Source: Solirubrobacteraceae bacterium (GTDB lineage Bacteria; Actinomycetota; Thermoleophilia; Solirubrobacterales; Solirubrobacteraceae). Taken from it: a stretch of 64,000 bases of DNA. This document shows, one piece after another, positions 1-64,000 of the stretch. Position numbers and translations under genes: made by a program. Position 1 is the first letter of the stretch. The number at the start of each line of letters is the position of its first letter. Under the pieces are notes generated by a model that worked only from the letters and a program-made list of their open reading frames with translations, was not told the origin of the DNA and made no database searches. Where the stretch lies: assembly GCA_024711025.1 (NCBI GenBank), contig JANJTP010000051.1, positions 1-64,000 of the forward strand, in the 5' to 3' direction.

Positions 1-544
1 AGCGCCTGCCGAAGTCGGCGCTGACGGTGGTTCCGCCGCGACCGCGCACCGGCGAGCCGCTCGCGATGCCGACCCCGACCTCGCGCAGCGAGGCGCTGTA
101 GATCACTGCCGCGTGCGGCGGCGATCGCAGCCAGCGCGAGACGGTGGAGATCGGTGTGCCGGAGAAGCCGCTGCCGAACGCGATCGTCTCGCCGACGGTG
201 CTGCTGGCGTAGCCGGCGCTTCGCGCGCGCGTGACCGGTGTCGAGCCGCCGGGGCTCACGTGGCTGAAGAAGCCGCGGCGAACCATGTCTCGTGCGTGGC
301 GGCGCGCGGCTCGCGACAGGGCGCGACTCGCGCGGAGCCGGGGAAGGCCGCGCCGCGCCCGCGCGGCGTTGAGCAGGCAGCGCACGGCGTGCTCACGGCG
401 CTTGTCGCCGTGGCGGGCGTACGCCCCGCGGCACGAGCTCGCGGCGGTGGCGACGGGGGGAGCCGGCGGCGGCGACGCGGGGCTGAACGTCAGTGCCGCG
501 GTGGCGACGAGAGTCGCAAGCACGGCGAGGAAGGGTAACCGCAC
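1..544 (-). CDS. Secreted CAP-domain (SCP/PR1-like, YkwD-type) protein, 3' end cut by the window edge
   Basis: Reading the minus strand from a GTG at 544 gives an open frame of about 181 codons that runs off the window. It begins with a short basic segment and a hydrophobic stretch (LAVLATLVATAALTF), a likely signal peptide, followed by a Pro/Ala linker. Then comes a CAP fold pattern: a helix of Arg/Ala-rich residues, H-x-R-D-M-V-R-R-G-F-F-S-H, later AGY and GETIAFGS, which match the conserved His, Ser-His and GE(N)IA elements of the family. Bacterial CAP proteins are extracellular and their activity is mostly unknown. It is divergent from the rrf2 gene with about 110 bp between them. The start is uncertain because no ATG is available upstream in frame. 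Confidence 0.75.
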   Translation of the reverse strand, partial: MRLPFLAVLATLVATAALTFSPASPPPAPPVATAASSCRGAYARHGDKRREHAVRCLLNAARARRGLPRLRASRALSRAARRHARDMVRRGFFSHVSPGGSTPVTRARSAGYASSTVGETIAFGSGFSGTPISTVSRWLRSPPHAAVIYSASLREVGVGIASGSPVRGRGGTTVSADFGRR

Positions 545-642
545 CCGGGGTCGGCGTGCCGTGCGAGGCCCGCCGCGCCGCCGACGCCCGCCGTGACCTT
601 CGCCGGACGCCCGTCGCCGCCGGCTAACTCCGACCTCGTTGG

Positions 643-654
643 TAGGATTCGCTC
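643..654 (+). promoter_or_regulatory. Candidate leaderless promoter of the rrf2/suf cluster
   Basis: TAGGAT at 643-648 is separated by six bases from the ATG at 655, so transcription would start on or next to the start codon. No Shine-Dalgarno sequence and no good -35 box are visible. Confidence 0.45.
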
Positions 655-1149
655 ATGATCTTCACGACGAAGGCGGAGTACGGCGTGCGCCTCCTCGTCG
701 AGCTCGGCCGGCAGGAGCGGTCGGCTCCCGTGTCGCTCAAGGTGATCGCCGAGGCCGAGGCGCTGCCGCTCGCCTATCTCGAGCGGATCGTCGCGCTGCT
801 GAAGCGCGCCGGCCTCGTCGAGAGCACGCGCGGCGCCCACGGTGGATACCGCCTCGCCCGTCCGGCCGCCGAGATCAGGATGGACGACGCCGTGCTGGCG
901 CTCGAGGGCGTCGTCGCGCCGATGTCCTGCTTCGTCGACGACCGCGTGGACGGCCGCGTGCTCTGCTCGCACCTGGACGACGGCCACCACGGCTGCGGGA
1001 CGCGCCTGCTGTGGATGCGAGTCCAGGGCGGCGTCGTCGACGCGCTGCGGCGCACGACGCTGCAGGAGCTCGTCGACTTCGCGGCGCGTGAGCCGCAGAT
1101 CGCGGCGCCCGTCGCCGAGGACGGGCGGTTGCCGCTCCGCGTCGCCTGA
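655..1149 (+). CDS. Rrf2-family transcriptional regulator of the suf genes (IscR/SufR-like)
   Basis: A 164-residue Rrf2 protein. The N-terminal winged helix (residues 1-65) shows the usual start IFTTKAEYGVRLLVEL and the recognition region GAHGGYRLARP. The C-terminal part carries three Cys (in MSCF, LCSH and HGCG), the number expected for ligands of an Fe-S cluster, although their spacing should be compared with IscR/SufR before assigning a cluster. It stands 55 bp before sufC in the same direction, which points to cluster-sensing control of Fe-S assembly. The start at 655 is supported by the -10-like box just upstream. Confidence 0.88.
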   Translation: MIFTTKAEYGVRLLVELGRQERSAPVSLKVIAEAEALPLAYLERIVALLKRAGLVESTRGAHGGYRLARPAAEIRMDDAVLALEGVVAPMSCFVDDRVDGRVLCSHLDDGHHGCGTRLLWMRVQGGVVDALRRTTLQELVDFAAREPQIAAPVAEDGRLPLRVA

Positions 1150-1204
1150 CCAGAGAACCAAGACAGAACGCCCAGCCAAGACCAGAACGGAAAGCCCGCA
1201 CGAA

Positions 1205-1972
1205 ATGGCCGATCTCGAGATCCACAACCTCCACGTCAGCGTCGGCGACAAGCCGATCCTCAAGGGGCTCGACCTGACGGTCAATGCCGGGGAGGTCCAC
1301 GCCCTGATGGGGCCGAACGGCTCCGGCAAGAGCACGCTGGCGAACGTGATCATGGGCAACCCGGCGTTCGAGGTCACCGAGGGGCAGATCGTCTTCCGCG
1401 GCGAGGACATCACCGAGGCCGAGCCCGACGAGCGCGCCAGGATGGGGCTCTTCATGGCCTTCCAGTACCCGGTCGCGATTCCGGGCGTGACGGTCACGAA
1501 GTACCTGAGGACGGTCATCAACTCCCACCGCCAGCAGCGCGGCGAGTCGGAGATCTCGCTGAAGGACTTCCGGCGCACGGTCGAGGAGGCGATGACGCTG
1601 ACGAACGTGCCGAAGGCGTTCGCCGCCCGCTATCTCAACGACGGCTTCTCCGGCGGCGAGAAGAAGCGGCTGGAGATGCTCCAGCTCGCGCTGCAGCGGC
1701 CCGCCGTCGCAGTGCTCGACGAGACCGACTCCGGCCTCGACATCGACGCGCTGAACGTCGTCGCCGGCGCCGTGAACGCGATCTCCGAGCAGAGCGGGAT
1801 GGGCGTGCTGATCATCACCCACTACCAGCGGATCCTCCACATGGTGAAGCCCGACCGCGTGTCGATCATGTTCGAGGGGCGTGTCGTCCAGGAGGGCGGC
1901 CCCGAGCTCGTCGAGCAGCTCGAGAGCGAGGGCTACGGCTGGGTCAAGGAGCTCGCCGGCGCCGGCGCGTAG
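1205..1972 (+). CDS. sufC: Fe-S cluster assembly ATPase SufC
   Basis: A 255-residue ABC-type ATPase that powers the SufBCD scaffold in the cytoplasm. Walker A GPNGSGKST is at residues 36-44, the signature FSGGEKKR at 148-155 and Walker B with catalytic Glu (VLDE) at 170-173. The FSGGEKKR form and the following TDSGLDID are typical of SufC rather than of transport ATPases. The open frame extends upstream, but that part overlaps rrf2 in another frame; the ATG at 1205 starts the conserved sequence. sufC stands first among the structural genes and is far from sufB/sufD, its partners, which lie after sufS-sufU-Rieske. That order is unusual. Confidence 0.96.
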   Translation: MADLEIHNLHVSVGDKPILKGLDLTVNAGEVHALMGPNGSGKSTLANVIMGNPAFEVTEGQIVFRGEDITEAEPDERARMGLFMAFQYPVAIPGVTVTKYLRTVINSHRQQRGESEISLKDFRRTVEEAMTLTNVPKAFAARYLNDGFSGGEKKRLEMLQLALQRPAVAVLDETDSGLDIDALNVVAGAVNAISEQSGMGVLIITHYQRILHMVKPDRVSIMFEGRVVQEGGPELVEQLESEGYGWVKELAGAGA

Positions 1973-1988
1973 CCCGGGGCCGTCGAAG

Positions 1989-3209
1989 ATGACGCTCGCT
2001 GACGTCGCGCTCGCGGACGAGTTCCCGATCCTCTCCCGGGAGGGGCTCGTCTATCTCGACAGCGCGGCGACCTCGCAGAAGCCCCGCGTCGTCCTCGCGG
2101 CGATCGAGGACCTGCTCGCCCACCACAACGCGAACGTCCATCGCGGCGTCTATCCGCTGGCCGCAGAGGCCGACGAGCGCTACGAGAGCGCTCGTCGGCG
2201 GATCGCGGCGCTCACGGGCTCGACGCCGATCGAGACGATCATCACCAAGAACGCGACCGAGGCGATCAACCTCGTCGCCTACTCGTGGGGGCGCTCGAGC
2301 GTGGGCGCCGGTGACGCGATCGTGCTCACGCAGGCCGAGCACCACTCGAACGTCATCCCCTGGTTCCTCCTGCGCGACGCGGTGGGCGCCGAGCTGCGCT
2401 GGCTCGAGATCGACGATCGGGGGACGATCTCGCTCGGGCAGCTCGACGAGCACCTGGCCGATGGGCGGGTGAAGCTCGTGACGGTCGCGCACGTCTCGAA
2501 CGTCCTCGGCACGATCTTCCCGGTGGAGGAGATCGTGGCGCGGGCGCGCGCCGCCGGCGCGACCACGCTCGTCGACGGCTCGCAGGCGGTTCCGCAGCTC
2601 CCCGTCGACGTCGCGCGCATAGGCGCCGACTTCTACGCCTGGACCGGCCACAAGGTCTACGGCCCCACCGGGGTCGGCGTGCTCCACGGGCGACGCGAGC
2701 TGCTCGAGGCGATGCCCCCGTTCCTGGGCGGCGGCGACATGATCAGCTCGGTCAGCTTCGAGGGTGCGACCTGGAACGATCTCCCGCTCAAGTTCGAGGC
2801 CGGAACCCCCCCGATCGCCGAGATGGTCGGCCTCGGCGCGGCGGTCGACTTCGTGTCGGGGATCGGCCTCGAGCGGATCCGCGAGCACGAGCTCGGCCTG
2901 ACCGCCTACGCGCTCGAGCGCATGCGCGAGGTGCCCGGCCTGCGGGTCCACGGCCCCGCCGCCGCCGCCGACCGCGGCGCGCTCGTCTCGTTCTCGCTCG
3001 ACGGCGCACACCCGCACGACGTCGCCGAGATCGTCGCCCGCGACGGCGTCTGCATCCGCGCCGGCCACCACTGCGCCCAGCCCCTGATGCGCCGGCTCGG
3101 CGTCGGCGCGACGTCGCGTGCGTCGCTGGCGATCCACAACACGAGCGAGGACATCGACCGGCTCGTCGAAGCGCTCGGCCGCGTGCGCGAGGTGCTCAGG
3201 CTCGACTGA
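1989..3209 (+). CDS. sufS: Cysteine desulfurase SufS
   Basis: A 406-residue group II cysteine desulfurase (PLP enzyme) that releases sulfur from cysteine as a persulfide. The PLP lysine is K222 in TGHKVYGPTG. The catalytic cysteine is C362 in RAGHHCAQP. The start at 1989 is 16 bp after the sufC stop, and the sequence opens with the usual N-terminal region ending LDSAATSQKP. Sulfur would be passed to SufU, encoded just downstream. Confidence 0.95.
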   Translation: MTLADVALADEFPILSREGLVYLDSAATSQKPRVVLAAIEDLLAHHNANVHRGVYPLAAEADERYESARRRIAALTGSTPIETIITKNATEAINLVAYSWGRSSVGAGDAIVLTQAEHHSNVIPWFLLRDAVGAELRWLEIDDRGTISLGQLDEHLADGRVKLVTVAHVSNVLGTIFPVEEIVARARAAGATTLVDGSQAVPQLPVDVARIGADFYAWTGHKVYGPTGVGVLHGRRELLEAMPPFLGGGDMISSVSFEGATWNDLPLKFEAGTPPIAEMVGLGAAVDFVSGIGLERIREHELGLTAYALERMREVPGLRVHGPAAAADRGALVSFSLDGAHPHDVAEIVARDGVCIRAGHHCAQPLMRRLGVGATSRASLAIHNTSEDIDRLVEALGRVREVLRLD

Positions 3210-3236
3210 GCTCAGAGGCTAGGCTCAGAGCACCCC

Positions 3237-3662
3237 ATGGATGACGCGCTATACCGCGAGGAGATCCTCGAGCACTACAAGCGCCCCCACAACTGGGGCG
3301 AGCTCGAAGAGCCGGACCTCGTGTTCGAGGACACGAACCCGCTGTGCGGCGACGAGCTGAAGGTCATGTTGCGAGTCGGCGAGGGCGGCACGGTCGAGGA
3401 CGTGCGCTTCAGCGGCCACGGCTGCGCCATCAGCCAGGCATCGGCGTCGATGATCTCCGACGAGATCAAGGGCATGCAGGTCGACGAGCTGCTGCGGATG
3501 GACCGCGCGACGATCCTCGACATGCTCGGGATCGAGATCTCCGCCACGCGGATGAAGTGCGCGCTCCTGTCCCTGAAGGTGCTGAAGAGCGCGGCGCTCG
3601 GCGGCGCGGTCGACTGGGAGTCGGAGACGCCGCAAGCCGATCCGCCGGACGCCGCGCGCTGA
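3237..3662 (+). CDS. sufU: SufU, zinc-dependent sulfurtransferase partner of SufS
   Basis: A 141-residue SufU/IscU-like protein. Conserved ligands are visible: C37 and D39 in LCGDE, C63 in [10 protein letters not shown] and C108 in RMKCALL. The residues between C63 and C108 keep the 18-21 residue insertion typical of SufU rather than IscU. It receives persulfide from SufS and passes it to SufBCD. The ATG at 3237 begins the conserved [24 protein letters not shown] hexamer at 3220-3225 could give a short-leader transcript. Confidence 0.94.
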
Positions 3663-3667
3663 GCCTG

Positions 3668-3705
3668 CGGCCGTCCGGTTGAGGCGGCCGCGCCCGGACG
3701 CGGCC
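3668..3705 (+). terminator. GC-rich hairpin after sufU (weak terminator or attenuator)
   Basis: GGCCGTCCGG (3669-3678) can pair, with a bulge, with CCGGACGCGGCC (3694-3705). There is no T run. It may separate expression of the first and second halves of the suf cluster. Confidence 0.3.
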
Positions 3706-3748
3706 GGCCCCGGCGGCACGCGGGGCCAGGTCTCGCCCCGGGGATCGA

Positions 3749-3754
3749 TACAAT
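3749..3754 (+). promoter_or_regulatory. Possible internal suf promoter (-10-like TACAAT)
   Basis: TACAAT at 3749-3754 is a near-consensus -10 box in an otherwise GC-rich 166-bp gap between sufU and the Rieske gene. No convincing -35 element precedes it. Confidence 0.3.
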
Positions 3755-3828
3755 CCCTGCCGGAGCGCTCGGATTTAGCCGGGCGCGACCTCCCCGCCAT
3801 CCCGCGACCCCTTCCCGGCACCACACAC

Positions 3829-4146
3829 ATGACACCGATCATCGACGTCTGCGCCCTCGAAGACCTGCCGCACGGTGAGCGGCGCATCATCGAGTGGGAA
3901 GACCTCGAGATCGGCGTCTTCAACTGCGGCGGCGAGCTCCTCGCGATCGAGGACCGCTGCTCGCACGACAACGGCCCGCTTGCCCATGGGGAGCTCGATC
4001 CGCTGCGCTGCACCGTCGAGTGCCCGCGCCACGGCTCGGTGTTCGACCTGCGCACCGGCAAGCCGCTGACCCTGCCCGCCTACGTCCCGGTGGACGTGTT
4101 CCCCGTCCTGCTGGAGGACGGCCAGATCAAGCTCGAGGTTGACTGA
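3829..4146 (+). CDS. Rieske-type [2Fe-2S] ferredoxin encoded inside the suf cluster
   Basis: A 105-residue protein with one Rieske fold: C44-x-H46 in [10 protein letters not shown] and C65-x-x-H68 in ECPRHGSVF bind a [2Fe-2S] cluster. It resembles the small ferredoxin subunits of non-heme oxygenases (BphF/NirD type), but there is no oxygenase nearby. Similar proteins occur in suf loci of other actinobacteria, where an electron-transfer role in cluster assembly is suspected but not shown. The frame is open 150 bp further upstream, but conservation starts at MTPII, so the ATG at 3829 is preferred. Its stop is one base before the sufB start codon. Confidence 0.88.
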
Positions 4147-4147
4147 C

Positions 4148-5614
4148 ATGGCCACGCCCGACACAGCAACGCCCGACGCCGTCGCGGAGTTCCGCCTGAC
4201 CGACGAGGAGGCGGCGCTCAAGGACCTGAACGCCGACTACACCGAGCGCTACGGCTTCCACGACGCCGAGAACTACCTCTACAAGGCGCCGAAGGGGCTC
4301 TCGCGCGAGCTCGTCGAGAAGATCTCCGACTTCAAGAGCGAGCCCGACTGGATGCGCGAGTTCCGCCTGCACGCGCTCGAGCACTTCCTCGAGCGGCCGA
4401 TGCCGACGTGGGGCTCGCCGATGCTCGCCGAGGTCGACTTCGACAACATCCACTACTTCGTGCGCGCCTCGGCACGGGCCGAGCGCTCGTGGGACGAGGT
4501 CCCCGACGACGTCAAGAACACGTTCGACCGCCTGGGCATCCCCGAGGCCGAGCGCAAGTTCCTCTCCGGCGTCGGCGCGCAGTACGAGTCCGAGGTCGTC
4601 TATCACCAGATCCGCGAGGACCTCGCCGAGCAGGGCGTGATCTTCCTCGACATGGACTCCGGGCTGCGTGAGCACCCCGAGCTCGTGCGCGAGTACTTCG
4701 CGACGATCATCCCGCCGAAGGACAACAAGCTCGCGGCGCTGAACAGCGCCGTCTGGTCCGGCGGCTCGTTCGTCTACGTGCCGCCCGGCGTTCACGTGGA
4801 GATGCCGCTCCAGGCCTACTTCCGGATCAACACCGAGAACATGGGCCAGTTCGAGCGCACGCTGATCATCGCCGACGAGGGCAGCTACGTACACTACGTC
4901 GAGGGCTGCACGGCGCCGACCTACTCGAGCGACTCGCTGCACTCGGCGGTCGTCGAGCTGATCGCCAAGCCCGGCGCGCGGATCCGCTATACGACGGTGC
5001 AGAACTGGTCGTCGAACGTCTTCAACCTCGTCACCAAGCGCGCAGTCGCTCACGAGCGCGCGACGGTCGAGTGGGTCGACTGCAACCTGGGCTCCAAGCT
5101 GACGATGAAGTACCCGAGCGTCTACCTGCTCGGCGAGGGGGCGCACGGCGAGATCCTGTCGATCGCGTTCGCCGGCAACGGCCAGCATCAGGACGCCGGC
5201 GGCAAGATCGTCCACGTCGCCCCGAACACGACGTCGAACGTCTTCGCCAAGTCGATCTCCAAGGACGGCGGGCGCTCCAGCTACCGCGGCCTGCTGGAGG
5301 TGGCCAAGGGCGCTCACGGCGCGCGCTCGAAGGTCGTCTGCGACGCGCTCCTGCTCGACGAGGACAGCCGCTCCGACACGTACCCGACGATCCGCATCGG
5401 CGAGGACGACGTCGACGTCGGTCACGAGGCGACCGTCTCGAAGGTCGGCGAGGAGCAGCTCTTCTACCTGATGTCGCACGGCATCCCGGAGGAAGAGGCC
5501 GGCAAGCTGATCGTCAATGGCTTCATCGAGCCGATCGTCAAGGAGCTGCCGATGGAGTACGCAGTCGAGATGAATCGGCTGATCGAGCTGCAGATGGAGG
5601 GCAGCATCGGATGA
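4148..5614 (+). CDS. sufB: Fe-S cluster scaffold protein SufB
   Basis: A 488-residue SufB, the main scaffold subunit of SufBC2D. Diagnostic stretches are [28 protein letters not shown] and the C-terminal beta-helix part ending [24 protein letters not shown] at 4139 is in frame, but the ATG at 4148, one base after the Rieske stop codon, is the natural choice. The first 20 residues are Thr/Ala/Pro-rich and probably disordered. Confidence 0.96.
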
Positions 5615-5616
5615 CG

Positions 5617-5720
5617 CGCGGGCGTCTGAAGGCCGCCGGCTGCGTCCTCGGTCGCTCGCGTGCGGCTCGGCACGCCACGCCCCCTGCGTCCTTGCCGGAC
5701 GGCCTTCAGCCGCTCCGCGC
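5617..5720. repeat. Imperfect inverted repeat between sufB and sufD
   Basis: CTGAAGGCC (5626-5634) and GGCCTTCAG (5701-5709) are exact inverse copies. The match extends imperfectly to about 26 bases on each side, with roughly 66 bases between. It lies in the 201-bp sufB-sufD gap, so in mRNA it would form a long-range hairpin that could uncouple the two genes. Confidence 0.5.
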
Positions 5721-5815
5721 GTTGCTTCGCCCGTCGCCGGCCTGACCCTGAGTCCGCTTCAAGCCCGAGTCGTTCCCGACGTCCGCTCCACCACGAACCC
5801 CGAACGAGACCAGCG

Positions 5816-7039
5816 ATGACCACGATCACCGAGCCCGAGTTCCTGCAGAAGCGCCGTGCCGACGCCGCCGCCGAGGCCGCGGCGCTGGCGCTGCCCGAGT
5901 TCAAGGGAGAGGTGGGCTGGGAGTTCACACCGATCACCGAGCTCGATCTCGCCGGGCTCGACGTCGCCGCGGGGGGCGCCGAGGACGAGGCCGAGCACGT
6001 GCTCGACGTCGGCCTCGAGGTCATCCGTCCCGACGACGAGCAGTCGGTCGCGGACGGCGTGCTCGTGATGGGGCTGTCGCTTGCCGCCGAGCGCCACCCG
6101 GAGATCGTCGAGCGCCACCTCGGCAGCGTCGTCACCGCGCGCACGCGCTTCACCGCCGAGAACGACGCTCGCTGGACGGACGGCACGCTGGTCTACGTGC
6201 CCCGCGGCGTACGCGTCGCGGAGCCGATCTCGCTCACTACCGTCCACCGCCAGGCGGGCAGCGCCCTGCACCACCGGCTGCTCGTCGTCCTCGACGAGGG
6301 CGCGCAGGCCGAGGTCTGGCATCAGACGCTGTCAGCCGACCTCGAGGCCGACGGGATGACGAACGGCGTCGTCGAGCTGGTCGTCGGACAGAACGCTCAC
6401 CTGCGCTTCGTCGACGCGCAGGCGCTGTCCGAGCGCGCGTTCGTGTTCGCCGCGCAGCGCGCCGTCGTCGGGCGCGACGCGACGCTCGACTGGGTCACGC
6501 TCGGCCTCGGGTCGGCAAACGGCAAGGTCTTCCTGGAGACGAAGCTCGCCGGGCAGGGCTCCCGCGCGAACGTCACCGGTGCGTACGCGACGCGCGGACG
6601 CCAGCACCTCGACTACGACACGCTGCAGGAGCACGCAGCGCTCGACACCGACTCCGACCTCGCCTTCCGCGGCATCCTCGCCGGCCGGTCCAGCACCGTG
6701 TGGCGCGGGATGATCCAGGTCGATCCGGGCGCCCAGCGCACCGACGCCTTCCAGGAGTCGCGCAACCTGCTGCTCAGCAAGCAGGCACACGCCGACGCGA
6801 TTCCGGGACTCGAGATCCTCGCCAACGACGTGCGCTGCACTCACGCCGCGGCGATCGCCCAGATCGATCCCGAGCAGCTCTTCTACCTGCGCTCGCACGG
6901 TCTCGCGCCGGACGACGCGCGGCGGCTGGTCGTCGAGGGCTTCCTGGAGGCGATCGTCGGACGGCTCGAGGAGGGTCCCGTCCGCCAGGCGGTGGCCGCT
7001 GCGATCGAGCGGCGCCTCGCGCAGATGCTCGGCGGGTAG
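5816..7039 (+). CDS. sufD: Fe-S cluster assembly protein SufD
   Basis: A 407-residue SufB/SufD-family protein. The SufD assignment rests on its shorter length, an N-terminal segment ending GWEFTPITELDL, and a C-terminal core with STVWRGMIQVDPGAQRTDAF and ending PEQLFYLRSHGLAPDDARRL. It pairs with SufB to make the scaffold and recruits SufC. The upstream open frame (5660-5815) is low-similarity sequence over the inverted repeat; the ATG at 5816 fits the family. There is no sufT after it. Confidence 0.93.
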   Translation: MTTITEPEFLQKRRADAAAEAAALALPEFKGEVGWEFTPITELDLAGLDVAAGGAEDEAEHVLDVGLEVIRPDDEQSVADGVLVMGLSLAAERHPEIVERHLGSVVTARTRFTAENDARWTDGTLVYVPRGVRVAEPISLTTVHRQAGSALHHRLLVVLDEGAQAEVWHQTLSADLEADGMTNGVVELVVGQNAHLRFVDAQALSERAFVFAAQRAVVGRDATLDWVTLGLGSANGKVFLETKLAGQGSRANVTGAYATRGRQHLDYDTLQEHAALDTDSDLAFRGILAGRSSTVWRGMIQVDPGAQRTDAFQESRNLLLSKQAHADAIPGLEILANDVRCTHAAAIAQIDPEQLFYLRSHGLAPDDARRLVVEGFLEAIVGRLEEGPVRQAVAAAIERRLAQMLGG

Positions 7040-7075
7040 CGCACTGCGCTGAGCCGCACCGCGGCCCGGCGCCGG

Positions 7076-7456
7076 CTAGGGCGACGTGACGATCAGCAGG
7101 AGCCAGCCGGCCAGGCAGGTACCCGCTGTGAGAGTGAGCGCGGGGTGCCAGACCGTGCGGTCGCCGCCGGTCGCGCGGTCGCCGATCGCGATCGCCACGA
7201 CGACGAGCGCGAGCGCCCCACCGATGCCGACGAGCGACTGCAGGGCCGCGCCGGCGACCGAGAACATCGGCCCGTCCGGGTTGTCGGGCAGGGAGAGGTA
7301 GACGAACGCCAGGACGCTCGAGGCCCAGAAGAAGGCGCCGGTTCCCAGGACGACGGCGAGTGCGAGCATCCAGGCGCGACGGGCGTTGCCGGGACGCTCG
7401 CCCGCCTCGTCCTGGTCGTCCCCGGTGGCGGCGGGCTCGAGGTCCCGCTCGGCCAT
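7076..7456 (-). CDS. Small membrane protein of unknown function
   Basis: 126 residues. After a charged 27-residue N-terminus there are three hydrophobic segments: about 28-52 (MLALAVVLGTGAFFWASSVL), 67-90 (AALQSLVGIGGALALVVVAI) and 104-124. I do not recognise the family. The start ATG overlaps the TGA of the upstream gene (TGATG), so the two are translated together. Confidence 0.7.
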   Translation of the reverse strand: MAERDLEPAATGDDQDEAGERPGNARRAWMLALAVVLGTGAFFWASSVLAFVYLSLPDNPDGPMFSVAGAALQSLVGIGGALALVVVAIAIGDRATGGDRTVWHPALTLTAGTCLAGWLLLIVTSP

Positions 7457-8430
7457 CAGTAGCCGAGCCGGTCCAGCACGCTGTTGCGCGCGGTGCTCTC
7501 CTGCTCGCCGCGGTTCCTGCCCCGTCGTCCGCGCCGGTCGTCCTCGGTGACGATCCTGATCGTCGCTCCGACGCGCCCGTCCTGGGCCTTCTGCAGGTCG
7601 GCGCGGCTGACGCGGTCGGCACGCTGGTCGCGATCTCTTGCGCGCTCGACCCTTCGCTGATCGCGCTGCTTGGCGGCGCGCACGCGGCCGAGCTTCTCTG
7701 CCGCGAGCTCCTTGTCGAGCGCCACCGACCAGAGATCCTCGTGCCGCGCCATCGCGACGATCGTGGCGCTCATCGCTTTGTCGATCCTGCCGGCGCCCAG
7801 CGAGCCATTGGCGATGTTGCGCGCCCGCGGCCGATGGTCCTCGTCGCGCGCGATGAGGACCGACAGGTCGCGCCGCTCGCGCTGGGCGAGGATGCCGAAC
7901 GCCTCGCGCACGGCCTGGCGGCCGAACAGGTCGAGGGTCGAGCGCGAGGCGTCGCGCAGCTCGTCGAGCGGCAGCGCTGCGCGCGAGCGGGGCAGGTCAC
8001 GCGGGACCTGCGGACGCCCGCCGCGCCGCGAGCGCGGCTTCGCCCGACGCGCGCGGGGCGCCGCCGGGGCCTGCGCGTGTGAAGCGTCGGCGGGCGGGGT
8101 GGCCTCGGCCTGCGGGGTGGGCTCGGCCTGCGGGGACGGAGCGTCGGCGGGCGGGGTGGTCTCGGCCTGCGGGGACGAGGAGTCGGCGGGCGGGGTGGTC
8201 TCGGCCTGCGGGGACGGGACGTCGGCGGGCGGGGTGGCCTCGGCCTGCGCGTGTGGAACGTCGGCGGGCGGGGTGGGCTCGGCCTGCGGGAACGGGATGT
8301 CGGCCGCCTGAACGGGGCCGGCTTCGCCGACGGGCGCGGCGCTGGGATCGGCTCCGTCGTGCATGGCGACTACGCCGATCGCCGGCTCGCCGGCGTCGTC
8401 GGTGGGATGATCCGCGGCCTCGCTGCTCAC
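7456..8430 (-). CDS. Protein of unknown function with 13-residue Pro/Ala/Gln repeats and a basic C-terminal half
   Basis: 324 residues starting at GTG 8430. Residues about 40-120 are low-complexity repeats of the type PPAD-x-P-x-PQAE-x-T. Residues 120-324 are highly charged, rich in Arg/Asp, with a conserved-looking central part (RSTLDLFGRQAVREAFGILA, then LSVLIARDEDHRPRARNIAN). No enzyme motif is seen. The 3' end is coupled to the small membrane protein, so a membrane-linked role is possible. A TAGCCT box six bases from the GTG supports this start and a leaderless transcript. Confidence 0.65.
   Translation of the reverse strand: MSSEAADHPTDDAGEPAIGVVAMHDGADPSAAPVGEAGPVQAADIPFPQAEPTPPADVPHAQAEATPPADVPSPQAETTPPADSSSPQAETTPPADAPSPQAEPTPQAEATPPADASHAQAPAAPRARRAKPRSRRGGRPQVPRDLPRSRAALPLDELRDASRSTLDLFGRQAVREAFGILAQRERRDLSVLIARDEDHRPRARNIANGSLGAGRIDKAMSATIVAMARHEDLWSVALDKELAAEKLGRVRAAKQRDQRRVERARDRDQRADRVSRADLQKAQDGRVGATIRIVTEDDRRGRRGRNRGEQESTARNSVLDRLGY
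8086..8310. repeat. 39-bp tandem repeat inside the low-complexity gene
   Basis: Units starting GTCGGCGGGC recur at 8143, 8182, 8221 and 8260, exactly 39 bp apart, with a diverged unit at 8299. A further copy starts at 8086, where an extra 18 bp has been inserted. The length keeps the reading frame (13 codons per unit), as expected for slippage or unequal exchange in a coding repeat. Confidence 0.9.
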
Positions 8431-8436
8431 GCTTCC

Positions 8437-8452
8437 AGGCTACCGCTAGGGT
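8437..8452. promoter_or_regulatory. Back-to-back leaderless promoters between the divergent genes at 8430 and 8460
   Basis: Plus-strand TAGGGT (8447-8452) is seven bases before ATG 8460. Minus-strand TAGCCT (8442-8437) is six bases before GTG 8430. The two start codons are only 29 bp apart, so the two -10 boxes are separated by four bases and the promoters must compete for polymerase. Confidence 0.55.
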
Positions 8453-8459
8453 CGCCGGC

Positions 8460-9179
8460 ATGACGCCAGACGGCGACGCCACCCACGTTCCGCGCACCGC
8501 GGACGAGGAGCTGCTCGGGGCTCAGGCGCCGCTCGTCGTCACCGAGCGCAGCGACGTCCAGCGGGTCGTCGGCATCGGGGAGGAGCTCGAGGACGGCTTC
8601 CAGGCGCTCTCCGGGATCACCTGCGGGATCTCGCTCTTCGGGTCGGCGCGCCTCGGCGAGACCCATCCCGACTACCTGCTCGCTCGCGAAACGGCGCGCC
8701 GCCTCGGCGAAGCGGGCTTCACGATCATCACCGGCGGCGGTCCGGGGATCATGGAGGCCGGCAATCGCGGCGCGTGGGACGCCGGCGCGCTGTCCGTCGG
8801 CTTGAACATCGTCCTGCCGCAGGAGCAGGAGCCCAACCCCTACCAGGACATCGCGCTCACGTTCGAGCACTTCTTCACTCGCAAGGTGATGTTCGTCCGC
8901 TATGCGACCGGCTTCGTCGTCTTCCCCGGCGGCTACGGGACGCTCGACGAGCTGTTCGAGGCGCTGAACCTCATCATCACCGAGAAGGTCCATCACTTCC
9001 CCGTCGTGCTCGTCGGCGGCGACCATTGGACGGGGCTCGTCGACTGGCTGCGCGAGCGGGCGGTCGGCGAGGGCATGCTGACGGCGCACGAGGTCGGCCT
9101 CCTGCGCGTGTGCGACGAGCCGGCCGCGATCGTGCGGCTGGCGCAGGCGGGGGCTCGCGCTCAGGGTCGGCTCAGCTGA
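8460..9179 (+). CDS. LOG-family nucleoside 5'-monophosphate phosphoribohydrolase (cytokinin-riboside type)
   Basis: 239 residues of the LOG/TIGR00730 family, often mislabelled lysine decarboxylase. The nucleotide-binding motif TGGGPGIMEAGNRGA is at 91-105 and the catalytic motif PGGYGTLDE at 156-164. These enzymes release the base from a nucleoside monophosphate by hydrolysis; the physiological substrate in bacteria is mostly unclear. The frame is open to 8079, but that part runs antisense through the tandem repeat, so the ATG at 8460, right behind a -10 box, is preferred. Confidence 0.9.
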   Translation: MTPDGDATHVPRTADEELLGAQAPLVVTERSDVQRVVGIGEELEDGFQALSGITCGISLFGSARLGETHPDYLLARETARRLGEAGFTIITGGGPGIMEAGNRGAWDAGALSVGLNIVLPQEQEPNPYQDIALTFEHFFTRKVMFVRYATGFVVFPGGYGTLDELFEALNLIITEKVHHFPVVLVGGDHWTGLVDWLRERAVGEGMLTAHEVGLLRVCDEPAAIVRLAQAGARAQGRLS

Positions 9180-9230
9180 TCCACGTTTGCTTCCGGCTCG
9201 CTCGGGTTGCGCCCCGGCGCTCCGCGGCGC

Positions 9231-10328
9231 TCAGCGATGCGCGAGCGGCCCGTGGCCCCCGAAGTCGCCGTGGCCCGCCGCGCCGACCGGCGGGAACCGC
9301 GCGCGGACCTCGTCGATCCAGGCGGCCATCCGCTCCGCGAGCGCGGGGTCCTCGATCTCGAGGACGTTCTCGGCGTTCTCCTCACCTGAACGCGAGAGGT
9401 TGTACGAGCCGACGAACACCGCGTCGTCGATCACGGTGAGCTTCGCGTGCATGAAGTCGTGCGGGGTGTCGGGCGCCCACTGATGCGAGGGCTTCCCGCT
9501 GAAGTGCAGCCCGTCGAGCACCCGCTCGAGCAGCGGCGCCTTCCAGCGAACCTGAGCGTTGTCCCGCCACTGGTGCAGGACCTGCTCGATCTGCGTGCGG
9601 TCGACCACGCCGGTGGCGTCGATCCGCCGCTCCTCGAGCACCTCGGCCAGCGCGGCGAGCACCGGCGCGCTCGTCAGCACCGGCGAGGCGACGCGCACTC
9701 GCCGGCGCGCGCGGTCGATCCTCGTGGCGATCCGGTGTGCCAGCTCTCGTCCGCGCCCGGGGCAGAACCAGGGCCGCACCGAGATCCCGCCGACGCTCAC
9801 CGCCGGTGCGTCGAACTCGCCGCTGTCCTCGATCCGCCGCCGCCGCCACAGCTCGTCGAAGACCCGGGAGTACGAGCGCACGAGCGTCGGCGAGCGCGCC
9901 GTCACGATCACGTTCTCCTGCAGCGACCAGGAGTCGAGCGTCCAGTTCGTAGAGCCGGCCCAGAGCGCCTCGTCGTCGCGCAGCGCGAACTTGTGGTGCA
10001 TCAGATCACCGTTCCCGTCGATCCGGCGGATCGCGGCGCCCGTGGCGGCGAGGATGTCGGGCTTGGTGCGGGGCGGCGGGCTGGCATGGCCCGGCGGCCT
10101 GGCCTCCGGGTCGTGAACGGCGATCCGCACCTGCACGCCGCGCCGGTGAGCGGCGTGCAGCGCGCCCGAAACGGAGTCGCCCAGCGCTCCCGGGATGCGC
10201 ACGTCGTAAAGCGCGAGGTCCAGCGTCCTGCGCGCCTGCGCGATCCAGTCGACGACCGACGCAGCCACCTCCTCGGCCGCCTGGCCTCCCTCGGTCAGCG
10301 TGTGCAGCTCGAGCGCGCGGTCGCCCAT
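9231..10328 (-). CDS. Phospholipase D-like protein with two HKD motifs
   Basis: 365 residues. The first HxK motif is HHKFALRDDEALWAGSTNW (from residue 111) and the second HAKLTVIDDAVFVGSYNLS (from 294), giving the two half-sites of a PLD active site. Overall layout is like cardiolipin synthase or PLD-type nucleases, but there are no N-terminal membrane segments, so a soluble phosphodiesterase acting on lipid or nucleic acid is likely. The start ATG at 10328 sits seven bases after a TAGGCT box; the much longer upstream open frame is the antisense of the M20 peptidase gene. Confidence 0.82.
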   Translation of the reverse strand: MGDRALELHTLTEGGQAAEEVAASVVDWIAQARRTLDLALYDVRIPGALGDSVSGALHAAHRRGVQVRIAVHDPEARPPGHASPPPRTKPDILAATGAAIRRIDGNGDLMHHKFALRDDEALWAGSTNWTLDSWSLQENVIVTARSPTLVRSYSRVFDELWRRRRIEDSGEFDAPAVSVGGISVRPWFCPGRGRELAHRIATRIDRARRRVRVASPVLTSAPVLAALAEVLEERRIDATGVVDRTQIEQVLHQWRDNAQVRWKAPLLERVLDGLHFSGKPSHQWAPDTPHDFMHAKLTVIDDAVFVGSYNLSRSGEENAENVLEIEDPALAERMAAWIDEVRARFPPVGAAGHGDFGGHGPLAHR

Positions 10329-10335
10329 CGCGGCC

Positions 10336-10341
10336 AGCCTA
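10336..10341 (-). promoter_or_regulatory. Leaderless -10 box for the PLD-like gene
   Basis: TAGGCT on the minus strand, seven bases ahead of the ATG at 10328, with no Shine-Dalgarno in between. Confidence 0.4.
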
Positions 10342-10461
10342 CGCGGCCGTCCCGACGCGAGCCGTTCGCCCTGCGGCGCGAAACGGACGGGAGGAGGGCC
10401 GGCCTCGGAGGCGGCCGGCCGGAGGGCCGTCTCGACGCGAATGGTGGGAGGGTACGGCGCG

Positions 10462-11601
10462 ATGCCCGCAGCCTGGATCGAGGAGCACGCCGAGCGGCTC
10501 GCCGCGCGCGCCGAGCGCGACGCCGAGGCGCTCGTCGCCGTCTCCTCGCCCTCGGGGGACGCCGCAGCGGCCGAGGAGGTCGTGGCGGTCGCCGCGGCGC
10601 TCGCGCCGGCCGAGGCGGAGGTCGACCGCATCGAGTGCTCCTCGTCGGGCCATGCGCCGGACCTCCTCGTGCGCCTCGCCGGGCCCGGCGCGTGCCGGAT
10701 CCTGCTGCTCGGCCATCTCGACACCGTCGTCGCGCACGGTGCGCACGTGCCGGCGCGGCGCGCGGGCGCGCTCCTGTACGGCTCGGGGACGCTCGACATG
10801 AAGGGCGGCGTCGCGATCGCCCTCGGTCTGATGCACGCCCTCCGCGACCGTCCGGAGGTGGGTGAGGCGGCCCTGCTCCTCGTCAACGACGAGGAGTGGC
10901 GCACGGCGCCGTTCGCCCACGCGAGTCGCTTCGCCGGCTTCGACGCCTGCCTCTGCTTCGAGGCCGGCGAGCGCGATGCGCGAGGCCGCGAGGCGGTCGT
11001 CGTACGGCGCAAGGCGGCCGGGGCGATCCGCGTGACGGCCCACGGGCGGGCGGCACACTCCGGCGCGGCGCCCGATGCCGGGGTGAGCGCCCTGCTCGCG
11101 CTGGCCGACGTCGCGCGCCTGGTCGCCGGGCTGAGCGATCCTGGCGGCGCCGACCGGCTGACCGCCGTCCCGACGATCCTGCGCAGCGGTGAGGCGCTGA
11201 ACGTCGTGCCGGCCGCCGGCGAGCTCGTCTGCGACGTGCGTGCCGACAGCGTCGAGGCGCTCCGCCGCGTGCGCGCGGCGATCCCGGAGCGCATCGGCAA
11301 GGCCCGGATCGAGGCCGTCCTCGAGCGCGAGTGGCCGGGTATGGACGCACGATCGGCCGTCGCCCCGATCCTCGACCACGCGGGGGAGGCGCTCGGCCGC
11401 CCGGTCGTCGCCGCGGACCGCGGCGGCGCGAGCGACGCGAGCCATTTCGCGACCGTCATCGAGGCGACGATCGACGGGCTCGGTCCGATCGGCGAGCACG
11501 GCCACCACCCCGACGAGCACATCGACCTCGGCACGCTCGCCGCGCGCTCCGAGGTCGCGCTCGCCGTCGCCGATGCCGTCCTGCGCCGAGGTTTCCCGTA
11601 A
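10462..11601 (+). CDS. M20-family metallopeptidase/deacylase (carboxypeptidase G2 or ArgE/DapE-like)
   Basis: 379 residues. Metal and catalytic residues are visible: H85-x-D87 in GHLDT, D112 in GTLDMKGG, E144-E145 in VNDEEW, and a late GEHGHHPDEHIDLG carrying a further ligand. Fold order (catalytic, dimerisation, catalytic) is that of M20 peptidases, with the helper-domain motif GRAAHSGAAPDAGVSA. It should hydrolyse an N-acyl amino acid or small peptide with two zinc ions; the substrate cannot be told. The ATG at 10462 follows GGGAGGG at 10446-10452, which decides the start over the in-frame ATG at 10441. Confidence 0.85.
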   Translation: MPAAWIEEHAERLAARAERDAEALVAVSSPSGDAAAAEEVVAVAAALAPAEAEVDRIECSSSGHAPDLLVRLAGPGACRILLLGHLDTVVAHGAHVPARRAGALLYGSGTLDMKGGVAIALGLMHALRDRPEVGEAALLLVNDEEWRTAPFAHASRFAGFDACLCFEAGERDARGREAVVVRRKAAGAIRVTAHGRAAHSGAAPDAGVSALLALADVARLVAGLSDPGGADRLTAVPTILRSGEALNVVPAAGELVCDVRADSVEALRRVRAAIPERIGKARIEAVLEREWPGMDARSAVAPILDHAGEALGRPVVAADRGGASDASHFATVIEATIDGLGPIGEHGHHPDEHIDLGTLAARSEVALAVADAVLRRGFP

Positions 11602-11630
11602 CCCGCAAGCCATCCGTCGCAGGACTCCGG

Positions 11631-11636
11631 TAGTGT
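11631..11636 (+). promoter_or_regulatory. -10 box for the riboswitch-controlled hydrolase gene
   Basis: TAGTGT at 11631-11636 lies just before the predicted 5' end of the riboswitch; a -35 box is not clear. Confidence 0.35.
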
Positions 11637-11644
11637 GCCGCGAA

Positions 11645-11800
11645 CGTTGAACCAGCCGAGTCCCCGAGGAGCCCAACCTCGGGGAGCGGGGGACCCAATG
11701 GCCACCAGCTAGGTGGCCGGGGGCGAATCGTCGCCATCGAGCGGCGTAGCGCGGCCCTTTTCGCGCGAGCCCGACAGCTAACCCCGTAGGCGCTCCAAGA
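11645..11800 (+). promoter_or_regulatory. ydaO/yuaA-type c-di-AMP riboswitch
   Basis: The 5' leader of the NlpC/P60 gene carries the ydaO landmarks in order: stem CCCCGAGG (11662-11669) with CCTCGGGG (11677-11684), then GCGGGGGACCCA (11686-11697), hairpin GGCCACC/GGTGGCC (11700-11718), GGGGGCGAATC (from 11719), and the closing GACAGCTAACCCCGTAGGC (11773-11791). In actinobacteria this class controls cell-wall hydrolase genes and normally turns expression off when c-di-AMP is high. A GAGGGGG ribosome site directly follows, so control of translation or termination is possible. Confidence 0.9.
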
Positions 11801-11812
11801 GGGGGTTTCCCC

Positions 11813-12949
11813 GTGCTGCACCTACGTCGCACCTTCCTGCCATTGCTCGCCCTCGGCGCGCTCGCCGTCACGGCGGCCCCGGCCACCGCGCAGACCGCGG
11901 CCTCGTCGCCGTCGGCCACCGTCGAGTCGGGCGCCGTCTCCCCGTCCGCGCAAGGACCGCTCCATCGCGTCACGGCGAAGAGCCTGAAGGTCGGCGCCAC
12001 CGGTACGAACGTCCGCCGCCTGCAGGCGCTGCTGACCGGCGTCGGGCTCCCGACCGAGATCACCGGCGAGTACGGCTCCGAGACCGCGCGCTCCGTCCAG
12101 CGCTTCCAGTTCGTCTCCGGCCTGCAGACCAGCGGCCTGAGCGGCCCGATGACGCTGAGGGCCCTGCACGCCGCCGCAAGCGCCGCGCACAGCGCCGGCT
12201 CGCGTGGCGGCCTGCGCTTCGGCCAGAGCGTCGTCACCCCCAAGCGCCTTGGCAGCCGCATCCCGGTCGTGCGCGGGATGAGCGGCCAGGACGTGCTGCG
12301 CCTCCAGGACTACCTGCGCCGGGTCCGCGTCAAGGGCGCTCCTCGACCCGACGGCGAGTTCGGCTCGCGCACGCTGGCGGCCGTCAGGCGCTTCGAGCGT
12401 ACGACGAAGCGGCCGGTCGACGGGCGGATGGACGCCGGCGATCTCTTCCGACTGCTCACCGAGGTCGGCGGGGATGCCGCACCCGGCGACCTGGGTGACC
12501 CGGGCGACGCGGAGCTGCCCGCCCCGCAGCTCGCTCCCGGCGACAAGGCCAAGCTCGGCTCCAACGGCCTCGCGATCGCGCCCGAGGACGCGCCGGAGGA
12601 GGTCAAGCAGGTCATCGCGGCCGGCAACAAGATCGCCAAGAAGCCCTACAAGTGGGGCGGCGGCCATGGGCGCTGGGAGGACTCCGGCTACGACTGCTCC
12701 GGGTCGGTCTCCTACGCCCTTCGGGGAGGCGGCCTGCTCAAGAGCCCGCTGCCGTCCTACGGCTTCTTCAAGTGGGGCGACTCCGGCAAGGGCACCTGGA
12801 TCACGATCTACACGAACTCGGGTCACATGTACATGGTCGTCGCCGGCCTGCGATTCGACACGAGCGGTCGCGGCGCCAAGGGCTCTCGCTGGCAGAAGGC
12901 GATGCGTGACCCGTCGAGCTTCAGGGTCCGCCACCCCGCGGGCTTCTGA
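11813..12949 (+). CDS. Secreted cell-wall hydrolase: two peptidoglycan-binding domains plus NlpC/P60-like domain
   Basis: 378 residues from a GTG. Residues 1-26 are a signal peptide ending in AQT. Two PG_binding_1 repeats follow (about 57-117 with LKVGATGTNVRRLQALL, and 152-218 with GMSGQDVLRLQDYL). The C-terminal part from about 265 has YDCSGSVSYAL with catalytic C295 and a conserved H338 in SGHMYMVV, fitting NlpC/P60 endopeptidases. The enzyme would cut stem peptides outside the membrane. Expression is under the c-di-AMP riboswitch just upstream, linking wall cleavage to the osmotic second messenger. Confidence 0.88.
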   Translation: MLHLRRTFLPLLALGALAVTAAPATAQTAASSPSATVESGAVSPSAQGPLHRVTAKSLKVGATGTNVRRLQALLTGVGLPTEITGEYGSETARSVQRFQFVSGLQTSGLSGPMTLRALHAAASAAHSAGSRGGLRFGQSVVTPKRLGSRIPVVRGMSGQDVLRLQDYLRRVRVKGAPRPDGEFGSRTLAAVRRFERTTKRPVDGRMDAGDLFRLLTEVGGDAAPGDLGDPGDAELPAPQLAPGDKAKLGSNGLAIAPEDAPEEVKQVIAAGNKIAKKPYKWGGGHGRWEDSGYDCSGSVSYALRGGGLLKSPLPSYGFFKWGDSGKGTWITIYTNSGHMYMVVAGLRFDTSGRGAKGSRWQKAMRDPSSFRVRHPAGF

Positions 12950-13034
12950 CGCGCCGCTCCCCCCGGAGCGGTGAGGGCGACGGGACTGCGCCCCCCGGTC
13001 CCGTCGCCTCCGCGCGGCGCACGGGCGCCGGCGA

Positions 13035-13448
13035 TCAGTCGCCGGCGTCCGGGCGCCTGCGCTCGGCCTTCCGCCGCGCCCGGCGGTGCTTGACGGCCAG
13101 GCGCTCCTCGCGCGCCGCGCGGCTCGGCCGCGTCGGGTGTCGAGGGCGGCGGACCGCGAGCGCCCGCCCAAGTCGCTCGCGCAGCCGCTCGAGCGCGAGC
13201 TCGCGGTTGCGCGCCTGGCTGCGCGCGTCCTGGGCGACCGCGCGCACCACGGGACCGCAGCGCCCGGCGACCCGCGCGCGCTGCTCGGCGCTCAGCGTCT
13301 CGGACGCGCCCACGTCGAAGCTCGCCTCGACGCGTGAGGCCGTGACGTTCGCGTGCTGGCCGCCCGGGCCGGACGAGCGACTCGCGCGCAGCACTATCTC
13401 GCGCAGCGGGATCGCGACGTCGGCCGTGATGCGCAGCGGATCCTCCAT
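13035..13448 (-). CDS. arfB: Ribosome-rescue peptidyl-tRNA hydrolase ArfB (YaeJ)
   Basis: 137 residues. The catalytic GGQ is at 29-31 in SSGPGGQHANVTASRVE, the pattern shared with class I release factors but without a codon-recognition domain. The C-terminus is a basic tail (RRARRKAERRRP) that in ArfB enters the empty mRNA channel of stalled ribosomes. ATG 13448 starts the family sequence; the longer upstream frame is Arg-rich antisense sequence. Confidence 0.88.
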   Translation of the reverse strand: MEDPLRITADVAIPLREIVLRASRSSGPGGQHANVTASRVEASFDVGASETLSAEQRARVAGRCGPVVRAVAQDARSQARNRELALERLRERLGRALAVRRPRHPTRPSRAAREERLAVKHRRARRKAERRRPDAGD

Positions 13449-13611
13449 CGCGCCACATCGTCTCGCAGACGCGGGACGGCGCCGGCGCCGGCCTCTTCGT
13501 CGCCGGCCCGCCGAACGGGTGCCCTGCGTCATCCCGCCTGCGTCGGCCGTCGACAGCGATGCCGAGGCAGGGGCCGTCCGGGCGTCAGCTCGCCGCCCGC
13601 CGGCGGGTCGT

Positions 13612-13617
13612 TAGCGT
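13612..13617 (+). promoter_or_regulatory. Leaderless -10 box of the disulfide-oxidoreductase gene
   Basis: TAGCGT, seven bases before ATG 13625; no ribosome-binding sequence between them. Confidence 0.4.
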
Positions 13618-13624
13618 CACGGCG

Positions 13625-15049
13625 ATGGCAAGCGACAGCTACGACCTCGTCGTCTGCGGCCTCGGCTCGGCCGGGATGGTCGCCGCGCAGCTCGCGCACC
13701 GACTCGGGCTGCGTGTCGCAGGCGTCGAGGCCGGCCGGATCGGCGGCGACTGCCTCTGGAGCGGCTGCGTGCCGAGCAAGGCGCTCGTCGCCTCGGCGCG
13801 CGTCGCGCACGTCATGCGCGAAGCCGGCCGCTGGGGGATCGAGCCGGCTCCGCCGCGGGTCGACCTGGCCCGTGTCTGGCGGCGGATCCACGAGGTCCAG
13901 GAGGAGCTGGCGGCAAGTGACGACAGCCCGCAGCGACTGCGCTCGCTCGGGATCGAAGTCGTCGAGGGCCGCGCCTCGCTGGGCGCGGTCGGCGAGGTGC
14001 GAGCCGGCGATCGCGTCCTGCGCACGCGCTTCGCGCTGGTCTGCACCGGCAGCTCGCCGTCGACGCCGGACCTGCCCGGGGTCGAGGACGTCGACTTCCT
14101 CACCACTCGGTCGCTCTGGGCGCGCGAGGCGCCTCCCGCGAGCCTGACGATCCTCGGCGGCGGCCCGGCGAGCGTCGAGCTCGCCCAGTCGCTGCGACGG
14201 CTCGGCGTCGAGACGACGCTGCTCGTGGAGGAGGGGCGCCTCTTGATGGACGAAGAGCCGGTCCACGCCGACGAGCTCGCCGGGATCCTGCGCGCCGAAG
14301 GCGTCCGCCTGGCGTGCGAGGTACACCCGCTCGCCGCCCGCCGCGAGGGCTCGGCGACGGTTCTCGAGACCGCTGCGGCAGACGGCACGGAGGCGAGCTG
14401 GCGCGCCGACGCGCTGCTTGCCGCGAGCGGTCGCGCGCCGAACGTCGCCGCCCTGGGGCTCGAGGCTCACGGCATCCGCTGGGGTCCGAACGGGATCGTC
14501 GCCGACGGCAGCGGCCGCACGGCGGCACCATGGGTCTACGCGGTCGGTGACGTGACGGGAAGGCATCTCTCGGCCCACGCCGCGGCAGCCGAGGCGGCGC
14601 GGGCCGTCCGCACGATGCTGTTTCCCGGCGTTGCTCGCGGGCCCGCCGTCGTCCCGCGCTGCACGTTCACCGACCCTGAGCTCGCCGCGGTCGGGCTGAG
14701 CGAGGACGAGGCGCGCGAGGCGCACGGGTCGGGGGTCGTGTGTGTATGGGAGCGCTCGCTGGAGAAGGTCGACCGCGCGCGCATCGACGGCCGTACCGCC
14801 GGCTCGATGCGAATCGTCACCGCTCGCGGACGGGTCGCGGGCGCGAGCGTGCTGGCGCCCTGCGCCGGCGAGCTGATCGGCGAGCTGACCCACGCCGTCG
14901 AACAGCGCTGGAAGCTCGCGCGGCTCGCCGCCGCGGTCCACGTGTATCCGTCGCTGGCGACCACCATCCAGGAGCTCGCCGCGGACGCGGCGATCGCCGC
15001 CTCGCGCCCGGTCCGCGGGGTCGCTCGCTTCACCCGTAAGAAATCCTGA
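13625..15049 (+). CDS. FAD-dependent pyridine-nucleotide disulfide oxidoreductase (dihydrolipoamide dehydrogenase/mercuric reductase family)
   Basis: 474 residues. The FAD-binding start CGLGSAGMVAA, the redox pair C43/C48 in GGDCLWSGCVPSKAL, a second Rossmann motif ILGGGPASVELAQ for NAD(P)H and the FAD motif VYAVGDVTG are all present. The C-terminal interface has HVYPSLATTIQELAAD, the position of the catalytic His of this group. No lipoyl enzyme or mercury genes are nearby, so whether it acts on lipoamide, mycothiol-like disulfides or quinones is open. Confidence 0.85.
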   Translation: MASDSYDLVVCGLGSAGMVAAQLAHRLGLRVAGVEAGRIGGDCLWSGCVPSKALVASARVAHVMREAGRWGIEPAPPRVDLARVWRRIHEVQEELAASDDSPQRLRSLGIEVVEGRASLGAVGEVRAGDRVLRTRFALVCTGSSPSTPDLPGVEDVDFLTTRSLWAREAPPASLTILGGGPASVELAQSLRRLGVETTLLVEEGRLLMDEEPVHADELAGILRAEGVRLACEVHPLAARREGSATVLETAAADGTEASWRADALLAASGRAPNVAALGLEAHGIRWGPNGIVADGSGRTAAPWVYAVGDVTGRHLSAHAAAAEAARAVRTMLFPGVARGPAVVPRCTFTDPELAAVGLSEDEAREAHGSGVVCVWERSLEKVDRARIDGRTAGSMRIVTARGRVAGASVLAPCAGELIGELTHAVEQRWKLARLAAAVHVYPSLATTIQELAADAAIAASRPVRGVARFTRKKS

Positions 15050-15074
15050 CGCGGCGCCTCGGAACTGCTAGCGT
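15046..15074 (+). promoter_or_regulatory. Promoter of the cold-shock gene
   Basis: CTGACG (15046-15051) and TAGCGT (15069-15074) are 17 bp apart. The -35 overlaps the stop codon of the upstream gene. The transcript would have a leader of about 100 bases. Confidence 0.45.
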
Positions 15075-15086
15075 GCGCTACGTTCG

Positions 15087-15104
15087 GCCGGTGTTTTCAC
15101 CGGC
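15087..15104 (+). promoter_or_regulatory. Hairpin in the 5' leader of the cold-shock gene
   Basis: GCCGGTG (15087-15093), loop TTTT, CACCGGC (15098-15104): a perfect 7-bp stem near the start of a long leader. Long structured leaders are usual for cold-shock mRNAs, where folding changes with temperature. Confidence 0.5.
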
Positions 15105-15180
15105 ACCATGAAGGTGCAAGTTCGCAGGTAGCGGTCGCTTCCTTCGGGCAGCATCGTAGGACCAGGAGGAACGACTGGCT

Positions 15181-15384
15181 ATGCCCACCGGAACCGTGAA
15201 GTGGTTCAGCGACGAGAAGGGCTTCGGCTTCATCACCCCCGATGAGGGAAGCCGCGATCTCTTCGTGCACCACTCGGCGATTCAGGGCGACGGCTACCGC
15301 TCGCTCGCTGAGGGCGCGCGCGTCTCGTACGAGGAGGAGCCGAGCGACAAGGGCCCCAAGGCCGTCAACGTCGCCAAGATCTGA
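15181..15384 (+). CDS. CspA-family cold-shock protein
   Basis: 67 residues, a single OB-fold cold-shock domain. The nucleic-acid-binding motifs KGFGFITP (RNP1) and DLFVHHSAI (RNP2) are intact, and the start GTVKWF is typical. An AGGAGGA ribosome site precedes the ATG. It should bind single-stranded RNA/DNA as an RNA chaperone. Confidence 0.96.
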
Positions 15385-15405
15385 GCTGAGCCGAGCTGCT
15401 CGGCC

Positions 15406-15442
15406 ACCGGCGCCGGATGCTCGTCCATCCGCGGGCGCCGGT
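15406..15442 (+). terminator. Terminator hairpin of the cold-shock gene
   Basis: ACCGGCGCC (15406-15414) and GGCGCCGGT (15434-15442) form a 9-bp stem followed by TTC. Confidence 0.5.
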
Positions 15443-15455
15443 TTCAGGATTCGCT

Positions 15456-15483
15456 CGAAGGGCTTCCGTGAGGGAGCCCTTCG
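15456..15483 (+). terminator. Second hairpin after the cold-shock gene
   Basis: CGAAGGGCT (15456-15464) and AGCCCTTCG (15475-15483) form a perfect 9-bp stem with a 10-base loop, 13 bp after the first hairpin. Confidence 0.45.
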
Positions 15484-15542
15484 TCGATCTCGGGGCGCGT
15501 CGATGGTCAACCGGGGATGGCGGCCAGCGATCGAGGCTCGCG

Positions 15543-15548
15543 TACCCT
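15543..15548 (+). promoter_or_regulatory. Leaderless -10 box of the acyl-CoA dehydrogenase gene
   Basis: TACCCT, seven bases before ATG 15556. Confidence 0.4.
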
Positions 15549-15555
15549 TCGTAGC

Positions 15556-16704
15556 ATGTCCGCTGCGGCGACCGGCGCCTACGAGCTCCCGCGCGAGCAC
15601 CTCGACTTTCGCGACGCGATCCGCCGGATCGCCCAGGAGCGGATAGCGCCGCGCGCGCACGACATCGACGAGCGGGCCGAGTATCCCTGGGACGTGCGGC
15701 GGCTGCTTGCCGAGAACGACATCCTCGGCCTCCCGTTCGACGAGCAGCACGGCGGCACCGGCACCGGGCAGCTCATGCTCACCCTCGCGGTCGAGGAGAT
15801 CGCCAAGGCATGCGCGTCGTCGGCGCTCATCCTCATGGTCCAGGATCTCGGCACGCTGCCGATCCGGCTGTTCGGCTCCGACGATCTGAAGTCGCGGCTC
15901 CTGCCCGCCTGCGCCAGCGGCGAGCGGACTCCGGCGTTCGCGCTCTCCGAGGCCGATGCCGGCTCCGACCCAGCGGCGATGCGAACGACGGCGTGGCTCG
16001 ACGGCGACGAATGGGTGATCAACGGCTCCAAGAGCTGGATCACCAACGCCGGCATCGCCGACTTCTACGTCGTCTTCGCCTCGACCGATCGCGAGCTGCG
16101 GCGCACGACGGCGTTCGTCGTCGAGGCCGATCGGCCCGGCGTGTCGGTCGCCCGGCTCGAGAAGAAGATGGGGATCAAGGGCTCGCCCACCGGCTCGCCC
16201 GTCTTCGAGGACGTGCGCGTGCCGGTCGCCAACGTCGTAGGCGAGCCCGGCACGGGCCTGCAGGTGGCGTTCGGGACGCTCGAGCGCTCGCGGCTCGGCG
16301 CGGCCGCCCAGGCGGTCGGGATCGCCCAGGGTGCGATCGACTACGCCAACGGGTACGCCAAGGAGCGGGTGACGTTCGGCAGGGCGATCCACGAGCACCA
16401 GGCGATCGGCTTCAAGCTGGCGGAGATGGAGGCGCGAACCGCTGCCGCTCGCGAGCTGACCTACCGCGCGAGCGCGGCGGCGGACCGCGACGAGCCGGAC
16501 CTCGCCAAGTGGACGTCGATGGCCAAGCTCGTCGCCGCCGACACGGCGATGTGGGTCGCGACCGAGGCCGTCCAGATCCTCGGCGGCTACGGCTACGTCA
16601 GCGAGTTCCCCGTCGAGCGGATGATGCGCGACGCCAAGATCACGCAGATCTACGAAGGCACGAGCGAGATCCAGCGGCTCGTGATCTCGCGAGCGATGCG
16701 CTGA
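15556..16704 (+). CDS. Acyl-CoA dehydrogenase
   Basis: 382 residues with the standard three-part fold. FAD contacts and substrate loop FALSEADAGSD and WITNAGIADFYVVFA are present. The catalytic base is E367 in QIYEGTSEIQRLVISRAM, the position used by short- and medium-chain enzymes. It introduces the alpha-beta double bond in fatty-acid or branched acyl-CoA oxidation. The SDR and thiolase at 17429-19661 supply later steps of the same cycle; no enoyl-CoA hydratase lies in the window. Confidence 0.93.
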   Translation: MSAAATGAYELPREHLDFRDAIRRIAQERIAPRAHDIDERAEYPWDVRRLLAENDILGLPFDEQHGGTGTGQLMLTLAVEEIAKACASSALILMVQDLGTLPIRLFGSDDLKSRLLPACASGERTPAFALSEADAGSDPAAMRTTAWLDGDEWVINGSKSWITNAGIADFYVVFASTDRELRRTTAFVVEADRPGVSVARLEKKMGIKGSPTGSPVFEDVRVPVANVVGEPGTGLQVAFGTLERSRLGAAAQAVGIAQGAIDYANGYAKERVTFGRAIHEHQAIGFKLAEMEARTAAARELTYRASAAADRDEPDLAKWTSMAKLVAADTAMWVATEAVQILGGYGYVSEFPVERMMRDAKITQIYEGTSEIQRLVISRAMR

Positions 16705-16718
16705 GCGGGACCGATCCG

Positions 16719-17345
16719 ATGCCGTCCGTCCGCCGTATCGCCACCGCCGCCGTCATCGCCCTCTGCGCCGGGCTGGCAGCCGCGGCGCTGCTCGGCGGCT
16801 TCAGCGCGAACCCCGTCGTCAAGGCGCTGCAGACCGCCGGGATCATCGGGCTGGTCGTCGTCGTCCTGTTCGGCGGCGCTATCGCGGTCGGGCTGCGGAT
16901 CGCCGACTGGAGCGAGCCGGAGTCCGAAGAGGACTTCGAGCGGCTCGTCGTTCGCAGCGAGCGGCTCGCCGCCGCGGGACTCGCCGACGAGCCCCGGGAG
17001 CTCGACTTCCTCGAGCCGGATCCGTTCGACGACGAGGACTTCGAGGAGCTCGTCCGCGACGCGCTCGACGACCTGCCCGACCTGCTGCGCCGGACGCTCG
17101 ACCACAACGTCGCCGTCGTCATCAGCGACGGCGGTCGTCGCCGACGGGCGTACGGGCTCTACCAGGGCGATGGCGCGAGCCGCGACGACCACCCCGACCG
17201 CATCGTCATCTTCCGCGACACGCTGCGCCGCGACTTCGGCCACGACCCCGAGCTGCTGCGCCGGCAGGTCACGATCACAGTGCGCCACGAGCTTGCGCAC
17301 CACGTCGGCTTCGACGAGCTCGGCGTGCGTGACCTCGGCCTGTGA
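16719..17345 (+). CDS. Membrane-anchored small zincin metallopeptidase
   Basis: 208 residues. Two hydrophobic segments lie at about 8-25 and 38-62. After an acidic linker comes a minimal zinc-protease domain with HELAHHVG (H190-E191-x-x-H194), the HExxH motif of the small actinobacterial zincin family. The domain faces the cytoplasm or outside depending on topology, which is not settled. It begins 14 bp after the acyl-CoA dehydrogenase gene. Targets are unknown. Confidence 0.8.
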   Translation: MPSVRRIATAAVIALCAGLAAAALLGGFSANPVVKALQTAGIIGLVVVVLFGGAIAVGLRIADWSEPESEEDFERLVVRSERLAAAGLADEPRELDFLEPDPFDDEDFEELVRDALDDLPDLLRRTLDHNVAVVISDGGRRRRAYGLYQGDGASRDDHPDRIVIFRDTLRRDFGHDPELLRRQVTITVRHELAHHVGFDELGVRDLGL

Positions 17346-17354
17346 GCCGCAGGC

Positions 17355-17451
17355 GGTCCGGGGCGCTCCCCGGCGCCCTACCTCGGCACCATCCGGATCG
17401 GCAACGGTCCGGGGCGCTCCCCGGCGCCCTACCTCGGTGCCATCCGGATCG
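17355..17451. repeat. Tandem duplication of 46 bp covering the 3' end of the SDR gene
   Basis: 17355-17400 and 17406-17451 match at 44 of 46 positions, a 51-bp period. The second copy contains the last codons and stop of the SDR gene on the minus strand; the first is an extra copy downstream of that stop. Confidence 0.9.
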
Positions 17452-18190
17452 CGCCGTCGAGGCGGATCGTCTCGCCGTTGAGCATCGGGTTCTCGACGAT
17501 GTGCTGGACGAGCTGCGCGTACTCCTCGGGCCGACCGAGCCGACTCGGGAACGGAACCTGCCCGCCGAGGGAGGCGCGCTGCTCCTCCGGCAGCGCCCCG
17601 AGCAGCGGCGTGTCGAACAGGCCCGGGGCGATCGTGCAGGCGCGGATGCCCTTGTCGGCGAGGTCGCGGGCGGCGGTGATCGTCATCGCGACGACGCCGC
17701 CCTTCGAGGCCGAGTAGGCGATCTGCCCCACCTGCCCCTCGAACGCGGCGACCGACGCCGTCTGGATCAGCACTCCTCGCTCGCCCTCCTCGCCGGGCTC
17801 GTTGCCGAGCATCGCGAACGCCGCGAGGCGCATCAGGTTGAACGTGCCGACGAGGTTGATGTCGACGATCACCTTGAACGCCTCGAGCGGATGGGGGCCC
17901 CGGCGCGAGGCGATCTTCACGGGGATCGCGGTGCCGGCGCACGAGACCGCGATCCGCAGGGAGCCGGCGACCTCGACGGCCTTGTCGACCGCCGCCTGGA
18001 CCTGCTGCTCCTCCCGCACGTCGCACTGGACGAAGGGGATCCCGAGCTCCGACGCCAGCGGCTCTCCGCGCTCGGGATTCACGTCGGCGATCACGACCTT
18101 GGCTCCGGCCTCGTGCAGGCGTCGCACCGTGGCCGCGCCGAGGCCCGAGGCGCCGCCGGAGACGACGGCGCCGGCTCCCTCGATGTTCAT
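17429..18190 (-). CDS. Short-chain dehydrogenase, likely 3-hydroxyacyl-CoA dehydrogenase (type 2 / HSD17B10-like)
   Basis: 253 residues. The cofactor loop GGASGLG is at 12-18, with an Asp after beta-2 (IADVN) that favours NAD over NADP. Catalytic residues are S146, Y159 and K163 in YSASKGG. The sequence style (VLIQTASVAAFEGQVGQIAY, then APGLFDTPLL) is that of type 2 3-hydroxyacyl-CoA dehydrogenases, and the position between an acyl-CoA dehydrogenase and a thiolase supports this. A GGAGGAG site precedes the ATG at 18190. Confidence 0.87.
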   Translation of the reverse strand: MNIEGAGAVVSGGASGLGAATVRRLHEAGAKVVIADVNPERGEPLASELGIPFVQCDVREEQQVQAAVDKAVEVAGSLRIAVSCAGTAIPVKIASRRGPHPLEAFKVIVDINLVGTFNLMRLAAFAMLGNEPGEEGERGVLIQTASVAAFEGQVGQIAYSASKGGVVAMTITAARDLADKGIRACTIAPGLFDTPLLGALPEEQRASLGGQVPFPSRLGRPEEYAQLVQHIVENPMLNGETIRLDGAIRMAPR

Positions 18191-18238
18191 ACCGCTCCTC
18201 CCGCTCCGTGGACGTGGGCACGGATCGTAGGACAGCCG

Positions 18239-18355
18239 GACCGTGCGGCGGCGCTCCCGTGCGGCGGCGCTACGCACGGCGGCGCTCCCGTGTGGCGGCG
18301 CTACGCATGGCGGCGCTCCGGCGCGCGCCCTTGCGCGCCCTTGCGCGCCCGCGCC
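18239..18355. repeat. Short tandem repeats upstream of the thiolase gene
   Basis: A unit of about 31 bp (GGCGGCGCTCCCGTG followed by GGCGGCGCTACGCA) is repeated nearly 2.5 times from 18239 to 18330, followed by an 11-bp unit TTGCGCGCCC repeated. The 304-bp gap 18191-18494 between the divergent SDR and thiolase genes holds these repeats and no gene that I can support. Confidence 0.7.
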
Positions 18356-18420
18356 GCTCTAGACTGGCCTTTGGCGGCCGGGCGCCCACGCGACGCCCTC
18401 GAGCCGCCTCGTCGGATCCC

Positions 18421-18468
18421 CGTGGAGTGCGACCGCCGGGGCCCTGCCCGTGGAGTGCGACCGCCGGG
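18421..18468. repeat. Direct repeat of 20 bp in front of the thiolase gene
   Basis: The same 20 bases, beginning CGTGGAGTGCGACC, occur at 18421-18440 and 18449-18468 (28-bp period). Confidence 0.85.
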
Positions 18469-18494
18469 CTCGACCAACAGGAGGACAACCGAAG

Positions 18495-19661
18495 ATGCCA
18501 CAGGCCGTCATCGTCGACGCGATCCGCACGCCCGTCGGGCGTGCCTTCAAGGGCTCGCTGGCGCCGCTGCGCCCGGACGAGACCCTCGCCCACGTCATCG
18601 ACCGGCTGCTCGAGCGTCAGCCGGGGCTCGATCCCGCGAGCGTCGAGGAGGTGATCGCCGGCTGTGGCCTGCCGCAGGGGCTGCAGGCCAACAACATCGG
18701 CCGGATCGCCGTGCTGCTCAGCGAGCGACTCGGTCAGCAGACCGCCGGCAGCACGATCTCCCGCTACTGCGCGTCCGGCCTCGACGCGATCCGCGTCGCG
18801 GCGAACAACGTCGTGGCCGGGCAGGGCGACGTGTACGTCGCCGCCGGCGTGGAGTTCGTCTCGCGATACAACGCGGCGCAGGAGGCCGCGCATCCCGAGG
18901 ACCAGAACGAGCGCCTGCAGGGACGCGAGCCCGGCCAGCCGGACGCGTACATCGCGATGGGCCTGACCGCGGAGAACGTCGCGGCGAAGTGGGGCGTCTC
19001 GCGCGAGGCGCAGGACGCGTATGCGCAACGCTCGCAGGAGCGAGCGGTGGCGGCGCAGGTGAGCGGCGTCTTCGCCCGGGAGATCGTGCCCGTGACGCTG
19101 CCGGACGGCAGCGTCGTCGAGAAGGACGACGGCCCGCGCCCGGACTCGACCCTCGAGAAGCTGGCGTCCCTGAAGCCCGCGTTCAAGGAGGACGGCACGG
19201 TCACCGCCGGCAATGCCTGCCCGCTCAACGACGGCGCGGCCGCCGCGCTCGTCATGAGCGAGGATCGCGCGCGCGAGCTCGGTCTGACGCCGCGCGCGCG
19301 GATCGTCACCGCCGCGACCTGGGGCAACGAGCCCGAGCTGATGGGCGTCGCGCCGATCGGCGCGATCCGCACGGCGCTGGAGCGAGCCGGCATGGCGATC
19401 GGCGACGTCGACGTCGTCGAGCTCAACGAGGCGTTCGCCGCTCAGGTGCTGCCGATCGCGGACGAGATCGGGATCGACATGGATCGCCTCAACCCGCACG
19501 GCGGCGCGATCGCGCTCGGTCACCCGTTCGGCATGACCGGAGTGCGGATCATGACGACGCTGCTCAACGACCTGGAGACGCTCGACGGCGCGATCGGCCT
19601 GGAGACGATGTGCGTCGCGCAGGGCCAGGGCGAGGCGATGATCGTCGAGCGCCTCTCGTAG
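18495..19661 (+). CDS. Acetyl-CoA C-acyltransferase (thiolase)
   Basis: 388 residues. Nucleophile C92 in SRYCASGLDAIR, H343 in HGGAIALGHPFG and C373 in ETMCVAQGQGE form the thiolase active site. A degradative (beta-oxidation) role is suggested by the neighbouring dehydrogenases; it could also cleave the beta-ketoacyl-CoA expected from the carboxylase block downstream. An AGGAGG site lies before the ATG at 18495. Confidence 0.94.
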   Translation: MPQAVIVDAIRTPVGRAFKGSLAPLRPDETLAHVIDRLLERQPGLDPASVEEVIAGCGLPQGLQANNIGRIAVLLSERLGQQTAGSTISRYCASGLDAIRVAANNVVAGQGDVYVAAGVEFVSRYNAAQEAAHPEDQNERLQGREPGQPDAYIAMGLTAENVAAKWGVSREAQDAYAQRSQERAVAAQVSGVFAREIVPVTLPDGSVVEKDDGPRPDSTLEKLASLKPAFKEDGTVTAGNACPLNDGAAAALVMSEDRARELGLTPRARIVTAATWGNEPELMGVAPIGAIRTALERAGMAIGDVDVVELNEAFAAQVLPIADEIGIDMDRLNPHGGAIALGHPFGMTGVRIMTTLLNDLETLDGAIGLETMCVAQGQGEAMIVERLS

Positions 19662-19682
19662 TCGCGGAGGGCGCGGGGCGCC

Positions 19683-20381
19683 TCAGACGGCGGCTCGCCC
19701 CGCCGGGTGCCCGGCGAGCGCCTGCTCGTCGGCGATGACGATCAGCCCGTCGCGGCGCAGCAGCGAAGCCGGCACGTCGGCGGTCGGCTCGGCGAGCGTC
19801 GCGGCGAGCGCCCGCGCCTTCTCGGCGCCGGTCGCGAGCAGCAGTCGCTCGCGTGCGCCGTCGAGCGTCGCGCGGGTCAGCGTGACGCGCTCCGGCGGCG
19901 GCTTGGGGGCGTCGTGGACGGCCGCGACGCGCCCCGCGGCGTCGAGTGCCCGATGGCGTGGGAAGAGCGAGGCGGTATGGCCGTCCTCGCCGATCCCGAG
20001 CAGCGCCGCGTCGAGCACGACGTCGGCCAGCTCGCGCTCATATGCCCGTGCCGCCGCGTCGGCCCCGCGTTCGGCTTCGATCCGGTGCAGACGCGCACCG
20101 GGCGCCTCGAGCGCCTCGCCGACGAGGCGGCCGTTCGCCCGCGGGTCGTCCGGCGCGACGCAGCGCTCGTCGCAGAACCAGAGGTTGACGCCGCGCCAGT
20201 CGTCGACGAGCCCGCCGAGCAGCTCGTAGACGCGAATCGGCGTGCGCCCGCCCGACAGCGCCACGTGCGCAGCGCCGCGGCGGCCGAGCGCCCCTCCGAT
20301 GAGCCGCGCCAGGTCGCGGGCGCAACGCTCCGCGGCGGCCTGGGCGTCGGTCGCGCGGACGACGAGCGGCGCGGGGGTCAA
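19683..20381 (-). CDS. pgl: 6-phosphogluconolactonase
   Basis: 232 residues of the DevB/NagB-like type. Motifs: LSGGRTPIRVYELL near residue 50, WFCDERCVAPDDPRANGRLV near 80 and LLGIGEDGHTASLFP near 140, all typical of Pgl. It hydrolyses the lactone made by glucose-6-phosphate dehydrogenase. No ATG or GTG is available at the N-terminus; a TTG at 20381 overlaps the stop of the GH15 gene (TTGA), so initiation by coupling is likely. Confidence 0.9.
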   Translation of the reverse strand: MTPAPLVVRATDAQAAAERCARDLARLIGGALGRRGAAHVALSGGRTPIRVYELLGGLVDDWRGVNLWFCDERCVAPDDPRANGRLVGEALEAPGARLHRIEAERGADAAARAYERELADVVLDAALLGIGEDGHTASLFPRHRALDAAGRVAAVHDAPKPPPERVTLTRATLDGARERLLLATGAEKARALAATLAEPTADVPASLLRRDGLIVIADEQALAGHPAGRAAV

Positions 20382-22333
20382 GGCGCGAACGTGTCCACCG
20401 GACTTGCGACCGTTCCGACCGCAGTCGCGATCTTGCCCGGCGAGGGCGCCGCGGCGAGCATCGCGTACTCCGTCTGGACGAGCCTCTGGACCGCCCGGAT
20501 CAGCGCCAGGTGCGTGAATGCCTGGGGGAAGTTGCCGAGCTGGCGGCCTGTGCTCGCGTCGATCTCCTCGGCGTACAGGCCGAGCGGGCTCGCGTAGGCC
20601 AGCAGCTTCTCGCCGAGCTGCCGGGCGCGGTCGAACTCGCCGATCTCGACGAGCGCCGAGACCAGCCACCAGGAGCAGATCGCGAACGATCCCTCACCGC
20701 CTTCCAGGCCGTCGTCGGTCTCCTCGACCAGGTAGCGGCGCACGAGGCCGTCGTGCGAGAGCTCGTCGGCGATCGCGAACACCGTCGCACGTACGCGCGC
20801 GTCGTCGGCGGGCAGGAAGGAGACCATCGGGATCATCAGCAGCGCCGCGTCCAGCGAGGTCGTCTCGTAGTGCTGCACGAAGCAGCCGCGCTCGGGGTCG
20901 ACGCCCAGCTCGCAGACCTCGGCGTGGATCTCGTCGGCCGCTGCCTGCCAGCGCTCGGCGCGCTCGCTGTCGCTGCGCAGCCGCGCAAGGCGCGCGCCGC
21001 GGTCGCACGCCAGCCAGCAGAACACCTTCGAGCTGGTGAAGTGCTTCGGCTCGCCGCGTACCTCCCAGATGCCGCGGTCGGGCTCGCGCCAGTGCTCGAT
21101 CGCCGCCTCGACCTGGCGGATCAGGATCGGCCACGAGGACTCGGCGAGCTGGTCGCGGTACTTCGCGTGGATGTAGACCGAGTCGAGCAGCACGCCCCAG
21201 ATGTCGTGCTGGTTCTGGCTGTAGGCGGCGTTGCCGATGCGCACCGGGCGAGAGTGGTCGTAGCCCTCGAGGTGGTTGAGCTCGTGCTCGGTGAGCTCGC
21301 GCTCGCCGCCGACCCCGTAGAGCACCTGGAGGTCGCGCTCGCCCGACGCGACGTCCTCGATGAACGAGTAGTAGTCGACCGCCTCCTGCTCGAAGCCGAG
21401 CGAGTGCAGGGCCCACAGGATGAACGACGAGTCGCGGACCCACGAGTAGCGGTAGTCCCAGTTGCGCTCGCCGCCCGGATCCTCCGGCAGCGAGGTCGTC
21501 GCGGCGGCGCACATCGCGCCGGTCGGCGCATACGTGAGCCCCTTCAGGGTGAGCGCGCTGCGCTCGAGGAAGGTCCGCCAGGGGTGATCGGGGAAGTTGC
21601 CGTGAGCCAGCCAGTCGTGCCAGTAGTCGGCGGTGAACTGCATCCGTCGGTGAGCCTCGTCGTAGCTCGCCGGCGCGGCGTGCTCGGTCCACGTCAGCGC
21701 CACGTATGCGGTGTCGCCCTCGTAGAGCGTCGTCCGGGCGCGGGCCCGCCCGCGCCCGATCCCGAGCCGCAGGTCGGTCGTCAGCGCCAGCTCCGGAGCG
21801 TGACCGGCGGCACTGGTCACGGCGCGACCATAGCCCTCGCCGTCGTAGCGCCAGATCGCCGAACGGCGCCCGTAGTCGAGCTTCGGCTCGCACTCGACGT
21901 GCATCTCGACGTGGCCGTTGACGCAGCGCATCATCCGCAGCAGCACGTGGTCGGCGTCGGTGTCGGTCGGCGACCGCCGATGCGTCGTCGACCGGTCCGT
22001 GTCGTGATGCCACGGACCGATCAGCAGCAGGTCCTCGACGACGACCCAACCGGTGCGAGTGCCCCAGGTGGTCTCGAGGATCATCGTCCCGGGCAGGTAG
22101 CGGCGGCCCGTCGGCACGAGCTGGCCGACCGGCGAGACGCGGAAGGATCCCGCGTCGCGGTCGAGGATCGCACCGAAGATCGATGGCCCGTCCATCCGCG
22201 GCAGGCACATCCACTCGATCTTCCCGCTCGGGGCGACCAGCGCGGTCACCTCGCAGTCGGAGAGGAACGCGTACTCGCCGATCGGCGGGTAGGCGCTCCG
22301 CCTCAGAGTTCCCCCCTGGAGCACGGCCGACAT
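20378..22333 (-). CDS. GH15 glycoside hydrolase (trehalase/glucoamylase-like)
   Basis: 651 residues. The N-terminal beta domain is followed by the (alpha/alpha)6 barrel. NWDYRYSWVRDSSFILWALH holds the substrate-binding Trp/Arg/Asp, and EEIDASTGRQLGNFPQAFTH near the C-terminus holds the catalytic base. Actinobacterial relatives include mycobacterial trehalase, so hydrolysis of trehalose or short alpha-glucans in the cytoplasm (no signal peptide) is likely. It is coupled to pgl, pointing to glucose catabolism. TACCGT eight bases upstream is a possible leaderless -10 box. Confidence 0.88.
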   Translation of the reverse strand: MSAVLQGGTLRRSAYPPIGEYAFLSDCEVTALVAPSGKIEWMCLPRMDGPSIFGAILDRDAGSFRVSPVGQLVPTGRRYLPGTMILETTWGTRTGWVVVEDLLLIGPWHHDTDRSTTHRRSPTDTDADHVLLRMMRCVNGHVEMHVECEPKLDYGRRSAIWRYDGEGYGRAVTSAAGHAPELALTTDLRLGIGRGRARARTTLYEGDTAYVALTWTEHAAPASYDEAHRRMQFTADYWHDWLAHGNFPDHPWRTFLERSALTLKGLTYAPTGAMCAAATTSLPEDPGGERNWDYRYSWVRDSSFILWALHSLGFEQEAVDYYSFIEDVASGERDLQVLYGVGGERELTEHELNHLEGYDHSRPVRIGNAAYSQNQHDIWGVLLDSVYIHAKYRDQLAESSWPILIRQVEAAIEHWREPDRGIWEVRGEPKHFTSSKVFCWLACDRGARLARLRSDSERAERWQAAADEIHAEVCELGVDPERGCFVQHYETTSLDAALLMIPMVSFLPADDARVRATVFAIADELSHDGLVRRYLVEETDDGLEGGEGSFAICSWWLVSALVEIGEFDRARQLGEKLLAYASPLGLYAEEIDASTGRQLGNFPQAFTHLALIRAVQRLVQTEYAMLAAAPSPGKIATAVGTVASPVDTFAP

Positions 22334-22441
22334 CCGACTGCACGGTACCGGTCACATCGACGTCGAGCGCCGGCTGCTCCCGGCGTCCGATCGTTCGCCC
22401 ACCAGGCTGCGGACGCCGCCGCGCCGGCCACGTCGCGCGCG

Positions 22442-22486
22442 GTCAGCGCGGTGAGCGCAGTGAGCGACGTGAGCGCGGTCAGCGAC
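22442..22486. repeat. Five tandem 9-bp units upstream of glpX
   Basis: Units of the form GTSAGCGNN occur at 22442, 22451, 22460, 22469 and 22478. They lie about 55 bp before the -10 box of glpX. Confidence 0.8.
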
Positions 22487-22541
22487 CGACGCGGACGATC
22501 GCTCACGCCTCCTCTGCCCGGCGCGTATCGAGGCCCGACGA

Positions 22542-22547
22542 TAGGGT
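22542..22547 (+). promoter_or_regulatory. -10 box of glpX
   Basis: TAGGGT at 22542-22547, giving a leader of roughly 27-33 bases before ATG 22581. Confidence 0.4.
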
Positions 22548-22580
22548 CCGTTCCATCCCAGCGACATACGTGGAGCACCG

Positions 22581-23579
22581 ATGACCGACACCGCCAGCAC
22601 CCCCGACCGCAACCTCGCACTGGAGCTCGTTCGCGTCACCGAGGCCGGTGCGCTCGCCGCCGCGCGCCTCGTCGGCATGGGCGACAAGGAGGCCGCCGAC
22701 CAAGCCGCCGTCGACGCCATGCGCCTCGCCCTTGCACGCGTGCAGATGGACGGGGTCGTCGTGATCGGCGAGGGGGAGAAGGACGAGGCCCCGATGCTCT
22801 ACAACGGCGAGCACGTCGGCGACGGCAGCCCGCCCGAGGTGGACATCGCCGTCGACCCGCTCGAGGGGACCACGCTCACCGCGAAGGGCATGCCGAGCGC
22901 ACTGTCGGTCATCGCGATCGCGCCCCGCGGTGCGATGTTCGACCCCGGCCCGTGCGTCTACATGGAGAAGCTCGCCGGTGAGGCCGACGTTGCCGACCTG
23001 CTCGACCTCGACGTGCCGATCGGCGAGGTCTGCCGCAAGGTCGCCGAGCGGCGCGGCATCGGCGTACGGGACGTCATGGTCGTCGTGCTCGACCGCCCGC
23101 GCCACGCGGAGGGGATCGCCGCGATCCGCGAGGCCGGCGCCCGCGTCCGGCTGATCAGCGACGGCGACGTCAGCGCGGCGCTGCTCGCCGTCAGCGAGCG
23201 CTCGCCGGTCTCGCTCCTCTGGGGCGTCGGCGGCACCCCCGAGGGCGTCATCTCCGCGGCTGCGATCAAGGCGATCGGCGGCGCGCTCGTCGGCCGGCTG
23301 TGGCCGCGCGACGACACCGAGCGCCAGGCGGCGCTCGACGCCGGCTACGACCTGGATCGCCAGCTCACCCAGGACGACCTCGTCAAGGGCGACGACTGCT
23401 TCTTCTCGGCGACCGGGGTGACCGACGGCGACGTGCTCCAGGGCGTGCGCTACGAGGGGGCCGGCGTCGCCTCGACCGAGTCGATCGTCATGCGCTCGCG
23501 CTCGGGCACCGTGCGGCGGATCAAGGCGCGGCACAACCGGGCGAAGATGCGGACGTTCGCCACCGGCCTCTTCGGCTGA
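22581..23579 (+). CDS. glpX: Class II fructose-1,6-bisphosphatase GlpX
   Basis: 332 residues. The metal and phosphate motifs GEGEKDEAPM (63-72) and VDPLEGTTLT (91-100) define the GlpX type. WGVGGTPEGVISAAAIK is the sugar-binding segment. Most actinobacteria use this enzyme for gluconeogenesis. It starts a single-gene unit with its own promoter. Confidence 0.95.
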   Translation: MTDTASTPDRNLALELVRVTEAGALAAARLVGMGDKEAADQAAVDAMRLALARVQMDGVVVIGEGEKDEAPMLYNGEHVGDGSPPEVDIAVDPLEGTTLTAKGMPSALSVIAIAPRGAMFDPGPCVYMEKLAGEADVADLLDLDVPIGEVCRKVAERRGIGVRDVMVVVLDRPRHAEGIAAIREAGARVRLISDGDVSAALLAVSERSPVSLLWGVGGTPEGVISAAAIKAIGGALVGRLWPRDDTERQAALDAGYDLDRQLTQDDLVKGDDCFFSATGVTDGDVLQGVRYEGAGVASTESIVMRSRSGTVRRIKARHNRAKMRTFATGLFG

Positions 23580-23582
23580 CCC

Positions 23583-23737
23583 GACGGCGGCCGCGGGCTT
23601 TCGCCGGGCGTGGTCATCGGCCGGGCCCGTGCGGAGCACTGTGCCCGGCCTGCTTCCCGCGCCGGGCTCGGCCCGGGGTCGCCGTGACGGCGCGCGGGCT
23701 GTCGCCGGGCGCGCGATCATCGACCGGGCCCGTGCGG
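23583..23737. repeat. Two diverged 52-bp direct repeats just after glpX
   Basis: 23583-23634 and 23686-23737 align over their whole length with a few differences (shared blocks include CGCGGGCT, TCGCCGGGCG, TCATCG and CGGGCCCGTGCGG), spaced 103 bp. The first begins three bases after the glpX stop. Confidence 0.75.
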
Positions 23738-23741
23738 CGGC

Positions 23742-24524
23742 TCAGGGCGTCGCCGACGGCACGCGGCGGGCCGCGGTCGCGTCCGCGCGCACGTGCGGCA
23801 GCGGGCCCGCCGGGTCGGGCACCTCGTCGATGTCGGCGAGGGCCAGCAGCCCGACCTTCGACACGGCCAGGTCGAGCCGGGCGAGCGAGCGCAGGAACGC
23901 GTACGTGACGAGCACGTGCACGCGCGACTGGGTTGCCGCGTAGGCCCACTGCGTGAGCGCCGAGGCGATCCGCGGGTAGTAGTTGGCCACCTCGACCTCG
24001 ACGTGCAGGCTCGCGGTTCCGGGCCTGTCGCCCGGTCCGCGTGAGACGTCGATCTCCAGGTAGCCGTCGGCGGCGACCCCGGGCGGGGCGACGAGCACGC
24101 CGCGCTCGATCTGCCAGCGGACGATGCCGCGCTGCTGGTCCATCCAGTACTCGGGGCGCTTGAAGGCGAGCAGGACGAACGGTCGGCGCACGAGCACCAC
24201 GAAGCGCTCGCCGTCGGTGTACTCGACCCGCACCAGGCCCAGCGTCGCGCGGGTCAGGAAGCGCCAGTAGGTGCGTGCCAGGCGCTCGAGGTGCATCGGG
24301 GACCAGATCGCGTCGACCGCGGCGGCCGGCATCTGCATGTCGGCCGACTGGACCGAGCGGCAGGCTCCATCGGCGTCGACGGTCGTGTCGTCGTGCAGCG
24401 GCCCGATCAGCGCCTCGCCGACGCGCGTGGGGCGGCCGAGCGTCCGCGTGGCCACCCGCGACAGCGCCGCGAACATCGCGGCGAGCAGGCCGGCGGCGAT
24501 GAGCGCGGCGCGCGGACGGGTCAC
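23742..24524 (-). CDS. Protein of unknown function, membrane-anchored N-terminus
   Basis: 260 residues from a GTG at 24524 that overlaps the moeA stop (GTGA). One hydrophobic segment (ALIAAGLLAAMFAALSRV) at the N-terminus is followed by a soluble region with aromatic-rich stretches such as LARTYWRFLTRATLGLVRVEY and RRPFVLLAFKRPEYW. I do not recognise a family. The stop-start overlap puts it in an operon with moeA, but no molybdenum-related motif is seen. Confidence 0.75.
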   Translation of the reverse strand: MTRPRAALIAAGLLAAMFAALSRVATRTLGRPTRVGEALIGPLHDDTTVDADGACRSVQSADMQMPAAAVDAIWSPMHLERLARTYWRFLTRATLGLVRVEYTDGERFVVLVRRPFVLLAFKRPEYWMDQQRGIVRWQIERGVLVAPPGVAADGYLEIDVSRGPGDRPGTASLHVEVEVANYYPRIASALTQWAYAATQSRVHVLVTYAFLRSLARLDLAVSKVGLLALADIDEVPDPAGPLPHVRADATAARRVPSATP

Positions 24525-25705
24525 AGCTCGATCAGCTCGACCTCGGTGCCCGCGGACAGCGGCCCCTGCTCGCCCCGCGGGATGACGACGAGCCCGTCGG
24601 CGAGCGCCATCGAGCGAAGGACGTGCGAGCCCTGCGGCCCGGTCGCGTAGGCGCGCCCGTCCCGCAGGCAGACGCGGACGCACTCGTCCCGCCCGGGGTG
24701 GCGCTCGAAGTCCTCGCCCAGCACGGTGCGCCCCGTAGGCCGCGCGGCGGCGCCCTGCAGCGCCGCCAGCGCGGGGCGCACGAACAGGATGAACGTGACC
24801 ATCGCCGATACCGGGTTGCCTGGCAGCCCGAAGACGAGCGTGCGGTCGTGGAGGCCGAACCAGGTCGGCTTGCCGGGGCGAAGCGCGACGCGCCAGAAGC
24901 GCTCCTCGACGCCGAGGTCCCGCAGCGCGGGCTTGACGTGATCGTGAGGGCCGACGGACACGCCGCCGCTCGCGATCACGACGTCGGCGACGGCCAGCGC
25001 CCGTTCCAGCGCCGCTCGAGTGGCGGGGCCGTCGTCCGGCACGTGCACCGCCTCGACGACGTCGGCTCCAGACTGCCGGGCCAGCGCGGACAGCGTGACG
25101 AGGTTCGAGTCGTGGATCTGGCCAGGCCCGAGCTTTCCGCCCGGCTCCACCAGCTCGTCGCCGGTGGCGAGCACGGCGACGCGCGGGCGACGAGCGCAGG
25201 TCAGACGCGCACGGCCCGCGTGAACGGCGACCCCGAGCTCCGCCGGCCCGAGCCGCTCGCCGGCTCTCAGGACGCGCTCGCCGGCGCGCAGATCCTCGCC
25301 CGCGCCGCGTACGTTGCGAGCCGGCCGCACGTCGTCGAGCAGCGTCACCCGCCCGTCGTCGGCCTGCGCCAGCTCCTGCTGCAGCACCGCATCGGCGCCG
25401 GGCGGCAGTGGCGCGCCGGTGGAGATGCGCACCGCCTGGCCGTCGGCGAGCGTCTCCTCGAACGGATGGCCTGCTCGGGCCTCGCCGACGACCTGAAGCG
25501 AGCGCCCCGACGGCCCGGAGCGAACCGCGTAGCCGTCCATCGCGCTGCTTGCGAACGGAGCGACGTCGGCGATCGCGCGGACGTCCTCGCCGAGGATGCG
25601 GCCGAGTGCGTCGGGCACCGCGAGCTCCTCCCGATCGAGCGGGGCGACGGCGTCGAGCACGCGCTCGCGCGCCTGCGAGATGCTGAGCAGCGGCTTGTCT
25701 GTCAT
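24521..25705 (-). CDS. moeA: Molybdopterin molybdotransferase MoeA
   Basis: 394 residues. Characteristic stretches: DVAPFASSAMDGYAVRS near 45-60, ISTGAPLPPGADAV near 92-106, VAVLATGDELVEPG and GGVSVGPHDHVKPAL in the MPT-binding domain III, and GLPGNPVSAMVTF. It inserts molybdate into adenylylated molybdopterin. No other molybdenum-cofactor gene lies in the window. Confidence 0.94.
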   Translation of the reverse strand: MTDKPLLSISQARERVLDAVAPLDREELAVPDALGRILGEDVRAIADVAPFASSAMDGYAVRSGPSGRSLQVVGEARAGHPFEETLADGQAVRISTGAPLPPGADAVLQQELAQADDGRVTLLDDVRPARNVRGAGEDLRAGERVLRAGERLGPAELGVAVHAGRARLTCARRPRVAVLATGDELVEPGGKLGPGQIHDSNLVTLSALARQSGADVVEAVHVPDDGPATRAALERALAVADVVIASGGVSVGPHDHVKPALRDLGVEERFWRVALRPGKPTWFGLHDRTLVFGLPGNPVSAMVTFILFVRPALAALQGAAARPTGRTVLGEDFERHPGRDECVRVCLRDGRAYATGPQGSHVLRSMALADGLVVIPRGEQGPLSAGTEVELIEL

Positions 25706-25760
25706 GGGGCCGCAGCATGACGCACGCGGCGCCGTCCGGCGGCGCTGGTATCCACCTCGG

Positions 25761-26945
25761 ATGCTCACGGGTCCGCTTCCCGCCCGCCCCGCACGGGCTG
25801 TGGCCGACGCTCCCGTGGATCTGCTCCCGGACCCCGAGTCGCTCGCCAAGGGCTGGCTGCTGACGCTGATCGCCCAGCAGCCGCTGGAGGCCGCGAGCCG
25901 GCTGCCGCTCACGGAGCTCGCGCACGAGGCTCCGGGCCTGTGCGCCGCGATGGCGGCGGCGCTGCCGGCCGACCCGGCTCTGGATCGGCTGCGGGCCGGC
26001 GGCGATCTGTGCGCGACCGCCGCCCGAGTCGCCGTGCTGGCCGGCGGCGAGGGCCCGGCCGGCGCGGTGGGCGCGCTGGCGGCTCTGCGCGCGACCCTCT
26101 GGGTGGAGCTGACCGCCGTCCTCATGCGGCCGGACCCCGAGCTGGTCGCCGCGCTCGCGGCCCGGCTGGCGCTCGTCTGCGACATCGTCACGGCCGCCGC
26201 TCTCGAGTCGCCGCCCGCCGCCCGGACGGTCGAGGAAGCTCCGGCCGCGCCCGGCCCATCGCCGGAGGAGCCCGCGGAGCCGCTTGCGCCCGAGCGGCCT
26301 GGGCCCGAGCCGATCGTGCCCGAGCGCCGATCCGCGCCGCAGCCGGCGGGACCGCCGGCCGCATCCGGCGCGAGCGAGGCTCGCGAGGCCGCGACGCCCG
26401 CCCGGCTCGCGGGCACACCCCGGCTCGCGGCCGTTCCAGACCCTCGGCTGACCGGGCCGCCGGCGCCGGTGGAGCCCGCGTCGGGTGAGCCCGAGATCGG
26501 CGAGTGGCGCGAGCCGTGGGCCGCCGCCGTCGTGCGACGCCTGGACCAGACGCTCGCCACGGGCATCGGCTGCGGCCTGCTGGTGGTCGAGATCGAGGAC
26601 GTCGAGCGGCTGCTGGCGGGGGATATCGGCGGTGAGGCGCGAACGGCGCTCGACCGTGCCGAGCGCGCGATGCGCGACGAGCTGCGACCCGGCGACGGCG
26701 CGGTTCGCGAGCACGAGGGCCGGCTGTGGGTCATCGCGCCCGGAATCGGCGTCGAGGGCGCTCGCTCGCTCGCCCGCCGCCTGGTTGCGGCCGCGGCCGC
26801 CGCGGCGGCCCCACATGGAGCGCCCCTGCGGGCCGCCGCGGGAGTCGCGGTGAGCCCCGACGACGGAGTGGACCCCAGGGCGCTACTGGCGCACGCCGAC
26901 GAGGGCGTCTTCGCCGCGCGCGCCGCGGGCGTCCCGTTCGCCTGA
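25761..26945 (+). CDS. Protein with degenerate GGDEF-like C-terminal domain
   Basis: 394 residues, divergent from moeA (55 bp apart). The N-terminal 130 residues are helical with no known motif. Residues 140-245 are a Pro/Glu/Ala-rich linker. The last 140 residues follow the GGDEF fold: a start like WAAAVVRRLDQTLATGIGCG, and an end AGVAVSPDDGVDPRALLAHADEGVFAARAAG that matches the usual SIG-xx-ADxAxYxAK ending. Where the GGDEF motif should be, the sequence is REHEGRLWVIAPG, so synthesis of c-di-GMP is not expected. A regulatory role is an inference. Confidence 0.7.
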   Translation: MLTGPLPARPARAVADAPVDLLPDPESLAKGWLLTLIAQQPLEAASRLPLTELAHEAPGLCAAMAAALPADPALDRLRAGGDLCATAARVAVLAGGEGPAGAVGALAALRATLWVELTAVLMRPDPELVAALAARLALVCDIVTAAALESPPAARTVEEAPAAPGPSPEEPAEPLAPERPGPEPIVPERRSAPQPAGPPAASGASEAREAATPARLAGTPRLAAVPDPRLTGPPAPVEPASGEPEIGEWREPWAAAVVRRLDQTLATGIGCGLLVVEIEDVERLLAGDIGGEARTALDRAERAMRDELRPGDGAVREHEGRLWVIAPGIGVEGARSLARRLVAAAAAAAAPHGAPLRAAAGVAVSPDDGVDPRALLAHADEGVFAARAAGVPFA

Positions 26946-26952
26946 CGGCCGG

Positions 26953-27687
26953 TCAGCGACCGGCCGCTAGGCCGCCCGCGCGGCCCGGTGCTGCCACGCC
27001 CAGAGGGCTCTGCGGAGCCCGCTCGCCGGCGGGCAGCACGCCGACCCGCACGCGGCCGGCGGCGACGAAGCGCAGCACCTTCGCGGCGGCGAGCGTCAGG
27101 TCGTAGTGCACGCCGCGGACGAACGGCCCGCGGTCGATCACCGGGACGCTGAGCGTCCGTCCGCGGTAGGTGACGTCTACGAGCGAGCCGCACGGCAGCG
27201 TGCGGTGCGCGAGTCCGATCGTCGAGCGGCGCAGACGGGTGCCGCACGCGGTGCGGCTCCCCGGCTGGCTGTACCAGGTGGCGGTGGCGCCGCGGTAGAC
27301 GGTCGCGACGGTCGTCGGCGGCGCCGTCGCCTGAACGGCGTGGGCGGTGCTCGCCAGTCGCGCGCGGACCTCGTAGCGGCCCGCGCGCGTGCCGCGCCAA
27401 GCCGCCCTGAACGAGCCGTCGCTTGCCGCCTGCGCCCGCGCGATCTCGGTCCAGTCCTGTTCGGGGCGGGCACGGGCCTCGAGAACGACGGCGCGACCGG
27501 CGGCCTCGGCGCCGAGCGTGCCGTTGAGGCTCAGGGCCTTGCCGGCGATCGCCGGTCGCGCGACGAGCAGCGCGTCGCCGATCGCGGTTCCGCCGGCCTG
27601 CTGCGCGCCGGCGAGCGGGACGCACAGCATCAGCGCGAGGGCGCAGGTGCCGACGACGGCAGCGAGGTTGGGGGTTCGCAGGCGGAT
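26953..27687 (-). CDS. Secreted RlpA-like double-psi beta-barrel protein, possible ATC start
   Basis: The frame encodes a beta-rich N-terminal part (FN3-like) and a C-terminal RlpA domain: ATWYSQPGSRTACGTRLRR, LAHRTLPCGSLVDVTYRGR and VPVIDRGPFVRGVHYDLT, with the Asp conserved in lytic transglycosylases of this type. The first ATG (27630) would cut the signal peptide in half. Reading from an ATC at 27687 gives RLRTPNLAAVVGTCALALML, a complete signal peptide, and GAGGA lies six bases before that ATC. I therefore place the start there; CTG 27681 and ATG 27630 are alternatives. The gene lies behind a c-di-AMP riboswitch. Confidence 0.8.
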   Translation of the reverse strand: MRLRTPNLAAVVGTCALALMLCVPLAGAQQAGGTAIGDALLVARPAIAGKALSLNGTLGAEAAGRAVVLEARARPEQDWTEIARAQAASDGSFRAAWRGTRAGRYEVRARLASTAHAVQATAPPTTVATVYRGATATWYSQPGSRTACGTRLRRSTIGLAHRTLPCGSLVDVTYRGRTLSVPVIDRGPFVRGVHYDLTLAAAKVLRFVAAGRVRVGVLPAGERAPQSPLGVAAPGRAGGLAAGR

Positions 27688-27703
27688 CGATCGTCCTCGT
27701 TCT

Positions 27704-27842
27704 CGGCCTACGGGGTGAGCTGACGGGCTCGCGCCGAACGAGCGGCGCTACGCGCAACTGCGCGATTCGCCCCAGCAAGCCTGACGGCTCGCAGTGGGTC
27801 CCCCGCCCTCCACGGTTCGGACCGTGGAGGCTCGGCGTGCGC
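27704..27842 (-). promoter_or_regulatory. Second ydaO/yuaA-type c-di-AMP riboswitch
   Basis: On the minus strand the order of landmarks is as in the first copy: a 10-bp stem (27821-27830 with 27807-27816, loop CCGA), GCGGGGGACCCA (27806-27795), GGGGCGAATC (27773-27764) and the closing block containing GTCAGCTCACCCCGTAGGC (27725-27707). It leads directly into the ribosome site of the RlpA-like gene, so that gene and the NlpC/P60 gene should answer to the same signal. Confidence 0.88.
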
Positions 27843-27845
27843 GAA

Positions 27846-27851
27846 ACCCTA
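27846..27851 (-). promoter_or_regulatory. -10 box of the riboswitch-RlpA transcript
   Basis: TAGGGT on the minus strand (27851-27846), a few bases before the predicted riboswitch 5' end. Confidence 0.4.
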
Positions 27852-27879
27852 GCGCACGGGTAGCGCCCGCGCCATGCTT

Positions 27880-28028
27880 CGAGCCGCTCGGGAGACGGGC
27901 GCGCTCCCGACGTGGCCCGACCGAGGCGATGATTGCCCGAGCCGTTCGGGCTCGTCAGACGGGCGCGCCCCCGACGCGGCCCGACCGAGGCGATGAGATG
28001 CCCGAGCCGTTCGGGCTCGTCAGATCGG
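27880..28028. repeat. Three-copy tandem repeat (about 57-65 bp) downstream of the gene at 28020
   Basis: Copies at 27880-27936, 27938-28002 and a partial one at 28003-28028 share CGAGCCGTTCGGGCTCGTCA and GACCGAGGCGATGA. The partial copy overlaps the stop codon of the minus-strand gene. Each full unit contains a small hairpin CGAGCC/GGCTCG that could act as a terminator. With the riboswitch, this is all I see in the 332-bp gap 27688-28019. Confidence 0.85.
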
Positions 28029-28370
28029 CAGGCGCTTCAGCAGGCCCCGGACGAGCGCGGCGAGCTGCGCCGCCGGATCGGCCGAGCCGTGCGCCCCAGC
28101 GGGGCGCGGGGTCGCGTAGCCGGCCGCCGGGATGTCGCGCCTTGGCGCGGGCGCGGCACGGGGCGGCTTGCTCGGTGGCCGAGCGGCCGGCGCCGCGGGT
28201 GCGGCATCGGCGGAGGCTCCCGCGGCGTCGACGATCGTCGCGGCGGTCGCGGCCGCGGCGACGCGCGCTCGCGCGGCCTCGCGCCTGGCGCTCGGCCGCT
28301 GACGGCGGCTGCGAGGCAGCCCGGCAAGGACCTCGCCGCGCGGTCGCGATGCATCGTCGCCGTTTGCCAT
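28020..28370 (-). CDS. Small Ala/Pro/Arg-rich protein of unknown function
   Basis: 116 residues from ATG 28370. The N-terminal part has GLPRSRRQRPSARRE, a basic motif, then an Ala-rich stretch, a Pro-rich linker and a short amphipathic end DPAAQLAALVRGLLKRLPI. No known domain. The composition suggests nucleic-acid or membrane contact, but this is a guess. It is divergent from the sigma-factor gene. Confidence 0.55.
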   Translation of the reverse strand: MANGDDASRPRGEVLAGLPRSRRQRPSARREAARARVAAAATAATIVDAAGASADAAPAAPAARPPSKPPRAAPAPRRDIPAAGYATPRPAGAHGSADPAAQLAALVRGLLKRLPI

Positions 28371-28514
28371 CCGGCCATTCTGCCACCCTCGGACGCGAAC
28401 CGGGAGGGCCGCCGGGCGGGTGGTCCGGGCGCCGTGAGGCAGGCGAATCGGGCCGTGCTCAGGCGCTCGTGGGCGGCTCGCGGAAGGGCGGGGAGCCGAC
28501 ACGCGACGATCCCT

Positions 28515-28544
28515 TTGACCGGGTTTCGCGGACGGCAGTACCCT
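28515..28544 (+). promoter_or_regulatory. Promoter of the primary sigma-factor gene
   Basis: TTGACC (28515-28520) and TACCCT (28539-28544) with an 18-bp spacer, about 110 bases before the ATG. Confidence 0.5.
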
Positions 28545-28657
28545 GGGGGTCACGCTCGACGGATACGGTCGCCGGTGCTGCGGTCGGCCGCGAGTGTGAG
28601 TGCTGAACACCACGCAGCGCCGCTGGTCCGGCGCGGCCGGAAAACCAAACGGAAGCG

Positions 28658-29758
28658 ATGTCAGTCACCGACCTTCAGGAGCTCGAGGAGATCAAGGCGC
28701 TGGTCGCTCGCGGCCACGTCAACGGCGTGCTCTCCCACAGCGAGATCGCGCAGGCCACCTCAGAGCTCGATATCGACGACTCCGACCGCGAGGAGCTCAA
28801 TCACTGGCTCGAGGGCCAGGAGATCGAGCTGATCGAGGACGACCCGTCGGCCGACGCGCCGCAGGTCGAGCGCGCGCTCGACAAGCGCGGGCGCCGACAG
28901 CGCAAGACGCCGGGGCTCGACCTACGGGCCGACATGACGACCGACTCGCTGCAGCTGTTCCTCAAGGACATCGGCAAGGTCCGGCTGCTGACGGCCCAGG
29001 AGGAGGTCGACCTCGCCAAGCGCATCGAGCGCGGCGACCTCGACGCAAAGCAGAAGATGGTCGAGTCGAACCTGCGGCTCGTCGTGTCGATCGCGAAGAA
29101 CTACCGCAACCAGGGTCTGCCGTTCCTCGACCTGATCCAGGAGGGGACACTCGGCCTGGTCCGCGCCGCGGAGAAGTTCGACTATCGCAAGGGCTTCAAG
29201 TTCTCGACGTACGCGACCTGGTGGATCCGCCAGGCGATCGCCCGTGCGCTCGCCGACAAGGCGCGCACGATCCGCATCCCGGTCCACGTCGTCGAGAAGC
29301 TCAACAAGATCGGGCGCGCGGAGCGCAAGCTCGTCACCGAGCTGGGACGCGAGCCGACCGCCGACGAGATCGCCGAGGTCACGGGGATCGACCCCGAGGA
29401 GGTCGACTCGATCAAGCGCTCGGCGCAGGCGCCGGTCTCGCTCGAGAAGCCGGTCGGCGACGAGGAGGAGTCGGAGTTCGGCCAGTTCATCGCCGACGAG
29501 CGTGCCGAGTCGCCGTACGAGCGCGCCGCCGAGATCCTCACGAAGGAGGCGCTGCGCGAGGCGCTGGAGAATCTCTCCTACCGCGAGCGCCGCGTGCTCG
29601 AGCTGCGCTATGGCCTCGGCGGCGAGCATCCCCGCACGCTCGACGAGGTCGGCAAGACCTTCAACGTCACGCGCGAGCGCATCCGCCAGATCGAGAACCA
29701 GTCGCTGAAGAAGCTCCAGTCGCTCGCCGAGGCGCAGAAGCTGCGCGACGTCGCCTGA
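28658..29758 (+). CDS. sigA: RNA polymerase primary sigma factor (RpoD/SigA, group 1)
   Basis: 366 residues. A short region 1.1-like domain is at 5-60. Region 1.2 starts at about 98 ([20 protein letters not shown]), region 2.4 contains [17 protein letters not shown], region 3 [14 protein letters not shown], and region 4.2 [19 protein letters not shown]. All are close to the housekeeping consensus. It recognises the -10/-35 elements seen across this window. GGAAG lies before the ATG. Confidence 0.95.
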
Positions 29759-29772
29759 GTCGCTCGTCGGCC

Positions 29773-29789
29773 TGAGGCGCATCGCCTCA
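29773..29789 (+). terminator. Hairpin after sigA
   Basis: TGAGGCG (29773-29779), loop CAT, CGCCTCA (29783-29789), 15 bp after the stop. No T run. Confidence 0.4.
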
Positions 29790-29953
29790 TCGCGGGCTGT
29801 GGCGCATCGCTCGTGTGCTCGTGGTCGGAACGGCCTGACGTCCGCGGGCGGACGGTGGCGGCGACTCGCCCGCGCGCGGACATCGGGCCCTGCGGCCCGT
29901 CGTGGTTCGTGCCGGTGGGCCTCTGCAGCCTCGGCCGGTATCACAATACGTAG

Positions 29954-29959
29954 TACGAT
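29954..29959 (+). promoter_or_regulatory. Promoter of the toxin-antitoxin pair
   Basis: TACGAT at 29954-29959, in a locally AT-richer stretch (CACAATACGTAGTACGATGC) that may also hold the antitoxin operator. It lies seven bases before GTG 29967. Confidence 0.4.
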
Positions 29960-29966
29960 GCAGTGT

Positions 29967-30215
29967 GTGAGGCGAACGGTCCAGGCTCGACTCGATGCGC
30001 GCGCCGAGGATGATCTCGCCCTTCTGCGCAACGAAGGCCACAACGACTCGGATGCAATCCGAGTCGCGCTGCACGAGGCGGCGGAACACAGGCGCCGTCG
30101 CAGCACGCTGAGACTCGAAGCGCTGCAGGCCGCCGCGGATCCCGCGGATCTGGCCGAGACACGTGAGGTTCGCGCGCAGATGGACGCACTCGCCGCACCG
30201 TGGCCGGAAGACTGA
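29967..30215 (+). CDS. Ribbon-helix-helix antitoxin
   Basis: 82 residues if read from GTG 29967 (an ATG at 29958 adds three). The first 40 residues, RRTVQARLDARAEDDLALL and then DSDAIRVALHEAAE, fit an RHH DNA-binding domain; the rest is an acidic/alanine helix suited to cover a toxin. The toxin gene follows after four bases, as usual for a type II module with autoregulation. Confidence 0.75.
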   Translation: MRRTVQARLDARAEDDLALLRNEGHNDSDAIRVALHEAAEHRRRRSTLRLEALQAAADPADLAETREVRAQMDALAAPWPED

Positions 30216-30219
30216 TCGC

Positions 30220-30537
30220 GTGGTTCGCGGCGAGGTCTTCCGCCTCCGTGCGCCTCGCGGCACCCGGATGAGGGAGCAGACTGGCTCGCGCTTCGCCGTC
30301 ATCGTGCAGGCCGACGAGCTTCTGGCGCTCAGCACCCTCCTCGTCGCGCCCACCTCGCTGTCCGCGCCTCCCCGGTCGTTTCGACCGACGATCGAGATCT
30401 CGGGTCAGACGACGCGCGTGCTCGTCGAGCAGACGACCGCGATCACGCCGGACAGGCTCGGTGACTCGGTCGGGCGACTGAGCGCTTCCGAGCTGCGCGA
30501 CGTCGACGCGGCCCTCGGGCTGGTCTTCGCGCTCTGA
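30220..30537 (+). CDS. MazF/PemK-family endoribonuclease toxin
   Basis: 105 residues from a GTG. RGEVFRLRAPRGTRMREQTG at the N-terminus, then RFAVIVQADELLALSTLLVAPTS and VLVEQTTAITPDRLGDSVGRL match the PemK/MazF beta-barrel (RGEV start, VLxxQ-x-x-x-I core). It should cut mRNA at short sequences when the antitoxin is lost. Confidence 0.85.
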   Translation: MVRGEVFRLRAPRGTRMREQTGSRFAVIVQADELLALSTLLVAPTSLSAPPRSFRPTIEISGQTTRVLVEQTTAITPDRLGDSVGRLSASELRDVDAALGLVFAL

Positions 30538-30664
30538 TCGTCGCGCATCCGGCGGATCGACGCCGCGCTCGCTCGCGGTCGTCGGGCCCTCCCGACGACC
30601 TGCGCCGCTGTTCCCTTCATCCCGGCGCTGGGCCTCCGGTGGACAGCATCCGAAGCAAACCGGG

Positions 30665-30692
30665 TTGACAGCGGCCAAGATTTGGCGATAAT
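30665..30692 (+). promoter_or_regulatory. Strong promoter of the gntR operon
   Basis: TTGACA (30665-30670) and GATAAT (30687-30692) with a 16-bp spacer, the best consensus promoter in the window. The start codon at 30705 is 12 bases further, so the leader is very short. Confidence 0.65.
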
Positions 30693-30709
30693 GCACAATC
30701 TACTATGCG
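30684..30709 (-). promoter_or_regulatory. Putative GntR operator, site 1 (overlaps -10 box and start)
   Basis: On the minus strand this 26-bp element shares 18 positions with 39122-39147, including the uninterrupted core TAGATTGT followed after two bases by ATT. It covers the -10 box and start region of gntR, the position expected for autorepression. Confidence 0.5.
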
Positions 30710-31364
30710 AGCAGGGACGACAAACGGGCGGCGGATCGCGGACTGGGTCTACGACGGGATCCGCGACTCGATCCTGTCCGGCGAGCTTCCGCCCGGCCAC
30801 CGGCTGCGCCAGACCGACGTCGCGAACGAGTTCGAGGTCAGCCACACACCCGTGCGCGAGGCGCTCGCGCGGCTGGCCAGCGAGGGCCTCGTGACCCTGC
30901 GCCCGCATCGCGGAGCCGAGGTGAACAGCCTCTCGGCCGAGGAGATCCACGAGATCTACCAGGTCCGTCAGCTCCTCGAGCCGTACGCCGCGGGCCTGAC
31001 CGCCAAGAACGCGAGCGACGAGGAGCTGGCTCGTATCGAGCGCGCGGCACAGGCGGCCTCGAAGAGCGCCAGGCCGCTCGATCTCTTCACCGCCAATCGG
31101 GCGTTTCACCTCGCGCTCTACCAGCCGTGCGGGAACGGGCGGCTGGTCCAGATCCTGGACTCGCTCTGGGACTCGGTCACGGCCGTGCGGATGTTCGAGG
31201 TGTACGTGTCCCGTCCCGAGGACCTGAAGAAGATGCACGCCGAGCACCGCGCGATCGCGCAGGCCGTCGGCGCGCGGGACGGGGAGCGCGCCGCGGAGCT
31301 GCTGCGCTCCCACCTGGACTTCGCCCATGACGAGCTGGTGAGCCTGCTGACCGGGGAGAGGTGA
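30705..31364 (+). CDS. GntR-family regulator, FCD type
   Basis: 219 residues. The winged helix (about 10-77) contains GELPPGHRLRQTDVANEFEV and SHTPVREALARLASEGLV, and the C-terminal helical FCD domain has VRQLLEPYAAGLTAKN and later HRAIAQAVGARDGERAAELL with metal-ligand-type His. FCD regulators usually sense a small organic acid from the pathway they control. It is first in the amine-type cluster and probably binds the element found at its own promoter and at 39122-39147. Confidence 0.9.
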   Translation: MRAGTTNGRRIADWVYDGIRDSILSGELPPGHRLRQTDVANEFEVSHTPVREALARLASEGLVTLRPHRGAEVNSLSAEEIHEIYQVRQLLEPYAAGLTAKNASDEELARIERAAQAASKSARPLDLFTANRAFHLALYQPCGNGRLVQILDSLWDSVTAVRMFEVYVSRPEDLKKMHAEHRAIAQAVGARDGERAAELLRSHLDFAHDELVSLLTGER

Positions 31365-31368
31365 CCTC

Positions 31369-32775
31369 TTGCTGTCTGTCGTGAACCGATACGAGCGCTG
31401 CCGCAACTACCACGAGCTGACCGCCTCCACGGCGTTTCTCGAGGAGCTCGAACAAGCCGAGGAGCGCCTGCGCGCAGCCGGCGTCGAAGGCGTCTACTTC
31501 ACGATGCCCTCGATCGACGGCCGCGCACTCGGGAAGCTCGTGACGATCGACCACTTCCGCAGCACGGCGATCGGCGGCATCCGCCTGCACTACGGTGCGC
31601 TCGCGGACGCTCGCGAGAACCTCTTCGGCGAGCTGATCGGCTTCGACGAGGAGGAGCAGGAGGGCATCGGCATCCCCGACCTCCCGACGCTGCGCATCCT
31701 CCCGTGGGAGCCGCGCCTCGCGTCGATCCTGTGCTTCTTCCACGACGAGGACACCGGCGAGCTGCTCGACCACGACTCGCGCGGCAACCTCCTGCGTCTC
31801 GAGCACCTGCTCCAGGAGGAGACCGGGCTGCGCATGTTCTGCGGCATCGAGCCGGAGATGATGTGGCTGCGCAAGGACGGTCTGGAGAGCGATGCGCGGC
31901 ACACCACCAAGGCGCTTTCGTTCTACGAGCTCACGAACTTCCACGAGCTGCAGCCGGTGCTCCTGGACCTGCTCGAGTACGGACGCGGGCTGGAGCTCGA
32001 CATCTCGCACGGCGACTCCGAGGACTCCTCGCAGCTCGAGATCAACCAGGGGCCCGCGACGCCGCTCGACTTCGCCGACGACTTCTTCCGCTACCGGCAG
32101 ATGTGTCGCGTGGTCGCCCGTCGCCATGGCCTCATCTGCACGTTCATGCCCAAGCCCTACATGGGCTGCTCGGGCAACGGCCACCACCACCACGTCTCGC
32201 TCGTCGACGAGGGCGGGGAGAACGCGATCCTCGGCACGCTCAAGGGGCGGGCGCGTCTGTCGGAGACCGGCGCGCACTTCCTCGGCGGCCTGCTCGAGCA
32301 CGCCGATGCGATCACGCTCGTCGGCTCGCCGACCGTCAACTCGTACAAGCGCTACTGGGACGTGGGCTACTGGGCCCCGTTCCACAAGTCCTACGACTAC
32401 AACAACCGCACGAGCCTGATCCGGATCCCCGCGCCCGGCCGCTTCGAGGTGCGCCAGTTCGACGGCTCCTGCAACGCGCATCTCTCGCTTGGCGCGTGCC
32501 TGATGGCCGGGCTCGACGGCATCCGCCGGCAGCTCGACCCGGGCGAGCCCCTGCACGCGAACGCCTCGGCGGACCTCAGGATCCCGCGCGAGGAGCGCGT
32601 GCCGGTGACGCTCGACGAGGCGATCGCGGCGTTCGAGGCCGACGAGCTGATGCGCGAGCTGTTCCGTCCCGGGCTGTATCGCGCGTTCGTCGAGCTCAGG
32701 AAGGACGAGCTGCAGCGCTACTGGGCGCAGGTCTCGAGTTGGGAGACGGACTTCTACCTCGAGCGCTGGCCATAG
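31369..32775 (+). CDS. Glutamine-synthetase-family ligase (gamma-glutamyl-amine synthetase type)
   Basis: 468 residues from TTG 31369, seven bases after GGGAGAGG; a GTG at 31381 is an alternative. GS fold landmarks: EINQGPATPLDFADDFF, KPYMGCSGNGHHHHVSL (ATP/glutamate site), and a C-terminal ELRKDELQRYW. Regions specific to housekeeping GlnA are missing, and it stands with PuuD- and PuuB-like genes and a polyamine-type transporter, so ligation of glutamate to an amine is likely. The amine is not known. Confidence 0.85.
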   Translation: MLSVVNRYERCRNYHELTASTAFLEELEQAEERLRAAGVEGVYFTMPSIDGRALGKLVTIDHFRSTAIGGIRLHYGALADARENLFGELIGFDEEEQEGIGIPDLPTLRILPWEPRLASILCFFHDEDTGELLDHDSRGNLLRLEHLLQEETGLRMFCGIEPEMMWLRKDGLESDARHTTKALSFYELTNFHELQPVLLDLLEYGRGLELDISHGDSEDSSQLEINQGPATPLDFADDFFRYRQMCRVVARRHGLICTFMPKPYMGCSGNGHHHHVSLVDEGGENAILGTLKGRARLSETGAHFLGGLLEHADAITLVGSPTVNSYKRYWDVGYWAPFHKSYDYNNRTSLIRIPAPGRFEVRQFDGSCNAHLSLGACLMAGLDGIRRQLDPGEPLHANASADLRIPREERVPVTLDEAIAAFEADELMRELFRPGLYRAFVELRKDELQRYWAQVSSWETDFYLERWP

Positions 32776-32849
32776 TCGCCGGCGGCAGGTGAACGAAGAA
32801 GCACCAACGCAGGGCCCGTTCGTTTCGCGCACGGATAAGGAGGAGAGGG

Positions 32850-33944
32850 ATGTTCAGCAGGTTGCCAGGGCTCGCCGCCCTGTCGCTCGTCGCTGCGCTC
32901 GCCGTCGTGGCGACCGGCTGCGGCGGGTCCGACGACACCAAGGCGGATGAGACCGCCGCCTCGAGCGGGCCGTGCAAGGTCGAGGGGCCGCTCAACGCCG
33001 TGCTGTGGGAGGGATACGCACCGCCGGAGTCGATCTCGGCCTTCGAGAAGAAGTACGGGATCAAGGTGAACGTGACCTCGATCGGGTCGAACGACGAGGT
33101 GTTCGCGAAGATCCGCACGAAGTCCGGGCAGTACGACCTCGTCCCGGCGACGACCGATGTCAGCAAGCAGTACGTCGACCAGGGCCTCGTGCAGCCGATC
33201 GACCTCGCCGAGGTGCCGAACTCGCAGAAGCTGTTCGAGCCGTTCATGAGCCTCTCGCAGGCGACCAAGGACGGCAAGACGTACGGCGTCGCGCACACCT
33301 GGAGCGCCGACCCGATCCTCTACAACGCCGATGTGGTGAAGAACCCCCAGGCGAGCTACAAGGCGCTCTTCGATCCGCAGTACAAGGGCAAGGTCTCGCT
33401 GTACGACGACCTGGGCTCGCTCTGGGTCGGGGCCGCGGTCAAGGGCTATTCGCCGTTCACGCTCGACGAGCAGCAGATGAAGGACGTCGTGGCGCTGATG
33501 CAGCAGCAGAAGCAGCTCGACCGCAAGTACTGGTCGACCGGTGACGACCTGGTGAAGCTGATGGCCTCGGGAGAGGTCGTCATCGCGACGGGCTGGAACT
33601 ACATGTACACCCAGCTCAAGAAGGACGGCGTGAACGTCGAGCGACTCGTGCCGCAGGAGGGCAACCTCGGCTGGGTCGACACGCTGATGGTCCCGGTCGG
33701 TGCCGAGCACAAGTGCGCCGCGGAGAAGTGGATCGACTGGGCGCTCTCCCAGGAGGGCGGCTCGGCCACGGCGCGCGCGTCGGGCTATTCGATCGCCGCA
33801 CCGCAGGTCGCGGACGCGCTGAAGCCCGACGAGGTCAAGGACCTGCACATGGACGACCCGGAGTTCATCGGCAAGATCGTCCTCTGGGAGCCGGTCAACC
33901 GGCCGATGTACCAGGATGCCTGGAACCAGGTCAAGAACGGCTGA
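32850..33944 (+). CDS. ABC transporter substrate-binding lipoprotein, PotD/spermidine-putrescine type
   Basis: 364 residues. A lipoprotein signal ends at C24 (VATGCGG). The mature part is a periplasmic-binding fold with PLNAVLWEGYAPPESISAFEKK at its start and the hinge segments typical of PotD/PotF. The ATG follows a strong AAGGAGGAG site. It should catch a cationic amine or related compound outside the membrane and pass it to the permeases encoded next. Confidence 0.88.
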   Translation: MFSRLPGLAALSLVAALAVVATGCGGSDDTKADETAASSGPCKVEGPLNAVLWEGYAPPESISAFEKKYGIKVNVTSIGSNDEVFAKIRTKSGQYDLVPATTDVSKQYVDQGLVQPIDLAEVPNSQKLFEPFMSLSQATKDGKTYGVAHTWSADPILYNADVVKNPQASYKALFDPQYKGKVSLYDDLGSLWVGAAVKGYSPFTLDEQQMKDVVALMQQQKQLDRKYWSTGDDLVKLMASGEVVIATGWNYMYTQLKKDGVNVERLVPQEGNLGWVDTLMVPVGAEHKCAAEKWIDWALSQEGGSATARASGYSIAAPQVADALKPDEVKDLHMDDPEFIGKIVLWEPVNRPMYQDAWNQVKNG

Positions 33945-33969
33945 GAGAGCGGCCGTGACGCGGGATCCG

Positions 33970-35040
33970 ATGAGCGAGCCGCTGCTCTCGCTGAGAGCGG
34001 TCGTGAAGCGCTTCGGCGAGGTCGACGCCGTCGCAGGCGTCGACCTCGACGTCCCGCGCGGCGCGTTCCTGACGCTGCTCGGGCCGTCCGGGAGCGGCAA
34101 GACCACCTGCCTCAACATGATCGCCGGCTTCGAGCGTCCCGACGCCGGGGAGATCGTGCTGGGCGGGGAGCGCATCAACGAGCTGCCGCCGCACCGGCGG
34201 CAGCTCAACACGGTGTTCCAGGGCTATGCGCTGTTCCCGCACCTGAACGTCGGTGACAACGTCGCCTTCGGCCTGCGGATGAAGCGCACGCCGAAGGACG
34301 AGATCCGCGCGCGCGTCGCCGAGGCGCTGGAGACCGTCCAGATGGCCCCGATGGCCGACCGGCCCGTCGACAAGCTGTCGGGCGGCCAGCAGCAGCGGGT
34401 CGCGCTCGCCCGCGCGCTCGTCAACCGCCCGCAGCTCGTGCTGCTCGACGAGCCGCTGTCCGCGCTCGACGCTCAGCTCCGCAAGTCGATGCAGGTCGAG
34501 CTGAAGCGCATCCAGGAGGCGGTCGGGCTGACGTTCGTGTATGTCACGCACGACCAGGAGGAGGCCCTGGTCATGTCCGACCTCGTCTGTGTGATGAACG
34601 CCGGACGGATCGTGCAGCTGGGGCCGCCGGACGAGCTCTATCACCGCCCGGTCAGCCGCTTCGTGGCGGGCTTCATCGGCCGCAACAACTTCCTGACCGG
34701 CGACCTCGTGCACGACGGCGGGCGCGTCTACCTCGCGCTCGGCGATGGCGTCCGCCTGCCGCTGGAGGACGCTGCGCAGCCCGCTGGGCCGGTGGTCGTC
34801 GCCGTCCGGCCGGAGCGGCTGGCGATCACCGACTCGGCGGCCGACGACACGCTGGCGGCGACCGTCCGCGGCACGCGCTTCCTCGGCGACCGCGTCGAGG
34901 CCGACGTCGAGCTCGAGTGCGGTGGGACCCTGTCGCTGTTCGTCAACGGACGCCCCGTCGAGGCCGCCGAGCGTGTGCACGTGCGCGTGCCCGCCGGGCA
35001 CTGCTCGATCCTGCGCGCGGACGACCACGGGCGGCCGTGA
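33970..35040 (+). CDS. ABC transporter ATP-binding protein, PotA type
   Basis: 356 residues. Walker A LGPSGSGKTTCL, Q-loop FQGYALFPHLNV, signature LSGGQQQRVALARAL and Walker B VLLDEPLSALD are intact, and a C-terminal TOBE domain (VVVAVRPERLAI) marks the CUT1/POPT group. GTG 33955 is an in-frame alternative start. Stop overlaps the next start (GTGA). Confidence 0.92.
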   Translation: MSEPLLSLRAVVKRFGEVDAVAGVDLDVPRGAFLTLLGPSGSGKTTCLNMIAGFERPDAGEIVLGGERINELPPHRRQLNTVFQGYALFPHLNVGDNVAFGLRMKRTPKDEIRARVAEALETVQMAPMADRPVDKLSGGQQQRVALARALVNRPQLVLLDEPLSALDAQLRKSMQVELKRIQEAVGLTFVYVTHDQEEALVMSDLVCVMNAGRIVQLGPPDELYHRPVSRFVAGFIGRNNFLTGDLVHDGGRVYLALGDGVRLPLEDAAQPAGPVVVAVRPERLAITDSAADDTLAATVRGTRFLGDRVEADVELECGGTLSLFVNGRPVEAAERVHVRVPAGHCSILRADDHGRP

Positions 35041-35951
35041 GCGCGATCGACCACTCTCCGGCCGGCCGGCTGTCGGCGGCCAGGCGGACGAGGCGCGCCG
35101 GGCCCGCTCGCTCGCGCACGCTCGCCCTGTTCGGCGGGCCGGGGGCGGTCTGGCTGGCGCTCTTCATCCTGATCCCCTACGCGGGGATCCTCGTCTTCTC
35201 CTTCTGGCGCACCGACTTCGCCAACCTGATCCCGGCGTTCACGCTGGACAACCTCCACCGGGCGCTGACCGACGAGGTGGTGCGCAACGTCCTGCTGCGG
35301 ACGCTGTGGATCGCGCTGGCCGTCACCGCGGTGACCTTCGTCGTCGCGTTCCCGCTGGCGTACCTGGGCGCCTTCTACGTGAAGCGCAAGCGCCTCTTCG
35401 TCTTCCTCGTCGTGGCGCCGATGTGGGTCTCCTACATCGTGCGGCTCTACTCGTGGCGGCTGCTGCTCGGCTCCGACGGCGTGCTCAACAAGGCGCTGAT
35501 CGGCGCCGGGGTGATCGACCACCCGCTCGAGTTCCTGCTGTTCTCGCCGTGGGCGGTCATCCTGACGCTCAGCTACGTCTACCTGCCGTTCATGTTCATC
35601 TCGCTGTTCAGCGTGCTGGACGGGCTCGACAAGTCGCTGATGCGCGCCGCCGGCGATCTCTACGCCGCCCCGGCGCGGCGCTTCGCCCGGGTGACGATCC
35701 CGCTCTCCAAGCCGGGCATCGCCGCCGGCGTCATGATGGTCTTCCCGCTGGCCTTCGGCGACTACATCGCTCCCGGGCTCGTCGGCGGCACGGGCGGGCA
35801 GATGTTCGCCAACCTCGTCCAGAACCAGTTCGGGACGACGTTCAACTACCCGTTCGGCGCGGCGCTGGCGGTCGTCCTGCTCGCGATCGTGATGGCAGTG
35901 CTGTGGCTGCTCGAGCGGTGGCGGCGCGTCGAGGACGTGAGGGTCTTCTGA
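35037..35951 (+). CDS. ABC transporter permease, PotB type
   Basis: 304 residues from GTG 35037. Six membrane segments; the cytoplasmic ATPase-contact loop is DKSLMRAAGDLYAAPARRFARVTIPLSKPG (EAA-like motif, residues about 200-225). Starts within the stop of the ATPase gene and ends in TGATG with the next permease. Confidence 0.91.
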   Translation: MSAIDHSPAGRLSAARRTRRAGPARSRTLALFGGPGAVWLALFILIPYAGILVFSFWRTDFANLIPAFTLDNLHRALTDEVVRNVLLRTLWIALAVTAVTFVVAFPLAYLGAFYVKRKRLFVFLVVAPMWVSYIVRLYSWRLLLGSDGVLNKALIGAGVIDHPLEFLLFSPWAVILTLSYVYLPFMFISLFSVLDGLDKSLMRAAGDLYAAPARRFARVTIPLSKPGIAAGVMMVFPLAFGDYIAPGLVGGTGGQMFANLVQNQFGTTFNYPFGAALAVVLLAIVMAVLWLLERWRRVEDVRVF

Positions 35952-36754
35952 TGGCGGGCCGCCGTCCACGCGGGCTGTGGGTGTTCGCCGCCCTCGCGCT
36001 CGTCTTCGTCTACGCGCCGATCGCCGTGATGGTCCTGTTCTCGTTCAACACGACCGAGATCGCGGTCTGGCCGATGCGCGGCTTCACCTTCGACTGGTAC
36101 GGCGAGATGGTGCAGTCCGAGAAGATCCGCGCCGCCTTCCTGCTGTCGGTTCGCGTGGCGCTGATCGCAACCCTCGTCGCCGGGGTCCTGGGGACGACCC
36201 TCGCCTACGCCGCTCACCGCTTCAGGTTCCCCGGCAAGCGGCTGCTGCAGCGGATCGTCCTGATGCCGCTCGTCGTGCCCGGCGTCGTGACGGGCATCGC
36301 GCTGCTGACGGTCTTCGACCAGATCCAGGTCCAGCTCTCGGTCACGACGATCGTCCTCGGGCACATCACGTTCCTGATCGCCGTCTTCTTCACGACGGTG
36401 TTCGCACGGCTGCAGGGCCTCGGCACGCACATCGAGCGCGCGGCTATGGACCTGGGCGCGTCGGAGGCGCGCGCGTTCTTCGTCGCCGTCCTGCCGAACC
36501 TCAGGACGACGCTGATCGGCGCCGCCGTGATCGCGTTCACCCTGTCGTTCGACGAGATCGCCGTGACGTTCTTCCTGACCGGCACGCAGAACACCGTTCC
36601 GATGCTGATCTACTCGATGCTGCGGACCGGGCTGACTCCGACGGTCAACGCGCTGGCGACGACCTCGCTGCTGATCTCGCTCGTCCCGATCGCCGTCGCG
36701 GCGGCGGTCGGCGCGCGGATCGCCCGCGAGGGCCGGGCGGAGGTGCTGCCGTGA
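35951..36754 (+). CDS. ABC transporter permease, PotC type
   Basis: 267 residues. Six membrane segments and the EAA-like loop IERAAMDLGASEARAFFVAVLP. Translation is coupled to the upstream permease and to the downstream cupin (GTGA). Confidence 0.91.
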   Translation: MAGRRPRGLWVFAALALVFVYAPIAVMVLFSFNTTEIAVWPMRGFTFDWYGEMVQSEKIRAAFLLSVRVALIATLVAGVLGTTLAYAAHRFRFPGKRLLQRIVLMPLVVPGVVTGIALLTVFDQIQVQLSVTTIVLGHITFLIAVFFTTVFARLQGLGTHIERAAMDLGASEARAFFVAVLPNLRTTLIGAAVIAFTLSFDEIAVTFFLTGTQNTVPMLIYSMLRTGLTPTVNALATTSLLISLVPIAVAAAVGARIAREGRAEVLP

Positions 36755-37125
36755 GCGTGGGCCTGCCGGCGGCATCGCTGCTGCGCCCGTCGGAGCTGCC
36801 CTGGGGCGAGCTCGGTGCCGGGGGCGGCGTCTCGCGTGTGTGTCGGGTGATCACGAGCGAGCACTCCGACACGCTCGGCGCCGGCCTGTGCCTGTTCGAG
36901 CGCTGCAGCTTCCCGTGGCGGCTCACGTACGACGAGTGCGTCCACGTGCTCGAGGGCGAGATGGAGGTGGAGGTGGAAGGGGAGAGCCTGCGCGCCGGAG
37001 CCGGCGACGTCGTGTTCCTCAGGGCGGGCAGCCAGGTGACCTACCGGTTCGGGGAGCGCTGCCGGCTCTTCTACGCCACCTATCCGGTGAACTGGGACGA
37101 GCTGCTGGAGGTGGACGGTGGCTGA
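36751..37125 (+). CDS. Small cupin protein (EutQ-like)
   Basis: 124 residues, one cupin barrel: WRLTYDECVHVLEGEMEVEV and GDVVFLRAGSQVTYRF. The first cupin motif lacks the usual His pair (has CVH), so metal binding is doubtful. EutQ-type cupins occur in amine-degradation operons; here the role may be sugar- or amine-intermediate handling, but this is not established. Confidence 0.78.
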   Translation: MSVGLPAASLLRPSELPWGELGAGGGVSRVCRVITSEHSDTLGAGLCLFERCSFPWRLTYDECVHVLEGEMEVEVEGESLRAGAGDVVFLRAGSQVTYRFGERCRLFYATYPVNWDELLEVDGG

Positions 37126-37879
37126 GCGTCCGACGATCGGGCTGACCGGCGGTGCGGCGCACGTGCCGATCCCGGAGGGGCGGCTCGACGCCCACTACGT
37201 CGGTCGCGCCTACACCGCCGCCATCTGGCGGGCCGGCGGGTCGCCGATCGTGCTGCCCGCCGTCGACGGTGCGGGCGCCGACCTGGCGCGGGCCCAGCTC
37301 GAAGGCGTCGACGGGCTCGTGCTGTCCGGCGGCGTCGACATCGGCCCCGAGGCGTACGGCGCCGACTGGCCGCCCGTGCAGCCCGTCGACGAGGACCGCG
37401 ATCGGCTGGAGGTGGAGCTCGTCCGGGAGGCCGTTCGGCGCGGCATGCCCGTGCTCGGCATCTGCCGCGGGATGCAGATGATCAACGTGGCCTTCGGCGG
37501 CACGCTGCACCGGCATGTCGCGCACGACGACGTCGAGGCCCGCAGCGAGGACACGTTCGACGGCGTCAGGCGCCACGTCATCCCGCTGCTGCCGAACAGC
37601 CTGGTGCGTCGCGTCATGGGTCGGGACAGCGTCGAGATCCTCTGCCTGCACCATCAGGCGCCGGCGCTGATAGGCGCCGGCCTCACCGTCGGCGCGCGGG
37701 CCGCGGATGGGATCGTCGAGTCGGTGGAGGGCGAGGGCGACGGGTTCCTGCTCGGGGTCCTCTGGCATCCCGAGCACATGTACGAGAGCTCGCCGCTGCA
37801 GGATCGGCCCTACAAGGCGCTGGTCGCCGCGGCGCTCGCGCGACGCGTCGATCGCTCGGCGGTCGGGGAGCCGGCATGA
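37118..37879 (+). CDS. Class I glutamine-amidotransferase-like hydrolase, PuuD/gamma-Glu-GABA hydrolase type
   Basis: 253 residues from GTG 37118, overlapping the cupin gene by eight bases. The triad is C116 in GICRGMQM, H217 and E219 in WHPEH. DGLVLSGGVDIGPEAYG is the oxyanion region of peptidase C26. It should split the gamma-glutamyl bond formed by the GS-like ligase and return glutamate. Confidence 0.88.
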   Translation: MAERPTIGLTGGAAHVPIPEGRLDAHYVGRAYTAAIWRAGGSPIVLPAVDGAGADLARAQLEGVDGLVLSGGVDIGPEAYGADWPPVQPVDEDRDRLEVELVREAVRRGMPVLGICRGMQMINVAFGGTLHRHVAHDDVEARSEDTFDGVRRHVIPLLPNSLVRRVMGRDSVEILCLHHQAPALIGAGLTVGARAADGIVESVEGEGDGFLLGVLWHPEHMYESSPLQDRPYKALVAAALARRVDRSAVGEPA

Positions 37880-39120
37880 GCGACGTCCAGAGGCTCGCGC
37901 CGGCTCCGCCGCGGCCGCCGCAGGCGGTGCGTCGCCCGCCGCTCGACGGGATCCGCGTTGCGGACTTCTCGCGCATCTTCGCGGGCCCGCTGTGCTCGAT
38001 GACGCTCGGCGACCTCGGCGCCGACGTCGTGAAGGTCGAGCCGCCGGGCGGCGACGAGGCGCGCGGCTTCGGGCCGCCCTGGCTGGGCGGTGAGGGCATG
38101 AACTTCATGGCGCTGAACCGCAACAAGCGGTCGATCGCGCTCGACCTGAAGTCCGCCGGCGGACGAGAGGCGGCGCTGCGGCTGGCCGCCGAGGCGGACA
38201 TCGTGATCGAGAACTTCCGCCCCGGGGTGGCCGAGCGCCTCGGCATCGGCTGGGAGGAGCTCTCGGCGGCGAACCCCGGGCTGCTCTACTGCTCGATCTC
38301 CGGCTTCGGCCGCAGGGGTCCGAACAGCGCCCGGCCGGCGCTCGACCTCGTGCTCCAGGGGGCGTCGGGGGTCCTCGATCGTCAGGGTCGGGGCGGACCC
38401 CCGCAGATGGTCGTGATCACCATCGCCGACTGCTACGCCGCGGCGCTGGCCGTCCAGGCGCTGCTCGCCGCGCTGATCGCGCGAAGCCGGGACGGCATCG
38501 GCCAGCGGGTCGAGGTGACGCTCTACGAGGCGATGCTCGCGGCGCAGGCGTATCGCATCGTCTCGCCGGCCGGCGACGAGCCGCAGCTTCCGGCCGCCTC
38601 CGACATCGCGCCCTACGGCGCGTTCGAGACGGTCGACGGCTGGATCACGTTGGCGATCGTCACCGATCGCTCGTGGGATGCGTTCTGCCGCTCGCTCGAC
38701 CTCGACGAGCTCGGCGCCGATGCGCGTCTGGCGACGAACGCGGGGCGCGTCGAGCACCAGGACGAGGTCGTCGCCAGGGTGGCCTCGGCGCTGCGCGGGC
38801 AATCGACGCGTGAGCTGCTCGGCACGCTCGAGGCCGCCGGCGTGCCGTGCGGCCCCGTCACGCGGGTCGAGGACCTGTTCTTCGACGAGCACGTGCTCGA
38901 GAACGAGATCATCGTCGAGCTCGAGCACCCGAGCGCCGGCCGGATGTGGACGCTCGGCGTCCCGTTCGCGATGGCCGGCACGCCGCTCAGCATCCGCCGC
39001 CCGGCGCCGCGGCTGGGTGAGCACTCCCGCGAGGTTCTGGCCGAGCTCGGCTACGACGAGGGTCACATCGACCGGGTCCTGCGCGAGACCGCCCCCGTCG
39101 GGGATCTCGAGGGAGCTTGA
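37876..39120 (+). CDS. CaiB/BaiF-type CoA transferase (class III)
   Basis: 414 residues. The catalytic Asp is D157 in PALDLVLQGASGV; the N-terminal IRVADFSRIFAGPLCSMTLGDLGADVVKVE and NRNKRSIALDLK bind CoA. It transfers CoA between carboxylic acids. Its start overlaps the PuuD-like stop (ATGA), so it is the last gene of the gntR-side transcript. An acid from this pathway is thus activated to a CoA ester. Confidence 0.9.
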   Translation: MSDVQRLAPAPPRPPQAVRRPPLDGIRVADFSRIFAGPLCSMTLGDLGADVVKVEPPGGDEARGFGPPWLGGEGMNFMALNRNKRSIALDLKSAGGREAALRLAAEADIVIENFRPGVAERLGIGWEELSAANPGLLYCSISGFGRRGPNSARPALDLVLQGASGVLDRQGRGGPPQMVVITIADCYAAALAVQALLAALIARSRDGIGQRVEVTLYEAMLAAQAYRIVSPAGDEPQLPAASDIAPYGAFETVDGWITLAIVTDRSWDAFCRSLDLDELGADARLATNAGRVEHQDEVVARVASALRGQSTRELLGTLEAAGVPCGPVTRVEDLFFDEHVLENEIIVELEHPSAGRMWTLGVPFAMAGTPLSIRRPAPRLGEHSREVLAELGYDEGHIDRVLRETAPVGDLEGA

Positions 39121-39143
39121 CAGCATGATAGATTGTATATTGT
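39117..39143 (+). promoter_or_regulatory. Promoter in front of the carboxylase genes
   Basis: TTGACA (39117-39122) overlaps the end of the CoA-transferase gene; TATTGT (39138-39143) is a possible -10 at 15 bp. The spacing is short, which fits a regulated promoter. Confidence 0.45.
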
Positions 39144-39147
39144 GGCT
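39122..39147 (+). promoter_or_regulatory. Putative GntR operator, site 2
   Basis: Matches the element at the gntR promoter (30709-30684, minus strand) at 18 of 26 positions, core TAGATTGT-NN-ATT. It lies between the -35 and -10 region of this promoter. The AT-rich block stands out from its GC-rich surroundings. Confidence 0.5.
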
Positions 39148-39168
39148 AATGACCAGGGGAGCAAGCAG

Positions 39169-41304
39169 GTGAGCGCAAGGCATGAGCCGCGGGTCCTCGC
39201 GATCGACGCCGGCGGCACGATGACCGACACGTTCATCGTCGACCGGCGAGGCGACTTCGTCGTCGGAAAGGCGCAGACGACGCCCTCGGAGGAGGCCGTC
39301 GGCTTCATGTCCTCGGCGTGCGACGCGCTGGCCTACTGGGATCTCACGCCCGAGCAGGCGTTCCCGGGCATCGTCGCCGGCGTCTTCTCCGGGACGGCGA
39401 TGCTCAACCGCCTGCTCGAGCGCAAGGGCCGCCGCGTCGGCTGCATCGTCTCGGGCGGCCTCGAGGACTACTTCCGCTTCGAGCGCGGCGTCCAGACGTG
39501 GCTCGGGATGTCGTACGCGGACCGCCTGCACGTCATCACCCATCACCACAACGAGCCGCTCGTGCCGATGTCGCGCATGCGCAGCGTGCGTGGCCGCATC
39601 GACGTCTTCGGCGACGAGGCGATCCCGCTGTACGACGACGAGGCGCGCGTGGCCGTCGGCGAGCTGCTGGACCAGGACGTCGAGGGGATCGTCGTCTGCC
39701 TGCTGCACAGCTATCGCAACCCCGCCCACGAGGAGCGCGTCCGCGACATCGCGCTCGAGGTCAAGACCGAGCGGGGGCTCAACGGCGAGGTCCCGATCTT
39801 CCTGTCGTCGGAGCTCTACCCGATGCGCCGCGACTTCCCGCGGCTCAACTCGACGCTGATCGAGGCATACGCGGCGGAGCCCTCGCGCGGTCAGCTCGCG
39901 AAGGTCGCGGGTCGCTGCGCCGATGCGGGGGCCGGCTTCGAGCTGCGGGTCATGGCCTCGCACGGCGGCACGATCTCGATCGACGCCAAGGAGCTCGCCC
40001 GCACGCTCGTCTCGGGGCCGATCGGCGGCGTCGTCGGCGCGCGCCACCTCGCGCGTGAGCGGGGCACCCCGAACCTCGTCTGCTCTGACATCGGCGGGAC
40101 GAGCTTCGACCTCGCCCTCGTGACCGACGGCGAGGTCACGATCAACCAGACGCCTGAGATCGGGCGCTTCCTGCTGAACCTCCCGATGGTCGACATCGAG
40201 TCGATCGGAGCCGGGACGGGCTCCCTGGTGCGGATCGACCCCAACTCGAACCGGCCCGAGATCGGCCCCGAGTCGGCCGGCTCGCGGATCGGCGTCAGCT
40301 GGCCGGAGGGCGGCGTCGACACGGTCACGGTCACGGACGTCAACCTCGTCCTGGGGCGCCTCAACCCGTCGTACTTCCTCGGCGGGCAGGTGGAGCTCGA
40401 CGTGGAGCGCGCTCGCCACGAGGTGGAGCGTCAGATCGCGCGCCCGCTCGGGCTGAGCGTCGAGGACGCGGCGGGCGGGATCCTCGAGCTCTTCGAGGAG
40501 CAGCTGCGGCTCGCGGCGCTCGCCAAGGTGCTCGGCAGGGGCTACGCGCCGGTCGACTACGCCCTGCTCTGCTACGGCGGCGGCGGACCGCTGCACGTCG
40601 CCGGCTACACGGAGGGCATCCCCTACTCGGACGTGCTCGTCCCGACGTGGGCCGCGGGGTTCTCGGCGTACGGCTGCGCCTGCGCCGACCACGAGTACCG
40701 ATACGACCTCACGACCGACATCGCGATCGCGTCCGACGTCGCACCCGACGACGCCGAGCGCGCCGCACGCGAGCTGGAGACGGCCTGGGCGACGCTGCGC
40801 GAGCGGGTCGCCGCCGAGTTCGCCAAGTCGGGGATCGCCCCGGGCCTCGTCGACTACAGGCACCTCGTGCGGATGCAGTACGCCGGCCAGCTGAACGACA
40901 TCGAGGTCGTCGCCTCCGGCAGCGGCGCGAAGCTCGTCGCGTCCGTCGTCTCCGGGTTCGAGGAGGCGTACGGGAAGGTCTACGCACGATCCGCCCGCTC
41001 GCCGGAGCTCGGCTACGTCGTCACGTCGGCGATCGTCACCGGCTCGGTCCCCGTCGAGAAGCCGGCGCTTCCCTTCGAGGACGAGGCGACCTGCGCACCG
41101 GAGCCCAAGGAGCACCGCAGCGCCTGGTGGTCGGCGAGGCACGGCTTCGTCACCACGCCGGTCTTCGAGCAGGACGACCTTCGCGCGGGACACCGGATCG
41201 AGGGGCCGGCGGTCGTCGAGGCGCCGTCGACCACATTCGTCGTGCCGCCCGGGCGCACGGCGTACCTGGACCGCAACCGCATCTTCCACCTGTCGGCCGG
41301 ATAG
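39169..41304 (+). CDS. Hydantoinase A/oxoprolinase-family ATPase subunit (acetone-carboxylase beta-like)
   Basis: 711 residues from GTG 39169, seven bases after AGGGGAG. N-terminal ATP-binding part: VLAIDAGGTMTDTFIV. Central actin-like core: VCSDIGGTSFDLALVTDGEV and PMVDIESIGAGTGSLVRID, typical of HyuA/AcxA. Length equals the beta subunit of acetone carboxylase (about 717). Together with the next gene it forms an ATP-dependent enzyme that either carboxylates a ketone or opens a cyclic amide. Confidence 0.87.
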   Translation: MSARHEPRVLAIDAGGTMTDTFIVDRRGDFVVGKAQTTPSEEAVGFMSSACDALAYWDLTPEQAFPGIVAGVFSGTAMLNRLLERKGRRVGCIVSGGLEDYFRFERGVQTWLGMSYADRLHVITHHHNEPLVPMSRMRSVRGRIDVFGDEAIPLYDDEARVAVGELLDQDVEGIVVCLLHSYRNPAHEERVRDIALEVKTERGLNGEVPIFLSSELYPMRRDFPRLNSTLIEAYAAEPSRGQLAKVAGRCADAGAGFELRVMASHGGTISIDAKELARTLVSGPIGGVVGARHLARERGTPNLVCSDIGGTSFDLALVTDGEVTINQTPEIGRFLLNLPMVDIESIGAGTGSLVRIDPNSNRPEIGPESAGSRIGVSWPEGGVDTVTVTDVNLVLGRLNPSYFLGGQVELDVERARHEVERQIARPLGLSVEDAAGGILELFEEQLRLAALAKVLGRGYAPVDYALLCYGGGGPLHVAGYTEGIPYSDVLVPTWAAGFSAYGCACADHEYRYDLTTDIAIASDVAPDDAERAARELETAWATLRERVAAEFAKSGIAPGLVDYRHLVRMQYAGQLNDIEVVASGSGAKLVASVVSGFEEAYGKVYARSARSPELGYVVTSAIVTGSVPVEKPALPFEDEATCAPEPKEHRSAWWSARHGFVTTPVFEQDDLRAGHRIEGPAVVEAPSTTFVVPPGRTAYLDRNRIFHLSAG

Positions 41305-41340
41305 CCGACGCCAGACGACGAGTACGGAGGGCAGACGAGC

Positions 41341-44211
41341 ATGGCCGACAGCGCCTCAGTCGCGGACCCGGTGGTCGCGGGCCGCCCCGACGGGGGCTTG
41401 CTCCACGAGCGGCTTCTGGCGAGCGAGCGCCTGTTCGCGCAGACCGGCAGCTACCACGGGCTGACCGGGGCGCTCGAGCTGAAGGAGCGCTCCCCGATCC
41501 TCTACGAGAAGATCTTCTCGCGCCTGCGCGGCGGTCTCGTGACCGCACGTGAGACGGCGGTCAACATCAGCGCGAGCCCGATCGTCAAGGAGCTCGGCGA
41601 GCTGTGCTTCGCGCTCTACACGCCGGAGGGTGACTCCGTCGCGCTCTCGACCGGGATCATCGTCCACGTCCACACGATGTCCGACGCGATCAAGTACATG
41701 ATCCGTCAGGGCTACGAGACGAACCCCGGGATCGAGCCCGGTGACATCTTCTGCAACAACGACGCGATGGTCGGCGACGTGCACAACGCCGACGTGCAGA
41801 CGATCGTCCCGATCTTCTGGGAGGGGGAGCTGATCGGCTGGGCCGGCGGCGTCACCCACGAGCTCGACATCGGTGCCCGCACGCCCGGCGGCGTGCCGCT
41901 CGGCCCGATCAGCCGCTTCGAGGACGGGATCGACATCCCAGCGCGCAAGATCGGCGCCGGCGACGAGCTGTTCCGGGACCACGTGCTGGCGGGGATGAAG
42001 GGGACGCGCACGCCGCGCTACTGGATGCTCGACGAGCGCACGCGCCTCGCCGGCTGCCACATGGTGCGCGACACGGTGCTGCGGGTCGTCGCCGATATCG
42101 GGCTGGACGTCTACCGCGACTTCATGCGCGAGGTGATCGAGGACGGGCGGCGCTCGTTCAAGGCCCGGGTGCGAGAGATGCTGATCCCCGGCACGTACCG
42201 CGCGCCGGCCTTCTCCGAGTTCACGTTGGCCGAGGAGCAGATGCTGCCGGAGCACGCGCGGCGCGACTCGATGATGCACGCCCCCGTCGAGCTGCGCGTG
42301 ACGCGCGACGCGACGCTCGAGCTCGACTACGAGGGTGCCTCGAGCTGGGGCTACCACTCCGCCAACTGCACGCCCTCGGCGATGCAGGGGGCGCTCTGGG
42401 TGCTGCTGACGCAGACGCTGATCTGCAACGACAAGATCAACGACGGCGCCTACTTCGGCCTGCGGACGAACTTCCCGCCCGGCTCCTGGGCCAACCACCA
42501 GAACCCGCAGGCGTCCACCGGGCTGGCCTGGCACTACCTGATTCCCAGCTACACAGGGGTGCTCAAGTCGATCTCGCGGGGGCTGCAGGCCCGCGGGTTC
42601 GTCGAGGAGGTGCTGGCGCCCTACGCGATGTCGTCGAACACCTTCCAGGGAGGCGGCATCGACCACTACGGCGAGCAGTCCTCGACGACCAACTTCGCGG
42701 TGTCGTGCGTCGGCGTCGGCGCTCGCATCTACGCCGACGGGCTCGACCACGCGGCGGCGCTGTGGAACCCGCAGGGCGACATGGGCGACTACGAGATGTG
42801 GGAGATCGTCGAGCCGTTCCTGTACCTCGGGGCGAGGGTCAAGCCGAACACCGCGGGAGCCGGGCGCCGGCGCGGCGGCTCCGGATGGGAGGCGGTGCGC
42901 TACGCCTGGAAGACCCCGTTCTTCGAGACGCAGAACCTCGGCAACGGCCCTGTCTTCATCCAGGCCGGGCTGTGGGGCGGCTACCCCGGCGCGACCGGCT
43001 ACCGCCACAACGTGCGCGACACCAACATGAAGGAGCTATTCGGGGAGCGCCTGGCGTACCCGGTCTTCGACGGCGACCCCGAGTCGTCGGAGATGGAGCG
43101 CCTCGTCACCGGCCGGCGCGACTTCGACCAGCGCACCCTGACGCTGCCGGAGACGATGAAGGAGGGCGACCTCTACCTCTCGGTGTATCGCGGCGCCGCC
43201 GGTCTCGGGGACCCGCTGGAGCGCGATCTCGCCGACGTCCAGGCGGACATCGATGGCAACTACCTCCTGCCCCGCCTGGCGTCGTCCGTCTACGGCGCCG
43301 TGGTCCGCGACGGAGCCGTCGACGTCGAGGGCTCGCTCGTGCTGCGCGAGCGGATGCGTCGCGAGCGCGCCGAGAGATCGGTCCCGGTGGCGCAGTGGAT
43401 GGAGGCCGAGCGGCGACGGATCCTCGCCCACCTCGAGCCGCCCGCCGGCGAGGAGGGGGCGGCTCGCGACGGCGATTCGTTCATCCCGGTCGTGCAGCAC
43501 ATGTACGCCGAGTCGCTGCGGCTCTCGCCGCGCTGGGCCGCGTTCTTCCGCGGCTTCTGGGACCTGCCCGCCGACTTCGACTTCCCCGTGGCGACCCCGA
43601 CCGTCGAGATCTCGCGCCGGCTGCTCGGCGAGGGCCTCGGTGCCACGACGCTCCATCCGGACGACCCGGCGAGGCCGCAGGGCATCCCGATCGGCCGGCC
43701 GGCGGCGGCGGAGAGCGACGTCACCGAGGAGGTGCTCGAGGAGCTGATCGACGGGCGGCTTCCCGAGCCGCGCGTCCGGGCGATCCAATCCGGCTACAAG
43801 GACGCGGACCGCTTCCAGAAGTACGTGCGCGTGCTGCAGCGCCGGGTCCCCTGGCCGGACCGGATCCTGCTGCCGTTCGGCGAGCACCTGCACATCGTGC
43901 AGACGGGCGACGGGCGCCGGATCGTCAAGTGCGACTGCGGCCACGAGTTCCGCGACTACCGGGAGAACTGGAAGCTCGACGCCCATGTGAACGTGCGGCG
44001 GACCGAGCCGGAGCTGCGCGAGATCTACCCGGCGAAGATGCACGGCGACCCGCGCTGGAACGAGTTGCGCGAGCTGTTCTGCCCCGGCTGCTGGACGCTG
44101 CTCGAGGTGGAGGCCGTGCCGCCCGGCTACCCGCTCGTCCACGACTTCACCCCGGACCTCGAGGGCTTCTACGAGGAGTGGCTCGGAGAGCCGCTCGCGC
44201 CGGTGGCGTGA
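41341..44211 (+). CDS. Hydantoinase B/acetone-carboxylase alpha-like subunit fused to a gamma-like zinc domain
   Basis: 956 residues. Residues 25 to about 700 are the HyuB/AcxB catalytic part (GDIFCNNDAMVGDVHNADV, then GDMGDYEMWEIVEPFLYLGA and RRGGSGWEAVRY). The C-terminal 170 residues resemble the small gamma subunit AcxC: C864-x-C866-G-H868 and C914-P-G-C917 form a likely zinc site within EFRDYRENWKLDAHV and a closing VHDFTPDLEGFYEEW. In Xanthobacter-type acetone carboxylase alpha (about 770) and gamma (about 170) are separate. Their sum equals this protein, which supports a real fusion. A GGAGGG site precedes the ATG. Confidence 0.87.
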   Translation: MADSASVADPVVAGRPDGGLLHERLLASERLFAQTGSYHGLTGALELKERSPILYEKIFSRLRGGLVTARETAVNISASPIVKELGELCFALYTPEGDSVALSTGIIVHVHTMSDAIKYMIRQGYETNPGIEPGDIFCNNDAMVGDVHNADVQTIVPIFWEGELIGWAGGVTHELDIGARTPGGVPLGPISRFEDGIDIPARKIGAGDELFRDHVLAGMKGTRTPRYWMLDERTRLAGCHMVRDTVLRVVADIGLDVYRDFMREVIEDGRRSFKARVREMLIPGTYRAPAFSEFTLAEEQMLPEHARRDSMMHAPVELRVTRDATLELDYEGASSWGYHSANCTPSAMQGALWVLLTQTLICNDKINDGAYFGLRTNFPPGSWANHQNPQASTGLAWHYLIPSYTGVLKSISRGLQARGFVEEVLAPYAMSSNTFQGGGIDHYGEQSSTTNFAVSCVGVGARIYADGLDHAAALWNPQGDMGDYEMWEIVEPFLYLGARVKPNTAGAGRRRGGSGWEAVRYAWKTPFFETQNLGNGPVFIQAGLWGGYPGATGYRHNVRDTNMKELFGERLAYPVFDGDPESSEMERLVTGRRDFDQRTLTLPETMKEGDLYLSVYRGAAGLGDPLERDLADVQADIDGNYLLPRLASSVYGAVVRDGAVDVEGSLVLRERMRRERAERSVPVAQWMEAERRRILAHLEPPAGEEGAARDGDSFIPVVQHMYAESLRLSPRWAAFFRGFWDLPADFDFPVATPTVEISRRLLGEGLGATTLHPDDPARPQGIPIGRPAAAESDVTEEVLEELIDGRLPEPRVRAIQSGYKDADRFQKYVRVLQRRVPWPDRILLPFGEHLHIVQTGDGRRIVKCDCGHEFRDYRENWKLDAHVNVRRTEPELREIYPAKMHGDPRWNELRELFCPGCWTLLEVEAVPPGYPLVHDFTPDLEGFYEEWLGEPLAPVA

Positions 44212-45713
44212 TGACGGTGCTGCGGCCGGCCATTCCCCACCGGGCGACCGGCCAGTACGGCCTGTGGATGGGTCAGGCGCTCGCCGCCGAGGGCGATCCG
44301 TCGGTGGTCGAGCTGCGCGAGGAGATCGCCGCCGACGTTTGCATCGTCGGCGGCGGCTTCACCGGCCTGTGGACCGCGATCCGCACGCTCGAGCTGGAGC
44401 CCTCGGCGCGCGTCGTGGTCCTCGAGGCCGACATCTGCGGCTCGGGCGCGTCGGGGCGCAACGGCGGGATGGCGCTCTCCTGGTGGCCGAAGCTCGAGAC
44501 GCTGATCGAGCGGGTCGGCGAGGAAGAGGGCCTGCGGCTCGCCGATCTCTCCGAACAGGCCATCGGCGACCTCGAGGCGTTCTGCGCCGCGGAGGGGGTC
44601 GACGCCGAGCTGCGGCGCGGGGGCTGGCTGTGGACCGCGACCTCGCGGGCTCAGCTCGGCGCCTGGGAAGGCGCGGCGGAGGCGGCGGAGAGGCGTGGCC
44701 GCCGGCCGTTCGAACGGGTCTCGGCGCAGGAGCTGCGCGAGCGGACCGGATCCCCGGCGCATCTCGGCGGCGTCTTCGAAGCCTCGGCGGCGACCGTCCA
44801 GCCGGCGCGCCTGGCGCGCGGCCTGCGGCGAGTCGCGATCGAGCGCGGCGCGCGCGTCCTCGAGCGCTCCCCGATGCTGGAGCTCGACCGTGAGTCCGGC
44901 CGTGTCCGCACGCCGCACGGTGCCGTGACGGCGGGCTCGATCGTGCTGGCGACCAACGCGTGGCTGGCGGGCGTGCCGGAGCTGCGCCGCGCCGTCGTCC
45001 CGCTGTCGAGCGACGTCATCGCGACGGCGCCGATGGCGGAGCAGATCTCGCGCAGCGGCTGGACCGGGGGCGAGTCGCTGTCGAACTCCCGTCTGATGGT
45101 GCACTACTACCGCACGACCGACGACGGGCGGATCGTCTTCGGGCGGGGCGGCGGCGGATTGGGCGTCCTGGGACGCTTCGGCGATCGCTTCGACTACGCG
45201 CGGCGGCGCGCCGCGTCCATCGAGCGTGACCTCGCGCTCCTCGTGCCGGCGGCACGCGATGTTCCCGTCGCGGCGGCCTGGGGCGGCGCGGTCGACCGCA
45301 GCAGCGACGGCCTGCCGTTCTTCGGCCGGCTCCGCGGCCGAGCGCCGATCCACTACGGCGCGGGCTTCTCGGGCAACGGCGTCGCCCCGTCGCTGATCGC
45401 CGGGCGGGTGCTCGGCTCGCTGGCGCTCGGGCGTGACGACGAGTGGTCGGGCTGCGGGCTGGCGGGCGGGATCCCCGGACGGTTCCCGCCCGAGCCGGTG
45501 CGGTTCCTGGGCGGGGTCGTGGTGCGCGAGGCGGTGCGGCGCAAGGAGCTTCGCGAGGACCGCGGTGCGTCCGTCGACGGCATGACGCTGCGGATCGCCG
45601 CGCTGGCGCCGTCGGGCTTCTTCAAGGTCTCCAAGGGCGAGCATCCCGAGGAGGCGCGGCAGGGCGAGCCGGCGGGGTCCCCGGGCGGGCCGGTCGGCGA
45701 CGGGGGCGCGTAG
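44211..45713 (+). CDS. FAD-dependent amine/amino-acid oxidase (DAO family, PuuB-like)
   Basis: 500 residues. FAD motif VCIVGGGFTGLWTA at about 43-56, followed by SGASGRNGGM and a C-terminal HYGAGFSGNGVAPSLIAGRVL. These are the marks of gamma-glutamylputrescine oxidase and glycine/sarcosine oxidase relatives. The stop-start overlap with the carboxylase gene (TGATG) ties it to that transcript. A 55-residue Pro/Gly/charged tail follows the catalytic domain. Oxidation of an amine to an aldehyde or ketone would supply the carboxylase; no aldehyde dehydrogenase is present in the cluster. Confidence 0.87.
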   Translation: MTVLRPAIPHRATGQYGLWMGQALAAEGDPSVVELREEIAADVCIVGGGFTGLWTAIRTLELEPSARVVVLEADICGSGASGRNGGMALSWWPKLETLIERVGEEEGLRLADLSEQAIGDLEAFCAAEGVDAELRRGGWLWTATSRAQLGAWEGAAEAAERRGRRPFERVSAQELRERTGSPAHLGGVFEASAATVQPARLARGLRRVAIERGARVLERSPMLELDRESGRVRTPHGAVTAGSIVLATNAWLAGVPELRRAVVPLSSDVIATAPMAEQISRSGWTGGESLSNSRLMVHYYRTTDDGRIVFGRGGGGLGVLGRFGDRFDYARRRAASIERDLALLVPAARDVPVAAAWGGAVDRSSDGLPFFGRLRGRAPIHYGAGFSGNGVAPSLIAGRVLGSLALGRDDEWSGCGLAGGIPGRFPPEPVRFLGGVVVREAVRRKELREDRGASVDGMTLRIAALAPSGFFKVSKGEHPEEARQGEPAGSPGGPVGDGGA

Positions 45714-45730
45714 GCCGGGCGGACGCGGCG

Positions 45731-46651
45731 ATGGGGGCTCTGGCGCTGGCGCTCGTCGCCGCCTCGTGCTGGGGCCTGGGCGACTTCGTCGCCGGGCTCC
45801 AGGCCCGGGCGCGCTCGGCCGCGGCGGTGGTCGCGCTGAGCCAGCTCGTCGGCCTCGCGATCCTCGTCGGCGTCGTGGCGATCGCGACGCCGCCGGCGCC
45901 GACCGCCGAGGACGCGGTCGCCGCGGCGATCGCCGGCCTCGCCGTCGCCGCCGCGATGGTGGCGCTCTACCACGGTCTCGCGACCGGGCCGATGAGCGTC
46001 GTGGCGCCGCTCAGCGCGACCGGCGCCGGCCTCGCCGCGATCGTCTCGCTTGTCGACGGGGACAGGCCGGCGGCGGCTCAGCTCGCGGGGATGGCGGTCG
46101 CGCTGATCGGCGTGATCGTGGTCACCAGCCGTGCCGAGCACGGGGGTGGGGTCACCCGGCCGGCGATCGGGGGCGGCGATCGGCAGTCGGCTCAGCCGGG
46201 GGCCGGCGGCGGTCGGCCGGGAGCCCGGCCGGCGATCGGAGGCGGCGTCGCGCTGGGCGTCGTCGCCGCGATCTCGTTCGGCGTCTACTACGTGGCGATG
46301 GAGCGAGCCGCCGCGGGCGGCGTCCTGCAGGCGCTCACGATCGCGCGCGCCGCCGGCGTCTGCGGCCTCGCCCTGCTGCTCCTGGGCGCCTCCAAGGGCC
46401 GCCGGTCGCGCCGGTCGCCCGGCGGCCTGTGGCCGCTCGTCGCGATCGGCCTCCTCGACATGGCGGCGAACGCCGGCTATGCGCTCGCCTCGACACTCGG
46501 CTCGCTGGGCGTCGTCGCGGTGCTCGCCTCGCTCTATCCCGCCGTGACCGTGCTGCTCGCCGCGGCGCTGCTGCGCGAGGAGATGCCCGCGCTGCGCGTC
46601 GCCGGAGCGATCGGCGTGTTCGCCGGCGTGGCGCTGATGGTCGCGGGCTGA
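45731..46651 (+). CDS. EamA/DMT-family transporter
   Basis: 306 residues with about ten membrane segments in two EamA halves (1-134 and 175-306). The linker between them contains a duplicated RPAIGGG. It starts 17 bp after the oxidase gene and probably belongs to the same unit as an exporter or metabolite carrier. Confidence 0.85.
   Translation: MGALALALVAASCWGLGDFVAGLQARARSAAAVVALSQLVGLAILVGVVAIATPPAPTAEDAVAAAIAGLAVAAAMVALYHGLATGPMSVVAPLSATGAGLAAIVSLVDGDRPAAAQLAGMAVALIGVIVVTSRAEHGGGVTRPAIGGGDRQSAQPGAGGGRPGARPAIGGGVALGVVAAISFGVYYVAMERAAAGGVLQALTIARAAGVCGLALLLLGASKGRRSRRSPGGLWPLVAIGLLDMAANAGYALASTLGSLGVVAVLASLYPAVTVLLAAALLREEMPALRVAGAIGVFAGVALMVAG
46156..46248. repeat. Direct repeat in the linker of the EamA gene
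   Basis: A 23-bp block beginning CCGGCCGGCGATCGG occurs at about 46156 and again at about 46225 (69 bp, 23 codons), inserting a second RPAIGGG in the cytoplasmic linker. Confidence 0.7.
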
Positions 46652-46756
46652 GCGGGCCCCGCATGCACCGCCGTGCGCAGGCGTTGCCCGGGCGGCCGTC
46701 CGCGATCCGCTCGACGCCGCTCAAGCTCTCGGCGCGCGCGGCCGATTGACCGGACG

Positions 46757-47923
46757 ATGGCGTTCGATCTCGACGCGGCGCTGCGCCACCTCGTCTCCGC
46801 GGGCGGCTCCGACCTGCACCTGAAGGCGGGGGCGCCGCCGATCGTGCGCGTCGACGGCTCGATGCGACCGATCGACGGCCTCGCCGGGCTGACGGCGCAG
46901 GAGACCGAGGCGGCGGTCCACCAGATGCTCGGCGACCCCGTGAAGCTGCGCGAGTTCGCCGAGGAGCACGAGGTCGACTTCTCGTACGCGATCCCGGGCC
47001 TCGCGCGCTTTCGCGTCAACGCCTTCCACCAGCGCGGCGACATCTCGCTCGTGCTGCGCGCGATCCCGATCTCCATCCGCACGATCGAAGAGCTCGCGCT
47101 GCCGGAGGTCGTGCGCGATCTCGCCGACGAGGAGCGCGGGATCGTCCTGCTGACCGGCACCACCGGCTCGGGCAAGTCGACGACGCTCGCGGCCATGATC
47201 GACCACATCAACACGACGAAAGCGCGGCACGTCGTGACGATCGAGGACCCGATCGAGTTCCTGCACGCCGACAAGCGCTCGTTGATCAACCAGCGCGAGG
47301 TCGGTCAGGACACCGCGTCGTTCAAGCGCGCGCTGCGCCGCGTGCTGCGCCAGGACCCCGACGTGATCCTGATCGGCGAGATGCGGGACGAGGAGACCGT
47401 CCAGACCGCGCTGTCCGCGGCCGAGACCGGGCACCTGGTCTTCTCCACCGTCCACACCGTCGACGCCCCCGAGACGGTCAACCGGCTGATCGACTTCTTC
47501 CCCCCGCACATGCACCAGCAGGTGCGCGCGATGATCGCCGGCACGCTGAGGGGGATCATCTCGCAGCGGCTCGTGCCCGCCGCGCGGGGCGGGCGGATCG
47601 CGGCCTGCGAGATCCTGCGGATGACCGGTCGCGCCCGCGACATGATCATGGACCACACGCAGACCGGCCGCTTGCCGGAGGTCGTCGCCGACGGTGCCTA
47701 CTACGGCATGCAGACGTTCGACCAGGCGCTGTTCGGCCACCTGAAGGCCGGGCGCGTGACCATGGAGGACGCGATCGCCGCCGCCTCCAGCCCGCACGAC
47801 TTCAAGCTGCTCGTGGCCGCCGACGGCAAGCGCGGCACGACGATGGAGGACCTCGCCGACGCGGAGTCGCGTCGCTCGAGCCCCGGCACACCGCCGCCGA
47901 GCGCCGTTCGAGCGGCGCTCTGA
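46757..47923 (+). CDS. PilT-type twitching/retraction ATPase
   Basis: 388 residues. N-terminal PAS-like part with GGSDLHLKAGAPPIVRVDG, Walker A GTTGSGKST at 134-142, Asp box DPIEFLHADK, Walker B DVILIGEMRD, His box SAAETGHLVFSTVHT and the C-terminal retraction region AACEILRMTGRARDMI. It depolymerises type IV pili in systems where those exist. No pilin, PilB or PilC gene lies in the window. Confidence 0.93.
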   Translation: MAFDLDAALRHLVSAGGSDLHLKAGAPPIVRVDGSMRPIDGLAGLTAQETEAAVHQMLGDPVKLREFAEEHEVDFSYAIPGLARFRVNAFHQRGDISLVLRAIPISIRTIEELALPEVVRDLADEERGIVLLTGTTGSGKSTTLAAMIDHINTTKARHVVTIEDPIEFLHADKRSLINQREVGQDTASFKRALRRVLRQDPDVILIGEMRDEETVQTALSAAETGHLVFSTVHTVDAPETVNRLIDFFPPHMHQQVRAMIAGTLRGIISQRLVPAARGGRIAACEILRMTGRARDMIMDHTQTGRLPEVVADGAYYGMQTFDQALFGHLKAGRVTMEDAIAAASSPHDFKLLVAADGKRGTTMEDLADAESRRSSPGTPPPSAVRAAL

Positions 47924-48022
47924 GCGTTGCTCGGCGCTCAGGCCCCGACTCGGCGGCATCCTCGGGAACCGACGCGCGCGCGGCGGCGCGATCGACCCGC
48001 GTGCGCCCAAAGCTTCAGTTGG

Positions 48023-48028
48023 TAAAGT
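48023..48028 (+). promoter_or_regulatory. Leaderless -10 box of the HxlR gene
   Basis: TAAAGT, six bases before GTG 48035. Confidence 0.45.
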
Positions 48029-48034
48029 AACGGT

Positions 48035-48403
48035 GTGCCGGTCGATCCAGCGTGTCCCGTCTGCCGCACCGCCGACATCGTGTGCGCGAAGTGGACGCTG
48101 CTCATCATTCGCGACCTCGCCGAGGGGCGCTCGCGGTTCTGCGAGCTGGAGCGATCGCTCGCCGGCATCAGCCCGCGGACGTTGTCGCTGCGCCTGCGCG
48201 ATCTCGAGCACGAGGGCATCGTCGACCGCCAGACGTTCGCCGAGGTCCCGCCGCGCGTCGAGTACGTGCTGACCGACAAGGGCGAGGCCCTGATGCCGAT
48301 CATCGAGGACATGCGCTCGTTCGGCGAGCAGTGGCTCGCCGAGGGGTGCGACTTCGAGGATGCGCAGGCGGACCTGAGCGGCCGCCAGGCCGCCGCGGTC
48401 TGA
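48035..48403 (+). CDS. HxlR-family winged-helix regulator
   Basis: 122 residues from a GTG. CPVCRTADIVCAKWTLLIIRDL then SRFCELERSLAGISPRTLSLRL is the HxlR/MarR-like helix-turn-helix. Four Cys in the N-terminal 40 residues could sense oxidants or electrophiles. Its target is unknown; neighbours are unrelated. Confidence 0.88.
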   Translation: MPVDPACPVCRTADIVCAKWTLLIIRDLAEGRSRFCELERSLAGISPRTLSLRLRDLEHEGIVDRQTFAEVPPRVEYVLTDKGEALMPIIEDMRSFGEQWLAEGCDFEDAQADLSGRQAAAV

Positions 48404-48602
48404 GGATCGGCTCGCCGGCGGGGGCGGCCCGATCCGGGGCGGCGCGGCCGGTCGCCCGCGGGCTCGGCCCGCCGAGCGGCCTGCCGAGCGCCTGCAAGAT
48501 CCCTCCCGCCGATACCCGCAACCTGGCCGGCGCGGCCGGGTTCCTGCCACCATGGCCCGACGCATGGCAGGAGGTCGCCGACCACCGGGAGCCGAGTCGC
48601 GG

Positions 48603-50264
48603 ATGCGCGAGGAGACCGGCATCGACACCCCCGGCCTGACCCGTCGCACGGCGCTTGCGCTCGGCGCGCTCGCCGGTGTCGCATCGCTCGCACGCGGCGT
48701 CGTCGACCCGATGGAGGCGCTCTCCGCGCCGCGTGGGCTGGGCCTCGCCGTCGGACGAGACGGCTTCGACCGAAGCGGGCGCAGCGCGGTGCTGCGCGCG
48801 CCGCGGCGCTTCGTCTTGCTCGGCGTGCGCGAGCCGCAGGCCCTGCGGGCGGCGATCGACGTGCGCACCCGCCGTCGCGGCGGCGCCTGGACGCCGTGGG
48901 CGCGGCTCCACGCCGGCGCCGGTCACGCCCCGGACGGCGCCGGCCCCCCGCGAGCGAGCGAGCCGCTCTGGACGGGGCCCTCCGACGAGCTGCAGCTCCG
49001 CGCCGACCGCCGTCCGGCCCGTGACGTGCGGCTCGCGCTCGTCGCGGTGCCCGCGGCGGCGGCGGCGCTCGCCCAGGCGCGGATCGCGGCGCTGCCCCGC
49101 GCGGGGGCTGCGCAGCTCGGCGGCGCGCCGGCGATCGTCCCGCGCGCGGCCTGGGGCGGGAACACCGTCAAGCCCAAGTATCCGCCGAGCTACGGGCAGG
49201 TGCTCGTCGCGGTCGTCCACCACACCGAGCAGCCGGGCAACACGTACACCCGCGAGGAGGCGCCGACGTACGTGCTCGGGATCGCCAAGTACCACCGCGA
49301 CCACAACGACTGGAACGACATCGGCTACAACTTCCTCGTCGACCGCTTCGGGACGATCTACGAGGGCCGGGCCGGCGGCATCGACCAGCCGGTGATCGGC
49401 GCCCACGCGCTGGGCTTCAACTCGTACTCGACCGGCATATCGATCCTCGGCTCGTTCATGGACGTCGAGGCCCCCGCGCCGGCGCTCGACGCGGTCTCGC
49501 GGCTGATCGCGTGGAAGCTGCCGCTGCACGGCAACCCGGTGGTCGGCCAGGTGCTGGTGCCCCACGGCAGGGACGGCGTGATCCTCGAGCGGATCTGCGG
49601 CCACCGCGACGTCAACCAGACCGACTGCCCGGGAGACCGCCTCTACCCGCAGCTCCCCGAGATCCGCGCCCGGGCGAGCCGGCTCGCCGGGCCGCCGCAG
49701 CTCGGCCCGGGCGTGACGCTCGCCGCGGCGTCGCGCACGGTCGGCTACGGCGAGCCCGTGCGCTTCGACGGCGCCGTGCTCGCGCCGGACAGCAAGCCGC
49801 AGGCGAACGTCGCCGTGCGGATCGAGAAGCAGGGCCCGAGCGGCGCCTGGGCGACTATGGCCCAGACGAGCAGCGGCGCCGACGGGCGCTTCACCGCCGA
49901 CGTCGTCTGGAAGCGCGGCGCGCTCGTCCGGGCCGTCGCCGAGCAGGCGATCTCGCGGCCGGTCGCGGTGTCGGTCAGGCCGCTGATCGAGCTGGACGTC
50001 GACGCGGCCTCGATCCGGCCGGGGGCGCGCGCCGTGCTGCGCGGCACGATGCGGCCGGCAGGCACCCTGACGGTCGTCGTCGAGCGCCGCTCGGGGGGAC
50101 GCTGGCGCCGGGAGCGGAGCGTCGTGCGGAAGGTCCGTCGTCCCGCGATCGCTCTCGGGATAACGCTGCGTCGCGCCGGCACGTACCGCCTGCGCGCCAC
50201 GGCCCGGGCCGGCAGCGGCAGCGTCCGCGTGCCCTCGATCCCGGTGCGCGTGGTTGCGCGCTGA
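48603..50264 (+). CDS. Secreted N-acetylmuramoyl-L-alanine amidase (Amidase_2/PGRP type)
   Basis: 553 residues from ATG 48603 (ATG 48552 and 48564 are in-frame alternatives). A twin-Arg-like signal TRRTALALGALAGVASLARG starts the protein. The amidase domain, about 180-360, has zinc His in VVHHTEQPG, YNFLVDRFGTIYEGR and the H-x-C pair GHRDVNQTDCPGDRLY. The C-terminal 200 residues are beta-rich, like two Ig-type repeats (RPAGTLTVVVERRSGGRWRR). It should cut the amide between MurNAc and L-Ala. Confidence 0.87.
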   Translation: MREETGIDTPGLTRRTALALGALAGVASLARGVVDPMEALSAPRGLGLAVGRDGFDRSGRSAVLRAPRRFVLLGVREPQALRAAIDVRTRRRGGAWTPWARLHAGAGHAPDGAGPPRASEPLWTGPSDELQLRADRRPARDVRLALVAVPAAAAALAQARIAALPRAGAAQLGGAPAIVPRAAWGGNTVKPKYPPSYGQVLVAVVHHTEQPGNTYTREEAPTYVLGIAKYHRDHNDWNDIGYNFLVDRFGTIYEGRAGGIDQPVIGAHALGFNSYSTGISILGSFMDVEAPAPALDAVSRLIAWKLPLHGNPVVGQVLVPHGRDGVILERICGHRDVNQTDCPGDRLYPQLPEIRARASRLAGPPQLGPGVTLAAASRTVGYGEPVRFDGAVLAPDSKPQANVAVRIEKQGPSGAWATMAQTSSGADGRFTADVVWKRGALVRAVAEQAISRPVAVSVRPLIELDVDAASIRPGARAVLRGTMRPAGTLTVVVERRSGGRWRRERSVVRKVRRPAIALGITLRRAGTYRLRATARAGSGSVRVPSIPVRVVAR

Positions 50265-50332
50265 GCGCGGGCGGCGGCTCCTCGCCGGGCGCGGGCACCC
50301 GGGCCGTCCGATGCCGGTGGAGTGGCCGACGT

Positions 50333-50353
50333 TGACGAGAACGAGTCTCATCA
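50333..50353. promoter_or_regulatory. Zur-box-like palindrome upstream of the zinc operon
   Basis: TGACGAGA (50333-50340), five bases, TCTCATCA (50346-50353): inverted arms with one mismatch in eight. Fur-family zinc regulators bind sites of this size. It lies 20 bp before the first gene, over the promoter region (TAAGCT at 50359-50364 is a possible -10). Confidence 0.6.
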
Positions 50354-50373
50354 GTCGCTAAGCTGCCCCGCGG

Positions 50374-52143
50374 ATGCTCGAACCGCTGACGCTGCCGTTC
50401 TTCCAGCGCGCCCTCTGGGAGATCCTGCTGCTGGCGATCGTCTCGGGACTGCTCGGCACGTGGATCGTCCTGCGTGGCCTCGCCTTCTTCGCGCACGCCG
50501 TCGGGACGGCCACCTTCCCGGGCCTGGTGCTCGCGGACGGCCTCGGCTTCGCGCCGTTCCTCGGAGCGCTCGGGGCGGCTCTCGCGGTGGCCTGGCTCGT
50601 CGCAATGCTCGCCGAGCGACGAGCGACGAGCGCCGACAGCGTGACCGCGCTGGCGCTCGCGGCGGCGCTCGCCGTCGGGATCATCCTGGCCAGCGACGTG
50701 TTCGCCGCGCAGGCGAGCGTCGAGCGGCTGCTGTTCGGCAGCCTGCTCGCGATCGGCTGGTCCGACGTCGCGCTCGCGGCGGTGGTCGCGCTCGTCGCGC
50801 TCGTCGCCGCGCTGCTCGGCGGGCCTCGCTGGCTCGCCGCCGGCTTCGACGAGGTCGGCGACGCCGCGCGTCCGCGCCGCGGCGCAGGCCTCGCCCTTGT
50901 GCTGCTGACGGCGCTCGCCGCCGTCGCCGCGCTGTCGGCCGTCGGCGCCCTGCTCGCGACCGCGATCGTCGTCGTGCCGGCCGCGACCACGCGGCTCGTG
51001 ACGAACCGCGTCGCGAGCTGGCAGATCGCGACGGTCCTGCTCGCGGCGGCGCAGGGCGCGATCGGCATGTGGGTCGCCTTCCAGGTGAACGTCCCGCCCG
51101 GCGCCGCGATCGCCGTGCTGGCAGGCGCCGTCTTCCTGCTCGTCGCCGTCGTGCGCCGGATCGCGGCGAGCCGCTCGCGGGCATCCATGGCCTTGGCGGC
51201 GCTCGGCGGCGTGGCGGCCCTGGCGTTCGGCGGCTGCGCAGGCGGAAACGGGTCCACAGCCCGCAGTGGCCAGCTCGAGGTCGTCGCCACGACGACCATC
51301 GCCGGTGACCTCGCCGGGGAGGTCGGTGGCCGAGAGGTCGCCGTGACGACGCTGCTGCGCCCCGGCTCGGACCCGCACGAGTACGAGCCGCGAGCGGGGG
51401 ACGTGCGCAAGCTGGCGGGAGCCGACGTCGTCGTCGCGAGCGGCCTCGGGCTGGACGCCTGGGTCGACGAGCTGATCGGAGCGTCGGGCAGCGAGGCACG
51501 GGTCGTGCGGCTGGGTGACCACGTTCCGACGCGGCTCGAGGCCGCCGGCGGTCGTGGGGGGGAGGTGCATCACGGCGAGGGCGACGTCGACCCGCACTGG
51601 TGGGGCGACCCGCACAACGTGCTCGCGGCGGTCGGCGAGATCGAGCGCGCCTACGCGGCCGCCGATCCGCACGCCGCGGGGTCCGTGGCGAAGAACGCCG
51701 CCGCCTATCGACGGCGGCTGCGTGTCCTCGACCGCCGGATCGCCTCGTGCATCGCGCGCGTTCCGTGGGCTCAGCGGCGGATCGTCACCGATCACGACGC
51801 TTTCGCCTATTTCGCCACGCGCTACGGGATCGAGCTCGTCGGAGCGGTGATCCCCTCGACCACGACCCGTGCCGAGACCTCGGCCGGAGACCTGGCCGAG
51901 CTCGAGCGGACCATCAGGCGCGAGAAGGTCCGCGCGATCTTCCCGGAGGTGGGCGTGAGCCCGCGGCTCGCGGAGCAGCTCGCCCGGCAGACCGGTGCCT
52001 CGACGGCGTACACGCTCTACTCCGACGCCCTCGGCGGGCCGGGCTCGGGTGCCGACACCTACATCGGAGCCCAGCGGGCGAATGCCGCCGCACTGGTCGC
52101 GGGGATGAGCGGCGGGGCGAAGCGATGCGAGACGGGGGCATGA
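50374..52143 (+). CDS. Zinc/manganese ABC transporter: permease (ZnuB) fused to binding protein (ZnuA)
   Basis: 589 residues. Residues 1-268 are an ABC-3-type permease with about eight membrane segments (LGTWIVLRGLAFFAHAVGTA at the start). Residues 275-589 are a cluster 9 metal-binding protein: LEVVATTTIAGDLAGEVGG, RPGSDPHEYEP, a His-rich loop VHHGEGDVDPHWWGDPHNV, TDHDAFAYFATRYG and EVGVSPRLAEQLARQTGA. The ligand His, His, His and Asp are present. A lipobox-like AFGGC lies at the junction. ATG 51187 could allow separate translation of the second half, but no ribosome site is visible there. The stop overlaps the next gene (ATGA). Confidence 0.87.
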   Translation: MLEPLTLPFFQRALWEILLLAIVSGLLGTWIVLRGLAFFAHAVGTATFPGLVLADGLGFAPFLGALGAALAVAWLVAMLAERRATSADSVTALALAAALAVGIILASDVFAAQASVERLLFGSLLAIGWSDVALAAVVALVALVAALLGGPRWLAAGFDEVGDAARPRRGAGLALVLLTALAAVAALSAVGALLATAIVVVPAATTRLVTNRVASWQIATVLLAAAQGAIGMWVAFQVNVPPGAAIAVLAGAVFLLVAVVRRIAASRSRASMALAALGGVAALAFGGCAGGNGSTARSGQLEVVATTTIAGDLAGEVGGREVAVTTLLRPGSDPHEYEPRAGDVRKLAGADVVVASGLGLDAWVDELIGASGSEARVVRLGDHVPTRLEAAGGRGGEVHHGEGDVDPHWWGDPHNVLAAVGEIERAYAAADPHAAGSVAKNAAAYRRRLRVLDRRIASCIARVPWAQRRIVTDHDAFAYFATRYGIELVGAVIPSTTTRAETSAGDLAELERTIRREKVRAIFPEVGVSPRLAEQLARQTGASTAYTLYSDALGGPGSGADTYIGAQRANAAALVAGMSGGAKRCETGA

Positions 52144-52919
52144 GCGAGCCGCATGACGCGGACGCCTCGCGGCGGCCGCTGCTCGTCGTCGCCGACAGCC
52201 TCGCCGCGACCTACCCGGGCTCGGACGCGCCGGCGCTCGCCAGCGTGACCTTCGAGCTGCGGGGCGGGCAGCGGCTCGCCGTTCTCGGACCCAACGGCGG
52301 CGGCAAGTCGACCCTGCTGCGGGTGCTGTCCGGACAGCTCCAACCGTCGTTCGGCAAGCTCGAGCTGCCCGCCGGCCGTGTCGCGCTCGTGCCGCAGACC
52401 GAGCGCTCGAGGCTCGACTTCCCGGTCAGCGCGCTGGACGTGGCGACCCTCGGCGCCGTCGCGCGGCTGCCGTGGTACCGGCGTCCGTCACGCGCCGATC
52501 GTGCGCTCGCGCTCGACGCGCTGGGGCGCGTCGGGCTCGCCGACCGTGCGCACCGGACCTACGGCGACCTCTCCGGCGGGCAGCGACAGCGCGTGCTCGT
52601 CGCCCGCGCCCTCGTCCAGGACGCGCCCCTCCTGCTGCTCGACGAGCCGTTCTCCGGTCTGGACGCGCCGAGCAGGAGGCGGCTCGAGCTGCTGCTGGAG
52701 GAGCTGGCCGGAGCGGGGCGCGGCCTGCTGCTGGCGACGCACGACCTGGACCAGGCACGGGCCTGCGAGCTGGTCCTGTGCCTGAACCGCGTGCAGCTCG
52801 CCTTCGGGGAGCCGGAGCGGGCGCTCACGCCGCAGGTCGTCGAGCGCACCTACGGCGCGTGGCTCCATGGCACCGGCGACCCCGAGGAGCAGCCGGCCTC
52901 ACCGGGTCGGACACCTTGA
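52140..52919 (+). CDS. Zinc/manganese ABC transporter ATP-binding protein (ZnuC type)
   Basis: 259 residues. Walker A GPNGGGKSTLL, signature LSGGQRQRVLVARAL, Walker B LLLDEPFSGLD. The sequence around ALVPQTERSRLDFPVSALDV is typical of the metal-uptake group. It is translated together with the fused gene before it and the permease after it (TTGA). Confidence 0.92.
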   Translation: MSEPHDADASRRPLLVVADSLAATYPGSDAPALASVTFELRGGQRLAVLGPNGGGKSTLLRVLSGQLQPSFGKLELPAGRVALVPQTERSRLDFPVSALDVATLGAVARLPWYRRPSRADRALALDALGRVGLADRAHRTYGDLSGGQRQRVLVARALVQDAPLLLLDEPFSGLDAPSRRRLELLLEELAGAGRGLLLATHDLDQARACELVLCLNRVQLAFGEPERALTPQVVERTYGAWLHGTGDPEEQPASPGRTP

Positions 52920-53755
52920 TCGACTGGCTCGTCGAGCCGCTGCGCAGCACGGTCGTCGCGCGGGCGCTCGCCGAGCTCCTGCTGCTCGGCGTCGTCTCCG
53001 GATCGCTCGGGAGCTGGATCGTCCTGTGGCGCCTCTCGTACAGTGCTGAGTCGCTTGCGCACGGGATGCTGCCCGGCCTCGTGATCGCCGCGCTCGCGGG
53101 GGTCCCGCTGGTCATCGGCGGAGCGGCGGGGCTGCTCGTCGCGACGCTCGCGATCGCCGCCGTCGGCCGCGTCCCGCGGCTCGGCAGCGACGTCGCCGTC
53201 TCGGTGGTCATCACGACGCTGCTCGGTCTCGGCGTGCTGCTCGGACTGGCGCCCGAGACGCCGGCCGGACTCGACGGGATCCTGTTCGGCGACGTGCTGG
53301 GCGTCAGCGACGGCGACCTCGCGCTGACCGCGGCGATCGTCGCGGTCGTCCTCATCTCGCTGGCCTTGCTGCGCCCGAGCCTCGTCGTCGTCGGGCTCGA
53401 CCGGCTGAATGCCGCCGCGCTGGGCCGCCGGCCGGGCGCGGTCGACGTCGCGCTCGGCCTGCTGCTGGCGCTCGCGACGCTCGTCGCGGTCGAGGACCTC
53501 GGCAACCTGCTCGTCGTCGCGATGCTCGTCGGCCCGGCCGCCGCGGCGCGGCTGGTGACGCGGCGCCTGACGTCGATGATGCTCGCGGCGACGGCGATCG
53601 CCGTCGGCGCCTCGCTCGTCGGCATCTACGCCTCCTACCACGCGCGGCTCGCCGCGGGGGCGAGCGTCACCTGTGCGCTCGCGCTCGCCTACGTCGCCGC
53701 GCTCGCCGCACGTCGGCTGACCGCGGCACGGCGCTCGGCGTCGGCGCGCGCTTGA
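52916..53755 (+). CDS. Second metal ABC transporter permease (ZnuB type)
   Basis: 279 residues from a TTG overlapping the ATPase stop. About eight to nine membrane segments; GSLGSWIVLWRLSYSAESLAHG at the start and LLVVAMLVGPAAAARLV are characteristic. With the permease half of the fusion, the operon encodes two different permeases, suggesting a heterodimeric channel. Confidence 0.9.
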   Translation: MIDWLVEPLRSTVVARALAELLLLGVVSGSLGSWIVLWRLSYSAESLAHGMLPGLVIAALAGVPLVIGGAAGLLVATLAIAAVGRVPRLGSDVAVSVVITTLLGLGVLLGLAPETPAGLDGILFGDVLGVSDGDLALTAAIVAVVLISLALLRPSLVVVGLDRLNAAALGRRPGAVDVALGLLLALATLVAVEDLGNLLVVAMLVGPAAAARLVTRRLTSMMLAATAIAVGASLVGIYASYHARLAAGASVTCALALAYVAALAARRLTAARRSASARA

Positions 53756-53783
53756 GCCTGCGTGCGAGCACGGGCTGTCGAGC

Positions 53784-54074
53784 TCATCGCGTGCAGCACG
53801 TCGTCTGCAGTCCGCCGGCCGAGCTCGCCGCCCACGCAGTGACACGATCGGGGGTCAGCGTCAGCAGCTCGAACAGCTCGCCGGGACTGAGCTCGCGCAC
53901 GCGCTCACCAGACGCGTGTCTGAGCGTGATCTCGACTCCGCGGAAGGCTGCGGCCCGCTGGAACGTGATCTGAAGCCCGAGCTGCTCGAGCAGGGTGGCG
54001 CAGCGAGCTGCGGCCTCCATGCTGGCGATCAGCTCGTGGGTCGGGCGATCGAGCTGCTGTGAAGTCGTAATCAT
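53784..54074 (-). CDS. Small protein of unknown function
   Basis: 96 residues, with a good GAGGAG site before ATG 54074. The sequence includes RPTHELIASMEAAARCATLL and ITLRHASGERVRELSPGELFELL. No family recognised. It could be cytoplasmic; there is no signal or membrane segment. It lies downstream of the EAL gene with a 193-bp gap in which I see no gene. Confidence 0.6.
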   Translation of the reverse strand: MITTSQQLDRPTHELIASMEAAARCATLLEQLGLQITFQRAAAFRGVEITLRHASGERVRELSPGELFELLTLTPDRVTAWAASSAGGLQTTCCTR

Positions 54075-54267
54075 GCTGTCGTGCTCCTCTTGGCGTCATA
54101 GGCCCTCCGTAGGTCGGGGCGCTGACCGGTCCGGGCTCTATCGGAACGGTGAATACGCCGGGCAAGCGAGTGGTAGCTTCGTCCGACCCGGTGGCCGCTG
54201 AACGAGCTTCCGGGCGACCCTTGGGAGCTTTGTCGCGGCGGCGCAGCCGAGCGCTGTGTGTCCTCGC

Positions 54268-56403
54268 TCAGCCGTCGAGCCGTTCGAGGAACGTCTCGGA
54301 GCACGCGGCCATCAGGCGGCGGAAGTCGCGAATCTCATCCTTCGAGGCGCGCGTGCGAATCAGCTCCGCGACGGATGCGTGCGCGAACTGGTCGAGGAAG
54401 CGCATGCACTCGGCCATCGTTGCCCCGGCCAGAACGCCTGTCAGGAGGTAATCGGCCGTTGCTCGGGCCGCGTCGCGGCTCGCGCCCGCGGCAAGCGCGG
54501 CGCAGACGGCATCGAGCCAATGCCTGGATCGCATGCGTGCCCGCGCCGTCGCGAACCAGCCTGGCCGCCAGGCCTCGTAGGTCGCCCTCGCGCCGTGCTC
54601 GACGAGGCTCGTCCCGCGCTCGGAAAGGACCTCCACCACCTCGGCCAGCGGCACCGCCGGCATCTCGACCGGGCGGAGGCGAACGATGCCGCGCTGCTGG
54701 CGGGCAAACCGCTGCAGGTCGATCCGGCGGAAGCGTCGGTGGCCGCCGGGCGTCCGCGAGCTCGGCAGCCGGCCCTCGTCGGCCAGGCGGCGGACTGTGC
54801 TGCTCGACACGTCGAGTGCCACTGCGGCCGCGCTGAGCGTCACCCACTCGTCGTCGGCTGCGTTGCGCTCTGTCGGAGCCGGGTTGCGTGCCGGCTGAAC
54901 ACGTGCCAGTCCAACCTGCTGAAGCTCGCGAAGCGCCGGCGCCGACGGGATCGGCGCGGGCCGCGCGATGCAGAAGCCCTGGACCGCGTCGACTCCGGCG
55001 CTGCGCACCGCCTCGAGCTGCGCCTCGGTCTCGATGCCTTCCGCGACCACCGTCAGACCGAGCGCTTGACCTATGCCGACGACGGCGTCGACGATCGGAA
55101 CCGGATCGTTCACCCGATGCACGCCGCGGACGAAGCCGCGGTCGATCTTGACGCTGTCGATCGGTAGGTCCGCGAGATGCGCGAGTGACGAGTACCCGGT
55201 GCCGAAGTCGTCCAGCACGACCTTCACGCCGAGTAGCTTGAGGGCATCGAGCGTCGCGATCGTCTCTCCGCAAGTGTCCATCACGCTCGACTCGGTGATC
55301 TCGAACGTGATCGATGACGGTGCCACATCGGTTGCGAGCAGGGCAGCGGCGACGCGACTGACGAACGCCCTCGACATGAGCTGTCGCTGTGAGACGTTGA
55401 TGGACACGCGCGGAAGCGCCAGCTCGGGATCCTGGATCGTCCAGCGAGCCACGCGACGGCAGACGTCGGCGATGACCCAGTCTCCGAGCTCGATGATCAG
55501 GTCACTTTCTTCCGCTATCGGGACGAACCGGCTCGGTGGCAGCATTCCGCGACTCGGATGGCGCCAGCGGACCAGCGCCTCGAACTCCGGGACGCCGGGT
55601 TGTCGCAGCGACATGATCGGCTGGAAGTGAAGGATGAGCTCCTCGCGCACAAGGGCGAGCCGTAGCTCCTCCTCGATCCGCAGGCGCTCTGCGACGCGCT
55701 CGCGTGCCGCGACGGTGAAGACCTCGGTGCGGTTGCCGCCAAGCGCCTTTGCGTGACGCAGCGCGCCCTCGGCGTCACGCAGCACGTCGGCCGCGCGGGT
55801 GTGACCATGATGCACCGTCGCGATCCCGACGCTGCCGGTGAGCAGAACCTGTTGCTCACCGATGATCAGCGGCAAGCGTATGACACGTAGCGCGTCTTCG
55901 GCGATCCTGAGTGCCTCGAGCTCGCTCGCAACACCTTCGCGGAGCACCACGAACTGCGTGCCCGCGAAGCGCGCGAGCACCGTGTCGGACGACGAGAGGA
56001 GCTCACATAATCTCCTGGCCACCTCTTGCAGTGCCTCGTCGCCACCATCGTGGCCGACCGTCATGTTGATGTCGTCGATGCCGGCGACGTCGATCGAGAG
56101 CACGGCGAGCACGGTGCCGGGCCCGCGGTCACGCGCGATCGTGCGCTCGAGGTATCTGACGAATGACGACCGACTCGGCAGTCCTGTGAGCGTGTCGATG
56201 CCCGCTGAGATCGACATCGGAGCTGGGACACCGTGATGCGAGGCGTTGCCCTCGACAAGCGTCGGTACCGGTGCCCGGTGCGGTGTCACCGTCGGGATGC
56301 CTAGTGACAGCTCTCTCACGGTGGGCTGCGGGCTCACGCGATCGAACGCTGATGACACTGATGCGCCTCGGGCGGGCTCGACGCATCCGAGACGGGCCTG
56401 CAT
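54268..56403 (-). CDS. Degenerate GGDEF - EAL phosphodiesterase fused to a MerR/excisionase-type DNA-binding domain
   Basis: 711 residues if started at ATG 56403; a TTG at 56502 and an ATG at 56217 are alternatives. Order of parts: disordered N-terminus (1-65); GGDEF domain with the active motif changed to FAGTQF (146-151); EAL domain with intact E275-A-L, ITESSVMD, DDFGTGYSSL, KIDRGFV and VAEGIET; a helix-turn-helix at about 519-567 (WVTLSAAAVALDVSSSTVRR and TPGGHRRFRRIDLQRF); and a helical C-terminal domain of about 135 residues with no known family. The EAL residues are complete, so c-di-GMP hydrolysis is expected, while the DNA-binding domain would tie it to transcription. Confidence 0.88.
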   Translation of the reverse strand: MQARLGCVEPARGASVSSAFDRVSPQPTVRELSLGIPTVTPHRAPVPTLVEGNASHHGVPAPMSISAGIDTLTGLPSRSSFVRYLERTIARDRGPGTVLAVLSIDVAGIDDINMTVGHDGGDEALQEVARRLCELLSSSDTVLARFAGTQFVVLREGVASELEALRIAEDALRVIRLPLIIGEQQVLLTGSVGIATVHHGHTRAADVLRDAEGALRHAKALGGNRTEVFTVAARERVAERLRIEEELRLALVREELILHFQPIMSLRQPGVPEFEALVRWRHPSRGMLPPSRFVPIAEESDLIIELGDWVIADVCRRVARWTIQDPELALPRVSINVSQRQLMSRAFVSRVAAALLATDVAPSSITFEITESSVMDTCGETIATLDALKLLGVKVVLDDFGTGYSSLAHLADLPIDSVKIDRGFVRGVHRVNDPVPIVDAVVGIGQALGLTVVAEGIETEAQLEAVRSAGVDAVQGFCIARPAPIPSAPALRELQQVGLARVQPARNPAPTERNAADDEWVTLSAAAVALDVSSSTVRRLADEGRLPSSRTPGGHRRFRRIDLQRFARQQRGIVRLRPVEMPAVPLAEVVEVLSERGTSLVEHGARATYEAWRPGWFATARARMRSRHWLDAVCAALAAGASRDAARATADYLLTGVLAGATMAECMRFLDQFAHASVAELIRTRASKDEIRDFRRLMAACSETFLERLDG

Positions 56404-56554
56404 GTGGCACCGGGCGACCACGGGGAGCCCGAGTCGCGTGCGGGGCGGACGGTCAGGCCGCCGCGCATATGTAAGTGATACTCCGCCCGCATCGATGCGC
56501 AATCTACTCGCGAGTCGCGTACTTGTAGGGACTTCGTGGGCATTGGCGACGGCT

Positions 56555-56587
56555 TGAGAGGTTTATTGCCACCTATGAGAGGTTTTT
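56555..56587. repeat. TGAGAGGTTT direct repeats upstream of the EAL-HTH gene
   Basis: TGAGAGGTTT at 56555-56564 and 56576-56585, 21 bp apart (two helical turns), within an AT-richer part of the 346-bp gap 56404-56749. This gap holds no gene that I can support. Direct repeats are the binding mode of BldC-like excisionase-type HTH proteins. Confidence 0.6.
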
Positions 56588-56749
56588 GCTTCTCTCCGAT
56601 CGTGGCTGCGGGATTCCACGTGGGGGGCCGTAATCGGTACGGATGCGAGACACCGGGACAATCCACGCATCGCAAGACGATGCGAAGAGCGCGCGACGAC
56701 GGTGACCCCTCGCCACGAGCCCTTAGAGGCCGTCGATCGGGCGGGCGGC

Positions 56750-57208
56750 CTAGGAGAGCGATCCGCGGCAGGCCGCGCAGGCGCCGCGCAAGACGATGTC
56801 GTGGCCGTGGACGTCGAAGTCCGCGCGGCGGGAGAGCGCATCGATCGCCCGCTCGAGCCCCGCGTCGTCGAACGGCACGACGGCGCCGCAGCGCTCGCAC
56901 ACGAGGTGATGGTGGTGGTGATCGGGTCGCGCCGGCTCGTAGCGTGCCTGGGACTGGCCGAGCTCGACCCGCGTCACGAGGCCGAGCTCGTCGAGCTCGT
57001 CCAGCACGCGGTAGACGCTCGCCCTCCCGACGGCACGGCCGCGCCCCCGCAGCGCCGCCTCGATCTCGTAGGCGGTGAGTGCGCACGGCTGCTCGTCGAG
57101 CAGGTCGAGGACGGCGGCACGCGCGCCGCCCAGCCGGTATCCGGCTGCGGCCAGCCGCTCCGCTGCGCGGCTCGCCCAGGAGCCGCCGGCATCCACCGGG
57201 TGGGCCAT
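56750..57208 (-). CDS. zur: Fur-family regulator, probably Zur
   Basis: 152 residues. The winged helix includes VLDLLDEQPCALTAYEIEAALRG and VGRASVYRVLDELDELGLVTRV. Metal sites: HHHHHLVCERCG, then a second pair CAACRG at the C-terminus, giving a structural zinc with four Cys; the regulatory site is His-rich. The neighbour is a His-rich protein, and a matching palindrome precedes the zinc operon, so zinc rather than iron is favoured. TACGGT eight bases before the ATG may be the -10 box. Confidence 0.86.
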   Translation of the reverse strand: MAHPVDAGGSWASRAAERLAAAGYRLGGARAAVLDLLDEQPCALTAYEIEAALRGRGRAVGRASVYRVLDELDELGLVTRVELGQSQARYEPARPDHHHHHLVCERCGAVVPFDDAGLERAIDALSRRADFDVHGHDIVLRGACAACRGSLS

Positions 57209-57238
57209 CGCCCCCGACCGTAGCGCCCGGCGGGCGCG

Positions 57239-57592
57239 TCAGGCGAGGGAGAGCGGTCCGTGGTCGTCGCAGTGGTCGCCGTGCGCGTGGTGCAGGCGCC
57301 CGTCGACCAGGTAGTCGACGTGGCCGCCGTGGGGGACCTGCTCGTGCCCGCAGCCGGGTCCGTGGACATGCCCGGGCTCGTCGGCCACCCCATCCTGCGC
57401 GTCCCGGCAACCCTCGGGGTTCGTGGCATCGACGGCGATCACGTGATCGTCGACGTGATCGCCGTGCGCGTGGTGGAGATGGCCCGAGTGGAGGAAGTCG
57501 ATGTGTCCCGCGTGGACGACGGCGGTGTGGCCGCAGCCCGGTCCGTGGAGGTGCTCGTGGCCGCCGCCGTGGATCTCGTGCTCGTTCTCCAT
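57239..57592 (-). CDS. Histidine-rich protein with two metal-binding repeats
   Basis: 117 residues, start ATG 57592. Two copies of a unit of about 40 residues: HGPGCGHTAVVHAGHIDFL then SGHLHHAHGDHVDDH, and again HGPGCGHEQVPHGGHVDYL then DGRLHHAHGDHCDDH. About a quarter of the residues are His. It lies 30 bp ahead of zur in the same direction. A zinc buffer or chaperone is likely; no membrane segment or signal is seen. Confidence 0.8.
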   Translation of the reverse strand: MENEHEIHGGGHEHLHGPGCGHTAVVHAGHIDFLHSGHLHHAHGDHVDDHVIAVDATNPEGCRDAQDGVADEPGHVHGPGCGHEQVPHGGHVDYLVDGRLHHAHGDHCDDHGPLSLA

Positions 57593-57676
57593 GGGGTCAC
57601 GGTACGCGGTTGCGATCGCGGACGGCACAGTCGGTCCGCACTCGTGAGCCTGCAAGCGTCCCTGCGCGCGGGAGGA

Positions 57677-59023
57677 ATGAGCGGTCGCTCCGCCGAACGG
57701 CCCCGCATGCGCCTTCGCCAGCTTCGAGCCGCGCTGCACGACTTCTGCGAGGAGGCGGCCTGCCAGCTCGCCTCTGACGCCCAGGGCGGCCACGAGATGC
57801 CGTTCGAGATCGTCGAGAGCGGCCGGCACGGCACGCCGCTCTACTGCTACCGGCCGCTGACGGCCGACTTCATTCGCGGGCGCACAGGCGCCCTCGCCCG
57901 GCTGCCGTCCTACCTGCCGGCCGCCCACGCGCTGATCGCCGCCGGCAATCTCGGCGCCTGGCTGGACGCGCAGGGAGTCCACGCGCCGGGTGCGGGGCGC
58001 GAGCGTGCCGACTCCGCTCTGCACTGCTTCCTCGCACGGGTATTCGCCGACGCGACCGACTTCGTCTTCGCCGAGGAGCGCTTCGACGGCGCGTTCCGCG
58101 AGCTGATCGCCATCGTCGCCGACGGGCGCACCGAGAGCGTCGTCGTCGCGGTGCTGCCCGGATTCGACTTGGGCTCGGATGAGGTCGCGATCGGCGAGGG
58201 GCTGGCTCTCGCCCGCGGCGAGGCCTGCGACGACGCCCCCGACGAGGCCCGCTGGTCGCGGCCGGACGGCGCTCCGCAGACGCTCGCCCTGCTGCGCTGG
58301 GAGCCCGCGCCCGGCGACCCGGCGCCACTGTCGTACGCGCTCGTGCGCCTGCGCCGGCTGCTGCTCGGCCTGAGGCTCTACGACACGAGCGCGGTCGCGC
58401 TCGCGCCGCTCGGCTGGACGCGCGCCGGCGGCGGAGCGTGGCAGCCGATCGTCCTCGGCAGTGCGGCGGCGGTCGGCGGGGACCTGCTGATCGAGGCCGA
58501 GCAGGAGGACGAGCTGCGGGCGTTCCTCAACCTCGTCGCGCGGCGCACTCCCAAGCACGGCGAGCTCGCCTGGGCGCTGCGGCGATTCGAGCTCGCCTGC
58601 GAGCGTCCTCAGGCGGCCGAGGCGCTGACCGATGCGCTGCTCGCGCTGCGCGCGCTGCTCGAGCCGGAGGGCCCCGGTGCGGGGCGGCTCGCCGGGCGGC
58701 TCGCCACGCTCTGCGCGGAGCCGCACGACCGTCCGCGACTTGCGGAGCGGATCGCGCACGCGGTCTCGCTCGAGCGTGCGATCGTCGCGGGCCTGGCCGT
58801 CGATCCGGAGCTGGAGGCGATCGTCTCCGACGTGACCGAGCATCTGCGGGCGCTGCTGCGCGACGTCCTCTGCGGCCATCTCGATCCCGATCTGGCGGGG
58901 CTCGCCGACAAGATCGCGGCAGATGAGGCTCAGGGGCGCGAGCCGGGGTGCGAGGCGGAGCAGGAGGTGGAGGCGCCCCGCCCGTCAGGCCCGGCGCAGA
59001 CGCGCCAGGACACCTTCTTCTGA
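57677..59023 (+). CDS. Conserved-looking protein of unknown function
   Basis: 448 residues if started at ATG 57677; GGAGGA is directly adjacent to that ATG, so ATG 57707 is also possible. The N-terminal half has LHDFCEEAACQLASDAQGG and a mixed alpha/beta pattern. The C-terminal half (about 290-420) is helical: LNLVARRTPKHGELAWALRR, then LLALRALLEPEGPGAGRLAG and ERIAHAVSLERAIVAGL, reminiscent of Apea-like HEPN domains. No catalytic motif that I can assign with confidence. Confidence 0.65.
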   Translation: MSGRSAERPRMRLRQLRAALHDFCEEAACQLASDAQGGHEMPFEIVESGRHGTPLYCYRPLTADFIRGRTGALARLPSYLPAAHALIAAGNLGAWLDAQGVHAPGAGRERADSALHCFLARVFADATDFVFAEERFDGAFRELIAIVADGRTESVVVAVLPGFDLGSDEVAIGEGLALARGEACDDAPDEARWSRPDGAPQTLALLRWEPAPGDPAPLSYALVRLRRLLLGLRLYDTSAVALAPLGWTRAGGGAWQPIVLGSAAAVGGDLLIEAEQEDELRAFLNLVARRTPKHGELAWALRRFELACERPQAAEALTDALLALRALLEPEGPGAGRLAGRLATLCAEPHDRPRLAERIAHAVSLERAIVAGLAVDPELEAIVSDVTEHLRALLRDVLCGHLDPDLAGLADKIAADEAQGREPGCEAEQEVEAPRPSGPAQTRQDTFF

Positions 59024-59099
59024 GAGCCGAGGCGGGCGCGCCCGTCGGGCTCGATGCGGCGGCGGCGGCGGGGGCGACGTGCCGGGCCGCGCCCGAGGC

Positions 59100-59148
59100 A
59101 TCGTGGCTGCAGAAGCTCCGGTATGGGCCGGGTTTCTGCAGCCACGAT
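59100..59148. terminator. Perfect 15-bp inverted repeat between convergent genes
   Basis: ATCGTGGCTGCAGAA (59100-59114) and TTCTGCAGCCACGAT (59134-59148), exact inverse copies with a 19-base centre that itself holds CCGG/CCGG. It lies between two convergent genes, so it can serve as a two-way terminator; its length and precision also fit a REP-like element. Confidence 0.65.
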
Positions 59149-59218
59149 CCATCCACCCGGGCGTCCGCGGCGCCGCGTCCGCAACGCCTGTCCGGCCGAG
59201 GGGATCCGCGGGCTCCCG

Positions 59219-60391
59219 TCAGCTCGGGAACAGGTGCCCGTGAACGGCCAGCAGCCCGCCGACGTCGTGCACGTCGCCGTCGAGCTCGGGGACGAGCACC
59301 GGCTCCTCGTCCCCCGTGGCGCGGCGCAGGCGCTCGATCGCCGCCGCGTCCCGCTCCGCGAGCGCGACTGCCTCCGCATACGTGCGCCCGACCTTCGCGG
59401 CCAGCCCCGCGCCCAGCTCGGGGCCGAGCTCGGCGACCACCGCCTCCGGATCCGGCAGCGGCTCGAAGCCGCGGTCGAGCCGGTTGACGCGGTTCACGAT
59501 CAGACCGCCGAACGGCATCCGCGACTCGCGCAGCTTCTCGCGGAAGAAGATCGCCTCCTCGACCGGCTCGCGCTCCGGGCTCGTCACCACGAGGAACGTC
59601 GTCGCCGGGTCGGCGAGCAGCCTTCGAACCCCCTCGGCGCGCTCGCGAAAGCCTTCCATCAGGCCGCCGAGCGCGCGCAGGAAGACGCTGACGTCCTGTA
59701 GGAGGTCCACGCCGGTGAGCCGCTCGAGCACCCCGAACACGACCCCCGTCCCGCGCCCCACGACGCGTGCCGCCAGGCCGCTGGGGGTGAGGAGCATCCG
59801 CAGCGCGCGGCCCTCGAGGAAGCCGGTCAGCCGGTCCGGCGCGTCGAGGAAGTCGAGCGCGTTGCGCGACGGAGGGGTATCGAGCACGAGCACGTCGAAG
59901 CGGCCCGATGCGTTCAGCTCGTAGAGCTTGGCGACCGCCGTGAACTCCTGCGAGCCGGCGACGGCGCCCGAGAGCTGCTGGTAGATGCGGTTCGACAGCA
60001 CCTCCTCACGGGAGCGCCGGTCGGGTGCGAGCCGCTCGATCAGCTCGTCGAACGTGCGCTTCGGATCCAGGGTCATCGCCCACAGCTCGCCCTCGAGCCC
60101 CAGGCCGGCGCTCGCGAAGCGGGCGGGATCGACCCGCTCGGGGTCGCCGGCGAGCTCGTCGAGGCCGAGCGCGTCCGCCAGCCGGCGCGCGGGGTCGATC
60201 GTCACCACAGCGACGCGCGCGCCGCGCGCCGCCAGGCCCGTCGCGATCGCGGCGGAGGTCGTCGTCTTGCCGACGCCCCCCGAGCCCGCGCAGATCACAA
60301 CGCGCGAGCCGCTCAGCCGCGTCGCGAGGCCCGCACCGCCGCTAGGCCGCTCGTGCGGCGACACGGGGGACCGCTCGCGGGGCCCGCTCAA
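59219..60391 (-). CDS. ArsA/Get3-like ATPase, second of a coupled pair
   Basis: 390 residues from a TTG at 60391 that overlaps the stop of the upstream ATPase (TTGA). P-loop CAGSGGVGKTTTSAA, switch I TIDPARRLADAL, switch II VLDTPPSRNALDFLD. The central stretch is long and hydrophobic/helical (GFLEGRALRMLLTPSGLAARV), as in the client-binding part of Get3. Actinobacteria usually carry two such ATPases side by side. Arsenite pumps are not present here, so arsenic resistance is unlikely. Confidence 0.87.
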   Translation of the reverse strand: MSGPRERSPVSPHERPSGGAGLATRLSGSRVVICAGSGGVGKTTTSAAIATGLAARGARVAVVTIDPARRLADALGLDELAGDPERVDPARFASAGLGLEGELWAMTLDPKRTFDELIERLAPDRRSREEVLSNRIYQQLSGAVAGSQEFTAVAKLYELNASGRFDVLVLDTPPSRNALDFLDAPDRLTGFLEGRALRMLLTPSGLAARVVGRGTGVVFGVLERLTGVDLLQDVSVFLRALGGLMEGFRERAEGVRRLLADPATTFLVVTSPEREPVEEAIFFREKLRESRMPFGGLIVNRVNRLDRGFEPLPDPEAVVAELGPELGAGLAAKVGRTYAEAVALAERDAAAIERLRRATGDEEPVLVPELDGDVHDVGGLLAVHGHLFPS

Positions 60392-61332
60392 AGCACTCGC
60401 TCCAGCTCGCCGGAGAGCGTGCGTATCGCGTGCGCGTCGAGCGCCGGGTGAAGCAGCTCTCGCATCGAGACGACCGGGCAGTCGAGCCCGCGCCGAAGCC
60501 GGGCGAGCTGCGCGCGCTCGGCCTTCGCCCGGCGATGGCGGCGCAGCGCGGCATCGACGGCGATCGACGAGGCGCCGCCGACATGCGCCGCATGCGTCGC
60601 CAGCGCCCGCGCCTCCGCCGCGCTCAGGCGGCTCGGCAGGAGCCGGTTGACGACCGCCAGCGACACCGGCAGGCCGATCGCGTCGCGCAGCTCCCGCCGG
60701 AGCTGGAGCGTCTCGTTGACCGGCATCTCCTCGGGGCGTGCCACGGCGACGACCGCGGTCCGCTCAGGGTCGCTGACGAGCGCGTCGATCCTGCTCGCCT
60801 GGCGCGCGACCCGGCCCACCCTCGCCGCCTGCGCGAACGTGCGCGGGGCGCTCAGCACCGCGACGCCGTGGCCGGTCGCCGGGGCGTCGAGGATCACCAG
60901 GTCGTACGGCTCGGCGCCGGCGGTGCGCCGATCCTCCTGAGCCAGCTCCCAGACCTTGCCGATCGTCAGCAGCTCGCGCATCCCGGGCGTCGCCGCCGTC
61001 AGGTAGGCGAACGTCCGGCTGTGGCCGAGCAGCGCGGCCAGGCTCCGCGACGGGAGCTGGTCCAGCAGGTACTCGCGCATCGCCGCCTCGGGGTCGACCG
61101 ACGTGTGGTGGACGCCCCAGGCCAGCTCGACCTCGCGATCGCGCAGGGCCTCCTCGCCGCCCAGCGCGCGCGAGACGTCGTCGCGCGTCGCGACCTCGAC
61201 GACGATCGCACGCAGGCCGCGCCGCGCCGCGGCGACCGCCAGCGCCGCGGCGACCGTCGACTTCCCCGCGCCGCCCTTGCCGGTCACGACGACCAGCTCG
61301 CGGTCGAGCAGCGCCGCCGCTCGCGCGCTCAG
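60388..61332 (-). CDS. ArsA-like ATPase, first of a coupled pair, CTG start
   Basis: 314 residues. P-loop VVTGKGGAGKSTVAAAL starts at about residue 16, so no missing N-terminus is allowed downstream; ILDAPATGHG is switch II. No ATG, GTG or TTG occurs in frame between the antisense parA region and the P-loop, other than the GTG of VVVTGKGG itself, which would delete the first strand. A CTG at 61332 is exactly seven bases after GGAGG (61344-61340). This is the best start. Confidence 0.85.
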   Translation of the reverse strand: MSARAAALLDRELVVVTGKGGAGKSTVAAALAVAAARRGLRAIVVEVATRDDVSRALGGEEALRDREVELAWGVHHTSVDPEAAMREYLLDQLPSRSLAALLGHSRTFAYLTAATPGMRELLTIGKVWELAQEDRRTAGAEPYDLVILDAPATGHGVAVLSAPRTFAQAARVGRVARQASRIDALVSDPERTAVVAVARPEEMPVNETLQLRRELRDAIGLPVSLAVVNRLLPSRLSAAEARALATHAAHVGGASSIAVDAALRRHRRAKAERAQLARLRRGLDCPVVSMRELLHPALDAHAIRTLSGELERVL

Positions 61333-61406
61333 GGCCGGTCCTCCAGGACCCTCACCCCGGCAGCCTTCGGCGCTCGATCGAGCTCGCCCCTCGAAACACG
61401 CCCGAG

Positions 61407-61412
61407 ACCCTA
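61407..61412 (-). promoter_or_regulatory. -10 box of the ArsA pair
   Basis: TAGGGT on the minus strand, about 75 bases before the CTG start. Confidence 0.35.
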
Positions 61413-61515
61413 CCCCTGCGCGGGGCCGCGGCCGGCGGGCCCGCGGATGGAGGAATCGGCGAAGGCCCTGCGAATACCCCCCAGGTACGGGCCTCATCGA
61501 CCCCGGAGCACCCCT

Positions 61516-62289
61516 GTGGACAGCCAGAGCAAGGCCAAGGTCATCGCGTTCGCCAACCAGAAGGGCGGCGTCGCCAAGACGACCACGACCCTCAACCTCG
61601 CCGTGGCCTTCCACGAGACGGGTCATCGCGTGCTCTGCGTGGACATGGATCCCCAGGGCAATCTGACGATGTCGCAGGGGATCGACCCCGACACGCTCGA
61701 GGAGTCGATGTACGACGTGCTCGTGCACCGGATGCCGATCCGCCAGGTAATCCGCAAGCGCGAGATCGACGTCGCCTGCGCGTCGATCGACCTCGCCGGC
61801 GCAGAGATCGCGATGTCGGCGATGATCGGCCGCGAGCGCACGCTGCAGAAGGCGATCGCGACGGTTGCCGACGACTACGACTTCGTCTGCATCGACACGC
61901 CGCCCAGCCTCGGGCTGCTGACGATCAACGCCCTGACGGCCGCCGACAAGGTCATCGTCCCCGTGCAGTGCGAGTATCTGTCCATGCGCGGTCTGATCCA
62001 GCTGCAGAACACGCTGCAGATGATCCGTGAGAACCTCAATCCGGACGTCGACATCGAGGGCATCCTGCCGACGCTCATGGACACGAGGACGGTCCACGCG
62101 AAGGAGGCGATCGAGATCCTCGAGGAGAACTTCGGGGACCGCGTGTTCGCCTCGCGCATCAAGAAGACCATCAGGTTCGCCGAGGCGCCCGTGAAGGGGA
62201 TGTCGGTCCTGAAGTACGACCCCGACGGCGTCGCCGCCCAGTCCTATCGCGACCTCGCGAAGGAGGTTCTCGCCAATGGCAGCCGGTAA
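61516..62289 (+). CDS. ParA-family ATPase (Soj/MinD type)
   Basis: 257 residues from a GTG preceded by GGAG. Deviant Walker [15 protein letters not shown] at 16-29, [15 protein letters not shown], and [15 protein letters not shown]. It looks like a chromosomal or mid-cell positioning ATPase. No parB follows; instead the gene overlaps an ftsZ by 14 bases, which suggests coordination with division. Confidence 0.9.
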
Positions 62290-63874
62290 GCGCGACCGCG
62301 CGAGCATGCGGGAAGGCCCCCTGGCCGAGCTCTTCCGCCGCACGGAGTCCGGCGCGTCCCGCGCCGACGATCCCGCGCACGCGGAGCCCGCCGACGAGGC
62401 TCCACGCGAGTCGGACGGGCAGGGCGAGGAGACCGCCGTCGTGAGCGACGGGTTGACGTCCGCCGAGCCCGAGGGCGGCTCGACCGCCGAGCGCGACGGC
62501 AAGCCCGCCGCCGCGCCGGCGACGGTCGCCGGTCGTGAGCACTACCCCCACCCGGGCCTCGGCGCCCCCGCGCCGCCGCCCGAGCCCGAGCGCCACACGC
62601 CCACCCCGCAGGAGCGCCTGCGCAGCGCGTTCAGCTCCGACATCCCCGAGAACATCCTCGAGCGCCCGCCGGGGGCTCCGGTCGCGCCGAATCGCCTCAT
62701 GCCGCCGGCACCCGCGCCGCGCGAGCCGATGCCCGGCGGCTACGACCAGAACCCGTGGGCGGCGCAGCCGAGCGGCTCGCCTCTGATCCGCGTCATCGGA
62801 GTCGGCGGCGCCGGGGTCAACGCCGTCGACCGGATGGTCGAGGCCGGCGTCGCGGGCGTCGAGTTCATCGCCGTCAACACCGACATGCAGTCCCTGCAGC
62901 AGTCGGAGGCCGACGTCACGATCCACATCGGCGAAGGGCTGACCCGCGGCCTCGGGGCCGGCGCCAACCCGGAGCTGGGACGCGCCGCCGCCATGGAGGA
63001 CTACGACCGCCTCAAGCACCACATCAAGGGCAGCGACATGGTGTTCATCACCGCCGGCGCCGGCGGCGGCACCGGTACCGGCGCGGCGCCGATCGTCGCG
63101 CGCATCGCCCGTGAGATCGACGCGCTCACCGTCGGCATCGTCACGAGGCCCTTCGGCTTCGAGGGCACGCGCCGCGCGTCTGCCGCCGACGTCGGCATCG
63201 ACGCGCTCGGCGGCGAGGTCGACACGCTGATCGTCGTCCCCAACAACCGGCTGCTCAGCGTGCTCGACCAGCGCACGTCGATGGTCGAGGCGTTCCGCGT
63301 CGCCGACGACGTGCTGCGCCAGGGCGTCCAGGGCATCAGCGACCTCGTCACGCTCCCCGGGATCATCAACCTCGACTTCGCCGACGTCCGCACGATCATG
63401 TCCGACGCCGGCCCGGCGCTGCTCGGGATCGGCATGGGCACCGGTGAGAACCGCGCGCTCCAGGCCGCCGAGCAGGCCGTCTCGTCGCCGCTGCTCGAGA
63501 CGAGCATGGAGGGCGCCCGCTCGATCCTCCTGTCGATCACCGGCAGCCACGACCTCTCGCTGTGGGAGGTCAACGAGGCCGCCAAGGCCGTCAGCGCCGC
63601 CGCGTCGCCCGACGCGAACATCATCTTCGGCGCGATGGTCGACGAGACGCTCGAGGACCAGGTCTGGGTGACCGTCGTCGCGACCCGCTACGGCGAGTCC
63701 CGGACCCGGTCCCGCCGACGGATCGAGGAGCCCGTCGGCGAGCCGCGCATCGAGCGGCGCGACCGGCGCGACCCGCGCGGCATGAGCACCGTTCGCACCG
63801 GCACCGGGGTCACGGAGCTCGACGTTCCCGAGTTCGTCCCGCGCCTGGGCCTGGGCGGATCTCGCGGCGCCTGA
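62276..63874 (+). CDS. ftsZ: FtsZ with a 165-residue N-terminal extension
   Basis: 532 residues. The tubulin-like core runs from about residue 169 ([17 protein letters not shown]). The GTP signature [10 protein letters not shown] is at 263-272 and the T7 loop [11 protein letters not shown] is present, so polymerisation and GTP hydrolysis are expected. It ends with [10 protein letters not shown], like the usual C-terminal peptide. The extension is Pro/Glu/Ala-rich, with [18 protein letters not shown] near the start and [19 protein letters not shown] before the core. The gene starts inside parA. The usual dcw neighbours are absent. Confidence 0.92.
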
Positions 63875-63996
63875 CGCCACCCGCGGCCGGCCACCGTGCT
63901 TTCGCACTATCGGCCGGTCGCGTTCGTCGTCATCCATCCGCGAGCCCTCGCCGGGGGGCCTGGGTGGAATACGCGGCGCCTGACGCCACCCGCGGC
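63863..63996. repeat. 25-bp direct repeat at and after the ftsZ stop
   Basis: The same 25 bases, beginning CGCGGCGCCTGACGCC, occur at 63863-63887 (containing the ftsZ stop codon) and 63972-63996, 109 bp apart. The window ends before the end of the duplicated unit can be judged. Confidence 0.85.
63887..63917 (+). terminator. Terminator-like hairpin after ftsZ
   Basis: CCGGCC (63887-63892) pairs with GGCCGG (63912-63917), with an inner stem GTGC-TTTC-GCAC. There is no T run. Confidence 0.45.
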
Positions 63997-64000
63997 AGGC

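What the first reader, a model, noticed from the sequence alone, without database searches (positions are those of the whole stretch)
27630..27698. RlpA-like gene probably starts at ATC
ATC at 27687 is six bases from GAGGA and gives a full signal peptide, whereas the first standard start (ATG 27630) removes half of it. The region just follows the riboswitch, so the ribosome site is in the right place. ATC initiation is very rare in bacteria.
Basis: partly seen in the sequence, partly recalled or inferred. Interest (0 to 1): 0.5.

Follow-up and report, generated by a model that had tools for sequence, protein, structure and literature searches.

The report
Conserved AUC start in wall-enzyme gene
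In most genomes of one bacterial genus, a probable secreted cell-wall enzyme gene behind a c-di-AMP riboswitch appears to begin translation at AUC, a very rarely used start codon, which suggests deliberately weak and gated protein production.

Summary
On the minus strand, ATC 27687-27685 lies 6 nt behind GAGGA and is the first possible start (ATG/GTG/TTG/CTG/ATN) after an in-frame TAG inside the c-di-AMP riboswitch. The first standard start, ATG 27630, would remove 19 codons of a 28-residue signal peptide (read by eye). In 16 same-genus genomes with a readable start region, 13 have ATC, one ATT and two ATG. One ATG genome is the sister (100/100) of an ATC genome, with ATG in the place of ATC. 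In nine close genomes codon-like variation (2/3/11 variable columns at codon positions 1/2/3) begins right behind ATC. By a mechanical criterion 60 of 60 other readable riboswitch sites of the genus have a standard start. A second riboswitch gene group carries ATC in 3 of 15 genomes; in another genus one ATC and three CTG starts are likely. A sequencing error or a decaying gene is very unlikely. The proposed mechanism, weak IF3-sensitive initiation beneath a riboswitch whose loop can pair with the ribosome site, is inferred. AUC is known as the start of infC in Streptomyces; sigR (GTC) is the nearest model. No protein evidence was available.

The parts
27691..27847 (-). c-di-AMP (ydaO/yuaA) riboswitch aptamer, RF00379
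   Evidence: 67.5 bits, E 1.7e-13
27748..27750 (-). in-frame TAG stop inside the riboswitch that closes the frame upstream of ATC
27736..27742 (-). hairpin-loop strand CUCGUUC of the riboswitch, complementary to the ribosome-site strand (7 bp)
   Evidence: alignment
27696..27702 (-). GAACGAG, likely 3' strand of the pseudoknot, overlapping the Shine-Dalgarno
27694..27698 (-). Shine-Dalgarno-like GAGGA, 6 nt before ATC
27685..27687 (-). proposed AUC start codon
26953..27687 (-). RlpA-like (DPBB) gene, 244 aa from ATC, stop included
27604..27687 (-). signal peptide, residues 1-28, cleavage after AGA (read by eye, not by a predictor)
   Evidence: inference
27043..27285 (-). DPBB_1 domain PF03330, residues 135-215
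   Evidence: E 2.2e-13
27628..27630 (-). first standard start of the frame (ATG), inside the signal peptide; judged an internal Met
11644..11808 (+). second c-di-AMP riboswitch in the window, internal control
   Evidence: 70.3 bits
11813..12949 (+). gene behind the second riboswitch (PG_binding_1; NlpC/P60 only below its Pfam cut-off), GTG start here; ATC in three relatives

Best explanation
The gene encodes a probably secreted RlpA-like (DPBB) cell-wall protein whose translation starts at AUC 27687, a codon kept in most of the genus. How it most likely works: the c-di-AMP riboswitch exposes or hides the ribosome-binding site through pairing of its hairpin loop (CUCGUUC) with the site (GAACGAG); when the site is open, the initiator tRNA pairs imperfectly with AUC, so initiation is slow and under IF3 proofreading. 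The two layers together give a low, capped yield of a potentially harmful wall enzyme. Shown by comparison: start position, its conservation, loop/site complementarity. Inferred: response to c-di-AMP, IF3 effect, low yield, export, enzyme activity.
For: (1) In 13 of 16 readable genus orthologues the first ATG/GTG/TTG/CTG/ATN codon after the in-frame stop is ATC, and the first standard codon comes only inside or behind the signal peptide; G002 has ATT; G001 and G008 have ATG. (2) G001 ATG AAG ATT TTC CTT ATC CGT and G014 ATC AAG ATT TCC GTT ATC CGT are sisters at 100/100: ATC stands where ATG stands. (3) Nine close genomes: codons 2-15 vary in 2, 3 and 11 columns at positions 1, 2, 3; 135 synonymous against 49 nonsynonymous pairwise codon differences; the 45 nt before ATC have 2 variable columns. 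(4) By a mechanical criterion (ATG/GTG/TTG at -15..+20 nt from the riboswitch end, open for 70 codons or to the end of the stretch) 60 of 60 other readable riboswitch sites of the genus have a standard start; of the 14 sites of this group two meet it, G001 in frame and G005 in another frame. (5) Second gene group: behind the very same AAGAGGGGGTTCCCC the codon is GTG in some genomes and ATC in G007, G010, G012; TTG and ATG stand behind near-identical leaders. (6) Another genus: likely ATC in G091 and CTG in G095, G099, G102. (7) Loop/site pairing: mean score 14.7 against 12.8 (sd 0.28, highest 13.6) in 200 permutations over 71 of 90 sites; it is the best pairing in 13 of the 14 sites of this group. 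(8) A c-di-AMP riboswitch before nlpC of C. glutamicum acts most likely on translation (PMC9960051, passages).
Against: No protein or ribosome-profiling data. The starts are not one alignment column: G014 and G001 start 4-6 columns earlier than the rest, only 2-3 nt behind GAGA, and both have ATT in the column where most others have ATC, so G014 might start at ATT. The close group has only a weak site (GAGA). G002 and G008 have no riboswitch match there, so the two features are not strictly tied; G002 could start at ATT or at the ATC two codons on. In single-sequence folds bases 2-3 of AUC are mostly paired in some genomes (G000 0.97-0.99) and mostly free in others. Several riboswitch groups show no loop/site pairing, and in G005 another pairing scores higher. 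IF3 dependence is untested; infC itself has a conserved GTG as its likely start in this genus. In the tree the outgroups fall next to G000, G005 and G008 with weak support, so one origin of ATC in the genus is not proved.
Confidence: 0.87

Rival explanations
1. Translation starts at ATG 27630 (or at the next standard codon in relatives) with a shortened signal.
For: ATG 27630 is the first standard start; several relatives also have GTG, TTG or ATG inside the signal peptide.
Against: The remaining signal has nine residues and no charged n-region; no Shine-Dalgarno-like run precedes ATG 27630 (by eye); in G005, G011 and G014 the first standard codon is at index 41-52, behind the signal peptide, and codons 2-15 show protein-coding constraint in nine genomes.
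Confidence: 0.05
2. Another non-standard codon is used (CTG 27681 in the window, or a weaker near-cognate such as ACG or AAG upstream).
For: CTG 27681 is in frame two codons on; CTG starts are likely in three genomes of another genus; AAG codons precede ATC in the close group.
Against: CTG 27681 is 12 nt from GAGGA, and in 11 of the 13 ATC genomes no CTG lies within three codons behind ATC; ATC is the first ATN/NTG codon after the stop in all 13.
Confidence: 0.06
3. Sequencing error or a decaying gene.
For: Most of the genomes are draft assemblies.
Against: Same codon in 13 assemblies whose proteins (those matched) are 39-59% identical to the window's; excess of synonymous change; DPBB domain intact.
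Confidence: 0.01
4. ATC is fixed by RNA structure of the leader, not by its role as a start.
For: The 45 nt before it are nearly invariant in nine genomes; the site strand can pair with the loop.
Against: ATC is unpaired in the consensus fold, which cannot show pseudoknots; G002 lacks the riboswitch match and still has no standard start; without ATC there would be no start before the signal peptide.
Confidence: 0.04

Closest known systems
sigR of Streptomyces, GTC start repressed by IF3 (PMC5472188, passages)
   Same: Actinobacterial gene with a genus-conserved non-standard start that limits expression; a minority of species carry another non-standard codon (GTT there, ATT here).
   Different: Sigma factor with an extensive AGGAGGTG site; no riboswitch mentioned in the passages read; IF3 repression shown by experiment there, only inferred here.
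infC (IF3): ATT in E. coli, ATC in Streptomyces (stated in PMC5472188, passages)
   Same: AUC or AUU as a native start.
   Different: Autoregulation of IF3; in the genus studied here infC has GTG as its likely start and the AUC is in a cell-wall gene.
cvfC1 (AUU) and ccpN (AUA) of Staphylococcus aureus (PMC13009471, passages)
   Same: Conserved non-standard starts that lower yield in reporters.
   Different: Extended Shine-Dalgarno sequences there, an ordinary to weak site here; other codons, other genes.
pcnB of E. coli, AUU (recalled; seen only as a reference title in PMC13009471)
   Same: Non-standard start that limits expression.
   Different: AUU, other function; no riboswitch as far as I recall.
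c-di-AMP riboswitches before nlpC of C. glutamicum and rpfA of S. coelicolor (PMC9960051, passages)
   Same: ydaO-class riboswitch before wall-related genes; the nlpC one acts most likely on translation.
   Different: The term 'start codon' does not occur in that paper's main text, so no non-standard start is discussed there under that name.

Membership tests
c-di-AMP riboswitch RF00379 | covariance-model score above gathering | tested here: met
   67.5 against 38 bits
c-di-AMP riboswitch RF00379 | binds c-di-AMP and switches expression | not testable with these tools
   needs in-line probing or a reporter
RlpA-like DPBB protein | DPBB_1 domain above Pfam cut-off | tested here: met
   50.7 against 28.8 bits
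RlpA proper (TIGR00413 rlpA, PRK10672) | score above the NCBIfam cut-off | tested here: not met
   38.5 against 82.15 and 42 against 201 bits; so RlpA-like, not filed as RlpA
Genes limited by a non-standard start codon (sigR, infC, pcnB type) | no standard start at the initiation site, conserved in relatives | tested here: met
   ATC in 13 of 16, ATT in 1, ATG in 2
Genes limited by a non-standard start codon (sigR, infC, pcnB type) | expression rises on change to ATG or with defective IF3 | not testable with these tools
   experiment needed
Use of a special initiator tRNA | initiator-like tRNA with GAU anticodon | tested here: inconclusive
   Pattern GGGCTNATNACCC: 33 matches in 17 genomes, 30 opened; ARAGORN called no tRNA at the GAT matches opened; two GAT matches (G002:C227, G012:C30) were not opened; ARAGORN also called none at two CAT matches. 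In G000, 30 of 47 tRNA matches were opened; the one Ile tRNA with GAT is not at an initiator-type match

The most novel reading that the evidence does not exclude
Non-standard starts (AUC, AUU, CUG) have arisen repeatedly and been kept as a second, fidelity-gated brake on c-di-AMP-riboswitch-controlled cell-wall genes in this bacterial family, so that ligand sensing and IF3-dependent start selection jointly set the dose.
Probability: 0.4. Interest if true: 0.75.

Novelty: new variant of a known kind. Interest (0 to 1): 0.6.

Why it matters
Gene prediction usually assumes ATG, GTG or TTG (so also stated in PMC5472188), so such a gene would be truncated and its export signal lost; I saw no annotation of these genomes to check this. 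A natural AUC start kept in most of a genus, outside infC, gives a clean system: the ATG/ATC sister pair and the GTG/ATC pair behind one unchanged leader of the second gene group are ready-made comparisons for measuring AUC initiation and IF3 control.

Tried and rejected
A changed decoding system was looked for and not found in what was opened: no GAU initiator-type tRNA at the GAT matches opened (two not opened); infC matched in 15 of 17 genomes, with a conserved GTG as likely start in the 14 loci whose N-terminus is readable (G016 is cut off; G010 and G013 have no match, perhaps from incomplete assembly). The idea that AUC is buried in a conserved helix was not supported (consensus fold of 14 rows, G002 and G008 left out). 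The genus could not be named: genome contigs gave only a Conexibacter at 37% and an Akkermansia fragment at 41%.

Rows left out. Of the 96 riboswitch sites, 90 were read; three of the other six are over the cut-off and were not fetched (one runs to its contig end), three are below it. G016:C195 is too short to read and is outside the 60 of 60. In one search a GTG at -15 in G005 opens 126 codons in another frame (third-position G+C 0.79, against 0.96 for the gene's frame). The two gene groups were assigned by likeness of leader and first codons, by eye. In one search, 19 of 90 sites were dropped (18 without the anchor motif, one too short). G003 (16 codons) was left out of the tree, in which six outgroups were chosen from the family loci. 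Family survey: 56 of the 72 non-genus places were read, the strongest ones; 51 have the riboswitch motif; by reading, 47 have a standard start and four (L212, L213, L217, L234) do not. One search opened 30 of the 36 places, partly the same genes; 27 have the motif, and the same four lack a standard start.

Paper searches (PubMed Central open licences only) listed nothing that I could recognise as a riboswitch-controlled AUC start in bacteria; only listings, starts of abstracts and passages were seen, no whole paper, and one search listed 20 of 79. PMC5397182 (all 64 codons) is not held.

Full report
What is there. The gene lies on the minus strand. One search shows GAACGAGGACGATCG followed by ATC at 27687-27685, CGC CTG CGA and so on; the frame ends at 26953. 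Upstream the frame is closed by TAG, 60 nt before ATC, inside the c-di-AMP riboswitch that covers 27691-27847. Between that stop and ATC there is no ATG, GTG, TTG, CTG or other ATN codon. The first standard start is ATG 27630, index 19 of the frame. The protein has a DPBB_1 domain and is RlpA-like, below the NCBIfam cut-offs for RlpA proper.

Relatives in the genus. The tool placed 17 genomes in the genus, the window's included. At E up to 1e-25 homologues were found in 15; G003 has a fragment at a contig end with a readable start; G015 gave only a weaker match to another gene. In 16 genomes the start region can be read. ATC: G000, G003, G004, G005, G006, G007, G009, G010, G011, G012, G013, G014, G016 (13). 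ATT: G002, with no riboswitch match there. ATG: G001, with riboswitch, and G008, with no riboswitch match there. In G005, G011 and G014 the first standard codon of the frame comes only at index 41, 52 and 52, behind the signal peptide; in the other ATC genomes it lies inside the signal peptide, at index 10 to 25. G001 and G014 are sisters with full support and differ as ATG AAG ATT against ATC AAG ATT.

Translation seems to begin there. In nine close genomes the stretch before ATC is almost unchanged (2 variable columns in 45), while codons 2-15 vary at 2, 3 and 11 columns at the three positions, with 135 synonymous and 49 nonsynonymous pairwise codon differences. The border of codon-like change coincides with ATC.

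Controls. The RF00379 search found 96 sites in the 17 genomes; 90 were read. Besides the 14 sites of this gene group and the 15 of the second group, 61 remain; one is too short, and 60 of 60 readable ones have an ATG, GTG or TTG at -15 to +20 nt from the riboswitch end that opens 70 codons or runs to the end of the stretch. This is a mechanical criterion and I computed no chance rate for it, but only two of the 14 sites of this group meet it: G001 in frame, G005 in a wrong frame. The second group (the window's gene at 11813, PG_binding_1, with NlpC/P60 only below its cut-off) has GTG, TTG or ATG in 11 of 15, ATC in G007, G010 and G012, and GTC-ATT in G003; the leader letters before ATC are the same as before GTG in several genomes. 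In the wider family, 47 of 51 riboswitch-linked homologues read have a standard start; G091 likely has ATC and G095, G099 and G102 likely have CTG.

Mechanism. The hairpin loop of the aptamer is complementary to the ribosome site: CUCGUUC with GAACGAG here, CCCUUUUU with AAAGAGGG in much of the second group, CUCUUUC with GAAAGAG in a third. Over 71 of 90 sites the mean pairing score is 14.7, against 12.8 (sd 0.28, highest 13.6) in 200 permutations; it is the best pairing in 13 of the 14 sites of this group (not in G005), and several other site groups do not show it. The crystal construct quoted in PMC5393176 (passages) has CUCCUUCG in the loop and CGAAGGAG at its 3' end, so I take this to be the known ydaO pseudoknot; that identification is mine. 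A C. glutamicum member acts most likely on translation (PMC9960051, passages). For non-standard starts, PMC5472188 (passages) reports that IF3 represses a GTC start in Streptomyces and states that infC starts at ATC there. PMC5622118 (passages) gives switches to GUG, UUG, CUG and AUU in 36 genome triplets and names none to AUC. From these I infer a two-layer brake: a riboswitch that opens or hides the site, and a start codon that caps the yield and is sensitive to IF3.

Doubts. There is no protein evidence. The start columns of G014 and G001 are 4-6 columns earlier than in the others, only 2-3 nt behind GAGA, and G014 could start at the ATT two codons on. The riboswitch and the non-standard start are not strictly linked (G002). 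The tree does not firmly separate the genus from the outgroups, so a single origin of ATC within it is likely but not proved.

Noticed in passing
window 11644-12949 (+); L057, L061, L070, L049: A second riboswitch gene group has GTG in the window but ATC in G010, G007 and G012 and GTC-ATT in G003, behind leader letters shared with GTG-starting relatives.
   Followed up: yes
L252, L253, L255, L259: In another genus of the family riboswitch-linked RlpA-like genes seem to start at ATC (G091) or CTG (G102, G099, G095).
   Followed up: partly
L015 (G002): Orthologue without a riboswitch match begins ATT CGA ATC CGC, 7 nt behind GAGG, with no standard start nearby.
   Followed up: partly
L154-L167: infC in this genus has a conserved GTG as likely start with no evident Shine-Dalgarno (CTAGTGCCGGT in most), perhaps leaderless, unlike the ATC stated for Streptomyces.
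   Followed up: no
genus genomes: Three to eight c-di-AMP riboswitch matches per genome in assemblies of 1.2-3.1 Mb, which looks like many; no other taxon was counted for comparison beyond the tool's control genomes.
   Followed up: partly
71 riboswitch sites: The loop and the ribosome site change together between gene groups, so the pseudoknot seems to be the expression platform in many but not all groups.
   Followed up: partly
G000:C4:34236-34432 (-), L002: The window genome's second homologue of this protein has a below-cut-off riboswitch match (36.7 bits) shortly upstream; its start was not examined.
   Followed up: no

What the first reader, a model, noticed from the sequence alone, without database searches (positions are those of the whole stretch)
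54268..56403. c-di-GMP phosphodiesterase fused to a DNA-binding domain and an unknown helical domain
The EAL part keeps its catalytic motifs, the GGDEF part is degenerate (FAGTQF), and a MerR/excisionase-type HTH follows with TPGGHRRF. A 135-residue C-terminal domain has no family that I recognise. Direct coupling of c-di-GMP turnover to a DNA-binding module in one chain is rare; it could be a trigger-enzyme transcription factor.
Basis: partly seen in the sequence, partly recalled or inferred. Interest (0 to 1): 0.75.

Follow-up and report, generated by a model that had tools for sequence, protein, structure and literature searches.

The report
Signal-degrading enzyme fused to gene regulator
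This soil actinobacterium makes one protein that joins an enzyme destroying the bacterial messenger c-di-GMP to a DNA-binding part and a haemless globin-like part; relatives show the trio is a real family limited to one bacterial group, so it probably works as a gene switch read out directly from messenger breakdown.

Summary
Observation confirmed: one minus-strand ORF (54268-56403) encodes a degenerate GGDEF, an EAL with all 12 checked active-site residues, a BldC/MerR-type winged HTH and a C-terminal domain without a Pfam family. I identify that domain as a globin-like fold (AF2 pLDDT 96; globin-coupled sensors, RsbR and phycobilin globins fill the match list) without a conserved haem histidine or bilin motif. 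It defines a family: 28 distinct proteins, all in the window's own family (Solirubrobacter/Conexibacter; 19 of 146 genomes). Of these, 13 are GGDEF-EAL+HTH+globin, 11 HD-GYP+HTH+globin, 3 EAL+globin, and 1 PAS+HTH+globin lying beside c-di-GMP genes. The same HTH-globin module is thus joined to two unrelated kinds of c-di-GMP phosphodiesterase, never to a cyclase alone, and the HTH is the best-conserved domain. Best reading: a single-chain trigger phosphodiesterase / c-di-GMP-gated DNA-binding protein, functionally like E. coli PdeL or the PdeR-MlrA switch, with other parts and a possible second, globin-borne input. DNA binding, hydrolysis and their coupling are inferred, not shown. Real, not an error; new variant of a known kind. 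The readable literature does not describe this architecture; the photoglobin paper was not available.

The parts
54268..56403 (-). whole gene: degenerate GGDEF - EAL - BldC/MerR-type wHTH - globin-like domain (711 aa; start codon uncertain, ATG 56403 or ATG ~56217; ORF open to TTG 56502)
55729..56202 (-). degenerate GGDEF domain (FAGTQF at the active site, SSSD at the I-site position)
   Evidence: (Pfam PF00990, E 4e-28), sequence
54958..55671 (-). EAL phosphodiesterase domain, catalytic set complete
   Evidence: PF00563, E 6e-73; 12 of 12 positions
54691..54846 (-). winged helix-turn-helix, HTH_17 / BldC-MerR type, RTPGGHRRF wing
   Evidence: PF12728, E 1e-11; BldC 6amk/6ama, 8jbs; 6ama Z 9.8 over 54 residues
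54271..54675 (-). C-terminal globin-like domain, five helices, no conserved His, no bilin CXRD/CXQD motif; member of a family of 28 proteins
   Evidence: fold; family, motifs
56555..56585 (-). upstream direct repeat AAACCTCTCA-N11-AAACCTCTCA, candidate operator (weak lead: unique in the genome, but a 10-mer repeat occurs in 11.5% of shuffles and none was found upstream of two orthologues)
53784..54074 (-). 96-aa ORF of unknown family just downstream; homologues lie just upstream of the orthologous PDE genes in L050 and L051

Best explanation
A single-chain c-di-GMP trigger phosphodiesterase. The BldC/MerR-type wHTH, paired with a haemless globin-like domain, binds DNA; the GGDEF-EAL part binds and hydrolyses c-di-GMP. 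Substrate occupancy or turnover changes the oligomeric state of the EAL part and so the DNA binding of the HTH-globin part, so that the protein reads the c-di-GMP level while lowering it. The globin-like domain either holds the HTHs in the right dimer or adds a second, unknown input. Shown: domain content, intact EAL active site, BldC-like DNA-contact residues, globin-like fold (prediction), a conserved family, exchange of EAL for HD-GYP. Inferred: DNA binding, hydrolysis, coupling and its sign, target genes.
For: Domains. EAL active site complete here and in 13 of 16 EAL members; HD-GYP motifs complete in 11 of 11. The same HTH-globin module is joined to GGDEF-EAL (13) or HD-GYP (11), the globin alone to EAL (3), never to a cyclase alone; HD-GYP members form one clade (93/91) among EAL members, so the phosphodiesterase was replaced by an unrelated one while HTH-globin stayed. 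The one member without a PDE (L028) is flanked by GGDEF, PAS-GGDEF and HD-GYP genes, and four members have a related PAS-EAL/EAL gene nearby. HTH is the most conserved domain (74% to L050, against EAL 65%, GGDEF 46%, globin 41%) and stays so (70%) in L135, whose EAL is degenerate. BldC residues Thr27, Arg30, His46, Arg47, Arg48 that touch DNA are kept (PMC5859096). Precedent: PdeL and PdeR-MlrA (PMC5052742); the EAL of PdeR/YciR contacts the CTD of MerR-like MlrA, and the EAL protein BluF antagonises MerR-like BluR (PMC3509220).
Against: No biochemical evidence. BldC Lys26, Thr29, Trp31 and Lys33 are replaced here (S, R, L, D), so specificity or affinity may differ. Three EAL members have broken active sites and three lack the HTH, so neither half is indispensable in every member. 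No conserved operator was found. The gene is compositionally atypical and alone in its genus, so it may be a recent import without settled targets.
Confidence: 0.55

Rival explanations
1. Signal flow is reversed: the globin-like domain (with the HTH as a scaffold) is a sensory input that controls the phosphodiesterase, as globin domains control diguanylate cyclases in globin-coupled sensors. DNA binding is secondary.
For: Three family members are EAL plus globin without any HTH; best structural matches are globin-coupled sensors of c-di-GMP enzymes, BpeGReg and DosC.
Against: The HTH-less form is one clade of three; in 25 of 28 the HTH is present and, in the relatives compared, it is the best conserved domain; no haem-ligating His.
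Confidence: 0.22
2. DNA tether: the HTH-globin part parks an ordinary phosphodiesterase on the nucleoid or at one promoter, where it depletes c-di-GMP locally for another effector; its DNA binding is not gated by c-di-GMP.
For: Same domain facts; local c-di-GMP signalling is described for E. coli (PMC5052742); a swap of EAL for HD-GYP needs only catalysis, not a conserved interface.
Against: Three members keep HTH-globin with a degenerate EAL, which a catalytic tether would not explain.
Confidence: 0.18
3. Artefact: a frameshift, misassembly or chance read-through joins two genes.
For: None found; one relative (L028) has HTH-globin without a PDE.
Against: Same order in 23 other distinct proteins of several genera, no stop inside.
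Confidence: 0.01

Closest known systems
PdeL (YahA), E. coli LuxR-type HTH + EAL trigger phosphodiesterase
   Same: EAL phosphodiesterase and HTH in one chain; c-di-GMP reported to tune its DNA-dependent output (PMC5052742)
   Different: PdeL has an N-terminal LuxR-type HTH, no GGDEF and no globin; here a C-terminal BldC/MerR-type wHTH, GGDEF and globin-like domain
PdeR-DgcM-MlrA (and BluF-BluR) of E. coli
   Same: GGDEF-EAL protein controlling a MerR-like regulator; EAL touches the regulator's C-terminal domain (PMC3509220)
   Different: two or three separate proteins; MlrA's C-terminal domain was not compared here; in this family the two halves are one chain
BldC family wHTH (Streptomyces)
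   Same: among the closest solved HTHs by sequence and fold; Arg30 and the His-Arg-Arg wing kept
   Different: BldC is a lone 68-residue wHTH; here fused to enzyme and globin
Non-haem sensor globins: RsbR N-terminal domain, pXO1-118/pXO2-61, photoglobin/photocobilin
   Same: globin-like fold, no conserved haem ligand; sensory context (PMC10979010, PMC10151467)
   Different: no significant sequence match found; no CXRD/CXQD bilin motif; no B12 domain in the proteins scanned
Stand-alone HTH + helical regulators of Chloroflexota (L060-L129)
   Same: same BldC-type HTH followed by a domain also predicted globin-like
   Different: no enzyme domain; CTD sequence similarity not significant on its own (hhalign probability 1.9%)

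Membership tests
EAL c-di-GMP phosphodiesterase | EAL fold with metal and substrate residues | tested here: met
   Pfam E 6e-73; 12 of 12 positions canonical
EAL c-di-GMP phosphodiesterase | hydrolyses c-di-GMP | not testable with these tools
   needs an assay
Active GGDEF diguanylate cyclase | GG(D/E)EF active-site motif | tested here: not met
   FAGTQF instead; some other members keep GGDEF
MerR/BldC-type wHTH | HTH plus RTxGGHRR wing, family profile match | tested here: met
   HTH_17 45.4 bits over cut-off 27; BldC
MerR/BldC-type wHTH | binds DNA | not testable with these tools
   contact residues partly kept: T27, R30, H46, R47, R48
Trigger phosphodiesterase (PdeR/PdeL kind) | active PDE that also binds a macromolecular target and whose effect on the target depends on c-di-GMP | not testable with these tools
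   architecture only (definition PMC5052742)
Globin-like fold | globin helix arrangement | tested here: met
   AF2 pLDDT 96.1; 4uiq Z 11.8 over 133 residues, most of the list globins/phycobiliproteins; a prediction, and Z under 13 alone would not be decisive for helical bundles
Haem globin / globin-coupled sensor | conserved proximal His | tested here: not met
   no His column above 15 of 28; the window residue there is Met
Bilin globins (phycobiliprotein CXRD, photoglobin CXQD) | CX(R/Q)D motif | tested here: not met
   0 of 28 members (motifs from PMC10151467). Non-covalent bilin binding is not excluded
RsbR/RsbRD N-terminal family | profile match | tested here: inconclusive
   no Pfam match to it in any of 28 members, but fold match 2bnl Z 10.4

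The most novel reading that the evidence does not exclude
A lineage-specific class of one-chain c-di-GMP switches in which a BldC-type HTH and a new non-haem globin sensor form a portable module that works with either EAL or HD-GYP phosphodiesterases, integrating a second, unknown ligand with c-di-GMP at the promoter.
Probability: 0.35. Interest if true: 0.78.

Novelty: new variant of a known kind. Interest (0 to 1): 0.56.

Why it matters
Trigger phosphodiesterases were defined on two E. coli proteins (PMC5052742). A family that repeats the idea in another phylum, with a different DNA-binding domain, a haemless globin-like domain and an EAL-to-HD-GYP exchange, would show that coupling c-di-GMP breakdown to DNA binding is a recurrent design, and gives small single-chain proteins (390-460 aa HD-GYP members, some from cultured Solirubrobacter) in which the coupling can be tested directly.

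Tried and rejected
Pfam and PDB sequence profiles for the C-terminal domain, and NCBIfam on the whole protein: nothing significant for that domain. CTD of Chloroflexota regulators against this CTD by hhalign: not significant without the HTH. RsbRD_N search in 21 genomes: one match elsewhere, no link. B12-binding search: too unspecific to find photocobilin-like relatives. Photoglobin paper PMC8717448 not held, so a prior description of HTH-globin fusions cannot be excluded. Operator: the direct repeat upstream is within reach of chance and was not found in two orthologues. EAL-domain tree: number of fusion events unresolved. Photocobilin 8j2x matches the fold (Z 10.9) but a residue-level comparison of the bilin pocket could not be made. 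First-look candidates per genome were capped (10 or 28), so divergent members may be missed.

Full report
Observation. The minus-strand ORF 54268-56403 reads without stops as 711 residues, or 744 from a TTG. Pfam finds GGDEF, EAL and HTH_17 in this order, each above its cut-off, and nothing in the last ~140 residues. FAGTQF replaces GGDEF; the inhibitory-site position reads SSSD instead of RxxD (sequence). The EAL domain keeps all 12 positions checked. The closest solved GGDEF-EAL pairs are proteins such as the Pseudomonas 'Motility regulator' and DosP.

The fusion is real. A profile of the C-terminal domain found 28 distinct proteins. All lie in the window genome's own family, 19 of 146 genomes; named ones are Solirubrobacter, Conexibacter and related MAGs. 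Searches of 399 class and 396 phylum genomes gave only weak partial matches outside that family, with the limit that few candidates per genome were scored. Architectures (Pfam for 21 proteins, motifs for the rest): 13 GGDEF-EAL-HTH-CTD, often with PAS or GAF in front; 11 HD-GYP-HTH-CTD; 3 EAL-CTD without HTH; 1 PAS-HTH-CTD.

The unknown domain. AlphaFold2 on a 28-row alignment gives pLDDT 96.1 and five helices in the domain. Foldseek's own E-values are weak (best 0.013), but VIA-align places globin-coupled sensors (4uiq Z 11.8, 3.1 A over 133 residues; DosC 10.5), phycobilin globins (4xxk 11.6), photocobilin (8j2x 10.9) and RsbR (2bnl 10.4) at the top, nearly all one superfamily. I conclude a globin-like fold. 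No His column is conserved and no CXRD/CXQD motif occurs, so it is not a canonical haem or covalent bilin globin. Invariant are P10, W57, E93, nearly so Y37 and G43 (numbering of the first row of A4). Stand-alone regulators of Chloroflexota have the same kind of HTH and a domain that is also predicted globin-like (pXO2-61 Z 14.4), though sequence similarity of the two globin-like parts is not significant.

Why c-di-GMP and DNA belong together. HD-GYP and EAL are unrelated folds with the same substrate (general knowledge). In the HTH-globin tree HD-GYP members form one clade (93/91) among EAL members: the enzyme was exchanged, the partner kept. No member carries a cyclase alone. HD-GYP motifs are complete in 11 of 11, EAL residues in 13 of 16. 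The HTH is the most conserved domain between the window protein and the relatives compared, even where the EAL is degenerate (L135). Four members have a PAS-EAL or EAL gene nearby.

Mechanism. PdeL and PdeR of E. coli are active phosphodiesterases whose binding and cleavage of c-di-GMP sets a transcriptional target (PMC5052742). The PdeR EAL domain contacts the C-terminal domain of the MerR-like MlrA, and BluF (EAL) antagonises the MerR-like BluR (PMC3509220). The window protein carries analogous halves in one chain. I infer c-di-GMP-gated DNA binding (0.55). The rivals are globin input to the enzyme (0.22) and a DNA tether (0.18). The sign of the effect and the targets are unknown.

Context. 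The gene lies between zinc-uptake type genes (ABC-3, ZnuA-like) and a Fur-family regulator; no neighbour other than the small ORF was found to be shared with relatives. It is poorer in G+C (0.683 against 0.726; GC3 0.82 against 0.86-0.94) and alone among 17 genomes of its genus, many of them incomplete, which suggests acquisition from a relative (inference). Upstream a 10-bp direct repeat at 21 bp is a weak operator candidate. A 96-aa ORF next to the gene has homologues beside the orthologues in L050 and L051.

Verdict. Real, conserved, of moderate to high interest; a new variant of the trigger-phosphodiesterase kind rather than a new kind of system.

Noticed in passing
window 53784-54074 (-): 96-aa ORF without Pfam match, homologous to small ORFs just upstream of the PDE orthologues in L050 (45%) and L051 (50%): a linked small gene whose order changed, possible partner.
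   Followed up: partly
L058, L132, L133, L137: HTH-globin phosphodiesterase genes have a related PAS-EAL or EAL gene nearby, and a GGDEF or EAL-GGDEF gene in L132 and L058.
   Followed up: partly
L060-L129 (Chloroflexota and others): Stand-alone ~225-aa regulators with the RTPGGHRRF HTH and a predicted globin-like domain; five loci have a GGDEF-HD-GYP gene nearby.
   Followed up: partly
L135, L136, L137: Family members with degenerate EAL active sites but a retained HTH and globin-like domain.
   Followed up: partly
window 50374-53752 (+) and 56753-57208 (-): Zinc-uptake type genes (ABC-3, ZnuA fused to ABC-3) and a Fur-family regulator flank the gene; a His-rich reading frame lies beyond the regulator, around 57250-57500 (-).
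   Followed up: no
window 59222-62502 (-): Two adjacent genes with ArsA-type ATPase matches.
   Followed up: no
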